In this document: piece by piece, positions 1-42,127 of the stretch | Layout of the letters: each line of letters opens with the position of its first letter | Numbering within the stretch: the first letter of the stretch is position 1 | DNA from: Campylobacteraceae bacterium | GTDB taxonomy: Bacteria; Campylobacterota; Campylobacteria; Campylobacterales; Campylobacteraceae | Reading direction: 5' to 3' | NCBI GenBank assembly: GCA_031258205.1 | Contig: JAIRNE010000089.1 | Location: 1-42,127 of the forward strand | Length of the DNA: 42,127 nucleotides | Program-made: the position numbers and the translations under genes | Notes under the pieces: generated by a model | The model's database searches: none | What the model saw: only the letters and a program-made list of their open reading frames with translations | Told to the model about the DNA's origin: nothing

Positions 1-679
1 CAGCGGGTGGTATTTTCAGCAATTTCTCAAAATGGCGTATGCATACAAATGTCCGCATAAATATTATCTTATTTGGGATGCCGACACTATTTTGCTAAAT
101 AAAATCGCTTTTTGGGACAATGACAGGAAGCCTTTGTTTGCCATGAAAACAGAATTTCATATTCCCTACTTTAAAACAATTGATAAGTTATTTTGCAAAG
201 AAGTAACAAAATTGACAGATAAATCGTTCATCGCAGAACATATGCTAATAAACAAGGATTGCATGCTGGATATGTTGGCAAAAATTGAAAATAATAAAAT
301 GCTGAAAGGAGAAGCGTTTTATGAAAAAATCATGCATGCGATAGACAAAAACGATATACAAGCGTCCGGATTTAGCGAGTTTGAAACTTATGGGAATTAT
401 ATTTTAAAATATTATCCGCATTTATACGGTACAAGAACGCTGCGAACGTTTAGAGATGGAGCTAAGCTAATCAACAAAAAAGATATCAACGATGGAGTTT
501 TAAAGTGGATTTCAAGTGAATATGATACGGTGAGTTTTGAAAAACATTCGTATCATAAAACGTCAAAAAAATTTAAAAGTATTTTCAGATTTATCGTACG
601 GTATAGAATAATATCGTTTAGTGCATATCGGTATTGTTATAAGATATTTCACAAAATATTTAAAAGAGTAATAAAATAG
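1..679 (+). CDS. Partial host gene (5' end outside window), polysaccharide-biosynthesis/glycosyltransferase-like protein (possibly DUF6492-like)
   Basis: Frame is open from base 1 (SGWYFQQFLKMAYAYKCPHKYYLIWDADTILLNK...); WDADT motif; lies outside attL. Confidence 0.45.
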   Translation, partial: SGWYFQQFLKMAYAYKCPHKYYLIWDADTILLNKIAFWDNDRKPLFAMKTEFHIPYFKTIDKLFCKEVTKLTDKSFIAEHMLINKDCMLDMLAKIENNKMLKGEAFYEKIMHAIDKNDIQASGFSEFETYGNYILKYYPHLYGTRTLRTFRDGAKLINKKDINDGVLKWISSEYDTVSFEKHSYHKTSKKFKSIFRFIVRYRIISFSAYRYCYKIFHKIFKRVIK

Positions 680-872
680 CTTTTTTTATTAAAACGGTAA
701 AAATTACATACGTCAAAAAATTTATACATTTTATCTGAGGTTTGGCATTTTTGAATTTGATTAACATGGCAACGAATGTAGACATAACCGTTATTTTTAC
801 CCTCAAAAGATAAATTTTTACAGGTTTTTACGCGTTTTTATATGTTGTAGAAATAGTGTAAAAAAGCCCGTA

Positions 873-938
873 TTTTGGAGTGTTTAAGTTGTTTTACGTT
901 GTTATGGATTGTTATGTTCTGGCGGACAGAGAGGGATT
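873..938 (+). repeat. attL, 66-bp direct repeat carrying the duplicated tRNA-Ser 3' end
   Basis: ttttggagtgtttaagttgttttacgttgttatggattgttatgttctggcggacagagagggatt identical to 41962-42027. Confidence 0.95.
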
Positions 939-990
939 TATAATTATATTAAAAAGCCCGAAAATAAGGCTTTTGACTTTAAAAAAGGTC

Positions 991-1020
991 TGTATTATAC
1001 CCTCAAAAATACCCTTAAAA
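991..1020 (+). repeat. Candidate integrase arm-type site, left copy
   Basis: tgtattataccctcaaaaatacccttaaaa, nearly matching 41868-41897. Confidence 0.5.
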
Positions 1021-1239
1021 GTCAACAATACCACTTTCCCACTTCTTGCTAAATTCTATTATATCATCTTTTTTCCATACAACGTATTTATGTTTTTTAA
1101 TAGTGGGAGATGGAGCTTTGCCTGCACTAACCATCTCTCGCCAAGCTGTTGCGCTAAAATTGAATAGAAATGTTATGTCATCTATAGAGAGGTAAAATTT
1201 TTCAAGTATTGGATATTTTTCAGTTTGTGTTAGTTTCAT
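1015..1239 (-). CDS. Small AlpA/excisionase-like DNA-binding protein
   Basis: 74 aa; YLSIDDITFLFNFSATAWREMVSAGKAPSP...VVWKKDDIIEF is typical of AlpA/MerR-like excisionases; adjacent to attL. Confidence 0.55.
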   Translation of the reverse strand: MKLTQTEKYPILEKFYLSIDDITFLFNFSATAWREMVSAGKAPSPTIKKHKYVVWKKDDIIEFSKKWESGIVDF

Positions 1240-1565
1240 TTTTTATTTCCTCCTTCAATAATTATTTCAAATCTTTGTTTGATTTTGCTTTCGTAGTAGG
1301 CTTTTTTATCTCCGTTTTTTCCCCATCTTGAGCGGATTGTGCAAAACGGGATATGATAATTTCCTATAAACACTAATTGCAAGTGCTCGCCTTTGCCTAA
1401 CTCATATTTATCTTTAAAACCTTTTTTATCCAAAAAAGTTGTATCATAATCTTCTAAAGTTGGATTTAAATCTTTTGGCAAAAACAGTGTTCTTACCGCT
1501 ATCAAATCCGCCCGTGTTTGCCCGAAAAGCTTTAAATAATTGTGGCTGAATTTTATTGTGTTCAT
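1236..1565 (-). CDS. Hypothetical phage protein, 109 aa
   Basis: Intact ORF, 4-bp overlap with the downstream gene. Confidence 0.6.
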   Translation of the reverse strand: MNTIKFSHNYLKLFGQTRADLIAVRTLFLPKDLNPTLEDYDTTFLDKKGFKDKYELGKGEHLQLVFIGNYHIPFCTIRSRWGKNGDKKAYYESKIKQRFEIIIEGGNKK

Positions 1566-1669
1566 AATAATACTCCTTGTACATTTTGTATTCGGTTTTG
1601 TGCTATCTCACAATACTCTTTGATTTCAGAGCCGATATAGTTACGTGAGTGTTTTATGCACTCCAAACG
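1562..1669 (-). pseudogene. C-terminal remnant of a site-specific DNA methyltransferase
   Basis: Frame reads RLECIKHSRNYIGSEIKEYCEIAQNRIQNVQGVLL*, like the C-terminus of N4/N6 DNA methyltransferases; no upstream catalytic domain. Confidence 0.5.
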
Positions 1670-1814
1670 CTCCTATTTTGGTACTCCTAAGCTTATCCAC
1701 GACAATCCATTCACTGCCGTTTTTGTAGGCTATAAGTCCGCCTTTTAATACTGTAAACACACTGCGGCTGTAGTCGGCTTTGTATCCGACAAGCATTTTT
1801 GTGTAAGTGGTCAT
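1641..1814 (-). CDS. Hypothetical protein, 57 aa
   Basis: MTTYTKMLVGYKADYSRSVFTVLKGGLIAYKNGSEWIVVDKLRSTKIGAFGVHKTLT*; ATGA overlap with the upstream ClpP-like gene. Confidence 0.5.
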   Translation of the reverse strand: MTTYTKMLVGYKADYSRSVFTVLKGGLIAYKNGSEWIVVDKLRSTKIGAFGVHKTLT

Positions 1815-2314
1815 TTGATAACTCCTTGAATTTCGTCGATAATGCTGTAAGCTAATGCTTCTTCGGCAGTCATGTAAAAATCTTTTTCAGTGTCTTTTTT
1901 TATTTTTTCAAGTGGCTGCTTTGTAAGTTGAGACAATAATTTGTTACAAATATCTTGAGACATTTGTAATTCTTCCATTTTTTCTTGTAACTCGATTGAG
2001 TTATAGCCACCATATAATGATTTCCAAGCCTGATGTATCATAATCCTCGAGTGCTTTGTTGCTATCCTTTTATGTCCTGCTGCCAAAATCGTAGCCGCCG
2101 CAGAATAAGCAATGCCCGTACAAAAAGTTGTTATCTTTGTTATGTCGGGATTTACCGATAAAATCAGGTCTGTGATAGCTGCCATACTACCGACTTTACC
2201 GCCTCCACTATTGATATATAATGTGATATTTCTTTCTCTTGCCTCAATACCTTTTATCAACTCTGATATAACCGTTTGGGCTTTTCCAATTGTTCCGAAA
2301 AGATAGATATTCAT
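1811..2314 (-). CDS. ClpP-like serine protease (orphan, non-capsid location)
   Basis: GIAYSAAATILAAG (Ser), RIMIHQAW (His) and EKDFYMTAEEA (Asp) match ClpP active-site motifs. Confidence 0.85.
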   Translation of the reverse strand: MNIYLFGTIGKAQTVISELIKGIEARERNITLYINSGGGKVGSMAAITDLILSVNPDITKITTFCTGIAYSAAATILAAGHKRIATKHSRIMIHQAWKSLYGGYNSIELQEKMEELQMSQDICNKLLSQLTKQPLEKIKKDTEKDFYMTAEEALAYSIIDEIQGVIK

Positions 2315-2316
2315 TT

Positions 2317-2583
2317 TTACGCCGCCTGTTTGATAGCGTATTCAACCGCTTCAATCTCTTGCGCGGTGAAGTTGTTATCTTTGTAGATTTGCTCTAATGG
2401 CATATCGCCTACGAATACGCTTTTGTGGTTTGGTAAGCCTATACGGATTAAGCCTTTATCGTAAACTCCTATACCCCATAATGCTACGTAACGGAGGTTA
2501 CCCTCGCCTTCGTAAAGATGTTTGAAGTTACCAAATACGGTAGCGTAACGGCGGGTTGAGGGTTTAACTTTGCTCTTTTTCAT
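2317..2583 (-). CDS. Hypothetical phage protein, 88 aa
   Basis: Intact ORF, first gene of the leftward early operon. Confidence 0.6.
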   Translation of the reverse strand: MKKSKVKPSTRRYATVFGNFKHLYEGEGNLRYVALWGIGVYDKGLIRIGLPNHKSVFVGDMPLEQIYKDNNFTAQEIEAVEYAIKQAA

Positions 2584-2617
2584 TTTGAAATCCTTTGAAA
2601 GGTTTTGATGGTGAAAG

Positions 2618-2677
2618 AGTACTATATGTACTATTAAAAAGTACTTAAATTAATAATTAAAGAGTACATATTGTATT
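2618..2677. promoter_or_regulatory. Candidate repressor operators (two AGTAC-N5-GTA(C/T)T sites)
   Basis: AGTACTATATGTACT 2618-2632 and AGTACATATTGTATT 2663-2677; a related site lies at 10763-10777. Confidence 0.5.
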
Positions 2678-2746
2678 TTTTATGCTATAATGGTGGGAGA
2701 GTTTAGAAAAGTTTAGATTGAAAATTAAGGGCAGGAGATATACAAT

Positions 2747-4606
2747 ATGTTATTAAAATCTACATTTAGGCATAGTGACATGAAAGTTAAACTAAGCAAA
2801 GCCGCTAAAATGTTTTTTGGAAATTCATCTTTAGAGATGGTGTATTTTGAAGCTATTGCTAATGCGCTTGATGCTGGAGCTGATGAGATTAAAATCGTAA
2901 TTCATATGGAAGATTATGCAAAGCCCGCAACATTATCTATAAGTATAGAAGATAACGGCATTGGCTTTACTGATGAAAAATTTGACAAGTTTGACAAGCT
3001 GTTTGATACAGATGAAGCATCCCATAAAGGCATTGGGAGATTGGCGTATTTGTGTTATTTCAATAAGATATTGATTGAAAGTAACTATAATAAATATTAT
3101 CGTAGAACATTTGAATTTTCGGATAATTTTGACGGTGAATCAAATATAACCAATGTAGAAGAGAGCAAATCAGGCACAAAGCTATTTATGTCCGAATATG
3201 CTTTGGCAAAATTAGGCAAATATGGATTTGTTCAGCCCAGACTTCTAAAGGAAAAAATAATAGATAAGTTTTATTCAAGATTGTATAAATTCAAGCAAAC
3301 GGGGCAACATATAACCATATCTATATCAACTACTATAGATAACAAGTCTGCAACAGAGATTTTGTCTACCGATGAAATATCCGAGTTGGAACCAGCAGAG
3401 ATTCATTACCCTTTTGATTTATCTGAAGCAGAGTTTTATTATAAGATAGATGAAGCGCCTATGGAAAAGGGTAAAACAATTACTGCCATATCTATTGATA
3501 ATAGGACATATTCCGTTGATATTATTGCGGAAGAGAATTTACCTACGGGATATAATATGGTATTTTTGCTATTTTCAGATAGTTTTGATGGGTATGTAGA
3601 TGCAGCGAGAGAAACTCCATTATTCCCCAACATAGAATCAATCAAAAAAATATTTAGGAAAAATATCGCTTATATCATAAGTGAAAAATTACCACAAGTA
3701 CAAGAACGCAATATAGAAATAAAAGAGTATCTTATTGACCGTTTTCCACACCTTAATGATTATTTTGATGACGAAAGTATTGGTTATGCTTCACAAGATA
3801 ATATTCTTGAAAAAGCACAAGAGAAGTTTTTCAAAGCTCAAAAGGAGATACTTACTGCTGAACAATTAGATGATGAGCAATATAGTGAGTCATTAGAACT
3901 ATCGTCAAGAGCATTAACCGAGTATATTCTTTTTAGGCAAATTATTATTAATAAATTAAAAGCTATAGATAAAAAAGATCCAGAATCTTGTATCCATAAT
4001 TTAATAATACCTAAAAAAAGACGTCTTAGTAAAGATGATTTGGAAAATGACTTATATAATAATGGCGTCTGGGTTCTTGATGATAAATATATGACTTATA
4101 ACACAGCATTGAGCGATGAAGAGATGTCTGAAGTTGTCAATGTGATTACAGATGGAGAAACTACGGAAGGCGGCAAGGGCAGACCTGATATTTCATTAAT
4201 ATTTTCCGAAGATCCTCGGCAAGAAGATAAAAAAGTTGATGTTGTAATTGTTGAGTTTAAAAAGAAAGGTCTTTCGGCAGAGGAAAACTCAATTGTTGAA
4301 GTTCAATTGAAAAATAGAGCAAGAAAGCTAATGAAGTATTATGGAAATAGAATTCAACGAATGTGGTTTTATGGCATCGTGGAAATAAGTGAAGATTATA
4401 AATATCATTTATTTGATGAAAACTACAATGAGCTATATTCTAATGGTAAATTATTTTATAAATTTACTGAAGTTACATTGGAGATAAGCCCTTTAGTAAA
4501 AGTTCCTATGGGCATATTTATTATGGACATAGATGCGGTTGTAAAAGATGCCGATGCTCGTAACTCTACTTTTTTAAATATCATCAAAAGTAAGTTTAAA
4601 GCTTGA
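2747..4606 (+). CDS. GHKL (Hsp90/MORC-like) ATPase with C-terminal putative PD-(D/E)XK nuclease; candidate defence protein
   Basis: N-box EAIANALDAGADEI, DNGIGF box, KGIGRLAYLCYF box; C-terminal PDISLIF...VDVVIVEFKKKG nuclease-like motif. Confidence 0.75.
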   Translation: MLLKSTFRHSDMKVKLSKAAKMFFGNSSLEMVYFEAIANALDAGADEIKIVIHMEDYAKPATLSISIEDNGIGFTDEKFDKFDKLFDTDEASHKGIGRLAYLCYFNKILIESNYNKYYRRTFEFSDNFDGESNITNVEESKSGTKLFMSEYALAKLGKYGFVQPRLLKEKIIDKFYSRLYKFKQTGQHITISISTTIDNKSATEILSTDEISELEPAEIHYPFDLSEAEFYYKIDEAPMEKGKTITAISIDNRTYSVDIIAEENLPTGYNMVFLLFSDSFDGYVDAARETPLFPNIESIKKIFRKNIAYIISEKLPQVQERNIEIKEYLIDRFPHLNDYFDDESIGYASQDNILEKAQEKFFKAQKEILTAEQLDDEQYSESLELSSRALTEYILFRQIIINKLKAIDKKDPESCIHNLIIPKKRRLSKDDLENDLYNNGVWVLDDKYMTYNTALSDEEMSEVVNVITDGETTEGGKGRPDISLIFSEDPRQEDKKVDVVIVEFKKKGLSAEENSIVEVQLKNRARKLMKYYGNRIQRMWFYGIVEISEDYKYHLFDENYNELYSNGKLFYKFTEVTLEISPLVKVPMGIFIMDIDAVVKDADARNSTFLNIIKSKFKA

Positions 4607-4638
4607 ATATAATAATATTATAGAACAAAAGGATTATT

Positions 4639-5028
4639 ATGGAACAAATTCAATTTACTACCCATGCACAATATGATGATTTTAAAGGATTGGTTTCTAT
4701 TGATGGAGCTGATGTCGGCAATAAAGATATACATGATATCTTGAGAGAGCTAAAAATAGATATGAAAAAATATTGCTTAGTTGGCATAGAAATATATAAA
4801 GAGCATTATGACTTTGTGTCTTTATATGTTTTGGATATGGCTGGAATAGATACCGCAAGAGAGTATATTCAATCAATAAAAGATGATGAACCGATTAAAG
4901 TATTCAGAGTTAATACGAAGCTGACATTGGAACAATTCATAAAAAGGACAAAAAGATTTTCTATGATATTGGAACCACGAGGATTAAATATAATTAATAG
5001 AGAGATGATAGTAGAAGATATAAATTAA
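4639..5028 (+). CDS. Hypothetical 129-aa protein, probable operon partner of the GHKL protein
   Basis: 32 bp after the 619-aa ORF, same strand, own SD (aaaaggattattATG). Confidence 0.65.
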   Translation: MEQIQFTTHAQYDDFKGLVSIDGADVGNKDIHDILRELKIDMKKYCLVGIEIYKEHYDFVSLYVLDMAGIDTAREYIQSIKDDEPIKVFRVNTKLTLEQFIKRTKRFSMILEPRGLNIINREMIVEDIN

Positions 5029-5038
5029 TACCTGTTTT

Positions 5039-5185
5039 TCATTCTGCATAGTAATAAGTATTCGTTGTTTTACTGAAAGAAATATTATTTGCGATGAATG
5101 ATGATCTTCTTAATGTCCCTTCTAATATAATATGCTTAATTTCTGTATGCGGCAGTTTTTCATCAAAATGGCTATCTTTGCTCAT
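5039..5185 (-). CDS. Hypothetical small protein, 48 aa
   Basis: MSKDSHFDEKLPHTEIKHIILEGTLRRSSFIANNISFSKTTNTYYYAE*; not in the supplied track, may be a relic. Confidence 0.3.
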   Translation of the reverse strand: MSKDSHFDEKLPHTEIKHIILEGTLRRSSFIANNISFSKTTNTYYYAE

Positions 5186-5220
5186 TTATACTTCTCAAAA
5201 ATTCACTCTAAATATAATCT

Positions 5221-5484
5221 TCACCCGTTTCTATAAACTTCACTTCTATGCCCGATTTTTAAGATAAGGATTATAAGTTTATCGTCTTGTATATCGCAGA
5301 TAAGACGATAGTCTCCGACTCTATACCGCCACAAATCGTTCAAATTGCCAACAAGAGACTTCCCTCTGCTTCTTGGATTTTCAAGGCTCTCAAGCTCGTC
5401 TGTAAATTTTTTAATCTTCTTTTGAATGCTAAAATCAAGCTTTTCAAATTGCTTTTGGGCTCTTGCTTGGTATGCGATTTTCAT
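5221..5484 (-). CDS. RelE/YafQ-type toxin
   Basis: 87 aa; GNLNDLWRYRVGDYRLICDIQDDKLIILILKIGHRSEVYR is characteristic of RelE/ParE-like toxins. Confidence 0.85.
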   Translation of the reverse strand: MKIAYQARAQKQFEKLDFSIQKKIKKFTDELESLENPRSRGKSLVGNLNDLWRYRVGDYRLICDIQDDKLIILILKIGHRSEVYRNG

Positions 5485-5705
5485 TCCAAACCTAATTTTT
5501 TATACAGGTCGTGTGCAGATATCGCTCTTTCGCCGCTTTTTTGAAACTCTCTTAACGCTTTAATGCCGTCGTAATAATCTTCCAAATCTTCCAAATGCGT
5601 CATCAAAGCTTCTCTTATTATTTGAGAATTGGAAACTTTAGCCTTTTTGCTTACGATAGACAGTCTATGCTCTAACTCTTCGGGTATTCTAACGGATAAA
5701 GTCAT
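5481..5705 (-). CDS. Ribbon-helix-helix antitoxin
   Basis: MTLSVRIPEELEHRLSIVSKKAKVSNSQIIREALMTHLED...; ATGA overlap with the toxin; start set at MTLSV rather than the longer ORF-track start. Confidence 0.85.
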   Translation of the reverse strand: MTLSVRIPEELEHRLSIVSKKAKVSNSQIIREALMTHLEDLEDYYDGIKALREFQKSGERAISAHDLYKKLGLE

Positions 5706-5761
5706 GTTAACTCCTTTGTATGACAATGTATGACGGATTATAACATAATTTTTATGATTTG
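5574..5761. repeat. 188-bp direct repeat, copy 1 (antitoxin promoter and 5' end)
   Basis: One mismatch seen by eye to 8729-8916, offset 3155 bp. Confidence 0.95.
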
Positions 5762-5927
5762 CCCTCAATCACATATTTTTCTCAAAAATTCACTTTTGAC
5801 ATAATTATTTCTTTCTCCAATCCCATGGAGGAATTGGATTTTTATCTTGCCAAAGCTATCGCTTGGCTTCTTTTGTTTTTTCTTCATATTCGGCATAGTC
5901 TTTGTCATATTGAATATATGCCCATTA

Positions 5928-6860
5928 TTAGATTTTGTCTGTATACGGTAGTTGTTTTATATAATCTTCCATAAATTGCCAATCTGGGTTACCATCAATA
6001 GCTGATGGTAATTTGATCATCATTTTTTTACAATTGTTTAATCTAATTTGCCTACCATAGTTCCATCGATAATTTTCTTTATTAATGATTGTTGACAAAA
6101 ATAACCCAATATACTTATTTAAAATATTATTATTTGACAAAATAGTAACATCTGAAGTTGCACAAAAACCTCTGTTTTGATAAAAAGTTGTACATCCAAT
6201 TTTACCTATTGTAATAGAATTTTTATTAAAATCTGGAGCTAAATCTATGCATTTTGATATACCATTATTAGTATTTGTAGCAGAAACATAATGCACGCTA
6301 CCGTTATTATATTCATCTGAATAATAGAATTTACCAGGATTTATTTCAAATAAATCACTCAATTTAAAATATTTCCAGTTTTCTATACTAATATCCATTT
6401 TTTTTACTTTTACTGCAGAAGTTATTAATGACGAATATTCTTTTAGATCTATTTTGTAAATCCATTCCGGTATTTTATCTGGCAATTCTATATTTCCCAA
6501 TGTTCTGTTGGCTTGTCTTCCATAATTGTATCTGTATTTATTATGGCTAATGACACAACAATAATATAATTTTTCTAATAATGTCATTCTTTTTTTAGGA
6601 ATAAGAATAGCGACATGAAATGACACATAAAAATCTTTATTTTGAACAAAGGCCGACAACACACTTCCACCTAAAGCAATAGTTATACATCCAGCGCTAT
6701 AGGGAGCAAAATCATTTATAGCATCAACACAATCAGAAACGCCATTGTTTTCTCCTGTTCTGGAAACAAAATTTACTGAAGGATTAAGCTTGGTTGTGTT
6801 TATCAATTCTAAAGGTTTGGGTTTTATGATTGAAAATAGTTCTTTAATCTTCATAAGCAA
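5928..6860 (-). CDS. Specificity subunit (type I S / BcgI B-like, two TRDs)
   Basis: Two tandem TRD-like halves, each with an NYGRQ motif (YRYNYGRQANRTLGNIELP; YRWNYGRQIRLNNCKKMMIKLP). Confidence 0.85.
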   Translation of the reverse strand: MLMKIKELFSIIKPKPLELINTTKLNPSVNFVSRTGENNGVSDCVDAINDFAPYSAGCITIALGGSVLSAFVQNKDFYVSFHVAILIPKKRMTLLEKLYYCCVISHNKYRYNYGRQANRTLGNIELPDKIPEWIYKIDLKEYSSLITSAVKVKKMDISIENWKYFKLSDLFEINPGKFYYSDEYNNGSVHYVSATNTNNGISKCIDLAPDFNKNSITIGKIGCTTFYQNRGFCATSDVTILSNNNILNKYIGLFLSTIINKENYRWNYGRQIRLNNCKKMMIKLPSAIDGNPDWQFMEDYIKQLPYTDKI

Positions 6861-8724
6861 TTCCGTTCTTAACTAAATATGCAAAATACTCTCTTATCGT
6901 TTTTTCAAAGTCATTCTGATTTAAAACAGAATAATCTGTTTCCATATATGCTTCGGCACACCATTCATCTTTATAATTCACTTCTTTTGTTACGCTTAAC
7001 CCATTAATATTTTTTTTATTGCCATAAGCATTAACCCATTTATTTTTTATATCTTTCCATTTATTGTTAACATCGATTCTGCCTTTTAGCTTTCTTTTTT
7101 CAAAACCATCATTTTTAAAATATCCAAAAAAAGTCTCTTTGCCTTTGGGGTGCGGTGTGTGGGCTTTAAATATGATTATACATGTAACAGCGCCAACAGG
7201 ATAGAACAGATCATCAGGCATACTTAATACTGCGTCTAATGTATGTCTAGATAAAAGACGTTTTTTTAAGTCTATAGTTTTAGCGTTTGAACTTATTGCT
7301 GCTGACATTTGACAAATAGCTATGCATATCCCATCTTTTACGATACAATCCATAGCATTATCAATGAATTCAAGCTGCCCATCTTCGCCAACATCATAAG
7401 GTGGATTTAAAAATACTTTATTGGGTTTTTCTTGCTTAACTAATTCTTTTAAGTTGTCATCAAAACAATCTCCATAATGAATATGACTTTTCCCATCTCC
7501 CATCATCATCATATTAGAGCAAGCGTGAGAGAACATATCGGCTCTACGTTCAATGCCGATAAGCTGCTCCGTTTTTATTTTCTGTTGTAAGCTTAAATTA
7601 TTCCCTACGTCTTTAACCATGTGTTTCATTGCTGATACTAAAAATCCTCCTGTACCACAACAAGGATCAAACACAATATCATTACTTGTTATATTGGCTA
7701 ATTCGCAAAATAAATCTGTGATATGCGTAGGAGTTAACACTAAACCTGTCTTTTTGTCGCTTCCTGCATAGCGTATAAATTGAGTATAAAATCTACCCAA
7801 AACATCAAAATAATTTTGTTTTACATACGGCATAATATCTTTATTGATATCATCAATAAGGTCTCTTAGTAAAGTATTTGCAATGATTTCATGTTTCTTC
7901 TTAAAAGAAATTGATTTTAGAATATGGTTTTGTTTTATTTTTCCATATTCCCCCAATATAACTTTTCGCTTTTGCTCATTTAATCCACGTTCATTTAAAA
8001 CACTTTCGCAAGAAATCAAAAGGCTGTCAATTAAATGTTCATTTGGGTTATAATCTGATGCCAAATCTATTTTATTGTCTATTGTTAATTTGTGCTTAAA
8101 TGTACTAAATGTTTTTGGGAAAGCCCCACTTTGCAAGGCTACAAGAATTGAACTAATTAATGTACATCTTTCAACTTCTGGAATTGAATATCTATGCAAT
8201 CTTTCATTATATTCAATCGCTTTTTTTACTAACTCATTATCTTTTATAGGTTTTATATGTTCATCAATTAGTGAAAAAATTGAACCAAACGGGATTAGAT
8301 GTTTGTCATTCATATCTTTTTCTTTAGACATGCCTTTAATCCAAAGAAAGTGAGATATTTTTATTTCCCTTTCCGTTTCGCCACTTACTGCAACAGCAGT
8401 AACATTGAAGTCATTTTTTAAATACGAAGCATACAAAAGAACGCCATCAACAGCATAATCTTTATATTTGTCTCTATCGGAACTTTCATGTTTTGTTGTA
8501 TCTGCTTTACATTCAATAATCATGATATCTTCAGACTTATTGACAAATGATATTATAAATTCTGGTTTGCCAACACCTTTTCCCGACTTTGATGCATGTT
8601 GAAGGAGTTTATTTATTTTAGGATTTTCTGACTTTTGCTCTTCTATCTTAACTAAATCATTGTTATATCCATTGTCTACTAATAATTTTCGAACAATGTT
8701 TTCGGTAATTCTCTCATTTGCCAT
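6844..8724 (-). CDS. BcgI A-like fused nuclease / N6-adenine DNA methyltransferase
   Basis: N-terminal GKPEFIISFVNKSEDIMIIECKAD (PD-(D/E)XK); DPCCGTGGF and NPPY motifs; no HsdR helicase nearby. Confidence 0.85.
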   Translation of the reverse strand: MANERITENIVRKLLVDNGYNNDLVKIEEQKSENPKINKLLQHASKSGKGVGKPEFIISFVNKSEDIMIIECKADTTKHESSDRDKYKDYAVDGVLLYASYLKNDFNVTAVAVSGETEREIKISHFLWIKGMSKEKDMNDKHLIPFGSIFSLIDEHIKPIKDNELVKKAIEYNERLHRYSIPEVERCTLISSILVALQSGAFPKTFSTFKHKLTIDNKIDLASDYNPNEHLIDSLLISCESVLNERGLNEQKRKVILGEYGKIKQNHILKSISFKKKHEIIANTLLRDLIDDINKDIMPYVKQNYFDVLGRFYTQFIRYAGSDKKTGLVLTPTHITDLFCELANITSNDIVFDPCCGTGGFLVSAMKHMVKDVGNNLSLQQKIKTEQLIGIERRADMFSHACSNMMMMGDGKSHIHYGDCFDDNLKELVKQEKPNKVFLNPPYDVGEDGQLEFIDNAMDCIVKDGICIAICQMSAAISSNAKTIDLKKRLLSRHTLDAVLSMPDDLFYPVGAVTCIIIFKAHTPHPKGKETFFGYFKNDGFEKRKLKGRIDVNNKWKDIKNKWVNAYGNKKNINGLSVTKEVNYKDEWCAEAYMETDYSVLNQNDFEKTIREYFAYLVKNGIAYED

Positions 8725-8860
8725 TGTGATAATCTTCCAAATCTTCCAAATGCGTCATCAAAGCTTCTCTTATTATTTGAGAATTGGAAACTTTAGCTTT
8801 TTTGCTTACGATAGACAGTCTATGCTCTAACTCTTCGGGTATTCTAACGGATAAAGTCAT
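8714..8860 (-). pseudogene. Truncated antitoxin retaining only the RHH DNA-binding part (48 aa), overlapping the methyltransferase start
   Basis: Reads MTLSVRIPEELEHRLSIVSKKAKVSNSQIIREALMTHLEDLEDYHNGK*; identical to 5705 downward until the repeat ends. Confidence 0.85.
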
Positions 8861-8916
8861 GTTAACTCCTTTGTATGACAATGTATGACGGATTATAACA
8901 TAATTTTTATGATTTG
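8729..8916. repeat. 188-bp direct repeat, copy 2
   Basis: See 5574-5761. Confidence 0.95.
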
Positions 8917-9063
8917 TCGTAAGGCTCTAAAATAGATACTTTTTTATTGCTGATTGTTTTTATATATTTCTCAAAAATTCGCTTTCGGATATGACTATTT
9001 ATTTCTTTTTTATATAGTTTCTCAATACTAAAAAAATTTTACCGCACGTGATTGCGTCATCTT

Positions 9064-9993
9064 TTACAATATTGACCTTATGACTTTCCCGATGATTTTG
9101 AATACTATTTGAGAGTCATTTAAATCTACCGTATAGCTTTTATAGTCTCTATTTGCAGAGATAATTTCCACTTTGCCGTTTGGAGTAATCTGTACAATTT
9201 TAACCATAAGCGTATTGTCCCAATTTAATACATATAAGCCGTCGCCTCTAAAATTTTCATCATCGTTAAAAATTACCCAACTGTCCGGTAAAAGCATAGG
9301 TAACATACTATAGCCGTCTATTTTTATAGCTTTTAGATTTTTAGTGTTGCTAAGTCTAAGGGTATCGTTATCCCCCACAAAAACACCATTAACACTAAAA
9401 TTGTCTATTGCTTCAAGATTGTTTCCGCCGCCTGCGCTTGCAGTAACGGATAACTTAGGTATACAAACTATGTCAACATTTATATCGTTATTATTTTTTT
9501 TAATATCTTTTTCGATAAGCTCACTAAAATTAGAATCTTGTTCTTGATTAAGATTTAATCCCTTAAAAGATGCCGTAAGCCTTTCAGAAAATTCTAAAAG
9601 ACGTTTATTGGTGCTTGCAAAAGCAGCATTAATTTGCCTAAATGGTTTTGTAAGACTTTCTATTGTTTTTGCGATATTTCCGTCAAATTCAACAAAATTT
9701 TTCATAGCCTGTATCGTTTGACCTTTTAAAGCCTTTTCATTGGTAATTCTAAACTCTCTAAATCCATAGTATAACTCTTCCGCTTTTATGCCAAATATGT
9801 CAATAAGATTTTTCATTTGACCAACCGTAATCCTTGTTTCTGCTTTTGGATCGCTCCAATTTTTAAAAGTTGTTGCATCTATATTGGTGTCAAATTTTTG
9901 GTTGTATGCTTGGATAAACTTCTTTTCGTCGCCATATTGCACCTTTACTAATTGTCTGAAAGCTCTTTTGTTAAAAAGTTTCGGTCTTTTCAT
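9064..9993 (-). CDS. CI/LexA-like phage repressor with S24 peptidase domain
   Basis: N-terminal HTH-like region; ASAGGG cleavage-site-like motif, GYSMLP serine, MVKIV lysine. Confidence 0.85.
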   Translation of the reverse strand: MKRPKLFNKRAFRQLVKVQYGDEKKFIQAYNQKFDTNIDATTFKNWSDPKAETRITVGQMKNLIDIFGIKAEELYYGFREFRITNEKALKGQTIQAMKNFVEFDGNIAKTIESLTKPFRQINAAFASTNKRLLEFSERLTASFKGLNLNQEQDSNFSELIEKDIKKNNNDINVDIVCIPKLSVTASAGGGNNLEAIDNFSVNGVFVGDNDTLRLSNTKNLKAIKIDGYSMLPMLLPDSWVIFNDDENFRGDGLYVLNWDNTLMVKIVQITPNGKVEIISANRDYKSYTVDLNDSQIVFKIIGKVIRSIL

Positions 9994-10042
9994 TTTGTCT
10001 CCTTTGTTTTAAGCTTGTTTTTTCATTCTTTAAATTCATATT

Positions 10043-10687
10043 TCACTCAAACATAGATTGTATAGAACCGAGAAGTTTGATTCTTGCAACTACTTTACCG
10101 ACAATTTCAAACTCTCTTTTGTCCGTTCTTTTATCAAACGTGGAAGCTGACAATTGATTTTCATCGTTTTTAATATGTATAATTGACTTCCCTTCAAAAT
10201 TGAGATATTTAATGTAATTTACACCATCAAGACAGATAAGATAAAAATCATCTTTTTGTAGCAATGGATTATTTTTTTTAAGCTCTATGATAATCCATTC
10301 ATCACCTATTTTTGTACTTATGAGATTTTCTTTTATTGTGCCTTGAGGCAAATAATTGATATCTATATCTCCATAATCGGTATTTTCAGTGCTATTTGTT
10401 TTGTCCACATTTATTTGTACGTCAAATTTTTTTATAGGTATTGATACAATGTTTTTATTTTGACGCGGCGTATAGTTATCAAAAAATAAAACATTTGCGT
10501 CTTTTGTGTTTGTAACTTTTAAAACCATTTCTATAAAATCAGGTTTCGGCGTTCTTGAGCCATCTCTGTACTTTGTTATACTTTCTTTGCTTATTTTGTA
10601 CTCATAAGCATTATAAAGCGTCTCTGCTAACTTCGCGCTCGTCATTTTTGTATTAGTTAAAAGTGCGTCTAATCTCTTTGCAAACAT
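10043..10687 (-). CDS. Second XRE-family repressor, degenerate S24-like C-terminus
   Basis: HTH N-terminus (KISKESITKYRDGSRTPK); C-terminus ends EIVGKVVARIKLL, but the GxSMxP position reads KKNNPLL. Confidence 0.7.
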   Translation of the reverse strand: MFAKRLDALLTNTKMTSAKLAETLYNAYEYKISKESITKYRDGSRTPKPDFIEMVLKVTNTKDANVLFFDNYTPRQNKNIVSIPIKKFDVQINVDKTNSTENTDYGDIDINYLPQGTIKENLISTKIGDEWIIIELKKNNPLLQKDDFYLICLDGVNYIKYLNFEGKSIIHIKNDENQLSASTFDKRTDKREFEIVGKVVARIKLLGSIQSMFE

Positions 10688-10762
10688 TAATATTCTCCAT
10701 ATTTTAATATATTACAATATATTCAAGTACATAAAGTCCTACAACATTTATTTCTTTTTAAG

Positions 10763-10777
10763 AGTACTATATGTATT
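10763..10777. promoter_or_regulatory. Candidate repressor operator
   Basis: AGTACTATATGTATT, 14/15 identical to 2618-2632. Confidence 0.45.
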
Positions 10778-10786
10778 ATTACACTC

Positions 10787-11080
10787 ATGAATAGAGTACA
10801 ATTTAAAGACATCTTAAATAGATATTATGCTAAGACAACTATTAATTCTCTCCTATGTGGAAGGAGAACCCCTTCTTACCGGCAAGCGGTTTTGCTTGAG
10901 CAAAAAGAAAATATCCCTCTAAATGCTTGGCAAAACATCAAACTTTACTTGCAAGAGAATGCTACCGAACAAAAAACCTGTGCGCAAGAGTTCCCGACTG
11001 TGCAGGAGTGTGATGATGGGAACAGTAGTGTGCAAAGCGGTGAAAGTGTTGATGTGGATTCTCACAATGACGGAAGGTGA
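10787..11080 (+). CDS. Cro-like small DNA-binding protein
   Basis: 97 aa, divergent from the repressors; short HTH-like N-terminus. Confidence 0.5.
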   Translation: MNRVQFKDILNRYYAKTTINSLLCGRRTPSYRQAVLLEQKENIPLNAWQNIKLYLQENATEQKTCAQEFPTVQECDDGNSSVQSGESVDVDSHNDGR

Positions 11081-11083
11081 TAG

Positions 11084-11320
11084 ATGAAACTGTACGGCGC
11101 GTCTAAAGATAGCAACGACAAAAAGTTAAGCCGTATAACCGTCTCTTTGGGGTATGAGGATATGGAGCTTATAGAGGAGATAGCAGACGCTAAGAATATA
11201 AGCAACAGCGAAGTGATAAATCTTTTGATAAGACCTACGATAAGGCTTATTAAAGAGCAAGAGGCATTGATAAAAGAAAACCCAAAAGCCGTAGCTTTTG
11301 ACTTGGTGACTAAGGTTTAG
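11084..11320 (+). CDS. Ribbon-helix-helix-like phage protein
   Basis: SRITVSLGYEDMELIEEIADAKNISNSEVINLLIRPTI. Confidence 0.5.
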   Translation: MKLYGASKDSNDKKLSRITVSLGYEDMELIEEIADAKNISNSEVINLLIRPTIRLIKEQEALIKENPKAVAFDLVTKV

Positions 11321-11321
11321 A

Positions 11322-11507
11322 ATGAATAAAGAAGCGATACTTGAGGCTATCAAAGCGGCGGACGAAGAGTTAAAAGAGATAGAAAAATTGATAATAAACC
11401 GTAAAAATATCTCCGATACAAGGACAAAAGAGTTTTTAGAGATGATAAGAAAAAGAATCAAAAAAATGAGGTTGAAAGGAGTTAGCTATGACGCCGACAA
11501 TGCTTAA
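11322..11507 (+). CDS. Hypothetical protein, 61 aa
   Basis: Tightly packed early operon ORF. Confidence 0.5.
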   Translation: MNKEAILEAIKAADEELKEIEKLIINRKNISDTRTKEFLEMIRKRIKKMRLKGVSYDADNA

Positions 11508-11757
11508 AGGCGGGGGGAATTACCGCGTTATCAGGCATTTGCTGAATGTCGGGGGATTGACTGCGGTCGAATGTCTGCTAAATGGTATCAGTCCCGATTT
11601 GAGGTCCCGCGTGAGCGAGCTTAAGCGATACGGATTTGATATAGAGGCGAAAAAGGTACAAGGTAAGCAGTATAAGCTCTACTATGTGCCTGCCGACAAA
11701 CTTGAGCGTAACCGCGAGTGGTTTGCAAGGGTGTTTTACGGGGCGAAAACGGCTTAA
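11488..11757 (+). CDS. Winged-helix/HTH-like phage protein, 89 aa
   Basis: GGLTAVECLLNGISPDLRSRVSELKRYGFDIEAKK. Confidence 0.55.
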   Translation: MTPTMLKGGGNYRVIRHLLNVGGLTAVECLLNGISPDLRSRVSELKRYGFDIEAKKVQGKQYKLYYVPADKLERNREWFARVFYGAKTA

Positions 11758-11830
11758 TGGATTGCTTCGTCGCAAGCGGTTCGCAATGACGGAGAATGGA
11801 TTTCTTCGCTCCGCTCGCAATGACGGGAAA
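11756..11830. repeat. Two tandem REP-like elements
   Basis: ggattgcttcgtcgcaagcggttcgcaatgacgg / ggatttcttcgctccgctcgcaatgacgg. Confidence 0.7.
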
Positions 11831-11838
11831 GGTAAAAA

Positions 11839-12105
11839 ATGTATATAGATAGAAGCCAAAGGGTTTACAATTTTATTGCTGACGAACTTGAAAAGAAATA
11901 TGACATACTCCCTCAATGTGTGGATGTAAACAGACATAATATTTTTATACAGTTTCACGAAATAATCAGCGAAACGGAAATAACTATAGTCCGAAGAAAC
12001 GGGTTAGTAAAGATTTGGAATTTTTACCCGACTGAAAGAACGATACAACTTATAAGTGAAATTGCAAAAATGAAGTGGCAAATCATAGCAGTGGCGAAAG
12101 GATAA
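11839..12105 (+). CDS. Hypothetical protein, 88 aa
   Basis: Intact ORF with SD. Confidence 0.5.
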   Translation: MYIDRSQRVYNFIADELEKKYDILPQCVDVNRHNIFIQFHEIISETEITIVRRNGLVKIWNFYPTERTIQLISEIAKMKWQIIAVAKG

Positions 12106-12113
12106 AAAAACTT

Positions 12114-13448
12114 ATGCAAAACAGTCATCTTTATAACGTCAATATCGAGCGTTCCGTGCTGGCGAGCTTTTTGTTTGATCCTTTGATATTTAGCGACAAT
12201 AAAATGTGTGCGTTTGACTTTTATCTACCGGCGCATAGAAATATTTTTGAGGCTATGGAGAAGCTTGAAAACAGGGAAGAGCCGATAGACGAAGAGTTTA
12301 TAAAAATAGAGCTTAGCAAAGATAATAAATTTGATGAACAGGCGATGCTTGATATATTGTCTACTAACCCTTTGCCCGAAGTTGAGAGTTACATCAAAAT
12401 CCTCCAAATTATGAGCGGATACAGACGTCTTGGCAAGCTTTGTGCGGATATAAAAGAGCGCGTATTAAAGTCCGAAGAAATGCACGATATTACCGACTTT
12501 GCCGCGAAAACTATAGACGAGATAACAGACGGCGTTGTCGGAGAACGAATAGATAACTTGAGAGATTTTGTGACGGGGTTTGAGTGTGAACTAAAAAACG
12601 CTTTATCCGCAGTGGACGGCATAACGGGCTACAAGACGGGGATAACTTCGCTTGACAATAAAACGGGCGGGTTTGAAGCTGGGGAATTGGTCGTTATCGC
12701 GGGGCGTCCGGGTATGGGTAAGACTGCGGCAGGAACTACGATAGCAAACTTTCTTGATTTGCAAGGCGTGGGCGTACTTTTTGACAGCTTGGAGATGGGC
12801 GGGTCGAAGATAGTGCGCCGACTTGTTGCAAACAGGGCAAACGAGAAGCTTGGCAACTTAAAAAGAGGATTGTTTGCCAACTACGTGAATGCGACAAAAG
12901 TAATTAAAGAGTTAAAGACAAGTAAAAATCTTGTTTTGCACTCTTTATATTATCCGAGCATTGAACAGCTTTGCGCTAAAGCGGGTAAAGTTTTTCGTAA
13001 AAATCCGCATGTGAAAGTGTGGATAATAGACCATCTTAAGCACATAAAGAAAAAAAGCACGGGAAGCTACGAAGTAAGTAACGAGATAGCCGAACAGCTC
13101 AAAAACATCATCAAAGTCAGCAAAGAATACGGCATCGTGCCGATAGTTTTGCATCAGTTGAACCGAAATAATGAGGGGCGCAATAACAAACGCCCGAATT
13201 TGTCGGAGCTGGGACAGTCAAGCGCGATAGAAGAGTTGGCAAGTTGGGTGATATTTCCGTTTCGCGCGAGCTATTACGAGAGGCTTGATACGAATGTGCC
13301 TGAACCAAAATACGCGCCTGCGGAGATGATAATAGCAAAGGCGAGAGACGGCGAGGCGGCAGCGGCTGCGTGTTACTTTTGTGGGCAGCATAGCAGGTTT
13401 CAAAACTACGGTGACGGGAATGAGAGCGCGTATAAGGGGGACTTATGA
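12114..13448 (+). CDS. DnaB-like replicative helicase
   Basis: N-terminal SVLASFLFDP...HRNIFEAM; Walker A GRPGMGKTA; IIDHLKHI; start moved to MQNSHLY from ORF 12075. Confidence 0.85.
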   Translation: MQNSHLYNVNIERSVLASFLFDPLIFSDNKMCAFDFYLPAHRNIFEAMEKLENREEPIDEEFIKIELSKDNKFDEQAMLDILSTNPLPEVESYIKILQIMSGYRRLGKLCADIKERVLKSEEMHDITDFAAKTIDEITDGVVGERIDNLRDFVTGFECELKNALSAVDGITGYKTGITSLDNKTGGFEAGELVVIAGRPGMGKTAAGTTIANFLDLQGVGVLFDSLEMGGSKIVRRLVANRANEKLGNLKRGLFANYVNATKVIKELKTSKNLVLHSLYYPSIEQLCAKAGKVFRKNPHVKVWIIDHLKHIKKKSTGSYEVSNEIAEQLKNIIKVSKEYGIVPIVLHQLNRNNEGRNNKRPNLSELGQSSAIEELASWVIFPFRASYYERLDTNVPEPKYAPAEMIIAKARDGEAAAAACYFCGQHSRFQNYGDGNESAYKGDL

Positions 13449-13483
13449 AATGCACTTGTGGAGGGGGGGATAAGAGAGGTTTT

Positions 13484-13532
13484 GCAATAAAATAAACGCT
13501 TATTTTATGCAATGGTTTAAGCAAATAAAATA
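13484..13532. other. Candidate replication-origin repeats
   Basis: GCAATAAAATAA, inverted TTATTTTATGC and GCAAATAAAATA within 50 bp between helicase and initiator-like genes. Confidence 0.35.
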
Positions 13533-13552
13533 GATATTTCAAGGAGAGAAAA

Positions 13553-13822
13553 ATGAGTAATGCGAATTGGTACGGCGTGCTAAATGCAAATGTCAGGTAC
13601 GATAAAAGGTTGTCTATCGGGGCGCGGTTTTTTTATGCGGAAATCACTGCAAACTTTAATGAAAACAACGCTTGCGTTAGACGTGAATGTTCGTTTGAGA
13701 AAGATTTGGGCGTGAGCAGAGCGCAAGTGGACAAATGGCTTAAAGAGTTAAAAGACGCCGGATATATAGATTATGGCGAGACTACGGAGTATGGACAAGT
13801 GATAGCGGAGGTAGAAAAATGA
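13553..13822 (+). CDS. Helix-turn-helix replication-type protein, short
   Basis: NWYGVLNANVRYDKRLSIGARFFYAEI...VSRAQVDKWLKELKDAGYI. Confidence 0.65.
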   Translation: MSNANWYGVLNANVRYDKRLSIGARFFYAEITANFNENNACVRRECSFEKDLGVSRAQVDKWLKELKDAGYIDYGETTEYGQVIAEVEK

Positions 13823-14631
13823 AAAAGCCAAATTATTACTCAATTTTAACGGCTAAAGTAAGATACGATAACGACCTTTGCCCAAATGCGAAACTGCTTT
13901 TTAGCGAAATTACCTCTTTGTCTAACAAAGAGGGTTATTGTTGGGCGACAAATGAGTATTTTGCCAATTTATTTAACGTCTCTCAAAGGAGCGTTACAAG
14001 ATGGATAACGTCTTTGAGGGAGAAAAAATATATCTATGAAAGCATAGATAAAAAGAGTGGAAACGAGAGAAAAATTTACATTTTTAAAGACGCATATGAA
14101 GAGCCTCAAAGTGCCCAATACACCGAGCTAAAACGTCCTGATACTATAGACAAAAATATCGGCTCTTATAATAGGTATAATAATTTAAATACTAACAATA
14201 CCCCCTATAGTCCCCCTTATCCCGTAGAAGCTCTATTTACTACTCCAAAGTTTAACGATCTGTTTTTTATATGTCAATTAGCAAGTAAACATGCAGGTAA
14301 AATACAGGACGCTTTTATAGAGTATCAAAAGCATAAAGAGATAATCAGCGAAGATGATTTGAAAATGGCTTATTTATATTATGCGAGCGATAAGAAAATT
14401 GCTTTTGGAAAATATTACGGACTTGCAAATTTTCTAAAAAATCGCATTTATTTGAATTATTTGAGGTTGAAAGTTAGGGTAGAACTGGGGGATAAGACAA
14501 TTGAGGGCGAATACGACAGGGAGCACAGTAAGCTTATTTGTGAGGATGGGACTTATTATAGCTTTAGCCCCGAGAGGTTTTTGGAACTGCTGCGGCAAGA
14601 TAAGATTGTGATAAGCGAGAAAGCGGCGTGA
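13819..14631 (+). CDS. Helix-turn-helix replication protein (O-like)
   Basis: Paralogous N-terminus to the preceding ORF: NYYSILTAKVRYDNDLCPNAKLLFSEI...VSQRSVTRWITSLREKKYI. Confidence 0.65.
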   Translation: MKKPNYYSILTAKVRYDNDLCPNAKLLFSEITSLSNKEGYCWATNEYFANLFNVSQRSVTRWITSLREKKYIYESIDKKSGNERKIYIFKDAYEEPQSAQYTELKRPDTIDKNIGSYNRYNNLNTNNTPYSPPYPVEALFTTPKFNDLFFICQLASKHAGKIQDAFIEYQKHKEIISEDDLKMAYLYYASDKKIAFGKYYGLANFLKNRIYLNYLRLKVRVELGDKTIEGEYDREHSKLICEDGTYYSFSPERFLELLRQDKIVISEKAA

Positions 14632-15203
14632 TGAAAGACGGCGTTGTAGTTACGGGCGATATGGCAGTGTTGGAGGCATTGGCAAAATTTGATGCAAACA
14701 CGGTGCGAAAAGCAGCCAATCGCGCTATCAACGATGCGGGTAAAAAAGCGGCAAACGCCGCCATCAAAGAGGTAAAAAAAGTTTATAACGTCACAAACGA
14801 CTCATGGCTCAAGAAGCGTTTAAAGTTTCAGCTGTCCAATCCAAGCACGCTTAAATATACCGTCGTAATTAATTTTGTGGATAAAGGCTCATTAAGAGCA
14901 TTTGAAAAAGGGCAAAAAGGCATAAAAATCAAAGACCGATACGGCGTTAAAGTCAAAATCAAGCGTTCGGAGAGCGGATATAAGAGCATACATAGAGGTT
15001 TTATCATGAAGTCTAAAGGCAATATGTTTGTATTGCAAAGAGTAGGACCAAAGAAAAAAGATTTAAGACCCGCAACTACTCTGCCGCCTCTTGGTATGAT
15101 GATGCAAGAAAAAGGAATAAATATATTCCAAGAGGTTGCGCAGGAGACATTCGACAAACGCTTTGAGCATCATCTCAAATTTTATTTGGAGATAAAAAAA
15201 TGA
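14628..15203 (+). CDS. Prophage minor tail protein Z (GPZ)-like
   Basis: AANRAINDAGKKAANAAIKEVKKVYNVTNDSWLKKRLK; LQRVGPKKKDLRP. Confidence 0.65.
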   Translation: MMKDGVVVTGDMAVLEALAKFDANTVRKAANRAINDAGKKAANAAIKEVKKVYNVTNDSWLKKRLKFQLSNPSTLKYTVVINFVDKGSLRAFEKGQKGIKIKDRYGVKVKIKRSESGYKSIHRGFIMKSKGNMFVLQRVGPKKKDLRPATTLPPLGMMMQEKGINIFQEVAQETFDKRFEHHLKFYLEIKK

Positions 15204-15258
15204 ACGGCATCTTTTTTCAATTCAAAAAAATGAATGATGTCTTTTTTCAATTCAAAAA
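15194..15258 (+). repeat. Two tandem ~30-bp repeats
   Basis: aaaaaaatgaacggcatcttttttcaattc / aaaaaaatgaatgatgtcttttttcaattc. Confidence 0.75.
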
Positions 15259-15386
15259 AAATCAAAAGGTACTCCCCGAACTTTCCCCCCTGCGGGACAA
15301 GCGAAGCCCGATAGATGGGTAGTTTGTGGGATTTTAACTTATTTGACAGATGGAAAATGTAAGGGACTTGACATAAGGAATATACA

Positions 15387-16025
15387 TTGAAAATCCTCTT
15401 GACACAAGCAGCGTTTGCAAGAAAAATCGGATTTACAAGGCAGTATATAAACGAGCTTGTAAAAAAGGGTATTGTCGAATTAACCGATAATAAAAAAATT
15501 GATTATGATAAAGCTATAAAAGCGATAGAAGAGCATAAAGACCCGCGCCGCGACCCGCAAAGAGAAGCGCATCAAAAACGCAAAGAGAAAAATTTGTTTA
15601 GCATGCAGGGAAAATACAAATCTTATGCGGATATGACGGATGAGGAAAAAGCGGCAGAATATCAAAAAACGCAAAAAGAGCTTGAAAAACTCAATAAAGA
15701 AGCCGAGCTGCTTGGCTTGCCTGATGACGTTGAAGAGCTTGATACTATAGGCATAAAAGAGTTAAACCGTAAGATATTGATTCAAGAATTACGAATTAAA
15801 AAAGCTAAAGCCGATGTAGACGAGAAAAAAAGCATACAGATAGAGCAGATAGAAAAAAGCGTTTTTAACGCCGTAAGGATTGTTAGAAATGGTCTTTTGG
15901 GACTTCCTGCCAGATTAGCTCCAAAGCTTGCCGTAACAAGCGATATACACACATGCCGCACGATGTTAGAGACCGAAATAACCGCACAGCTTGAGAATTT
16001 AAGCAAGGTATTTGAAAATGAGTAA
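15387..16025 (+). CDS. Terminase small subunit (Nu1-like)
   Basis: N-terminal HTH TQAAFARKIGFTRQYINELVKKGIV; immediately upstream of GpA. Confidence 0.7.
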   Translation: MKILLTQAAFARKIGFTRQYINELVKKGIVELTDNKKIDYDKAIKAIEEHKDPRRDPQREAHQKRKEKNLFSMQGKYKSYADMTDEEKAAEYQKTQKELEKLNKEAELLGLPDDVEELDTIGIKELNRKILIQELRIKKAKADVDEKKSIQIEQIEKSVFNAVRIVRNGLLGLPARLAPKLAVTSDIHTCRTMLETEITAQLENLSKVFENE

Positions 16026-17838
16026 TCCAATCTTTGCCGCTTTCGCTCTTGCCATAGCTCCCGATCCATATTTAACGATTGACGAGTGGGCTGATAAGTT
16101 TAGGCAGTTACCGCAGGGCGCCAGCGCAGAGGCAGGACAATACAACACCGACAGGATGCCGTATTTAAGAGAAATTATGCGAGAGCTTAGCCCGCAAAGT
16201 CCAACGCAGCAGATAAAAGTGATGAAAGGCACACAGCTTGGATTTACGGAAATTGGAAATAATATGACGCTGTATTATATGGACATAGTTCCCGCTTCAC
16301 AGCTTATGATACTGCCTACCGAGACGCTTGCAAAAGACCACAATAACCGTAAACTTGAACCCTCTTTGCGCGCTATGCCCTATCTTGCAAGCCGCATAAC
16401 AGGCGGTAAAACAAAAGACGACGTCGGCGGAACGTTTGAGAAAATTTATTCGGGCGGTATGCTTAAAATCGCTTGGGCAGGCTCTCCCGCAAACTTCCGT
16501 TCGCTCTCCTGCCGCATCATAAATTTTGACGATATAGACGGTTTCCCGCAAGACGTGGGAAGCGAGGGAGACCCGATAGATTTGGGCAAAAAGCGCGCCG
16601 ATAGTTTCGGCAGTATGAGAAAAATATATATAAACTCCACTCCAACGACAGCGGGTGCGAGCAATATAGAGACCGAGTTTGAAGCTTCAGACCAAAGGCA
16701 TTATTTTATGCCCTGCCCGTTTTGCAAAGAGTTTATAAAATTTGAAAAAGACGGTTTTATTTTTACATACAACAAAGATAATTACACGCTCACAAGCGAA
16801 GTACAGTATTCTTGCCAGCATTGCGGAAGCCTAATAGACGAGCATTACAAAACGGAAATGCTCCTAAAAGGCAAATGGATAGCCCAAAACGAGCATATAC
16901 ATAGAGGTTACCGCCTGCCTTCTTACTACTCGCCTATAGGCTTTATCTCTTGGCGCGAAATCTTTACGGAGTTTTTGGAAGCAAAACAGGCCATGAACCG
17001 CGGCGATGTGAGAAAAATGAAAGTATGGGTAAACACAAGGGACGCCAAACCTTGGGAAGATGAGATAGACACGGTTAAGATTGACAATGTAGAGACAAGA
17101 GTAGAGGAGTACGATGCCGAGGTACCCGAAGGCGTTCTTGTCTTAACCGCGGGAGTGGATACGCAAGACGATAGATTTGAAGTGGAAGTTGTGGGATATG
17201 GCAAGCTGGAGGAGACTTGGAGCGTGGATTATAAAGTTATTTACGGCGACCCAAATCTGCTTGAAACAAGAGCCGCGCTTGACGGTTATCTGAAACGAAC
17301 TTTTACATGCAAGGACGGCGCAAAGATGAAGATATTTGCCGCCGCAGTAGACACGGGCGGACATAGGACAAAAGCCGCTTATGCTTTTTGTAAAACAAGG
17401 TATCTAAGGCGGATATTTGCGATAAAAGGAGCGCGCGAAGTAAACGCCTCATTCGTGAAAACAAGAGCAAGCAAAAACAACCTCGCCAAAATCAATCTTT
17501 TTACGATAGGCGTAAACACGGGCAAAGACGAGATATACGCCAAACTTGAGATAACGGCAAGAGGCGCCGGATATATGCATTTTCCCCGCAAGCCGCAGTA
17601 TGACGCCGAGTATTTCAAGCAGTTAACGGCGGAAAAAAGAGATAAAAAGACGGGGCGATGGGAGAAGTACAGACACAGAAACGGAGCTATAGACTGCCGC
17701 AACTACGCAAACGCCGCACTTTTGATAGCGGGCATAGACGACAAGATACTTGAAAAAGGCAAACGCATAGGCGTTTTGACTGAAAACACCCAAAAACCAA
17801 AAAAAGAAATACGACAAGGATGGTCGAATGGCTGGTAA
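16018..17838 (+). CDS. Terminase large subunit, GpA family
   Basis: QIKVMKGTQLGFTEIGNN; WAGSPANFRSLSCRIINFDDIDGFP; CPFCKEF zinc-like motif. Confidence 0.95.
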   Translation: MSNPIFAAFALAIAPDPYLTIDEWADKFRQLPQGASAEAGQYNTDRMPYLREIMRELSPQSPTQQIKVMKGTQLGFTEIGNNMTLYYMDIVPASQLMILPTETLAKDHNNRKLEPSLRAMPYLASRITGGKTKDDVGGTFEKIYSGGMLKIAWAGSPANFRSLSCRIINFDDIDGFPQDVGSEGDPIDLGKKRADSFGSMRKIYINSTPTTAGASNIETEFEASDQRHYFMPCPFCKEFIKFEKDGFIFTYNKDNYTLTSEVQYSCQHCGSLIDEHYKTEMLLKGKWIAQNEHIHRGYRLPSYYSPIGFISWREIFTEFLEAKQAMNRGDVRKMKVWVNTRDAKPWEDEIDTVKIDNVETRVEEYDAEVPEGVLVLTAGVDTQDDRFEVEVVGYGKLEETWSVDYKVIYGDPNLLETRAALDGYLKRTFTCKDGAKMKIFAAAVDTGGHRTKAAYAFCKTRYLRRIFAIKGAREVNASFVKTRASKNNLAKINLFTIGVNTGKDEIYAKLEITARGAGYMHFPRKPQYDAEYFKQLTAEKRDKKTGRWEKYRHRNGAIDCRNYANAALLIAGIDDKILEKGKRIGVLTENTQKPKKEIRQGWSNGW

Positions 17839-18037
17839 TATCAATAGCGGAAGAAAGATCAAAGACGAGCGAAAAATGTCAAGAACTTTCAGCATCAAAG
17901 AAAGTACGTTAACGACCGTAATGAAAATAGCGCTTAAATTAAATATAACCGAGAACGAAGTCGTGGGAAAAGCGTTACAAATCTATACCGAAACGCTGCA
18001 GAAAATTTTTAATGAAAACAGGGATGAACTTTTATGA
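17828..18037 (+). CDS. Small phage protein, 69 aa
   Basis: MAGNINSGRKIKDERKMSRTFSIKESTLTTVMKIALKLNITENEVV. Confidence 0.55.
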   Translation: MAGNINSGRKIKDERKMSRTFSIKESTLTTVMKIALKLNITENEVVGKALQIYTETLQKIFNENRDELL

Positions 18038-18111
18038 AGAGTAACAAACAAAGTTTTTCAAGCTACAAAAAAATAAAAGAAGCGCAAAGCAATATTAAAG
18101 ATAGAATATAG

Positions 18112-18190
18112 GAAGAGATGAATTTCACCTCTTCCATAGGGTAATCCTACCCGGACATAATGGAATTATAGCCACCTTTTTTTAAACAAA
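18112..18190. terminator. Structured convergent intergenic region, probable terminator or structured RNA
   Basis: ggaagag...ctcttcc and gggta...taccc stems, ending in ttttttt. Confidence 0.4.
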
Positions 18191-18201
18191 TATTATTATT
18201 T

Positions 18202-19236
18202 TTAGTTAATTTTTATATTTTGGACAAAAAAGTTTATAACTTTCAGCATAAATTTGTATATTTCAACAAAAAATTCGTTACTTTTATAGTATTCGCAATT
18301 TCTTGATATTCTATCCTCAAACAACTCTTTTAATTCTATAAAACAATGATATTTTATGGGACTGCTGCTGCAAATTGCGTTAAGCGCCAACAATGATGTT
18401 ATAAAATCGCTAATAGTATGATTTTTTAGAAAAACGTTTATTTGCATTTTTGTTGAAAGATTATTTTGAAGCAAAAATTGATAAGTAGTCTTTTTAATAC
18501 TCGCATTATTTTCTCGCAACTTTAAAACACAATTGTTATGCGCTGAGGCGTTTCTCAAACATTTTATGTTAAATAGAGAGTGTTTGATGTCTTTATAGCT
18601 CTGACAAATTCTATCTATTTTTATAAATTTAGATCTATCTTTGTTATAATTACTTTGATTTTCCTCATCAAGCAATTGATAAAAATAGTTGCAAAAACTT
18701 ATTAGATGTCCAAATTGTATCACTTCCACAAAACGCCAAAGCGGTAAATCATCTAAATCCTGCTCCAAAAGCATAGGCGAATTTGGAGAGTAATTTCTGT
18801 TATTTCTGGCATCGTCTGTTTGTTGTTTTATAAATTTTTTAACTTTATCGCCGTCAGCGGTATTTAGAAATAGAGCGATCTCTTTATAACCATCAAAATC
18901 GCTTCTGCTAAAATCCGCCAAAAGCTTTGTTTTTAACATATGCTCAATATCTAAGGTTAACCTTAAAATAAAACGCCTAAGATGCATATCTATCGTAGAC
19001 AAATCTACCAGATAAGCAAAATCTAAATTCACATATCTATCGGCAGCATCTTTTTGATAATTTTCGCAATATGTTTTTAGTTTAAAAAAGTATGTATTTT
19101 CGGTTAGAAACAATTTCGCTTCCGCTTCATTTTTAAGTTCAAACTTTATACCTTTTGTTTTTAGATACTCTATCTGTTCTTCTATTGTAAGCTTTGGTTT
19201 GCGGATACTCAATTTATCACCTTTTTTATATTTCAA
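18202..19236 (-). CDS. Abi_2 (AbiD/F)-family abortive-infection protein with HEPN motif
   Basis: TIEEQIEYLKTKGIKF; YLVDLSTIDMHLRRFILRLTLDIEHMLKTKL; LRNASAHNN (RX4H). Confidence 0.85.
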   Translation of the reverse strand: MKYKKGDKLSIRKPKLTIEEQIEYLKTKGIKFELKNEAEAKLFLTENTYFFKLKTYCENYQKDAADRYVNLDFAYLVDLSTIDMHLRRFILRLTLDIEHMLKTKLLADFSRSDFDGYKEIALFLNTADGDKVKKFIKQQTDDARNNRNYSPNSPMLLEQDLDDLPLWRFVEVIQFGHLISFCNYFYQLLDEENQSNYNKDRSKFIKIDRICQSYKDIKHSLFNIKCLRNASAHNNCVLKLRENNASIKKTTYQFLLQNNLSTKMQINVFLKNHTISDFITSLLALNAICSSSPIKYHCFIELKELFEDRISRNCEYYKSNEFFVEIYKFMLKVINFFVQNIKIN

Positions 19237-19403
19237 AGTAGTTATTTTAGCATACGAATTTTTACTTTTCCATTTTCTTTGTGGAAAAAATGGTCAATAA
19301 ATCCCTAAATTTAGGGAAAGTACCCCATTTTTCCATGTATTGAAAAAATGCCCCTCTTTTTTATAAAATATTGAAAATTTCTACTTAAGGACACTTTACG
19401 CGG

Positions 19404-19640
19404 ATGCAAAGTATTTGGACGAAAGAGGAGATCAAAACTCAAATCAAGGATTGTACTCAAGCCCTGCAAGGCATAGTAAAATCCGCTCAAGCCTATACTA
19501 TCGGCGACAAATCTTTCACAAGAGCAAATATATCCGAACTTAGAAAACTCCTTGATTTTTGGCGCAATGAACTATCCGCCGTTGAAGCCGCCCAAAGCGG
19601 CAAGAGCAATATCCAAAAAATCCGAACGAGGTTTTTATGA
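19404..19640 (+). CDS. gpW-like head-tail joining protein
   Basis: 78 aa, immediately upstream of portal; YTIGDKSFTRANISELRKLLDFWRNEL. Confidence 0.75.
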   Translation: MQSIWTKEEIKTQIKDCTQALQGIVKSAQAYTIGDKSFTRANISELRKLLDFWRNELSAVEAAQSGKSNIQKIRTRFL

Positions 19641-21100
19641 AGTTTTTCGGACTAAATATTACCCGCACAAAACCCCCTAAGCCGCAGACGAAGTATATCG
19701 CCCTTCGCAACTACGATGCGGCAAAAAACAGCGACTTGTTATTTAACTACAACGGCGGCAATTCGTCTGCCGACGCTTTGCTTAGCGGCAATCTTTCCAA
19801 AATCCGCAATCGCTCCCGCGACCTTGCCCGCAACAACGAATATGTGAAAAAATTCAAACGTATGGTAAGCTCAAACATCATAGGACCTAACGGTATCGCC
19901 CTGCAAAACAAAGCGAAAAACAAAAACGGCGGACAGGATAAAAAGACAAACGACATTATAGAAACGGCATGGTGGAAATGGGGAGAAAAAGGAAATTGCG
20001 ATGTTACGGGCAAATACTCTTTCCGCGCTCTTTGCTCGGCTATTGCGGCAAACGTATGCATAGACGGCGAAGTTTTGGTGCGCAAAATCAAAACTTCGGA
20101 CGGATTAAAGCTGCAGTTGATAGAAGCCGACCATCTGCCCGAACACTTTAACGACACTCATAAAAATATCAAAATGGGCATAGAGTTTGACGCTTACGGT
20201 AAACCCATAGCTTACCACATTGCCAAATTTCACCCTTCGGATTTAATCTCCACCGCACAAAACGAATATGTCCGTATCCCTTCAGACGAGATTATCCATG
20301 TATTTTTACCCGACCGCATTTCGCAGACACGCGGCGTACCGTGGGTTCACGCCGCCGTAACAAAACTAAAGATGATAAACGGATACGAAGAGGCTGAGCT
20401 TGTAGCCGCAAGGCTCTCGGCGGCAAAAGGCGGATTTTATATCTCTCCCGCCGCCGAAGACTATATAGGCGACGACACGGCAGACAACGGCGATCCGATA
20501 CAAGAGGTAACTCCGGGTATGCTGGAGAAACTCCCCGCGGGCTGGGATTTTAAGCCTTTTGATCCCAATCACCCGACTACCGCGTTTGCAGAGTTTGAAA
20601 AAGCGGTATTGCGAGGCATTGCAAGCGGGCTTGACGTTAGTTATGCGTATCTTACAAACGACCTTGAGAGTTACAACTTCAGTTCTATCAGGGCGGGCGT
20701 TTTGGACGAGAGAGAAGCGTGGATGAATCTGCAAAGTTGGTTTATAGAAGAGTTTTTAAACGACGTCTATAAAGAGTGGCTCAAAATGGCGTTATTAACG
20801 AAAGCCGTACCGTTTGCTCTTAACAGATTTGACGATTTATGCGCGCCTTTTTGGATGCCGCGCCGTTGGGCGTGGGTAGATCCGCAAAAAGATATAACGG
20901 CAAATATTTTAGCTCTGAAAGCCGGTCTAAAAGCGCCTTCGCAGGTTGCGTCCGAGATGGGTTACGACCTTGAAGAGGTATATGAAGCTATCAAAAGAGA
21001 CCAGGATATGAGGGAGAGTATGGGTATACAAACGGCAAGCGACGCGGAACTTTTGCTATTGCTTGCAAATATAAATAAAGGAGACGGGAAAAATGGCTAA
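19637..21100 (+). CDS. Portal protein, lambda family
   Basis: LEADHLPE-type motif (LIEADHLPEHFND), QTRGVPWVHAA, SYAYLTNDLESYNFSSIRAGVLDERE. Confidence 0.95.
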   Translation: MKFFGLNITRTKPPKPQTKYIALRNYDAAKNSDLLFNYNGGNSSADALLSGNLSKIRNRSRDLARNNEYVKKFKRMVSSNIIGPNGIALQNKAKNKNGGQDKKTNDIIETAWWKWGEKGNCDVTGKYSFRALCSAIAANVCIDGEVLVRKIKTSDGLKLQLIEADHLPEHFNDTHKNIKMGIEFDAYGKPIAYHIAKFHPSDLISTAQNEYVRIPSDEIIHVFLPDRISQTRGVPWVHAAVTKLKMINGYEEAELVAARLSAAKGGFYISPAAEDYIGDDTADNGDPIQEVTPGMLEKLPAGWDFKPFDPNHPTTAFAEFEKAVLRGIASGLDVSYAYLTNDLESYNFSSIRAGVLDEREAWMNLQSWFIEEFLNDVYKEWLKMALLTKAVPFALNRFDDLCAPFWMPRRWAWVDPQKDITANILALKAGLKAPSQVASEMGYDLEEVYEAIKRDQDMRESMGIQTASDAELLLLLANINKGDGKNG

Positions 21101-22892
21101 AGAGGTAGATTTTACAGCCAGGCAAAATAGAGCGTTTGTCGGAGACTGCGAGATACGCTCCGTGGATGAAGACAAGATGAGCGTAGAAGTTAGCTTTTCA
21201 AGCGAAGAGCCGTATCAAAGATGGTTTGGCTATGAGATTTTAAGCCACAAGGAGGACGCGGTTGACCTCTCAAGGCTAAACGACGGCGCGGCTTTGCTTG
21301 CAGACCACGATACTTCGCGCCAAATAGGCGTAGTAGAGAGGGCTTGGATACAGGATAACAGGGGCAAAGCTATTGTGAGATTTTCCAAACACAGCCCCCT
21401 TTCTTTGCAGATATACAACGAAGTAAAAGACGGCATTCGTAAAAAGATAAGCGTCGGTTACAAGATAGACGAAGCGGTATTGACGCAGACAAAGGACGAT
21501 GTGGATACTTGGACGGTGACCAAATGGCAGCCTTTGGAGATTAGCAGCGTGGCGGTGCCTGCCGACAACAGCGTCGGAGTAGGCAGGGGTATAGAAGAAA
21601 AACCATATAAGGAGAAAAAAATGGATATTGAGCAGATAGATACGGCGGCGGTAGAAAAAGCGGCGGCGGACAAAGAGAGAACAAGAGTTGCGGAGATTTT
21701 CGCTATCGGCAGGCAATTTGACAAAAACGATATCGCCATAAAAGCGGTAGAAGACGGCACGGACGTAGATACCTTTAGAAAAAGTATCTTAGACTCGTTG
21801 AAACCCGGACAAGTCGTGCAGACAAAGGGCGGTTCTTTGGATTTAAGCGACAAAGAGGTAAAGCAATACAGTTTTATCCGTCTTTTGCGCGCTCTTGCCG
21901 AACCGCAAAACAGAACGGCGCAGGATGCGGCGACTTACGAATTTGAAGTGAGCGCCGAAGCGCAAAAAAGAAGCGGCGTACAGGCAAAAGGCGTTTTGGT
22001 GCCGTTTGATGTGTTAGGCAGAGATATGACGGTTTCGGGAGCGGGCGGAGGCGGTTATACAGTGCCTTCTGATTTGAGGATAGACCATTTTATAGAGCTT
22101 TTGAAAAACCGTTCGGCGGTACTTCCTTACGCTAAAATTTTAACGGGACTAAGCGGCGATATAGAGATACCCGTCCAGCTTACAAGTTCGCAGATACAAA
22201 ACCTTACCGAAATCGGCGCCATAACCGACAGCGATATCACTTTCGGTCAAAAGACGCTCTCCCCAAAACGAGTCGGCGGCAGCGTCCCTTACTCTAAAAG
22301 ATTGGTGTTGCAGTCGGCTTTGAGCGTTGAGCAGTTTATCCAAGCCGACCTTTTACAACAAATCGCTTTAAAGATAGATTGGAACCTTCTAAATGCAGAC
22401 GGCACGGGCAATACGCCGGTTGGCATCAGAAATACGGCCGGCATCAATCTTATCGCGCTGGGAACAAACGGAGCCGTACCTACGTTTAAAGATTTTGTCG
22501 CTATGGAAACGTTGATAGCGGTTGATAACGCCGATTTTGGCGGTATGCATTATCTTTTGAACGCGCAGGGCAGAGGATTTGTAAAAACGACGCCCAAAGA
22601 GAGCGGTTTTCCTCTTTATATCGGAGACGGCGGACTTGTGAACGGCTACTCTTACATTGTCTCAAATCAAGTCCCGAGCAATTTGGTAAAAGGAACAGGC
22701 CAAAACCTTTCTTCTATCGTATTCGGCAATTTTTCCGAACTCATCGTCGGTTTTTGGGGCGGTATCGATATCGTGGTAGATCCTTACAGCAAGAAAAAGA
22801 CGGCTGAACTTGAAGTAACTGTCAACCAATTCTATGACGCTATCGTCAGACACCCCGAAGCGTTTACAAAGATAGACGACGCAAAGTTTTAA
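21093..22892 (+). CDS. Fused prohead protease / HK97-type major capsid protein
   Basis: N-terminal protease (EILSHKEDAVDLSRLNDGAALLADHD...KKISVGYKI), C-terminal capsid (YTVPSDLRIDHFIELLKNRSAVLPYAKI...). Confidence 0.9.
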   Translation: MAKEVDFTARQNRAFVGDCEIRSVDEDKMSVEVSFSSEEPYQRWFGYEILSHKEDAVDLSRLNDGAALLADHDTSRQIGVVERAWIQDNRGKAIVRFSKHSPLSLQIYNEVKDGIRKKISVGYKIDEAVLTQTKDDVDTWTVTKWQPLEISSVAVPADNSVGVGRGIEEKPYKEKKMDIEQIDTAAVEKAAADKERTRVAEIFAIGRQFDKNDIAIKAVEDGTDVDTFRKSILDSLKPGQVVQTKGGSLDLSDKEVKQYSFIRLLRALAEPQNRTAQDAATYEFEVSAEAQKRSGVQAKGVLVPFDVLGRDMTVSGAGGGGYTVPSDLRIDHFIELLKNRSAVLPYAKILTGLSGDIEIPVQLTSSQIQNLTEIGAITDSDITFGQKTLSPKRVGGSVPYSKRLVLQSALSVEQFIQADLLQQIALKIDWNLLNADGTGNTPVGIRNTAGINLIALGTNGAVPTFKDFVAMETLIAVDNADFGGMHYLLNAQGRGFVKTTPKESGFPLYIGDGGLVNGYSYIVSNQVPSNLVKGTGQNLSSIVFGNFSELIVGFWGGIDIVVDPYSKKKTAELEVTVNQFYDAIVRHPEAFTKIDDAKF

Positions 22893-22902
22893 GGAGTAAA
22901 AG

Positions 22903-23199
22903 ATGCCCAATATAAGAGTTAAGATTTTAAAAAATACGGCGGCGCCGGGAGAAAACCTCTTTAAAGATAAGGTTTACGACTTGCCCAAAGATCAAGCCGA
23001 CATACTTGTACAGCTTGGCAAAGCGGTTATAGACAAAGAAGTGGAAGTAGAGATCAAGGGTAAAAAGAGCGGCAAAGCTAAAAAAGACTTTAGCGACGAC
23101 GAACTTAAGAAAAAAGCCAAAGAGCTTGATATTGAGCTTGACGGTACGGAAACAAGGGACGAAATCCTTGAACTTATCGACGCATTCGAAGGCGAATAA
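22903..23199 (+). CDS. Head protein with C-terminal HeH/LEM-like motif
   Basis: FSDDELKKKAKELDIELDGTETRDEILELI. Confidence 0.55.
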   Translation: MPNIRVKILKNTAAPGENLFKDKVYDLPKDQADILVQLGKAVIDKEVEVEIKGKKSGKAKKDFSDDELKKKAKELDIELDGTETRDEILELIDAFEGE

Positions 23200-23519
23200 T
23201 GAGTTTGATAGACACTCTAAAAAAAGATATGACAAACGTTCTTATGAGCGCCGAAGTGAGCGACCTTGCCCTATTTAAAGGCGCTTACGGCGAAAAAGAG
23301 GTAAAAGCCGTCATAACGATGAAAAGCGAGATAACCCTAAACGGTATCAGCGCGGTTGAAGCGTCGGCGGAATTTTTAGAGTGTTTAAGCGAGAGTATTA
23401 TCGGCGTGAAAGTGAACGATATTGTAGAGATTAGAGGGCGAAGTTATTTCGTAGCAGACGTCGCCCCTACTATTTACGGGATGACGCTCATTTATATAAG
23501 TAAGGACAAATTAAGATGA
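23199..23519 (+). CDS. Head-tail joining protein
   Basis: Position; VKVNDIVEIRGRSYFVADVAPTIYGMTLIYISK. Confidence 0.55.
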   Translation: MSLIDTLKKDMTNVLMSAEVSDLALFKGAYGEKEVKAVITMKSEITLNGISAVEASAEFLECLSESIIGVKVNDIVEIRGRSYFVADVAPTIYGMTLIYISKDKLR

Positions 23520-23926
23520 GACGGCAGGATATTATCAATGCGCTTAAGATAAGATTATCGGCGATTGAGGGCATTAATAACGTCTATGAATGGGCAGGCG
23601 TCAATCTTAACAAGGATGAAATGCCCATTATTGTCTTAAGAGATACGAAAAACGGCGCCGATAACAGCCCGAGCGGCTCTACCGTACATAGTTTGACGAT
23701 AGAGATAGAGATAGTCGTAAGCGCGGGCGATACGACTATGCAAACCCTGCGCGCGCTGATGGGCGAAGTACTAAAATCGCTTGAAGAACAAGAAAACGAA
23801 ACGGATATCGTCTGCTACAGAGAATATACGGACGATGAGATTATGAGCGAACACGCGGACAATTTTTACGGCGGCGCAAAAATGAGATTTATTTTCAGAT
23901 ACGCGACAGCAAAATGGGAGCTATAA
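23516..23926 (+). CDS. Tail completion/terminator-like protein
   Basis: Position and 136-aa size after the head-tail joining gene. Confidence 0.5.
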   Translation: MRRQDIINALKIRLSAIEGINNVYEWAGVNLNKDEMPIIVLRDTKNGADNSPSGSTVHSLTIEIEIVVSAGDTTMQTLRALMGEVLKSLEEQENETDIVCYREYTDDEIMSEHADNFYGGAKMRFIFRYATAKWEL

Positions 23927-23927
23927 A

Positions 23928-24001
23928 ATGTCTGAATTTTTCCGTCATTGCGAGCCGCTTGCGGCGCGGCAATCCACCAGGAGATGAAATATGTCTGAAT
24001 T
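23928..24001. repeat. REP-like insertion flanked by 11-bp duplication ATGTCTGAATT
   Basis: ATGTCTGAATT at 23928-23938 and 23991-24001 flank ccgtcattgcgagccgcttgcggcgcggcaatcca. Confidence 0.7.
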
Positions 24002-24431
24002 GATAAAAATGATAAAAAGACACGAAGGGCTAAGACTTAACTCTTACATATGCCCAAACGGTTATCCTACCATTGGTTACGGGACAAAATTACCCCTAAG
24101 CGACTTTGAAAAAACAAATGTAAAAAACGAAAATAAAATAACCGAACAAGAAGCGGAATTTTTGTTAAAAAATCGCTTACAACGCGCTATAGCAGATATA
24201 AACGATAAAAAGCCTTTTATAAAAAACTTTAGCAAAAACAGAAAAAGGGTTATTTACGATATGGCTTATCAGCTTGGAGTGAATGGACTTTTAAACTTCA
24301 AGCGTATGTGGGCGGCGCTTGAAAAAAGCGAATTCAAAGACGCCGCGTACGAAATGATAAACAGTAAATGGGCAAAAACGGACAGCCCAAAGCGAGCCGA
24401 AGAGCTTGCGCTAATTATGCATCTGGGGTAA
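23991..24431 (+). CDS. GH24-type endolysin (lysozyme)
   Basis: MIKRHEGLRLNSYICPNGYPTIGYGTKL. Confidence 0.9.
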   Translation: MSELIKMIKRHEGLRLNSYICPNGYPTIGYGTKLPLSDFEKTNVKNENKITEQEAEFLLKNRLQRAIADINDKKPFIKNFSKNRKRVIYDMAYQLGVNGLLNFKRMWAALEKSEFKDAAYEMINSKWAKTDSPKRAEELALIMHLG

Positions 24432-24433
24432 AA

Positions 24434-24799
24434 ATGAAAACAAATATTTTGATATCCGCGGCGATTGGTATCGCGTTTTTGGTTTTACTGTTTGGATTTT
24501 TCCTCAGAGGTAAAACGATAGATATCCTAAACGCCGAAGTTAAAGCCTTTGCTTATGAAAAAGCTTTGTGCGAGCAAGATAAAGATGCTCTCACATCGGC
24601 GATTACGGCTCAAAACGACAAAATAGCCAAGCAAAAAACAGATTACGACAAAGCGGTGCAAAGCATTATAAACGAACATGCAAAAAGCTTAAGCAAATGG
24701 CAAAATATAGTAAAACAGGCGCAAAAAAACTCTACCTGCGAAATGAGACTTGAAGAGATTGACAAGATGCATAAAAAGTTTTTTGAGGAGCGAAAATGA
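24434..24799 (+). CDS. Rz-like i-spanin
   Basis: N-terminal TM helix plus coiled coil; follows the lysozyme. Confidence 0.6.
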   Translation: MKTNILISAAIGIAFLVLLFGFFLRGKTIDILNAEVKAFAYEKALCEQDKDALTSAITAQNDKIAKQKTDYDKAVQSIINEHAKSLSKWQNIVKQAQKNSTCEMRLEEIDKMHKKFFEERK

Positions 24800-24921
24800 G
24801 ACGTATAGAGAAAACGCCCGACAGCGTTTTGAAAAAAAAGCCCGCCGACTCTCTCTCATTGCAGGTTGACGACGACGAAGCAATCCAGCCCCCCTTCCGT
24901 CATTGCCCCCCCCCTCCGTAA
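24796..24921 (+). pseudogene. Small ORF interrupted by a 64-bp REP-like insertion
   Basis: MRRIEKTPDSVLKKKPADSLSLQVDDDEAIQ then enters REP; removing 24889-24952 restores ...AIQKKSKKKAKDENADK* ending 24997. Confidence 0.6.
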
Positions 24922-24952
24922 TGCCAAGGAGCGAAGCGGCGCGGCAATCCAG
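24889..24952. repeat. REP-like insertion (64 bp)
   Basis: Flanked by gcaatccag; contains ccgtcattgc...gtaatgccaaggagcgaagcggcgcggcaatcc. Confidence 0.65.
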
Positions 24953-24977
24953 AAGAAATCCAAAAAAAAGGCAAAAG

Positions 24978-25301
24978 ATGAAAACGCGGACAAATAACAA
25001 AATAAAATGGGCGGTCAAAAAAGCAGCCGCTTTTATGCTTACCGCTTTTTTTGCTTTTTTAACTTTTAGTATTTTTTACGGCTGCGCAAACAAAGAGTAT
25101 ATAGACAGAGTAAAAACGGTAGAGATTTATATCCCGACCTCTTGCGATATTGCGACCCCGCATTTGGGAGATATGCAAACGATAATATCTGCGGACAGCC
25201 CAAACGCCGCGCAGGAAAAAAGGCTGGGGAATGAAGCGTCCATATATATTTATACCGAGAGTTTGGAAGAGGTACTAAGCGGATGCAAAGGCGAAAGATG
25301 A
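24978..25301 (+). CDS. Lipoprotein-like, possible o-spanin
   Basis: Hydrophobic N-terminus ending FYGC; lysis module; start MKTRTNNK chosen over ORF 24903. Confidence 0.5.
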   Translation: MKTRTNNKIKWAVKKAAAFMLTAFFAFLTFSIFYGCANKEYIDRVKTVEIYIPTSCDIATPHLGDMQTIISADSPNAAQEKRLGNEASIYIYTESLEEVLSGCKGER

Positions 25302-25594
25302 GCGAAATATTTGACAAGGCATGGTTTGCATTGTGGGTTTTTATTATCGCTCTTGCCGGCGCCGTTGTCTCATTTTTGACTAAAACCAAAGAGCAAAAAC
25401 CAAACAGACAACAGATAATGGCTGGTTTTATCGTAAGCTTGTTTGTCGCTTACATAACGTTTGAGATTATTTTTTATTTTACGTCCGCGCCTCGTCTTTC
25501 CGCGGCAATGTGCGGAGTGGCAAGCTGGATGGGAACGGATGCGCTGGTGCTTTTAGGCGGCATTTTGACAAAATTTGTAAAAGGCGAAAAATGA
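25298..25594 (+). CDS. Holin (LydA-like)
   Basis: Multiple TM segments; GVASWMGTDALVLLGGILTKFVKG; lysis module. Confidence 0.65.
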   Translation: MSEIFDKAWFALWVFIIALAGAVVSFLTKTKEQKPNRQQIMAGFIVSLFVAYITFEIIFYFTSAPRLSAAMCGVASWMGTDALVLLGGILTKFVKGEK

Positions 25595-26271
25595 GCTTTT
25601 TGATTGAAGTAGGATTGATAAGCGAAGTATCTGCTGATTTAACAAAGGCAAGAGTGCAGATAGCAAGCGGACTTGCGACCGACTTTTTACCTCTGTTTCA
25701 GCCTTCCGCAAACGGCGTCAAAAGGCATTTTATCCCGCCTCAGGTTTTAGAGCAGGTTGTCGTTTTTGCCGTGAGAGACGAACTAAACAGCGGCATTATA
25801 CTAAGAGGGTGGAATTATGACACATTTCCCATTCCAAACGCCGCTTCAAAAGATAAAGAGATAGCTATATATGCGGACGGCACGGTAATATCTTATGACA
25901 CGGCGTCAAAACTGTTTGAGGCGGATTTCGCAGGGGGTGCGAGAGTAAATATTGCGGGCAATGCAAATATTACGGTAGGAGGCGATTTAGACATAACGGC
26001 AAAAAATGCAAACGTTACGGCAGACAAAGCGACTATAGAAGCAGAAACAACACACACGGGCAATATAACGGTAGAGGGCGTTATAACTGCCGTTGGGGTT
26101 ATAGGCACAACCGTAACGGTTGGCGGACCGGGCGGAAGCGAGCTTAAAACCGAGGGCGGCAAGTTTAAAATAGACAGAGAGTTGGAAGTAGCAGGCAGTG
26201 TTAAATCAAGCAATCTTGTTTACGATAAATGGGGAGCGATTAGGACAACTACAAGCGGAGGCGGTAACTAA
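25591..26271 (+). CDS. Baseplate assembly protein V (spike)
   Basis: P2 gpV-like N-terminus and repetitive C-terminal beta region (ANITVGGDLDITAKNANVTADKATIEAETTHTGN). Confidence 0.85.
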   Translation: MSFLIEVGLISEVSADLTKARVQIASGLATDFLPLFQPSANGVKRHFIPPQVLEQVVVFAVRDELNSGIILRGWNYDTFPIPNAASKDKEIAIYADGTVISYDTASKLFEADFAGGARVNIAGNANITVGGDLDITAKNANVTADKATIEAETTHTGNITVEGVITAVGVIGTTVTVGGPGGSELKTEGGKFKIDRELEVAGSVKSSNLVYDKWGAIRTTTSGGGN

Positions 26272-26552
26272 TGTATTACGTATCTATACAAGAAAGCATA
26301 AAAGACATACTTATAACACCTCTTGGCAGCAGAGTAATGCTGCCCGAATACGGCAGCCGTCTGTTTGAGTTGATAGATAGAAGAGTGGATGACGAATTCA
26401 GAGCCGACCTTACAACTTACGTGTTTGAAGCAATAGAGAAATGGGAGCCGAGAGTAAAAATAAGCGAAGTGCGATTAAAAAGCCTTATAAACGGCAAATT
26501 GAATTTTAGCCTTGTTTTAGATAACAACGAAGTTGTAGAGGTAGCCGCATGA
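26271..26552 (+). CDS. gpW/gp25 baseplate protein
   Basis: IKDILITPLGSRVMLPEYGSRLFELID. Confidence 0.9.
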   Translation: MYYVSIQESIKDILITPLGSRVMLPEYGSRLFELIDRRVDDEFRADLTTYVFEAIEKWEPRVKISEVRLKSLINGKLNFSLVLDNNEVVEVAA

Positions 26553-27631
26553 GTTTTCTTACTAATCTGCCTTATCCAACTGTAATTGAAAAACTTGATT
26601 ACGACGACATAAAAAACGAAATAATAGAACTGTTTGCCGAACGTACGGCAGACTATGAATTACTTGAGAGCGATCCGTACAGCGCGATAATAGAAGCTAT
26701 TGCATATCGCGAAATGCTCCTTCGCGCGCGCATAAACGACAGCGTCCTCTCTATGTTAATTCCTTACGCGGCCGGAAGCGACCTTGACAACATTGTTGCC
26801 TTGTATGGAGTAGAGAGACTTAAGGGTGAAAAACCTGCCGCGCCTGCAACTTTCACGCTAAGTACGCCGCTTGCTTACGATGTTACGATACCCCAAAACG
26901 CATTATTTCGCAGTGATAAAGGCGATATTTCAAGACTTACGGACAATGTAAAGATAGAAGCGGGCGAACTTACGGCAGAGGGTACTCTTGAACTTGACGA
27001 GTATGTAAAGACAAGCGAAGTAAAAACCGAACTTATCCAAACTCCGCAGCCTTTTGTATTCCAAATAACGCAAACGGATATTTTTAAAAACGGCACCGGC
27101 ATAGAGAGCGACGAAGCGTTTAGAGAGAGGGCTATTTTATCTTTAAGCAGATTTTCCACCGCAGGCAGTGCGGAGGCGTATAAATATTGGGCTAAGACGA
27201 TAAATACAAAAGTAGAAGAGGTTTTTATCTCTGCGCAGCATGACGCAGGAGTTGTTAACCTGTATCTGAAAACCTTTGATGACGATGATATCACAAGCGA
27301 AGTATCGGCGAAGATAACGGGCGAAAAGGTAAGACCGTTGACTGATTTGGTAGTTGTAAATATGTCCGTTAAAAAGACGTTGAGCGTAACGGCAGTTATA
27401 GAACTTTTTGATTTGAACAGACAAAAAGAGATTGACGACAAAATAAAATCTACAAAAACAAGGTTTGATTTAGGAGAGGATATTAATTTGTCTTACCTTT
27501 ATAAAACATTGCATCAAGAGGGCGTTTATAGAGTTACTATTACTATCCCCGAAGAAAATATAATAACGGCGGATAATGAATTTTATGAAATAACGGCGTG
27601 GGATTTAACTTACGAGGCGGCAGCATGGTAA
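26549..27631 (+). CDS. Baseplate protein J
   Basis: Typical gpJ N-terminus and GSAEAYKYWAKTINTKVEEVFIS. Confidence 0.9.
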   Translation: MSFLTNLPYPTVIEKLDYDDIKNEIIELFAERTADYELLESDPYSAIIEAIAYREMLLRARINDSVLSMLIPYAAGSDLDNIVALYGVERLKGEKPAAPATFTLSTPLAYDVTIPQNALFRSDKGDISRLTDNVKIEAGELTAEGTLELDEYVKTSEVKTELIQTPQPFVFQITQTDIFKNGTGIESDEAFRERAILSLSRFSTAGSAEAYKYWAKTINTKVEEVFISAQHDAGVVNLYLKTFDDDDITSEVSAKITGEKVRPLTDLVVVNMSVKKTLSVTAVIELFDLNRQKEIDDKIKSTKTRFDLGEDINLSYLYKTLHQEGVYRVTITIPEENIITADNEFYEITAWDLTYEAAAW

Positions 27632-28326
27632 CTCTATTGCCTAACCATAAAAACAATATCCAAAAAGCCTTAGACGTATTAAGCGGCGAAAGATTTGAGA
27701 GCTTAGATTTAAGTGTTATATCCATTTTGCCGCTCTCTTGCCCAGCCCAAATACTGCCTCATTTGGCGCAAAGTTTTGATGTGGACATAAGCGGACTTGA
27801 CGAGGCGCAGACAAGAGAACTTTTGCAAGACGCTTTCCAAATTCATTACTACGCAGGAACTCCTTACGCGATTAACCGCGCCCTGCAGATAATATTTAAA
27901 AACGCAAGGATTGAGGAGTGGTTTACGTACGGCGGGGAGCCTTACTACTTCAGGATTACCGCCGAGATATCGCCCGATATCACGGGTTTAAACGGCGATA
28001 TATTAGCCAAACTCATCAAAACCGCAAACAGATATAAAAACGCAAGAAGTTTGCTTGAGGGCATATCCATCGCCTTAGAGCTTAAAGGTTACGCATATAT
28101 AGGACAGATAGCATTAAGCGGCAAAAACATAGAAATACAAGCGGGGACAAGCGGCGCGGTTGAGAGCGCGGGAGAACTTTTGTTTGCCTGCGCAAAAGCG
28201 GCAGACAAACAAACGACGATAGAGTATAGAAAAACGCCCGAACAGGAGATACAAGATACGCTTTATGCCGCGCTTGGCGTCGTAAAAACAAGCGAGGTTA
28301 CGATTTATAACGGAGACACACAATGA
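27625..28326 (+). CDS. Tail protein I
   Basis: LLPNHKNNIQKALDVLSGERFESLDLSVISILPLSCPAQILPHLAQSFDVD. Confidence 0.85.
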   Translation: MVTLLPNHKNNIQKALDVLSGERFESLDLSVISILPLSCPAQILPHLAQSFDVDISGLDEAQTRELLQDAFQIHYYAGTPYAINRALQIIFKNARIEEWFTYGGEPYYFRITAEISPDITGLNGDILAKLIKTANRYKNARSLLEGISIALELKGYAYIGQIALSGKNIEIQAGTSGAVESAGELLFACAKAADKQTTIEYRKTPEQEIQDTLYAALGVVKTSEVTIYNGDTQ

Positions 28327-29753
28327 GCGAATATAAGATAATTTTAACAAATAGAGGCAAAGAGAAGTTAGCCGCCGCACTTGCGGGCGGCGGAATGATT
28401 AAACCCGTGCAAATGGCGTTTGGCGACGGCAACGGCGCAGATGTGGAGTTGAGCCCGACGCAAACTTCGCTTTTTCGTGAAGTCTACAGACGCGATTTAA
28501 ACTCTGTCGCCATCAATGATAGTATGCCAAACGACGTTATCTGCGAGGGTTACATACCAAAAGACGCCGGTGATTTTTGGATACGCGAACTTGGGATTTA
28601 TGACGACGAGGGAACTCTAATCGCCGTAGGCAACTATCCCGCCACTTATAAACCCTCTTTAACTTTGGGTATCGGCACGGATATAAAAGTATCGGCGCAT
28701 ATGGAAGTAAGTAATACCTCTTCGGTAACGCTGCTTATAGATCCCTCAAGCGTTTTAGCCTCTCAAGAGTGGGTGTTAAATCAGCTTTCAAGCCAAAAAG
28801 TATCCATACCGATAGGAATGTTAAGCTTTTGCGCTTCAAGGACTCTGCCTGCCGGATGGCTTCGGTTAGACGGAAGCGTATATACCGCAGATATGTTTCC
28901 CGCGCTGTGGGCAAAACTCGCTGCGGGAGATTTCCCGACAACTACATTCGCGCAATACGAAAACCTTTTAGCGCAATGCAAAAACAATTTTGACCAATCT
29001 TTGACGACAAATCAAGGCAACTGCGGATTTTTTGGCTTGGATACGGAGGCTAAACGTTTTAGAATGCCAACTTTAACGGACGGCGCGGCTTTAACGCAGG
29101 CTTTGGCAAATGCCCAAATCGGCAAATGGTATAACGATGCGATAAGAAATATAACGGGCAGATTTAACGCAATAGAAAAATGGGCAGATGTGGCAGAGGG
29201 AGCTTTTTATTATTCTACTGGAACTGGCAGAGGTACAAGCGACTCCGACAAAGATAATAAAATATACGGGTTTGACGCCTCCCGCGTTGTACCCACAGCA
29301 GAAGAAAACCGCCCAAGACAGGCGAGATATCCGATTATTATGTTTGCCGCAAATGAATTTTTGGGCGATAGCGCCGCCGTTTGGAACGCTTTTTTAGACG
29401 CGCTTAACGCCAAAGCGCAGGCAGATTTGTCAAATGTAAGCGCGGATGTGGATTTTGTGATAGAAAATTGGATAAGCGAAGATAATAATCTTTGGTACAG
29501 AAAATATAAAAGCGGCTTGGTTGAGCAAGGAGGGCTTGCATATGTAGGCGCTTGGGGTGATAAAGCCTTTACTTTAACTTTGCCTGTTCCTCTTGCCGCT
29601 ATACTCTATTGTATGGCAGTCCCGCAAAATGTAACAAGGTCAGACACATGGAATAACATATACGGGATAAGAGTTGCCGACGGAGTAAGGTTGGCAGTCG
29701 CCGCAAGAGATATAAATTATATGTGGTGGCAGGTAAAAGGAATGGGGGTATAA
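28323..29753 (+). CDS. Tail fibre protein 1 (collar-fibre N-terminus)
   Basis: YKIILTNRGKEKLAAALAGG...IPKDAGDFWIRELGIYDDEGTLIAVGNYP. Confidence 0.9.
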   Translation: MSEYKIILTNRGKEKLAAALAGGGMIKPVQMAFGDGNGADVELSPTQTSLFREVYRRDLNSVAINDSMPNDVICEGYIPKDAGDFWIRELGIYDDEGTLIAVGNYPATYKPSLTLGIGTDIKVSAHMEVSNTSSVTLLIDPSSVLASQEWVLNQLSSQKVSIPIGMLSFCASRTLPAGWLRLDGSVYTADMFPALWAKLAAGDFPTTTFAQYENLLAQCKNNFDQSLTTNQGNCGFFGLDTEAKRFRMPTLTDGAALTQALANAQIGKWYNDAIRNITGRFNAIEKWADVAEGAFYYSTGTGRGTSDSDKDNKIYGFDASRVVPTAEENRPRQARYPIIMFAANEFLGDSAAVWNAFLDALNAKAQADLSNVSADVDFVIENWISEDNNLWYRKYKSGLVEQGGLAYVGAWGDKAFTLTLPVPLAAILYCMAVPQNVTRSDTWNNIYGIRVADGVRLAVAARDINYMWWQVKGMGV

Positions 29754-29754
29754 A

Positions 29755-30231
29755 ATGACTTTACAAGAATACGCAAAAGCCAATCCGCAAGAGTACGCCA
29801 AAAAAGCGGCGGAAGCAAACGGCGAGTGTAAAACCCTTAAAATCAAAAACGGCGCTCTTGTTTTGGACGAGATAAAAACTCCGATAGAGGAGTTAAAAGC
29901 CGCTAAAAAAGCGGAAATTGAAGCGCAAAAGGCGAAAGAAGAGTATGCCGATATTGAGTATGCGGGGCATACTTGGCAGGCTGATGCGGATAGTCAGTTT
30001 AAGCTTTTAAGCGCGGTAAATATCTGCTCTTTGCTTGATTTATCCGAATACGTCTGGTGGGATAGAGATAACGACAAAGTAACTCTTAAAAAAGAGCAGT
30101 TGATAGAGCTTGGCGCGACGATAGCGCGGCGTTCGTCCGCGCTTGTACAAAAGGCGCGCACTCTCAAAGACAAAATAAACGAAACGCAGACTAAAAAACA
30201 TTTGGAGGCAATAGTATGGCTTATGAAATGA
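29755..30231 (+). CDS. Tail fibre assembly-like protein (DUF4376-like)
   Basis: AAKKAEIEAQKAKEEYADIEYAGHTWQADADSQFKLLSAV. Confidence 0.75.
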   Translation: MTLQEYAKANPQEYAKKAAEANGECKTLKIKNGALVLDEIKTPIEELKAAKKAEIEAQKAKEEYADIEYAGHTWQADADSQFKLLSAVNICSLLDLSEYVWWDRDNDKVTLKKEQLIELGATIARRSSALVQKARTLKDKINETQTKKHLEAIVWLMK

Positions 30232-32699
30232 TATTAACAACCCAAGGACAGCAAAAAATAGCGTCTCTTATCGCAGGTAACAGCGCACTTTCGCTTTCGT
30301 CCATCGCTTTGGGAGATATGGAGACGACGCCATCTCCTGATGCTTTGACATTGCAGAACGAAGTTTACCGCGCCGCGGTAAGTTCCGTGTATAGACATCC
30401 GAACAATAACGCGATAGTAGTGGCTGAAGCTTATATCCCGATTGATATCGGCGGATTTTATATAAGAGAGATCGGCGTTTATGATAACGACAATACGCTT
30501 GTTGCCGTCGGCAATTACCCCGAAACGTATAAAGAGACAATGGAAGAGGGTTCGGCAACCGACTTAAAGATAAAGGTTATGCTGCTTGTCTCAAACGCCG
30601 CACAAGTTACGCTTGTAGCTCCGCCTTCCGATATTTATGCGACAAACGAACAATTAGGCGTTGTAAAAGAGGATATTATCGCGTCCGATCAAGAGATTGC
30701 AAGAGCGCATGCCGCGCTTGACATTGCGGGCTCGGGGACGGGATTTGTAGATAGAGAACAATGTACGATAACATTTGAGCGCGATCCTTACAAAATGGTG
30801 ATAGAAGCCAAAGATCCCGAGCGCGGTTTTGACGTCAGTTATCACGGGAAAATTTATACGAAATTTAGAGACGAGATAGATATCGATTGGATTGGTCATA
30901 GATACATAATTTACGCCGACAACGGAGCGGGCGATTTGGTAAGCGTGCAATACCCCACGCATCTTGACCATGTGATAGCGGCTTACGTCTATTTTTCGCC
31001 GACAAGCGAAGATCCTTATATCGTTGCGGCGGATGAGAGACATCAGAGCGAAAGAAACGCGATAATACACTTTTACGACCATTTGACGCGCGGCTGCTCA
31101 TGGCTTGGCGGCGGGGGCATAAGCTACAAAGTGAACGGCGAAGACGACCCAAATCTTTACTTAAATAACATTTGGATAAGCGACGAAGGATTGGAGTTTG
31201 ATATAGAGCATTCCGCCGCTCCTTACGAGCAGAGCGTCTCAGAGAGAGTTTTACAGCAAAATCTTCAACCCTTAGAGACAAATATCCTTTATCAAAACAA
31301 TCTTGGCATATGGATGAGCGACGAAGTTACGCCCGGACAGCCTATCGTCAAGGGCGTTACGATAGAGGATGAAAAATTCCTCTCCTACAACACGCCAAAC
31401 GGCGGAGGGAACTTTCAGACGGCAATGAGCGAGGGAGATTATATATCCTATTGGGTAGTAACGACTAATTCAAAGGTAAGACCCGTACGTCTTGTGCAAG
31501 CCCAAGCGTCGCACGAAGATATAGACGAATGCCTAAGCGACGAATTTAAAGCTTTGGGGCTTAATATCCCCGAGATTATCGCGCTTTGGCAAGTCATCTA
31601 TCAATTTGACCCGTCAATCAGGTCAAATGCCAATCCTTACGGGGCTAAACTCATTCGAGTCGTAAGTCCCAAGCGGACGATTGTAGGAGGCGAGCAGGTT
31701 TTTAATAACGCTTCGCATAACTCTTTGCCCGGACGAACTGAAGCGCTATCACACCCGACAAGCGCGATATTTGACATAGAGCGAAACAAATCTCTTTCAA
31801 ACGTGTTAACAGATATTGAAGAGGAGACGGCGCGCGTTCTTTCTATCGCCGAAAACGGCAGAAACAGAGGCGTGTTCGAGACTTACGCCGAGCTTGAAGC
31901 TTACGAAACGACTACGGTTAAAGACGGGGATTACGTATATGTTAACGCGGATGAAAATCATAACAATGAAACTTGGCGTTACGATTGGGCTGACGTTGGC
32001 GACGTTTATCAATGGGTTGCCGTTTTAAGAGTAAATGAAGTCGTCAGAAATTTTACTAATCAACCCATAGAAGAGGAGGAATTAGCCTCCGCGATTACCG
32101 AAACAATAGCGCATTCTTTGCAGGATACGCAGTTAAAAACGACTGAACCCGACGCTTCAAGCGCCGACAATGAAATCACAAGCGCGAAACAGCTTTTTAG
32201 TATATTCGGCTTTGGCGTTAACGCGCTTTTAACTACGGCTAAGAACGTTATCGGCGCGATAAACGAGCTGAAAAATATGATAACCAATTTAACTTTTGAA
32301 GCTCTTGCCCCAAGCGAAATGAAAGGTAAATCCGCGCGCGGGATAAATATGGCCACGAACGCGGTGATAAGCGTTGAGATGAGCGGTCTTATCGTACAGA
32401 TAAGAAAGACAAGTTCGTCAACTCAGTTTGAATTAGGATTTACTAACGCCTCATCCGGCTCAAACAGTTTTGTTTATCATCTAAGTCACCAATACGGCGG
32501 CACGTCGTCATCAAGGTATTACGACGCACCCACTCTTAACGCCGGTCAATACGAAGAGATTCATAACTTGATGAATTACGGCGGCAACTGCTTTTTTACC
32601 TGCGCGCTGACAAACCTTACGACAAATAAGTTTTATCTTATCACCGGGCAGGGCGAGGGCAATAATATCCGCTTTACGGTCAAATTAATAAGCGAATAA
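30216..32699 (+). CDS. Tail fibre protein 2
   Basis: N-terminus paralogous to fibre 1 (YEMILTTQGQQKIASLIAG...IDIGGFYIREIGVYDNDNTLVAVGNYPETYK). Confidence 0.9.
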   Translation: MAYEMILTTQGQQKIASLIAGNSALSLSSIALGDMETTPSPDALTLQNEVYRAAVSSVYRHPNNNAIVVAEAYIPIDIGGFYIREIGVYDNDNTLVAVGNYPETYKETMEEGSATDLKIKVMLLVSNAAQVTLVAPPSDIYATNEQLGVVKEDIIASDQEIARAHAALDIAGSGTGFVDREQCTITFERDPYKMVIEAKDPERGFDVSYHGKIYTKFRDEIDIDWIGHRYIIYADNGAGDLVSVQYPTHLDHVIAAYVYFSPTSEDPYIVAADERHQSERNAIIHFYDHLTRGCSWLGGGGISYKVNGEDDPNLYLNNIWISDEGLEFDIEHSAAPYEQSVSERVLQQNLQPLETNILYQNNLGIWMSDEVTPGQPIVKGVTIEDEKFLSYNTPNGGGNFQTAMSEGDYISYWVVTTNSKVRPVRLVQAQASHEDIDECLSDEFKALGLNIPEIIALWQVIYQFDPSIRSNANPYGAKLIRVVSPKRTIVGGEQVFNNASHNSLPGRTEALSHPTSAIFDIERNKSLSNVLTDIEEETARVLSIAENGRNRGVFETYAELEAYETTTVKDGDYVYVNADENHNNETWRYDWADVGDVYQWVAVLRVNEVVRNFTNQPIEEEELASAITETIAHSLQDTQLKTTEPDASSADNEITSAKQLFSIFGFGVNALLTTAKNVIGAINELKNMITNLTFEALAPSEMKGKSARGINMATNAVISVEMSGLIVQIRKTSSSTQFELGFTNASSGSNSFVYHLSHQYGGTSSSRYYDAPTLNAGQYEEIHNLMNYGGNCFFTCALTNLTTNKFYLITGQGEGNNIRFTVKLISE

Positions 32700-32709
32700 A
32701 GGAGATAAA

Positions 32710-32960
32710 ATGGCAAATTTTGATTTAAAAAAGCTTTTTGGTATTAAACACCAAAAAACGGAAAAGGAAATTGCGCGCGAAATTGCAAATAAAGGCGACG
32801 TAAAAAAGAGTGCAGACGATTTAAATGCAAAAATTGAAAATATTGCAGAAGCTAAAAAATAACGTTTGATAACAGCGGTACGGGCTTAAACGCCCAAAAC
32901 GTTCAAGACGCTATAACGGAAATACTTCTAAGTATGCAAAACAATGAGGAGGTAGTATGA
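32710..32960 (+). CDS. Small tail protein; in-frame product 50 aa (stop at 32862), extended by a -1 shift
   Basis: MANFDLKKLFGIKHQKTEKEIAREI...AEAKK* then -1 frame ITFDNSGTGLNAQNVQDAITEILLSMQNNEEVV*. Confidence 0.5.
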
Positions 32961-33471
32961 GCGGAATATTTACTGCAGTTTTAGGTTTTTTTGTGAGTTG
33001 GTTTTCTAAACCAAAAAAGTTTTAACAGTTGCCCTCATTATACGTCCTGCAACTTTAGTAAAAAACGACAAAGAACAGGTGTGTTACGAAGTTGTAGAGG
33101 GTTTTACCGTACACAATTTTAAGGTTAAAAAAGGAACGCTTACAGACGGCGCAAGCATACCTCTGTTTTTATGCTCTATTTTAGGTGCGCATCCGTTTTC
33201 TCCTGCAATTATTGCACAATCCATAGCGCACGATGTAATGTATAACAACGCAATAGTGTTTTTTAATGCCGCTGTAAAAGGCAGTAATAAAGGTACAAAG
33301 TTGCGCGCAATGCAAGATTTTAGGGCGGCAGATAACTGGTTTTACGATGCTCTGCGAATTAACAATAGGAGATTGCGTTGTAAACTGTTTTTTTGGGCGG
33401 TGCGTGCATACAGCACGCTTAAATTTGGAATTTTTGAGTGGTATATAAAACCATTTTTTATAAAACAATAG
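32957..33471 (+). CDS. DUF1353-like protein, readable through a -1 frameshift at A AAA AAG
   Basis: MSGIFTAVLGFFVSWFSKPKK / VLTVALIIRPATLVKNDKEQVCYEVVEGFTVHNFKVKKGTLTDGASIP...; heptamer at 33013-33019. Confidence 0.6.
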
Positions 33472-33481
33472 GTTAGTTTCT

Positions 33482-33626
33482 CATTTGCGAATGCAAATGT
33501 AGCATAAGAAAGGTCCCAAAAATTTGCAGGCAAATTCTTTGGGAGCCCTGAGAGTTGGTTCTTAGGGTGGCTTTGCCGCCCGTCTAAGAACATAAAAATA
33601 GAGGTTCCCTTAAAATTGGGGAACCT
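33482..33626 (+). ncRNA. Repeated leader element, copy A (hairpins H1, H2, H3, H4)
   Basis: H1 33482-33499, H2 33512-33547, H3 33558-33591, H4 33602-33626. Confidence 0.75.
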
Positions 33627-33637
33627 AATTAGTTTCT

Positions 33638-33752
33638 CATTTTGCATTTGCAAAATGTAGCTTCAGAGTTGGTTCTTAGCGGAACTTCGTTTCGCGTCTA
33701 AGAACATAAAAATAGAGGTTCCCTTAAAATTGGGGAACCTAATTTTAAGGAG
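33638..33752 (+). ncRNA. Repeated leader element, copy B (H1', H3', H4, SD) upstream of the tail sheath
   Basis: H1' 33638-33657, H3' 33672-33705, H4 33716-33740; CCTTAAAATT 33722-33731 vs AATTTTAAGG 33741-33750. Confidence 0.8.
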
Positions 33753-33760
33753 AAAATAAA

Positions 33761-34888
33761 ATGGCAGCACAATTTGGCGTTAATGCAACAATCACGGCAG
33801 AGGCGGCACGTCCTATAAGTATAGAGAGTATAACTCCTATCGGTATTGCGGGCACGGCAGAGGGGATTGAGGACGAGCTTTACTTTTACGGCAGCGTAAC
33901 TGCGGCAAAAAAAGCGCTTGAGGCGGCGGAGGCGGCGGGGAGCCTGCTAAGAGCGATAAGAGCTATAGACGAGCAGTCGGTTGAAACTCCGATAATCTTT
34001 AGCGTGTTTACGGAGGGCGGTTCGGAAGGAGAAACAACGACGGCTTGCAGAAACGCTATAGAAGCGTTTAGAAATGCAAGCGGCGAATTTGGCTATACGC
34101 CAAATATTTTAATCGCTCCCGAATATTCGCATATAGCCGCGGTGGCTTCAACGCTTCAGGGCGAAGCCGAACGCCTTAGCGCAACCGGCGTTGTGGATTT
34201 GGGCGGCGTGAACGAGAGCGCGGCTTTAACGCAAGCGGACGCGTTTGGGACAAAAAGATTGATTTTACTCAATCCAAAAGTAAAAGTTTACAGCGAAGAG
34301 CAAAACGATTATGTGTATGAACCCCTGTCCGCAAGATACGCGGGACTTAGAGCCAAAACCGACGGAGAGAGCGAATACGGCTGGGCGGACAGCGCGTCAA
34401 ACAGAGTTTTAAACGGCGTATTTGGTACACAAAGACCGGTGGAATTTGTTATGGGTGCGGATTGTGAAGCCGACAGACTTAGAACTGCGCATATCGGTAC
34501 GGTTATACGGCAAGAAGGTTTTAGGCTTTGGGGCGAAGAGACGACCGATCAGGATACTATTTGGCAGGATTTGACGCGTGTGAGAGTGTTTGACCGCGTA
34601 AGCGAAGCGTGCCAAAAGGGCGTATTTTTTGCCGTAGATAAAAAGGCAGACCAGCTATTATATGCAAAGCTTAGCGTTGAAGAACTGCTAAGGGCGCTTA
34701 AGGGCGCAAGCGTGCTGATAGGTTACGACGTTGAATGGAATGCGGCGCAAAATACGCTTGCGAATATCACGGCAGGTAAATTTTACCTTGATGTCAGGAT
34801 GCAAAATATGCCGATAGTAAAAACGCTTGAGCTTAACTTCATTTACAGCGACGCTTGGGGCGAAGAGTTGATGAACAGTATAGGATAA
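33761..34888 (+). CDS. Tail sheath protein
   Basis: P2 FI-like: PISIESITPIGIAGTAEG...VFFAVDKKADQLLYAKLSVEELLRALKGASVLIGYDVEWN. Confidence 0.9.
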   Translation: MAAQFGVNATITAEAARPISIESITPIGIAGTAEGIEDELYFYGSVTAAKKALEAAEAAGSLLRAIRAIDEQSVETPIIFSVFTEGGSEGETTTACRNAIEAFRNASGEFGYTPNILIAPEYSHIAAVASTLQGEAERLSATGVVDLGGVNESAALTQADAFGTKRLILLNPKVKVYSEEQNDYVYEPLSARYAGLRAKTDGESEYGWADSASNRVLNGVFGTQRPVEFVMGADCEADRLRTAHIGTVIRQEGFRLWGEETTDQDTIWQDLTRVRVFDRVSEACQKGVFFAVDKKADQLLYAKLSVEELLRALKGASVLIGYDVEWNAAQNTLANITAGKFYLDVRMQNMPIVKTLELNFIYSDAWGEELMNSIG

Positions 34889-34901
34889 TAAGGAGATAAG
34901 A

Positions 34902-35405
34902 ATGAAAAAACAGATACCTCAAGTCATTCAGGATTTGAATGCTTTTTTAGACGGCAAAGGTTATTTGGGCGTTGTAAGCGAGGTACAGCTTCCCGCAATC
35001 GTCCAAGAAACCGTAGAGACAAAAGGCGGCGTCGGCGCGAAATATGCGACCGGAGCTATCAGCGCGATGGAAGCGACGCTGAAGTTAAATATTCTTGACG
35101 CAAATACGTATTTATCGTTTGGATTGAATACTTTTGAAAACAGAATACCGATAATTTTAAAAGGCTCTATTTACGATGACGGCAACTCTAAACCCTTAGT
35201 CGTTGTATTTACCGCAGATATAGAGTCTATAACACCAAGCGCATTTAAAGCCGGAGAGGTGATAGAGCAAGAGATAAAATTGCAGGTACAGTTTTACTCT
35301 CTTACGATAGGCGACATTCCCGTTGTCGTGATAGACAGCAGAAATATGATTTGTATGATAGGTGGCGTAGATTATTTGGGCGATCTTAGGAGTAATCTAC
35401 AATAG
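34902..35405 (+). CDS. Major tail tube protein (FII-like)
   Basis: KKQIPQVIQDLNAFLDGKGYLGVVSEVQLPAI...GGVGAKYATGAISAMEATLKL. Confidence 0.9.
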   Translation: MKKQIPQVIQDLNAFLDGKGYLGVVSEVQLPAIVQETVETKGGVGAKYATGAISAMEATLKLNILDANTYLSFGLNTFENRIPIILKGSIYDDGNSKPLVVVFTADIESITPSAFKAGEVIEQEIKLQVQFYSLTIGDIPVVVIDSRNMICMIGGVDYLGDLRSNLQ

Positions 35406-35408
35406 TTG

Positions 35409-35489
35409 GTTCTTAGCGGAACTTTGTTTCGCGTCTAAGAACATAAAAATAGAGGTTCCCTTAAAATTGGGGAACCTAATTTTAAGGAG
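35409..35489 (+). ncRNA. Repeated leader element, copy C (H3', H4, SD) upstream of the tail chaperone gene
   Basis: H3' 35409-35442, H4 35453-35477; CCTTAAAATT 35459-35468 vs AATTTTAAGG 35478-35487. Confidence 0.8.
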
Positions 35490-35497
35490 AAAATATA

Positions 35498-35740
35498 ATG
35501 ACAAGAAGTAAAACCGTAAAATTAGAGGTCGCAAACAAAGAGGTTACGATACACGCTCCAACAGTCGGCGTTATTATTAACGCAAGCGAAAGCAGCAAAA
35601 ATGAAGTCGCTCAAGGCGCGGCAGTTGCCGCCGCTTGCTGCAATATGACTGAAACTGAGATCAGAGCTCTTGACGCGCTTGATTTTAACGTAATCCAAAA
35701 GGTTATTACGGATTTTTTAGGACAAGCGGCGCAAGAGTGA
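35498..35740 (+). CDS. Tail assembly chaperone E-like (zero frame)
   Basis: 80 aa between tail tube and tape measure; P2 gene-E position. Confidence 0.8.
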   Translation: MTRSKTVKLEVANKEVTIHAPTVGVIINASESSKNEVAQGAAVAAACCNMTETEIRALDALDFNVIQKVITDFLGQAAQE

Positions 35741-35871
35741 GTATAGAAGCTCTCGCCCTTGTCGCGCATGTGTTGCATTTTGGTCATAAGGAGATGCTGG
35801 GTATGGATATAAAAACTTTTGGCGAGTATTTAAGATGCTCTAAAGAGATTTTGAAAAAAACTATCGCGTAA
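35719..35871 (+). CDS. E' extension (gpE+E' by -1 frameshift at T TTT TTA 35713-35719)
   Basis: -1 frame RTSGARVSIEALALVAHVLHFGHKEMLGMDIKTFGEYLRCSKEILKKTIA*. Confidence 0.75.
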   Translation, partial: RTSGARVSIEALALVAHVLHFGHKEMLGMDIKTFGEYLRCSKEILKKTIA

Positions 35872-36040
35872 GGTCAAAAAGAATGACGTTAATTATAAAA
35901 AGAATGAACAATAACGCTAAAACGCCCATTGCAAACCCAATGCCAAACGGTTCGTTCGCGGTTAATATCTCCCCGATTGTGCCTGCGGCAATCATTAACA
36001 TTATAGATTGGCGTTTCGTTTTTTTGTTTATTAGTTCCAT
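35861..36040 (-). CDS. Small membrane protein on the opposite strand
   Basis: MELINKKTKRQSIMLMIAAGTIGEILTANEPFGIGFAMGVLALLFILFIINVILFDLTR*; own sigma70-like promoter. Confidence 0.5.
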   Translation of the reverse strand: MELINKKTKRQSIMLMIAAGTIGEILTANEPFGIGFAMGVLALLFILFIINVILFDLTR

Positions 36041-36047
36041 ACCGTTT

Positions 36048-36076
36048 ATTATAACAAAATATTTCTTATTTTACAA
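36048..36076 (-). promoter_or_regulatory. Sigma70-like promoter TTGTAA-N17-TATAAT for the small membrane ORF
   Basis: -35 at 36071-36076, -10 at 36048-36053, minus strand. Confidence 0.55.
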
Positions 36077-36130
36077 CGCAAGAGGCGTGCTAAAAAATGT
36101 AAAAATGTTTTTCGCAAGCGCAGCGCGGCA

Positions 36131-36266
36131 GCATAAGAAAGGTCCCAAAAAATTCGCAGGCAAATTCTTTGGGAGCCCTGAGAGTTGGTTCTTAGGGTGG
36201 CTTTGCCGCCCGTCTAAGAACATAAAAATAGAGGTTCCCTTAAAATTGGGGAACCTAATTTTAAGG
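36131..36266 (+). ncRNA. Repeated leader element, copy D (H2, H3, H4, SD) upstream of the tape measure gene
   Basis: H2 36141-36177, H3 36188-36221, H4 36232-36256; CCTTAAAATT 36238-36247 vs AATTTTAAGG 36257-36266. Confidence 0.8.
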
Positions 36267-36275
36267 ACTTAAAGT

Positions 36276-38435
36276 ATGGAAAAGATGGTTTTAGGCATAG
36301 CCATAGGCTTGAGCGCTCATGGGCTTAGCGGCGTCAAAACCGTTACCGCAAGCTTAAAAGAGCTTAGTCAAATGGCGGCAAAAACAAAAACAGGCATAGC
36401 GGGACTTCAAAAAGAACTTCAAGCATATGATAAAAACTTGTCCGAGATAGGCTCTTTGCAAGCTAACAACGCCGCTTTAAGAAGTAAACTTATAGGGATA
36501 GGCAAAATCGGCGCTATGCTTGGCGGCGGCAAATCCGTAAGTTTGGCGATAGAGTATGAAAATGCCATGGCAGATATAAAAAAAGTTGTTGAGTTTACAA
36601 GCAAAGAGCAGGAAAATCTTTTTGCGCAGCAGATATTGCATCTTTCGCGCGACATTCCTCTTGCCGCAGCCGAACTTGCGCAAATTACGGCAAGCGGCGG
36701 GCAAATGGGTATAGCTGCCGACCAATTGATGGAGTTTACCGAAGTCGTTGCAAAAATGAAAACGGCTTTTGATATGAGCGCAGACGATGCGAGCCGCTCT
36801 ATGGCGACGATAATGAACGTTTACTCACTTGGCATTAAAGAGGCAAAAGAGCTTGGCGACGCTATGAATACGGTATCAAACACGGTAGGCGTAAAAGCAA
36901 GAGACGTAACTGAAGTTATGGCGCGCATCGGCGGTAATGCAAAAGTTTTTGGGCTAACAAGCGAGCAAGCCGCCGCGCTTTCATCTACATTTTTATCTCT
37001 TGGCAAAAGTCCGCAGATAGCCGGAACGGCTATAAATTCTATGCTGTCCAAACTTGCAACGGCAGATACGCAAGGCAAGGATTTTCAAGATACGCTTGAG
37101 AGTATAGGACTTAGCGCGGTTGACTTAAAAGATATGATACAAGCCGACGCGGGGGCAGCTATAGATATAGTTTTAGACTCTCTTGCGGGAGTGGATAAAT
37201 CCGAACAGTTGACGGTCTTGAAAAAACTGTTCGGAGAGGGGATTTCGGACGATATGGCTCTTTTGGTCGGAAGTCTTGGACAGTATAGAAAAGCGCTTGG
37301 CAGCGTTGCCGATAAAACCAAATATATGGGGAGTATGCAAAGAGAGTTTGACGCGCGCAGTAAAACGACAGGCAACAGCATAACAAAAATGAAAAATGCG
37401 TTTTCAGAACTTGGCATAGGGATAGGCAATGCTTTTTTGCCTTTACTGAATTCGATGGCAAAAGGTATTGCATTTTTGATACAGCGTATAGTAGATTTTA
37501 TGAATAAGTATAAAACTTTATCGGAAATTATTATATACGGTATCGGCGCATTAATGGCTGTAAAAACGGCTTCCATAGCTTTAGCTATCGCAAAAAATAC
37601 TCTAAGGATAGCGACTCTAAGGTCGGCAAACGCGTCTATTTTTTCGCGTATCGCAGCTCTTGCCGAGAGCGGCGCAACGACCGCAGGCACGGCGGCGCTT
37701 ATAAGAAAAACGGCGGCTTTAAAATTGGCTTCGATAAGGACGCTTCTTTTTACAAACAGTGTTAATTTTTTAAAAGGTTCTCTTATGCTTGCGAGCGGCG
37801 GCATACAATTTATGTTTGGATGGATAGGCAGCGTGATAAAAGCCATAAGATCATGGACAATTGTACAAGCGGCGTTAAATATTGTTATGACTCTTAATCC
37901 TATAGGGCTTATCATTGCCGCTATTGCCGCCGTGATAGCGATAATAGCCGTATGCGTTACAAAATTTGAATGGGTCAAAAACGTCATAAGCGGCGTTTGG
38001 GAGACGATTAAATTTTTATTTGAGTGGTCGCCTTTAGGACTTTTAGTTAAAGGTGTCGGCGCGGCTATAGATTGGCTGGCTGGTAAATTTGAATGGATAG
38101 GCGCTATAGGCAGTAAAATCGGCGAGTGGTGGGGCGGGATTAAAAGCTTTTTGGGTTTTGGCGGCAGCGAGGATATTGAAGTAAATAAAAATATAAATTC
38201 AAACGGCGTAATTGACAATGTGTATGAACCCGATATCGCGGCTTCGGGAAGTTACGATATGAGCGGCAGTTATGAGGGCGGCGGCGTGAACGTTAATTTT
38301 AACGGGGATTTTCTTATCGGAGTGGGTACGGATGGAAAATTTGATTTTAAAGAGTTTAAAAAAGAGCTTGTTGCCGCCGTTAAAAGCTCTATTGAAAAAG
38401 AGAGGTTCAATATGCAAAACAGGAGTTTGGCATGA
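36276..38435 (+). CDS. Tail tape measure protein
   Basis: TP901-like core (YENAMADIKKVVEFTSKEQ...LAQITASGGQMGI...AINSMLSKLA), hydrophobic segments. Confidence 0.95.
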   Translation: MEKMVLGIAIGLSAHGLSGVKTVTASLKELSQMAAKTKTGIAGLQKELQAYDKNLSEIGSLQANNAALRSKLIGIGKIGAMLGGGKSVSLAIEYENAMADIKKVVEFTSKEQENLFAQQILHLSRDIPLAAAELAQITASGGQMGIAADQLMEFTEVVAKMKTAFDMSADDASRSMATIMNVYSLGIKEAKELGDAMNTVSNTVGVKARDVTEVMARIGGNAKVFGLTSEQAAALSSTFLSLGKSPQIAGTAINSMLSKLATADTQGKDFQDTLESIGLSAVDLKDMIQADAGAAIDIVLDSLAGVDKSEQLTVLKKLFGEGISDDMALLVGSLGQYRKALGSVADKTKYMGSMQREFDARSKTTGNSITKMKNAFSELGIGIGNAFLPLLNSMAKGIAFLIQRIVDFMNKYKTLSEIIIYGIGALMAVKTASIALAIAKNTLRIATLRSANASIFSRIAALAESGATTAGTAALIRKTAALKLASIRTLLFTNSVNFLKGSLMLASGGIQFMFGWIGSVIKAIRSWTIVQAALNIVMTLNPIGLIIAAIAAVIAIIAVCVTKFEWVKNVISGVWETIKFLFEWSPLGLLVKGVGAAIDWLAGKFEWIGAIGSKIGEWWGGIKSFLGFGGSEDIEVNKNINSNGVIDNVYEPDIAASGSYDMSGSYEGGGVNVNFNGDFLIGVGTDGKFDFKEFKKELVAAVKSSIEKERFNMQNRSLA

Positions 38436-38809
38436 TATACAGTTTAGGCGGCTTTAAGTTTGAAAGCAAGGTTTTACCGCAAATATTTAAGCGTACGACA
38501 GAATATAATATCAATGCGCAGGAGCGGATAGGAAATTACACCGCTTTATCTGCCAACAAAAAACAAAAAGAGGAGATAGAGATAAACGGCGTTACCTTGC
38601 CGCTGCAAGGTGCGAAAAACGGTGCGCTTGATAAGTTGTATAAGTTAGCCTCGGAGCAAAAGTCTTATACGCTTGTAACGGGAACGGGCAAGTTTTTAGG
38701 CAAGTTCGCGATAACAAACATAGATGAAGAACAAGGTGCGATAATGGATAACGGCGCATTTTTAGCGCAGAATTTTACGCTTAAACTTATAAGGGATTAC
38801 GATGTATAA
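38432..38809 (+). CDS. Tail protein U
   Basis: MIYSLGGFKFESKVLPQIFKRTTEYNINAQERIGNYTA. Confidence 0.85.
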   Translation: MIYSLGGFKFESKVLPQIFKRTTEYNINAQERIGNYTALSANKKQKEEIEINGVTLPLQGAKNGALDKLYKLASEQKSYTLVTGTGKFLGKFAITNIDEEQGAIMDNGAFLAQNFTLKLIRDYDV

Positions 38810-38990
38810 ATATACGGCGCATAAGGGCGAAAGACTGGATGTTATAGTCTACAAGTATTACGGTACGCTTGCAAATTTTGAGCAAGTTTTGCAGTTAAAC
38901 GCAAGATTGAAACCTATTTTAGAAGATAAAGACGTAGTTTTACTGCCAAGCATACCAAAACAAACGCTAAAAGAGTCGACATTATGGTAG
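38802..38990 (+). CDS. Tail protein X (LysM-like)
   Basis: YTAHKGERLDVIVYKYYGTLANFEQVLQLNARL. Confidence 0.85.
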   Translation: MYKYTAHKGERLDVIVYKYYGTLANFEQVLQLNARLKPILEDKDVVLLPSIPKQTLKESTLW

Positions 38991-39943
38991 TTAAACCTGC
39001 CTTTAAAATTATAGCGGAAGAGGGAGATATAACTCAAAAAATTGCTAAAAATCTTATAAGTTTAACTTATGAAGATAAGGAAAACCTGCAAAGCGACGAA
39101 ATGAGTTTTACCCTTGCCGCGCTTTATGAAAAAAAGCCTTTTGGAACTAAATTGGAACTGCATTTGGGATATGCGGACAATCTTTTTTTGTGCGGTTTGT
39201 TTACCGTGCAGACGATAACAAAAAATTATCTTGAAAAAACAACCGAAGTAAGAGCAACGGCTGTAAATTTTGCATCGCGGCAGAAAGAAAAAAAGTCGCG
39301 GATATGGGAACAAACGACGCTTGAGGATATTGTCAAAAAAATTGCGGAAGAGGAAAAACTTGATTATGACGTTGATGCGGCGGCAAAAGAGTACACAATC
39401 ATATCAGAATTGCAAGACAATACGGCAAATATGCCTTTTTTAATTATGCTCGGGCATAAAAGAGGGTTTCGCATTTTTCAAAAGAACGATACGATTTACG
39501 TTAGAGACAAGAATGTAAAAATTCAAGAGATAAAGGCTGATACAACCAAAGCGCCGTCAATTTTAACGCTCAAACTAAACTCTTTATATTCGCTTGAAAT
39601 CACCGATGCCAACCGCAATGTGTATGACGCCGTTTTATTAGAATGGCAGGATACAAAGCGCGGCGTTACAAGGGAGCTGAAAATAGGCGGCGGCAATACG
39701 CAAATATACAAAATGAAAATCTCTGAGCCAAAAAGCGACGCCGAAGCGATACAAATTGGCGAGGCAAAGCTGTTCTCTTTGCAAAGAGGCGGCATAACGG
39801 GCAGCTTAGAGACGCAGGGACGAGAGTTTCGCGTCGGACAAAGATTTAAGATTGATGAACTTGACGGGGAGTGGACGGCTAATAGCATATCGCACAATTT
39901 TGACGGTTCGGGATATAAAATATCGGTGGAGTTTGAAGGATAA
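38984..39943 (+). CDS. Late control protein D / baseplate hub
   Basis: P2 gpD-like sequence following X. Confidence 0.9.
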   Translation: MVVKPAFKIIAEEGDITQKIAKNLISLTYEDKENLQSDEMSFTLAALYEKKPFGTKLELHLGYADNLFLCGLFTVQTITKNYLEKTTEVRATAVNFASRQKEKKSRIWEQTTLEDIVKKIAEEEKLDYDVDAAAKEYTIISELQDNTANMPFLIMLGHKRGFRIFQKNDTIYVRDKNVKIQEIKADTTKAPSILTLKLNSLYSLEITDANRNVYDAVLLEWQDTKRGVTRELKIGGGNTQIYKMKISEPKSDAEAIQIGEAKLFSLQRGGITGSLETQGREFRVGQRFKIDELDGEWTANSISHNFDGSGYKISVEFEG

Positions 39944-39965
39944 GAAATGGCAAAACGCGGCAAGC

Positions 39966-40011
39966 CTCCCCCCCCCGTAATGCCAAGGAGCTTGCGGCGC
40001 GGCATCCAAAA
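39966..40011. repeat. REP-like element
   Basis: cctcccccccccgtaatgccaaggagcttgcggcgcggcatcca, close to 24904-24950. Confidence 0.65.
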
Positions 40012-40046
40012 CGGGCGCAAAGGTTGATTAACCGAATGATTGAGGG

Positions 40047-40277
40047 TTAGCTTAGAGTTGTTTTTAAAATCGGGATTTTGATAAGTCTACTTGATAACTC
40101 ATCATACTCTTTTGCTTTTTTGTACAGCTGTATCCAGCTATCTACAATAGGAGGTACAGTGTTTGTATTTCTGCTCCAATTTAGTACGGTTTCATATTTA
40201 TAACCCGTTATTTCTGCAAATTCTTTTCGGGTTAAACCTATCTCTTTAAGCTCTTTTGTCAGCTCTGCGTTTGTCAT
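40047..40277 (-). CDS. XRE/HTH small regulator
   Basis: LKEIGLTRKEFAEITGYKYETVLNWSRNTNTVPPIVDSWI. Confidence 0.75.
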   Translation of the reverse strand: MTNAELTKELKEIGLTRKEFAEITGYKYETVLNWSRNTNTVPPIVDSWIQLYKKAKEYDELSSRLIKIPILKTTLS

Positions 40278-40325
40278 TTTTCATTTCCTAATTTTAATTT
40301 AGCCCTATTTCGCCAACAATAGGGC

Positions 40326-40354
40326 TTGAAATGTTCTTTAAAATTTAGTATAAT
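40326..40354 (+). promoter_or_regulatory. Sigma70-like promoter TTGAAA-N17-TATAAT
   Basis: -35 40326-40331, -10 40349-40354. Confidence 0.6.
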
Positions 40355-40398
40355 CTATTCAAAAGTTTTAGGCGGAGGGATTTTCACCCTCCTTTAGA

Positions 40399-40491
40399 CT
40401 ACTTTAACCAAGTTTTCAAGAGGTCACCGACTTTGGCGAGTAGCGACCTCTTGAACTTGATTTTAAGCGTCAGCCTAAACTCAATTTTCAA
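40399..40491 (-). CDS. Candidate 30-aa peptide (TTG start)
   Basis: AAAGGAGG-N5-TTG; MKIEFRLTLKIKFKRSLLAKVGDLLKTWLK*. Confidence 0.4.
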   Translation of the reverse strand: MKIEFRLTLKIKFKRSLLAKVGDLLKTWLK

Positions 40492-40548
40492 GATTGCCTC
40501 CTTTCAAAAGAACTCTGAAAAGCGAGTTTCCCCTCTTTTCATACTATA

Positions 40549-40577
40549 ATTATAGTATATTTTACGGTAGATGTCAA
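40549..40577 (-). promoter_or_regulatory. Perfect-consensus sigma70 promoter TTGACA-N17-TATAAT
   Basis: TGTCAA 40572-40577 and ATTATA 40549-40554 on the plus strand; A/T-rich upstream. Confidence 0.75.
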
Positions 40578-40625
40578 GAATTTTATAGTAAAAATACGAT
40601 AAAATTTAAAAAATTACGTATTTTT

Positions 40626-41831
40626 TTACGAATTTTTGAGGTTATCTAAATAGTCCGACCACCACTGCATAAGTTTCACGCGTTCTAACATGTATTCGGC
40701 ATGGTTATAAGCCGCTTTAACGCCGTTTCGTTCTGAATGAGCCAATTGTCGTTCTATAGCGTCCGAATGGATACCGTGAGCTGAAATATTTTCATGTAAA
40801 ATAGTTGAAGCTATGCCCCTGAAACTATGCGCCACTATTTCGTCTTTTGTGTAATCAAGTCTGCGCAGGGCTTGCACAAGCGTATTTTCGCAAATCGGTC
40901 GCAAATTTGATGTGGGACTTGGAAATAGATATTTACCGTTACCTATTATTTTTTTCACATTTTGAATAATTTCTATTACCTGTTTTGAGAGTGGAATAAT
41001 GTGAGGTGTTTTTGTTTTCATTTTTTCTTTTGGGATGCGCCAAATTTTTTTGTCAAGGTCAATTTCCGACCATTCCGCAAAACGCAAGTTTGCCGGACGC
41101 AAAAAGACATGAGGAGCAAGCTGCAAGGCATATTTTGTAATTAAATTTCCATGATAATTGTCTATGTCCCGCAGCAATTGTCCTAATTTTTTAGGCTCTA
41201 TGATTACGGGGAAATTACGTTTTACGGCTTGTTTAAAAGTGTTTTTTCTATCTATATCGGCTATTATATTGTGAGGCGCGTATTCTTTTGACACTGCAAA
41301 TTTAAAAATGGAATTGAGCGTATTTAGCACTTTACGAAGCGTTTCTAAATACCCTTTTGCTTCTATTATTTCAGCCATTTTTATTACATCTTTAACCGTT
41401 ATTTTTGACGTTTCTAAATTGCCGATTTGGGGATTTATATGATTGCGTAGATAGCCTTCTATGCTCTCTTTATGTGTTAAGCTGATTCTGTCGGCGTTTT
41501 TTTCAAGCCATATTTGCGCAACTTTTTCGAGTGAATTTATTTCATTTTGCAACTTTTTTTTGCGTTTGTCAGTTGGATTGATGCCGTTTTTTACTTGTTT
41601 ATAATATTCTTTATGTTTTTCTCTTGCTTGTGCAAGCGATATCTCCGGATATTTACCGATAGACAGCAGTTGCTCTTTGCCATCTATTTTATATCTAAAA
41701 TGCCAATATTTTACACCTGTTACGTTTATGACTAAGCATAATCCATTTCCATCGAATAACTTATATATTTTATCTTTTGGCTTTGCATTCTTTACTTTCA
41801 ATTCGGATAACGGAGTAACAAGTTTAGGCAT
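40626..41831 (-). CDS. int: Tyrosine integrase (P4-type, DUF4102 N-terminus)
   Basis: KPKDKIYKLFDGNGLCLVI...; HSFRGIASTILHE, RQLAHSERNGVKAAYNHAEYMLERVKLMQWWSDYL. Confidence 0.95.
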   Translation of the reverse strand: MPKLVTPLSELKVKNAKPKDKIYKLFDGNGLCLVINVTGVKYWHFRYKIDGKEQLLSIGKYPEISLAQAREKHKEYYKQVKNGINPTDKRKKKLQNEINSLEKVAQIWLEKNADRISLTHKESIEGYLRNHINPQIGNLETSKITVKDVIKMAEIIEAKGYLETLRKVLNTLNSIFKFAVSKEYAPHNIIADIDRKNTFKQAVKRNFPVIIEPKKLGQLLRDIDNYHGNLITKYALQLAPHVFLRPANLRFAEWSEIDLDKKIWRIPKEKMKTKTPHIIPLSKQVIEIIQNVKKIIGNGKYLFPSPTSNLRPICENTLVQALRRLDYTKDEIVAHSFRGIASTILHENISAHGIHSDAIERQLAHSERNGVKAAYNHAEYMLERVKLMQWWSDYLDNLKNS

Positions 41832-41867
41832 GTCCTATCCTTTTTGAGGGTATTAATTTAGTAGTAT

Positions 41868-41897
41868 AGTATTATACCCTCTAAATTACCCTTAAAA
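41868..41897 (+). repeat. Candidate integrase arm-type site, right copy
   Basis: agtattataccctctaaattacccttaaaa, same orientation as 991-1020. Confidence 0.5.
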
Positions 41898-41961
41898 AGT
41901 GTTATTTTATGCGTTTTCATATGTTTTTATGCGTTATCAAAACACTATGAGAAAGCCCTTG

Positions 41962-42027
41962 TTTTGGAGTGTTTAAGTTGTTTTACGTTGTTATGGATTG
42001 TTATGTTCTGGCGGACAGAGAGGGATT
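41962..42027 (+). repeat. attR, 66-bp direct repeat overlapping the intact tRNA-Ser
   Basis: Identical to 873-938; overlaps the T-arm/acceptor end of the tRNA. Confidence 0.95.
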
Positions 42028-42100
42028 CGAACCCTCGAAGCCCGATTAAGACTTGCACCCTTAGCAGGGGTGTGGTTTCAGCCAGCTCACCCATCTGTCC
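42009..42100 (-). tRNA. tRNA-Ser (anticodon GCT)
   Basis: Reverse complement GGACAGATGGGTGAGCTGGCTGAAACCACACCCCTGCTAAGGGTG...GGGTTCGAATCCCTCTCTGTCCGCCA; long variable arm and CCA end. Confidence 0.95.
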
Positions 42101-42127
42101 AATAGCAGGGTTTGAATTATATAGAAG

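Follow-up and report, generated by a model that had tools for sequence, protein, structure and literature searches.

GHKL enzymes such as MutL, MORC and gyrase undergo an ATP-driven N-terminal dimerisation, which closes on DNA. The paraMORC3 family was defined by Iyer, Abhiman and Aravind, and its lone genes may serve another, non-RM role according to the same report (Iyer 2008, PMC2292703). VcSduA, a GHKL-DUF4263 protein named "Shedu type I-D", protects against phages and has been related to both paraMORC3 and Shedu (Adams et al. 2025, PMC12137116). The E27A (ATPase) and K557A (nuclease) mutations of VcSduA each abolish the phage protection (PMC12137116).

We analyzed a locus of a Campylobacteraceae bacterium (assembly GCA_031258205.1, contig JAIRNE010000089.1). 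The window, which is the whole stretch of DNA analyzed (42,127 nucleotides), is a prophage: it carries genes for a DnaB-type helicase, a replication initiator, the large terminase, the portal, the major head protein and the tape measure, and an integrase gene is located at positions 40626-41831. ORF1 (2747-4606, plus strand) starts with ATG behind the Shine-Dalgarno sequence AGGAG (2733-2737) and encodes a protein of 619 amino acids. ORF2 (4639-5028, plus strand) is placed 32 nt downstream and encodes a protein of 129 amino acids. Leftward genes at 1015-2583 and 5221-8724 flank the two ORFs, and both ORFs are present where the original prediction, which had considered them a candidate defence cassette, placed them. 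A ClpP-like protease gene (1811-2314, minus strand; Pfam CLP_protease, E 8e-38) is found among the leftward early genes, apart from the head genes. No match was obtained in the Rfam search of window positions 1-12000.

Domains and structure model of ORF1

ORF1 (2747-4606) possesses the domain order GHKL-S5-PD-(D/E)XK of the paraMORC3 type, as judged by motifs, conservation and the AlphaFold2 model. The GHKL ATPase domain (residues 28-118; 2828-3100) was significant in Pfam (HATPase_c_3, E 7.8e-10; HATPase_c, E 4.6e-9), both matches pass the curated cut-offs, and the N-box (E35/N39), D69xG71xG73 and G95xG97 are intact. An S5/transducer-like region (about residues 155-290; 3209-3616) was assigned from the alignment of the model to mouse MORC3 ATPase-CW (5ix2), and a helical coupler (residues 296-405; 3632-3961) from the secondary structure of the model. 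The C-terminal nuclease-like domain (3974-4603) is delimited by conserved columns, a profile match to the sister family A6 and the secondary structure of the model. E413xxxH417, W442xxDD446, P480-D481, E503xK505, Q520 and R605-N606 in this domain are invariant or near-invariant.

In the 83 aligned sequences of the ORF1 family, E35, N39, D69, G71, G95, G97 and R98 are invariant on the ATPase side, and E413, W442, D445, D481, E503, K505 and N606 on the C-terminal side; G73, H417 and P480 are near-invariant. The intact GHKL motifs and the C-terminal nuclease-like motif, both of which had been proposed for the 619-aa protein from its own letters, are thus borne out by the Pfam match and by these invariant columns. 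The C-terminal domain of the ORF1 clade gave no Pfam nuclease match above the cut-off. A DUF4365 match on ORF1 (E 0.043) was below the cut-off and came from a single member, and it was taken as chance.

An AlphaFold2 model of ORF1 built from the 83-sequence alignment reached a mean pLDDT of 91.1; an earlier run with 12 sequences had given a poor C-terminus (pLDDT 69). Residues 7-318 of the model align with mouse MORC3 ATPase-CW (5ix2) over 280 residues (Z 19.9, rmsd 3.7), and also with the ATPase-transducer regions of Hsp90, MutL and GyrB (gyrase). The ATPase-transducer fold is predicted with confidence. Around D481 and E503xK505, the model has the order beta(482-486)-beta(497-504)-alpha(511-531)-beta(536-545), with pLDDT mostly above 90. 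This strand-strand-helix-strand order is as expected for a PD-(D/E)XK core. The Foldseek and VIA rows for the whole model were filled by the ATPase part, and missing nuclease rows are therefore uninformative.

Relationship of ORF1 to paraMORC3 and Shedu

As in paraMORC3, an N-terminal GHKL domain with intact motifs is followed in ORF1 by an S5-like module and an extra C-terminal domain with E-D-ExK residues, for which the model predicts a nuclease-like core in ORF1. Both families are frequent in Bacteroidota and Proteobacteria, and both occur in RM neighborhoods as well as in standalone copies. ORF1 differs in that its family has relatives in type 3 BREX operons, since BREX is unmentioned in PMC2292703. 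ORF1 shares the GHKL-S5 ATPase fold with prokaryotic and eukaryotic MORC ATPases, whereas it carries the nuclease-like C-terminal domain and lacks the CW domain.

By architecture, VcSduA is the nearest experimentally proven relative of ORF1: in both, a GHKL ATPase precedes a PD-(D/E)XK nuclease within one chain. By motif, E35 and K505 of ORF1 are putative counterparts of the essential Glu and Lys of VcSduA. However, the ORF1 clade is shorter (K505 versus K557), and it has neither a PF14082 match nor a direct profile match to Shedu. PF14082 (SduA_C/DUF4263) was not matched at E<=0.1 in 57 ORF1-family members.

The connection to Shedu runs through the sister family A6, whose members have 650-710 amino acids. 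With full-length profiles, the ORF1 family (A3) matched A6 at 99.9% (E 6.8e-37, 568 columns). When only the C-terminal domains were compared, the probability was 98.8% for the ORF1 clade versus A6 (E 1.3e-16) and 96.0% for A6 versus Shedu (E 3.8e-9), whereas it was 1.4% for the ORF1 clade versus Shedu directly. Nine unrelated families served as controls and gave <=3.4% for each clade and <=5.0% for both combined; the profiles were built from shallow alignments (Neff about 3-4). In Vibrionaceae A6 members, the N-box Glu is residue 27 and the ExK Lys is residue 556; by position number these compare with E27 and K557 of VcSduA. The genes of these A6 members are preceded by those for type I M and S. 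On a Vibrio fluvialis plasmid (L149, 2628-6022), an annotated Shedu nuclease gene is placed between the S gene and the GHKL-nuclease gene, after type I M/S. This adjacency suggests stacked effectors.

PADLOC, a further check suggested with the original prediction, gave no ORF1 match at E<=1 with its 2023 models, and the few matches among 57 relatives were weak, isolated and single-member. Since PF14082, the direct profile and PADLOC were all negative, ORF1 is filed as paraMORC3-type and, via A6, as a distant relative of GHKL-Shedu; a formal Shedu assignment was withheld because of the negative PF14082 and direct profile tests. The paraMORC3 placement rests on the match of architecture, motifs, host range and contexts to the published description. 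The original view that the locus could not be assigned to a named system is revised accordingly: it matches paraMORC3 (PMC2292703) in architecture, motifs and contexts, with VcSduA as the nearest proven relative.

Distribution and gene context of the ORF1 family

Relatives of ORF1 occur in 12 of the 397 genomes of the window's phylum, with the window's own genome counted (best identity, 38%), and at 80 or more further GTDB loci at 25-60% identity. Among the matches listed, the GTDB hosts are mostly Bacteroidota and Proteobacteria, with Spirochaetes, Lentisphaerae and others, and the loci include many on short MAG contigs. Relatives were found on 25 viral contigs. Scans of viral contigs with single-protein queries gave no match, and neither did tblastn of ORF1 against plasmids and phages.

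The family is associated with methylation-based defence operons. Among the matches listed, type I RM genes are present at 15 of 78 ORF1-family loci, type 3 BREX genes at 12 and both together at none (27 of 78 with either context); RM or BREX clusters are missing from about two thirds, and many relatives have no nearby MTase. At L028 and L072, which hold the two closest relatives among these matches (59-60% identity), the gene is flanked by HsdM on one side and HsdS on the other, at intergenic distances of 6-13 bp. HsdM was detected in the flanks of 12 of 49 loci among the matches listed, against 0.64 expected from the N6_Mtase density (209 matches in 203 Mb; Poisson 6e-12). Because defence genes cluster in general, this HsdM association is an enrichment and not a proof. 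The operon positions are tight, and we therefore argue for a probable functional link between the ORF1 relatives and the RM and BREX operons.

In type 3 BREX operons, the usual order is BrxF, BrxC, a Schlafen (AlbA_2)-HATPase protein, the ORF1 relative, PglXI, BrxH and PglZ. The Schlafen (AlbA_2)-HATPase protein has about 620 amino acids and is mostly the immediate neighbor of the ORF1 relative (L068, L078-L083, L085, L086, L091 and L096). Auxiliary PD-(D/E)XK nucleases of BREX loci (PMC12839542) resemble the BREX-borne ORF1 relatives in that the nuclease gene is found amid BREX core genes and adjoins a Schlafen-histidine-kinase-like gene. In contrast, GHKL and MORC are unmentioned in PMC12839542, and the prophage that carries ORF1 has no BREX. 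The defence-type setting of a GHKL ATPase with a PD-(D/E)XK-type domain, as originally predicted, is supported by these operons and by the variable cargo slot of the prophage described below.

Promoter, 5′ module and cargo slot

An extended -10 promoter element, TGCTATAAT (TGn-TATAAT; 2683-2691, plus strand), was found by pattern search and alignment, and is common to two same-genus relatives. It is followed by a conserved 5′ module (2701-2790, plus strand) comprising the leader, the Shine-Dalgarno sequence and the first 15 or so codons (blastn E 6.5e-32; DNA search of 150 family genomes). Of the 150 family genomes, only three, which all belong to the genus of the window, had the pattern TGCTATAATN{15,45}TTTAGATTRRAAATTAAG, and the reversed-pattern control gave 0. 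Because a consensus scan for promoters and terminators did not outperform shuffled sequences, we base the promoter claim on this conservation.

In genome G012, the promoter-leader segment precedes a distant GHKL-nuclease gene. Window 2701-2790 and G012:C7 39915-40004 have 92% DNA identity over 90 bp around the start codon, the proteins have 25% amino acid identity, and beyond the first 90 bp no DNA alignment to the window was obtained. As read from these alignments, the two genes are a shared 5′ module with a swapped body. The G012 gene is flanked by an integrase-like gene and by small early genes resembling those of the window.

The prophage of genome G005 is colinear with the window (identities: terminase, 88%; portal, 71%; head, 68%; tape measure, 72%). 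Between its promoter and its repressor gene are a DUF5131 gene and a 398-aa gene (L176, 15005-16901, G005 contig 149), which are candidate conflict genes. The 398-aa gene had no Pfam match; we take it to be TcmP-like. The same promoter-leader thus carries a different cargo in a colinear sister prophage, and therefore ORF1 is in a variable cargo slot. From this comparison, window 2747 to about 9000 is the variable cargo region of the prophage.

The same region also encodes a ParE toxin (E 1.6e-16) and, together with an S subunit, a type IIG-like MTase (PADLOC REase_MTase_IIG, E 5e-121), which agrees with the TA and RM neighbors noted in the letters. The type IIG/S enzyme is encoded at 5928-8724 on the strand opposite to ORF1, 1.3 kb beyond it; ORF2 and the ParE toxin/ribbon-helix-helix (RHH) antitoxin pair are located in between. 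A 198-nt direct repeat, 98% identical, at 5564-5761 and 8719-8916 brackets the genes for the type IIG MTase and the S subunit and spans the start of the RHH antitoxin gene. The repeat resembles a footprint left by insertion of the RM module, and recombination between the two copies could lead to the loss of this module.

ORF2

ORF2 (4639-5028) has no Pfam family, in line with the original remark that its 129-aa product has no recognised domain. From its relatives, it is nevertheless a member of a real, unnamed family of small-protein genes, with 13 relatives (L133, L136 and L138-L148) that have in common the motif QYxDFKGxxAAD and a KRF/KRL near the C-terminus. They occur as lone genes, both on plasmids (Sinorhizobium, Methylocystis, Sphingopyxis and Acinetobacter) and on eight viral contigs; some are near toxin-antitoxin genes. 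Among 298 genomes of the window's phylum, no other had an ORF2 relative. DUF257 and ASFV matches on ORF2 (E 0.06-0.08) were below the cut-offs and from single members, and were taken as chance.

No ORF2 relative is near an ORF1-family gene at the 78 loci among the matches listed, and no ORF1 relative is near an ORF2-family gene at its 13 loci. The two-gene cassette with a small partner, as first proposed, was rejected on this count. ORF2 is probably an unrelated, independent passenger in the slot of ORF1.

Discussion

We consider it likely that ORF1 is a putative anti-phage nuclease of the GHKL-S5-PD-(D/E)XK (paraMORC3) type, which would act as a single-gene system, is expressed from its own promoter and is carried by the prophage as lysogen cargo. 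Its position in a variable cargo region fits a putative "moron" gene that protects the lysogen. The dimer clamp, DNA as the substrate, the trigger and the phage protection are proposed by analogy. Two ORF1 subunits would bind ATP, as in MutL, MORC and VcSduA. The N-terminal GHKL domains would then dimerise, and the clamp formed by GHKL and S5 would close on DNA. The helical coupler may relay the closed state to the C-terminal nuclease, which would thereby be licensed to cut incoming phage DNA, and superinfecting phages would be excluded by this cleavage.

It is unlikely that ORF1 is instead a restriction accessory, which would read the methylation by the adjacent type IIG/S enzyme and cut unmodified DNA. 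Its close relatives are indeed within HsdM-X-HsdS and BrxC-X-PglXI operons, and a type IIG MTase with an S subunit is present in the same cargo region. However, these RM genes look like a separate arrival because they are on the opposite strand, are separated from ORF1 by other genes and bear their own flanking 198-bp repeat; moreover, many members of the family have no MTase nearby. A two-gene cassette for abortive infection, or one resembling a toxin-antitoxin pair, with ORF2 as the regulator of the nuclease, would account for the common strand, the 32-nt gap and the failure to find a terminator between the two genes (by a scan no better than shuffles). Since the two families do not pair at the 78 and 13 loci mentioned above, and ORF2 is absent from the same-promoter locus of G012, this arrangement is very improbable. 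ORF1 and MutL have a common ATPase fold, and a non-RM role was allowed for lone members by Iyer 2008 (PMC2292703), yet a MutL-like repair or recombination protein of host or phage, outside defence, is hardly credible for ORF1: the MutL equivalog TIGR00585 scores 19.6 bits against a cut-off of 180, and the family is patchy (12 of 397 genomes), enters RM and BREX operons and occupies a swapped cargo position.

Beyond the preferred reading of ORF1 as a single-gene anti-phage nuclease, we tentatively raise a wider idea, possible although doubtful, that the clade is a plug-in ATP-gated nuclease, which would serve as an extra effector of type I RM and type 3 BREX and would be exchanged among prophages behind a constant promoter/start-codon module. 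If so, the same 5′ segment would drive interchangeable defence genes.

By architecture, motifs and context, ORF1 is filed with the paraMORC3 proteins, which are a group of bacterial anti-virus proteins that is known but has been little studied. Our analysis contributes a widespread clade of GHKL-nuclease proteins missed by the 2023 PADLOC models and names its predicted catalytic residues. It also links the clade to operons of type I RM and type 3 BREX and to a cargo slot of a prophage. This slot, which has a common promoter and 5′ module and differing cargo in close relatives, may offer a route to further prophage defence genes. The clade also bears on how MORC-like ATPases, which were later used in eukaryotic silencing, may act in bacterial immunity.

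Follow-up and report, generated by a model that had tools for sequence, protein, structure and literature searches.

An order-wide structured RNA element of Campylobacterales repeated in front of prophage tail genes

Hairpin arrays in a prophage tail cluster

The stretch of DNA analysed here (the window; 42,127 nucleotides) is one contig of a metagenome-assembled genome (MAG) that is 59% complete and is placed in Campylobacteraceae by inference from rRNA-bearing relatives and viral isolates. The contig contains a contractile-tail prophage that adjoins a tRNA-Ser gene, with an integrase at positions 40626-41831. Arrays of hairpins are repeated, in different combinations, in front of several tail genes of this prophage. 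This raises the question whether the hairpins are kept by selection on structure rather than on sequence, as had been proposed from the sequence alone, and what their role would be. The arrays extend over positions 33482-33626 (A) and 33638-33750 (B), which are in tandem, 35409-35487 (C) and 36141-36266 (D), and precede the genes for the tail sheath (A and B), the tail assembly chaperone (C) and the tape measure (D). Their modules and the genes concerned are as follows.

33482..33499, plus strand: copy A, H1 hairpin CATTTGC/GCAAATG, read directly
33512..33547, plus strand: copy A, H2 hairpin GGTCCCAAAAATTTGC...GCAAATTCTTTGGGAGCC
33558..33591, plus strand: copy A, covarying hairpin H3, then ATAAAAAT tail (E 1.3e-12, model from other genomes)
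33602..33626, plus strand: copy A, H4, Shine-Dalgarno (SD)-free hairpin only
33638..33657, plus strand: copy B, H1' hairpin CATTTTGC/GCAAAATG
33672..33705, plus strand: copy B, H3' (E 3.2e-10, model from other genomes)
33716..33740, plus strand: copy B, H4 fold 1 (SD free), AGGTTCCC/GGGGAACCT
33722..33750, plus strand: copy B, H4 fold 2 (SD hidden), CCTTAAAATTGGG/CCTAATTTTAAGG
33761..34888, plus strand: tail sheath gene (PF04984, phrog_23), 3' of arrays A and B
35409..35442, plus strand: copy C, H3', directly 3' of the tail-tube stop codon (E 3.5e-10, model from other genomes)
35453..35487, plus strand: copy C, H4, both folds
35498..35740, plus strand: tail assembly chaperone gene, gpE/gp41 type (PF10109), 3' of array C
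36141..36177, plus strand: copy D, H2
36188..36221, plus strand: copy D, H3 (E 1.3e-12, model from other genomes)
36232..36266, plus strand: copy D, H4, both folds
36276..38435, plus strand: tail tape measure gene (PF10145, phrog_28), 3' of array D

The modular composition described in the sequence-only reading (A = H1-H2-H3-H4, B = H1'-H3'-H4, C = H3'-H4, D = H2-H3-H4) was found in full. The H4 of copy A lacks the Shine-Dalgarno end and is fused to copy B, the H1' of copy B is followed by TAGCTTCAG, a degenerate CTTTAG motif, and a weak G+C-rich stretch that precedes D is possibly the remnant of an H1. The two versions of the H3 inner stem, GGTGGC-TTT-GCCGCC in A and D and CGGAAC-TTC/TTT-GTTTCG in B and C, can likewise be read in the sequence. 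They differ at pairs 1, 3, 4 and 5 of six with pairing kept throughout, pair 3 being a wobble in both, inside a frame (GTTCTTAG...CGTCTAAGAAC) that is invariant across the window copies. H1 differs between copies as well, having the 7 bp CATTTGC/GCAAATG in A and the 8 bp CATTTTGC/GCAAAATG in B. Relative to dinucleotide shuffles, the folding z-scores are -3.75 and -2.42 for the H3 hairpins, -4.27 for the 96-nt H3-H4 leader and a marginal -2.05 for H1-H2 alone.

The MAG, at its 59% completeness, contains four copies of the element, all inside the prophage. Searches with the array by blastn in phage and plasmid collections gave zero matches, and viral contigs searched for the exact H4 core contained none. 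The array is absent before the sheath gene in tail-sheath relatives from viral contigs (L014-L026), so that this tail cluster does not always carry it.

Some other features of the region were observed. The end of the chaperone ORF (35498-35740) is overlapped by a second ORF (35737-35871, VSIEALALVAHVLHFGHKEMLG...; together in window positions 35498-35874), and the two, like gpE/E' of P2, are likely a pair linked by programmed frameshifting. A short ORF for a small hydrophobic protein apparently lies on the minus strand (about 35864-36093), between the genes for the chaperone and the tape measure; a similar 60-aa ORF (MELISKKDKRLSIILSLIAGTIGEIL...) lies at the same place in L031 (956-1138) in the opposite orientation, and this ORF before the tape measure gene is possibly a moron gene. 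Elsewhere in the window (5221-5768, minus strand), adjacent small ORFs resemble, by eye, a RelE/ParE-type toxin and a ribbon-helix-helix antitoxin.

Covariation of H3 and the two folds of H4

The covariation within the window amounts to one or two independent changes among four copies and is not provable from these; homologues were therefore collected. Related hairpins were found with blastn against 199 relatives, and a first H3 covariance model was built from four sequences outside the window. This model recovered all four window copies (E 1e-12 to 4e-10) and matched 56 of 153 family genomes (E<=0.1). With a second model, matches at E<=0.01 came from 59 of the 399 genomes sampled across the order and from 25 of the 88 genera. 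As about four of these 59 matches are expected by chance, the occurrence in families f1, f9, f20 and f7 is secure and that in f5, f12 and f13 is not. A contig scan, for which the pattern (TTAAAGAA only) was too narrow and from which Campylobacter records were apparently left out, gave two genuine Arcobacteraceae matches and one Sulfurovum-labelled match, the remainder being noise.

In 86 distinct H3 sequences, standard pairs occupied 97.7% of the pair cells compared with 72.4% after shuffling, the covariation score was 0.653 compared with 0.197, and changes on both sides of a pair numbered 284 versus 88 in the control. Pairing fell to 40-53% when the partner was slid by one to three columns. 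The result held in a second set of 61 sequences, most of them from other families (95.3% paired versus 71.7%; score 0.642). These alignments were fitted to the structure and the shuffle and slide controls are not tree-aware; the margins are nonetheless large. The proposal of selection on structure rather than sequence is thus borne out by compensatory change in homologues across the order, far above shuffled and register-shifted controls, and it is this homologue test, not the window copies, that establishes the covariation.

The pairs also tell the strands apart. On the gene-sense strand G:U exceeded A:C by 69 to 5 in the 86-sequence set and by 19 to 1 in the 61-sequence set (in total 88 versus 6), a large margin even though the model somewhat favours G:U over A:C. 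Since this excess would be reversed on the other strand, selection acts on the gene-sense RNA, and H3 is thereby shown to be conserved as an RNA structure on that strand. The same data bear on a DNA-level element, for instance an operator or a palindrome bound by a protein. An element of that kind would show inverted repeats in front of genes, as is the case here, divergent arrangements included. However, the inner stems of H3 are almost free in sequence and still paired, the G:U bias is strong, and H3 is also found inside rRNA operons between 16S and 23S. We therefore disfavour the DNA-level reading as highly improbable.

The sequence that follows H3, GGU(U)CCC...GGGA(A)C...AAGGA, constitutes H4 and has two competing folds. 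In the SD-free fold GGUUCCC pairs with GGGAACC; in the SD-hidden fold CCUU... pairs with ...AAGG and covers the Shine-Dalgarno sequence. For 40 of 46 leaders, few or no shuffles matched the SD-hiding stem (p<0.01). The mean predicted energies of the two folds are nearly equal (-7.7 kcal/mol hidden, -8.2 kcal/mol free), with -14.8 and -13.6 for H4 of window copy B. The hidden fold covaries (93.4% versus 69.0%, in a set selected for pairing); the SD-free fold shows little covariation and is kept mainly in sequence. The folding model thus predicts that H4 is a bistable ribosome-binding site. An H-type pseudoknot between the H4 loop and the 3' tail leaves no room for a linker and was rejected, as was a Rho-independent terminator, A and not U being found 3' of the hairpin.

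With two exclusive predicted folds, one of which pairs the Shine-Dalgarno sequence, H4 resembles RNA thermometers and translational riboswitches, but it has no ligand core and is the last module of an array repeated before unrelated genes. Alternatively, H4 could be the centre of a ligand- or CsrA-type switch, in which a CsrA-like protein would lock the SD-hidden fold through one GGA in its loop and a second GGA from the Shine-Dalgarno sequence. Most hidden folds do have a GGA or GAA loop beside an AAGGA Shine-Dalgarno sequence. The loop is AAA or AAC, however, in the dnaK leaders of f9, and H3 contains no such motif; we regard this kind of switch as distinctly unlikely.

When Rfam 15 was searched with the window and five array loci, no match to the array reached the gathering score, and sub-threshold matches on the array were far below the cut-offs of their families. 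Six further loci gave matches to rRNA and tRNA only. We found no description of the element in the literature on intergenic hairpins of Campylobacter and Arcobacter and on rRNA leader hairpins. Taken together, these results make the element a genuine structured RNA family that extends across the order Campylobacterales.

Placement at gene starts, rRNA ends and operon junctions

Near protein genes, H3 and the next gene had the same orientation in 63 cases and opposing orientations in 18; of the 63 co-oriented genes, 43 start within about 60 nt of H3. The elements thus lie mostly immediately before gene starts and are not a generic repeat unrelated to them, the outcome that would have spoken against the original proposal. 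Host genes 3' of H3 include infA (five genomes), flgI, a focA/nirC-type transporter gene and the gene for fructose-bisphosphatase. Many prophages carry H3, in front of tail tube, tail chaperone, Rz-like and MuB-like genes among others. In f9, the full H1-CUUUAG-H3-H4-SD array is located between operon genes and in most cases begins some 20 nt past the stop codon of the preceding gene; it is found at the junctions grpE-dnaK, sufB-sufC, hypE-hypA, aroA-ispH and amtB-glnK and at ureC and nif genes (gene names are our own reading of the translations, not database assignments). An arbitrary 400-kb stretch of G471 contained four clear matches, all intercistronic and co-oriented, urease and nif genes being included. 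One nif cluster (L285, G160:C16) has three complete arrays, one of them directly 3' of nifH. In IMG/VR prophages L229, L234, L240 and L244, pairs of H3 elements share a single intergenic region in opposite, outward orientation.

Comparison with Rfam rRNA models placed the end of H3 directly before position 1 of 16S rRNA (L033, L067) or of 23S rRNA (L074), and H3 is also present in the 16S-23S spacer of G106, G114 and G209. The element is therefore not phage-specific, being found in rRNA operons and host operons as well. H3-bearing rRNA leaders have a canonical-looking boxA further upstream and a long stretch complementary to the spacer. Because these occur separately, H3 is neither of them, and basic rRNA processing can do without it; H3 is missing from the rRNA leaders of many relatives. 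In L255 and L281 an inverted H3 has its tail toward the 3' end of 23S rRNA, a position that a purely 5' role does not explain. A second type of module after the same CUUUAG (CTTTAGGTGGGTCAAGGGAGC...GCTCCTTG-YCGCAAA-hairpin-TGCGAAATTAA) precedes 16S rRNA and phage genes (L147 and L159, 16S leader; L063/L039; L229; L240) and is probably a sister element family.

An occurrence that spans phage late operons as well as the leaders and spacers of rRNA operons would also fit a transcription antitermination element (boxA/nut-like or put-like) common to both. The 5' arm of H3 (UUGGUUCUUUAG) resembles the Campylobacter boxA (UUGUUCUUUAACA), put sites are hairpins, and the order of a hairpin and then CUUUAG recalls boxB-boxA. 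The boxB-boxA-boxC arrangement of rRNA operons likewise combines, in leaders and spacers, a hairpin with a CUUUA-type motif. In contrast to that arrangement, H3 coexists with a separate, canonical-looking boxA further upstream, abuts mature rRNA ends and mRNA starts, and has covarying pairing that extends to its boxA-like arm (at the base C-G replaces G-C, and further in A-U replaces U-A). Moreover, CUUUAG is degraded in the window and the usual site is just before a ribosome-binding site. H3 is not a linear, sequence-conserved NusB/S10 site acting as the boxA of the operon, and we consider antitermination an unlikely explanation.

A more serious alternative is that the element is a selfish or mobile hairpin repeat of the REP/MITE kind, which would spread from one intergenic site to another and do no regulatory work for its neighbour. 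Its hairpins would then be kept because mobilisation needs them or because template switching corrects imperfect palindromes. REP/BIME repeats are mobilised by RAYT transposases (PMC3733652, PMC8266576), and the element shares with them its patchy presence and its form of short extragenic palindromes, with at least four copies in several genomes. G028 has identical copies at unrelated sites, the window shows tandem and internal duplication, and the element is spread over host operons, rRNA operons and phages. The best evidence for this reading is the gain and loss at the sufB-sufC junction together with the inverted copies, some of which point their tail toward a stop codon or the 23S 3' end. 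Among 27 readable sufB-sufC junctions of f9, about a third have the array or a clear remnant; array-free junctions have gaps of 11-50 nt, and in G537, G391 and G481 seemingly just the last nucleotides of the array are left, as after a deletion. From this patchy occurrence (56 of 153 and 59 of 399 genomes; about a third of the sufB-sufC junctions inspected) it follows that the element is dispensable at any one site, and the pattern of gain and loss leaves some probability for a REP-like mobile reading. Against it stand the 63 to 18 orientation bias, the excess of G:U over A:C on the sense strand, which is not required of single-strand DNA hairpins, the fact that H4 ends in the gene's own Shine-Dalgarno sequence, and the four out of four clear G471 matches that are intercistronic and co-oriented. 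The element differs from REP/BIME repeats in its mostly co-oriented position relative to the downstream gene, its inclusion of a ribosome-binding site and its G:U asymmetry. On balance we judge a purely mobile repeat possible but rather doubtful.

Proposed role of the element

The element is very probably a sense-strand structured RNA placed at RNA boundaries. The array would be a portable cis-acting RNA cassette of Campylobacterales that sits where two RNA units meet, either two cistrons or a leader or spacer and the mature rRNA, in the order H1, CUUUAG-type single-stranded motif, H3, A-rich tail, H4, Shine-Dalgarno sequence and start codon. H3, with 7+8 bp and a 3-4 nt bulge on its 3' side, would isolate the downstream RNA from its upstream context and mark or protect a processed end. 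H4 would gate the access of ribosomes and so give each downstream gene its own expression level; in the prophage, the cassette would set the levels of sheath, chaperone and tape measure within one late transcript.

By analogy, H3 may be a T7-like intercistronic processing or stabilising hairpin. The R sites of phage T7, as in the gene 10 leader, are intercistronic RNase III hairpins, and RNase III also processes rRNA precursors. Like the R sites between T7 late genes, H3 is a bulged hairpin between cistrons, just upstream of the next ribosome-binding site and start. The element differs from them in being common to host rRNA and metabolic operons and in having CUUUAG and an SD-gating H4, and cleavage is conjectural here. 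The combination of boundary formation, processing or insulation by H3 with a translation gate in H4, a prediction at the RNA and protein level, has in our estimate an even chance of being right. Only tentatively do we suggest a further reading, namely a mobile 5'-boundary RNA cassette that moves among rRNA operons, host operons and phages with its own ribosome-binding-site switch and gives the downstream RNA a defined, independently folded start.

Rather than a peculiarity of one prophage, the arrays belong to a large, apparently undescribed RNA family found alike in prophages and in the rRNA and metabolic operons of a major phylum that includes pathogens. If the element proves to be a mobile repeat, its insertion sites are RNA boundaries, rRNA ends included; as a mobile cassette, it would be a natural insulator that phages and hosts in Campylobacterota pass to each other. 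Should an H3 boundary and an H4 gate act together, this would explain the differing expression of co-transcribed genes, phage tail genes among them, and would offer a natural insulator module.

Follow-up and report, generated by a model that had tools for sequence, protein, structure and literature searches.

Why should three tail genes of a single prophage open behind one and the same leader, and is that leader a device for controlling tail genes? The stretch of DNA analysed here (42,127 nucleotides, hereafter ‘the window’) is a single 42-kb contig from an incomplete Campylobacteraceae genome and carries prophage genes for a tyrosine integrase, a GpA-type terminase, a lambda-type portal, baseplate J and a contractile tail; assignment to a Mu-like prophage was dropped, given the integrase, the GpA terminase and the lambda-type portal. 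Within the window, the 35-nt sequence AGGTTCCCTTAAAATTGGGGAACCTAATTTTAAGG occurs exactly three times, always on the plus strand, at positions 33716-33750 (copy B), 35453-35487 (copy C) and 36232-36266 (copy D), against 0 copies expected from 100 shuffles. The copies end 10 nt from the start codon of the tail sheath gene (33761-34888; PHROG 23 and Pfam PF04984, Phage_sheath_1), 10 nt from that of a chaperone-like gene, which encodes a small tail protein in the tail-chaperone position (35498-35740; PHROG 166), and 9 nt from that of the tape measure gene (36276-38435; PHROG 28 and Pfam PF10145), all likewise on the plus strand; both the placement and the gene identities bear out the first-pass annotation of this DNA, which had read the leaders as a translational switch tuning tail-protein output. 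As the three copies are identical, they count within the window as one observation only. The tube gene, situated between the sheath and chaperone-like genes, has a plain SD.

Working in the 5' direction from the 35-nt repeat (module 2), we see that the conserved unit is larger: 5' of every copy lies a hairpin, TTGGTTCTTAG-[stem]-CTAAGAACATAAA (module 1), located at 33669-33710 for copy B, 35406-35447 for copy C and 36185-36226 for copy D. A fourth module 1 (copy A, 33555-33596, plus strand) is followed by a truncated module 2 at 33602-33626, in which the first hairpin is present, the SD arm is absent and no start codon lies 3'; copy A is probably the remnant of a tandem duplication. Further upstream again, a small hairpin, CATTTGC-GAAT-GCAAATG (33482-33499, plus strand), lies 5' of copy A, and its counterpart 5' of copy B, CATTTTGC-ATTT-GCAAAATG (33638-33657, plus strand), is changed in both arms. 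In the 1.18 Mb searched of this genome, which is 59% complete, the element is confined to this prophage.

Module 2 can adopt two hairpins. The first (S1) pairs AGGUUCCC with GGGAACCU, its arms lying at 33716-33723 / 33733-33740 in copy B, 35453-35460 / 35470-35477 in copy C and 36232-36239 / 36249-36256 in copy D. The second (S2) is the SD/anti-SD helix, with arms at 33722-33734 / 33738-33750 (loop GAA, 33735-33737), 35459-35471 / 35475-35487 and 36238-36250 / 36254-36266, respectively; in copy B the SD itself, AAGGAG, starts at 33747. S2 had been drawn beforehand as a helix of 10 bp with a 9-nt loop, a description that folding amends to 13 bp, including one G-U pair, closed by a GAA triloop (CCUUAAAAUUGGG-GAA-CCUAAUUUUAAGG). 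In S2, (U)CCUU pairs with the SD (AAGGA); in S1, GGRAC, which lies around the S2 loop, pairs with the preceding GGUYCC so that the SD is left free, the two folds being mutually exclusive through the bases they have in common. A pseudoknot accommodating S1 and S2 simultaneously was rejected, as its connecting loops of 0-1 nt are too short to span the helices. Across both strands of the window, a 13-bp SD helix is found at 3 of 312 SD-plus-start sites, namely these three leaders.

Full leaders are predicted to fold better than shuffled sequences by 4.1 to 4.4 standard deviations. For the sheath leader at 30 C, S1 is calculated at -14.3 kcal/mol and S2 at -16.9 kcal/mol, a preference of 2.6 kcal/mol for S2, with S1 the best fold until the SD arm has been made (these being free energies, not kinetics). 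S1 is also the best fold both for the isolated 42-nt stretch and for the tape-measure leader, and the two states therefore lie close to one another. At 37 C the SD is predicted to be unpaired with a median probability of 0.19 across 19 leaders that carry the element, as against 0.77 across 20 dnaK and sheath leaders without it. A scan also returned weak terminator-like sites in the leaders; an intrinsic terminator was discounted, the stems being followed by AATTTTAAGG with no U run.

Are these pairings retained in relatives? We aligned 27 copies with MAFFT on sequence only, with no use of structure, and from this alignment RNAalifold predicts both the inner stem of module 1 and the SD hairpin. 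The named structure pairs 91.8% of cells, a figure that falls to 70% for shuffles and to 62% or less if the structure is slid along the alignment; its overall covariation is 0.515 versus 0.160 in shuffles (0/500). Within the SD helix, 93.8% of cells are paired and 10 of the 12 pairs show two-sided changes, whilst in the 17 copies from genes other than dnaK pairing in the upper stem reaches 98%, compared with 65% once its 3' arms have been dealt anew, a test that leans somewhat towards pairing since the loop position was picked for the longest stem. As judged from the aligned sequences, relatives thus maintain S2 through paired changes, and the complementarity proposed in the first-pass annotation is conserved; in two of the relatives (G005 and G006), the helix is weak next to the SD.

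For S1, conservation by paired changes is shown in part, and less strongly than for S2. Column counts on the 27-copy alignment give no excess of S1 pairing over shuffles. The variable base of GGTYCC and that of the GRA loop nevertheless form a Watson-Crick pair in 64 of 71 copies and a G-U pair in 5 more (14 T/GAA, 5 T/GGA with G-U, 2 C/GAA and 50 C/GGA; Fisher p=5e-9, without correction for the tree), and the rubredoxin leaders of different species show U-A, U-G and C-G states at this same position. In dnaK leaders the GRAC loop is absent, such that S2 only can form; GGTYCC is still kept there in most species, something for which S1 offers no explanation. Taken together, the SD-helix covariation and the GGTYCC/GRA matching support the earlier proposal of two mutually exclusive hairpins around the SD.

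Covariance searches recover the element in relatives and take it well beyond prophages. Module 1 is present in 41 of 153 Campylobacteraceae genomes, its stem changing in step (GGTTC/GAACAT, GCTAC/GTAGRT, GCTTC/GAAGRT, GCTCC/GGAGAT), and often lies directly 5', in sense, of the start codons of phage and host genes: in a mixed set of 80 matches, an SD-preceded start follows within 70 nt in sense for 31 and in antisense for none (0/80), with about 17 further matches of the same 80 preceding stable RNA genes, by hand count. Module 1 alone precedes phage genes and is found directly 5' of 16S, 23S and tRNA genes, with 14 loci in several Campylobacter genomes immediately preceding a 16S or 23S rRNA gene, one of these genomes (G064) bearing identical copies at all of its rRNA operons; most of the rRNA leaders examined are without it. 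It was considered as the rRNA boxA antiterminator and rejected, a boxA-like ATCTTTGA sitting further upstream in many rRNA leaders and most leaders having no module 1. Many copies reside on Campylobacter-type prophage contigs, and some Campylobacter genomes and prophages hold arrays of module 1 that do not precede genes. Viral contigs also gave matches to module 1 with GGTTCC after it, apparently by chance.

In the same genus, module 2 precedes the chaperone gene of two related prophages, a host gene with an ACT domain (where the SD helix reaches 15 bp) and one other gene, whose helix contains G-U pairs. In Arcobacteraceae, nearly every match to a model of module 1 that includes no SD (R1) then has module 2 and a start codon 3' of it. 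Matches to R2, a model that spans both modules and includes the SD, occur in 91 of 399 genomes of the order Campylobacterales, individual inspection having covered this genus and the Arcobacteraceae, with at least 9 copies per genome in about 11 Arcobacteraceae genomes; in sense, 90 of 96 matches lie at start codons with an SD, a proportion biased by the SD that R2 contains. The genes behind the element comprise dnaK, rubredoxin, threonine synthase (thrC), P-II (glnB), lytB/ispH and gidA, as well as a SufC-resembling ABC protein, a DnaJ-domain gene, urease alpha, hypA, a histidine biosynthesis gene and others, with no evident common function. An exact-spacing pattern search for module 2 in Campylobacteraceae gave chance matches only, and BLASTN against named phages and plasmids gave nothing convincing. 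Upstream of dnaK, we also note a conserved TTGACCGNNATGTCA box in Arcobacteraceae (31 loci); the element, where present, lies between this box and dnaK.

On the strength of these matches, the element is a dispersed, sense-oriented leader of Campylobacterales, not a phage-specific tail switch. The earlier idea of a translational switch thus stands as regards the exclusive, conserved hairpins about the SD, and falls as regards its tail genes: the leader is found before dnaK, rubredoxin, glnB and thrC, its first half also precedes rRNA genes, and a plain SD precedes the majority of other Campylobacteraceae sheath genes.

How, then, did it come to stand before three genes of this prophage? About 20 other Campylobacteraceae prophages have a plain SD at the sheath gene, which rules out the leader as a conserved part of that gene; one viral contig has a sheath-like gene with module 1 alone. 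The G005 prophage, whose sheath is 79% identical, carries the leader at the chaperone gene only, and is without it at the sheath and tape-measure genes. To judge from this one close relative, the lineage of the window probably acquired the leaders at its sheath and tape-measure genes, each placed exactly before the start codon and with the SD spacing kept, loss of both in G005 being the alternative that might also account for the difference. Judging from their isolate names, two same-genus relatives (Campylobacteraceae MAGs Po218_bin111 and Iy174_bin11) would be of termite-gut origin. At comparable sites, namely before another sheath gene and at two 16S loci, a dispersed palindromic repeat of another type (AACTTTAGGTGGGT...) is found instead.

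The window has several other features of note. A 198-bp repeat, 98% identical between its copies at 5564-5761 and 8719-8916, flanks a type IIG restriction-methylation gene with its specificity subunit (5928-8724, minus strand), and an Abi_2/AbiD-type gene (18202-19236, minus strand) sits within the head-gene module, opposite to the direction in which the module is read. A 142-bp repeat (82%) is found near both ends of the window, at 797-938 and 41886-42027, the second copy adjoining the tyrosine integrase gene; these are possibly attachment sites. Behind the chaperone-like gene an overlapping frame continues (35715-35860; SIEALALVAHV...), as it does in G005, in an arrangement like the P2 E/E' frameshift. 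Other dispersed repeats, of the GTCATTGCGAGC...GCAATCCA type, lie at 11758-11796, 23938-23976, 24897-24926 and 39975-40004.

The main rival to a regulatory function takes the element for a passive dispersed palindromic repeat, a mosaic miniature element whose hairpins are kept for spread, whose SD complementarity comes from a palindrome with the SD as its right end, and which affects expression mildly. Its modular, dispersed nature, the many copies before unrelated genes, the module-1 arrays lying elsewhere and the fact that the window copies are recent duplicates all suit such a reading; indeed, as expected of a small dispersed repeat, a genome may hold numerous intergenic copies that form hairpins at sites unrelated to one another, and in being short, modular, dispersed between genes and capable of forming RNA hairpins before many unrelated genes the leader resembles BOX, NEMIS and ERIC. 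It departs from these in that an SD at its 3' end is held in one hairpin with which a second, conserved hairpin competes, and in lying in one orientation directly before start codons. The strong sense bias, the start-codon placement and the preserved SD spacing tell against passivity, as does the match of the loop with GGTYCC, a motif external to the SD hairpin, since a palindrome would not require such matching; on balance we consider this explanation rather unlikely. CsrA-type proteins bind GGA motifs, and a trans-acting regulator of that kind might select one of the two folds, nearly all non-dnaK copies having GGA in or at the S2 loop as well as AAGGA in the SD. The dnaK copies, however, have no GGA in the loop, and GRA is also demanded by the pairing with GGTYCC, leaving us to judge such a selector unlikely.

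It is doubtful, in turn, that module 1 serves as an RNA-processing or protein-binding site that determines the 5' ends, or the stability, of rRNAs and mRNAs alike, with the SD hairpin secondary. Module 1 does stand alone within a few nt of 16S/23S 5' ends in several Campylobacter genomes, and its stem covaries, but most of the rRNA leaders that we examined are without it and the conservation of the SD hairpin would be left unexplained. Melting of the SD hairpin by heat, as in an RNA thermometer, is suggested by the element’s presence before dnaK and the DnaJ-like gene in Arcobacteraceae, by the single mismatch that dnaK copies keep between the SD stem and the upper stem, and by a modelled SD accessibility in the sheath leader of 0.07 at 25 C as against 0.29 at 42 C. 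ROSE and fourU thermometers similarly place the SD in an imperfect hairpin, as here before dnaK in some Arcobacteraceae; they differ from the leader, for which little temperature response is predicted over all copies (median accessibility 0.31 at 15 C and 0.39 at 42 C, n=85) though some single leaders respond more strongly in the model, and neither has an Rfam match in the window or in the Campylobacteraceae or Arcobacteraceae copies. Most genes behind the element, moreover, are not heat-shock genes. The small response makes a general thermometer unlikely, and we would put this reading as a whole at very improbable; at dnaK, where the mismatch beside the SD stem is conserved, such a role may exist.

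Neither the window nor the Campylobacteraceae and Arcobacteraceae copies match any family of Rfam 15 at gathering threshold, in keeping with the first-pass annotation, which had recognised no named family. Literature searches on Campylobacter repeats, thermometers and phage leaders, run over the main text of open-access papers, returned no description of the element; nor did we find it described in the main text of Stav et al. 2019 (PMC6429828), a survey of the intergenic RNAs of Arcobacter sp. L.

The reading that we favour, at somewhat better than even confidence, is that of a widespread translational-attenuator leader with two exclusive folds, a dispersed cis-acting RNA in Campylobacterales from which the downstream gene takes its ribosome-binding site. 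We prefer it because of the S2 covariation, the base matching in S1, the sense placement at start codons and the low predicted accessibility of the SD; counting against it are the S1 column counts, which are no higher than those of shuffles, the S2-only leaders of dnaK, the weak helix of G005 and G006, and the unrelated nature of the genes. In this attenuator the leader would be transcribed, S1 would form first as the RNA emerges and S2 later, so that ribosomes would load best on fresh mRNA and translation would be damped afterwards. Folding kinetics control the maturation gene of phage MS2, and by analogy a metastable early hairpin could delay the SD-hiding fold such that fresh RNA is translated; the leader differs from MS2 in sequence and fold, in being local and dispersed, and in belonging to a DNA phage and to host genes. 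Translational riboswitch platforms (anti-SD / anti-anti-SD) likewise hide or free the SD by exclusive pairing, and such pairings are conserved in the leader, strongly for S2 and by base matching for S1. Unlike riboswitches, the leader shows no conserved ligand-binding core or Rfam match: its upstream stem varies freely and we find neither a conserved aptamer nor related targets, the unrelated genes arguing against any one metabolite as ligand.

In the prophage, the chaperone gene was probably the original site of the leader, which afterwards spread as copies to the sheath and tape-measure genes; these structural genes would thereby share a translational brake. More tentatively, and with distinctly less than even confidence, we suggest an undescribed, spreading cis-regulatory RNA of Campylobacterota that brings many unrelated host genes, and those phage structural genes by which it has been captured, under one translational signal read through a two-state SD switch. 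The abundance of copies in Arcobacteraceae means that cultured relatives suitable for tests should exist. If the leader works as we infer, one small element controls the translation of many unrelated Campylobacterota genes, and tail genes of a phage have come under a host-type leader that the phage copied; such a case, in which a dispersed repeat serves as a shared regulatory switch, would be open to testing.
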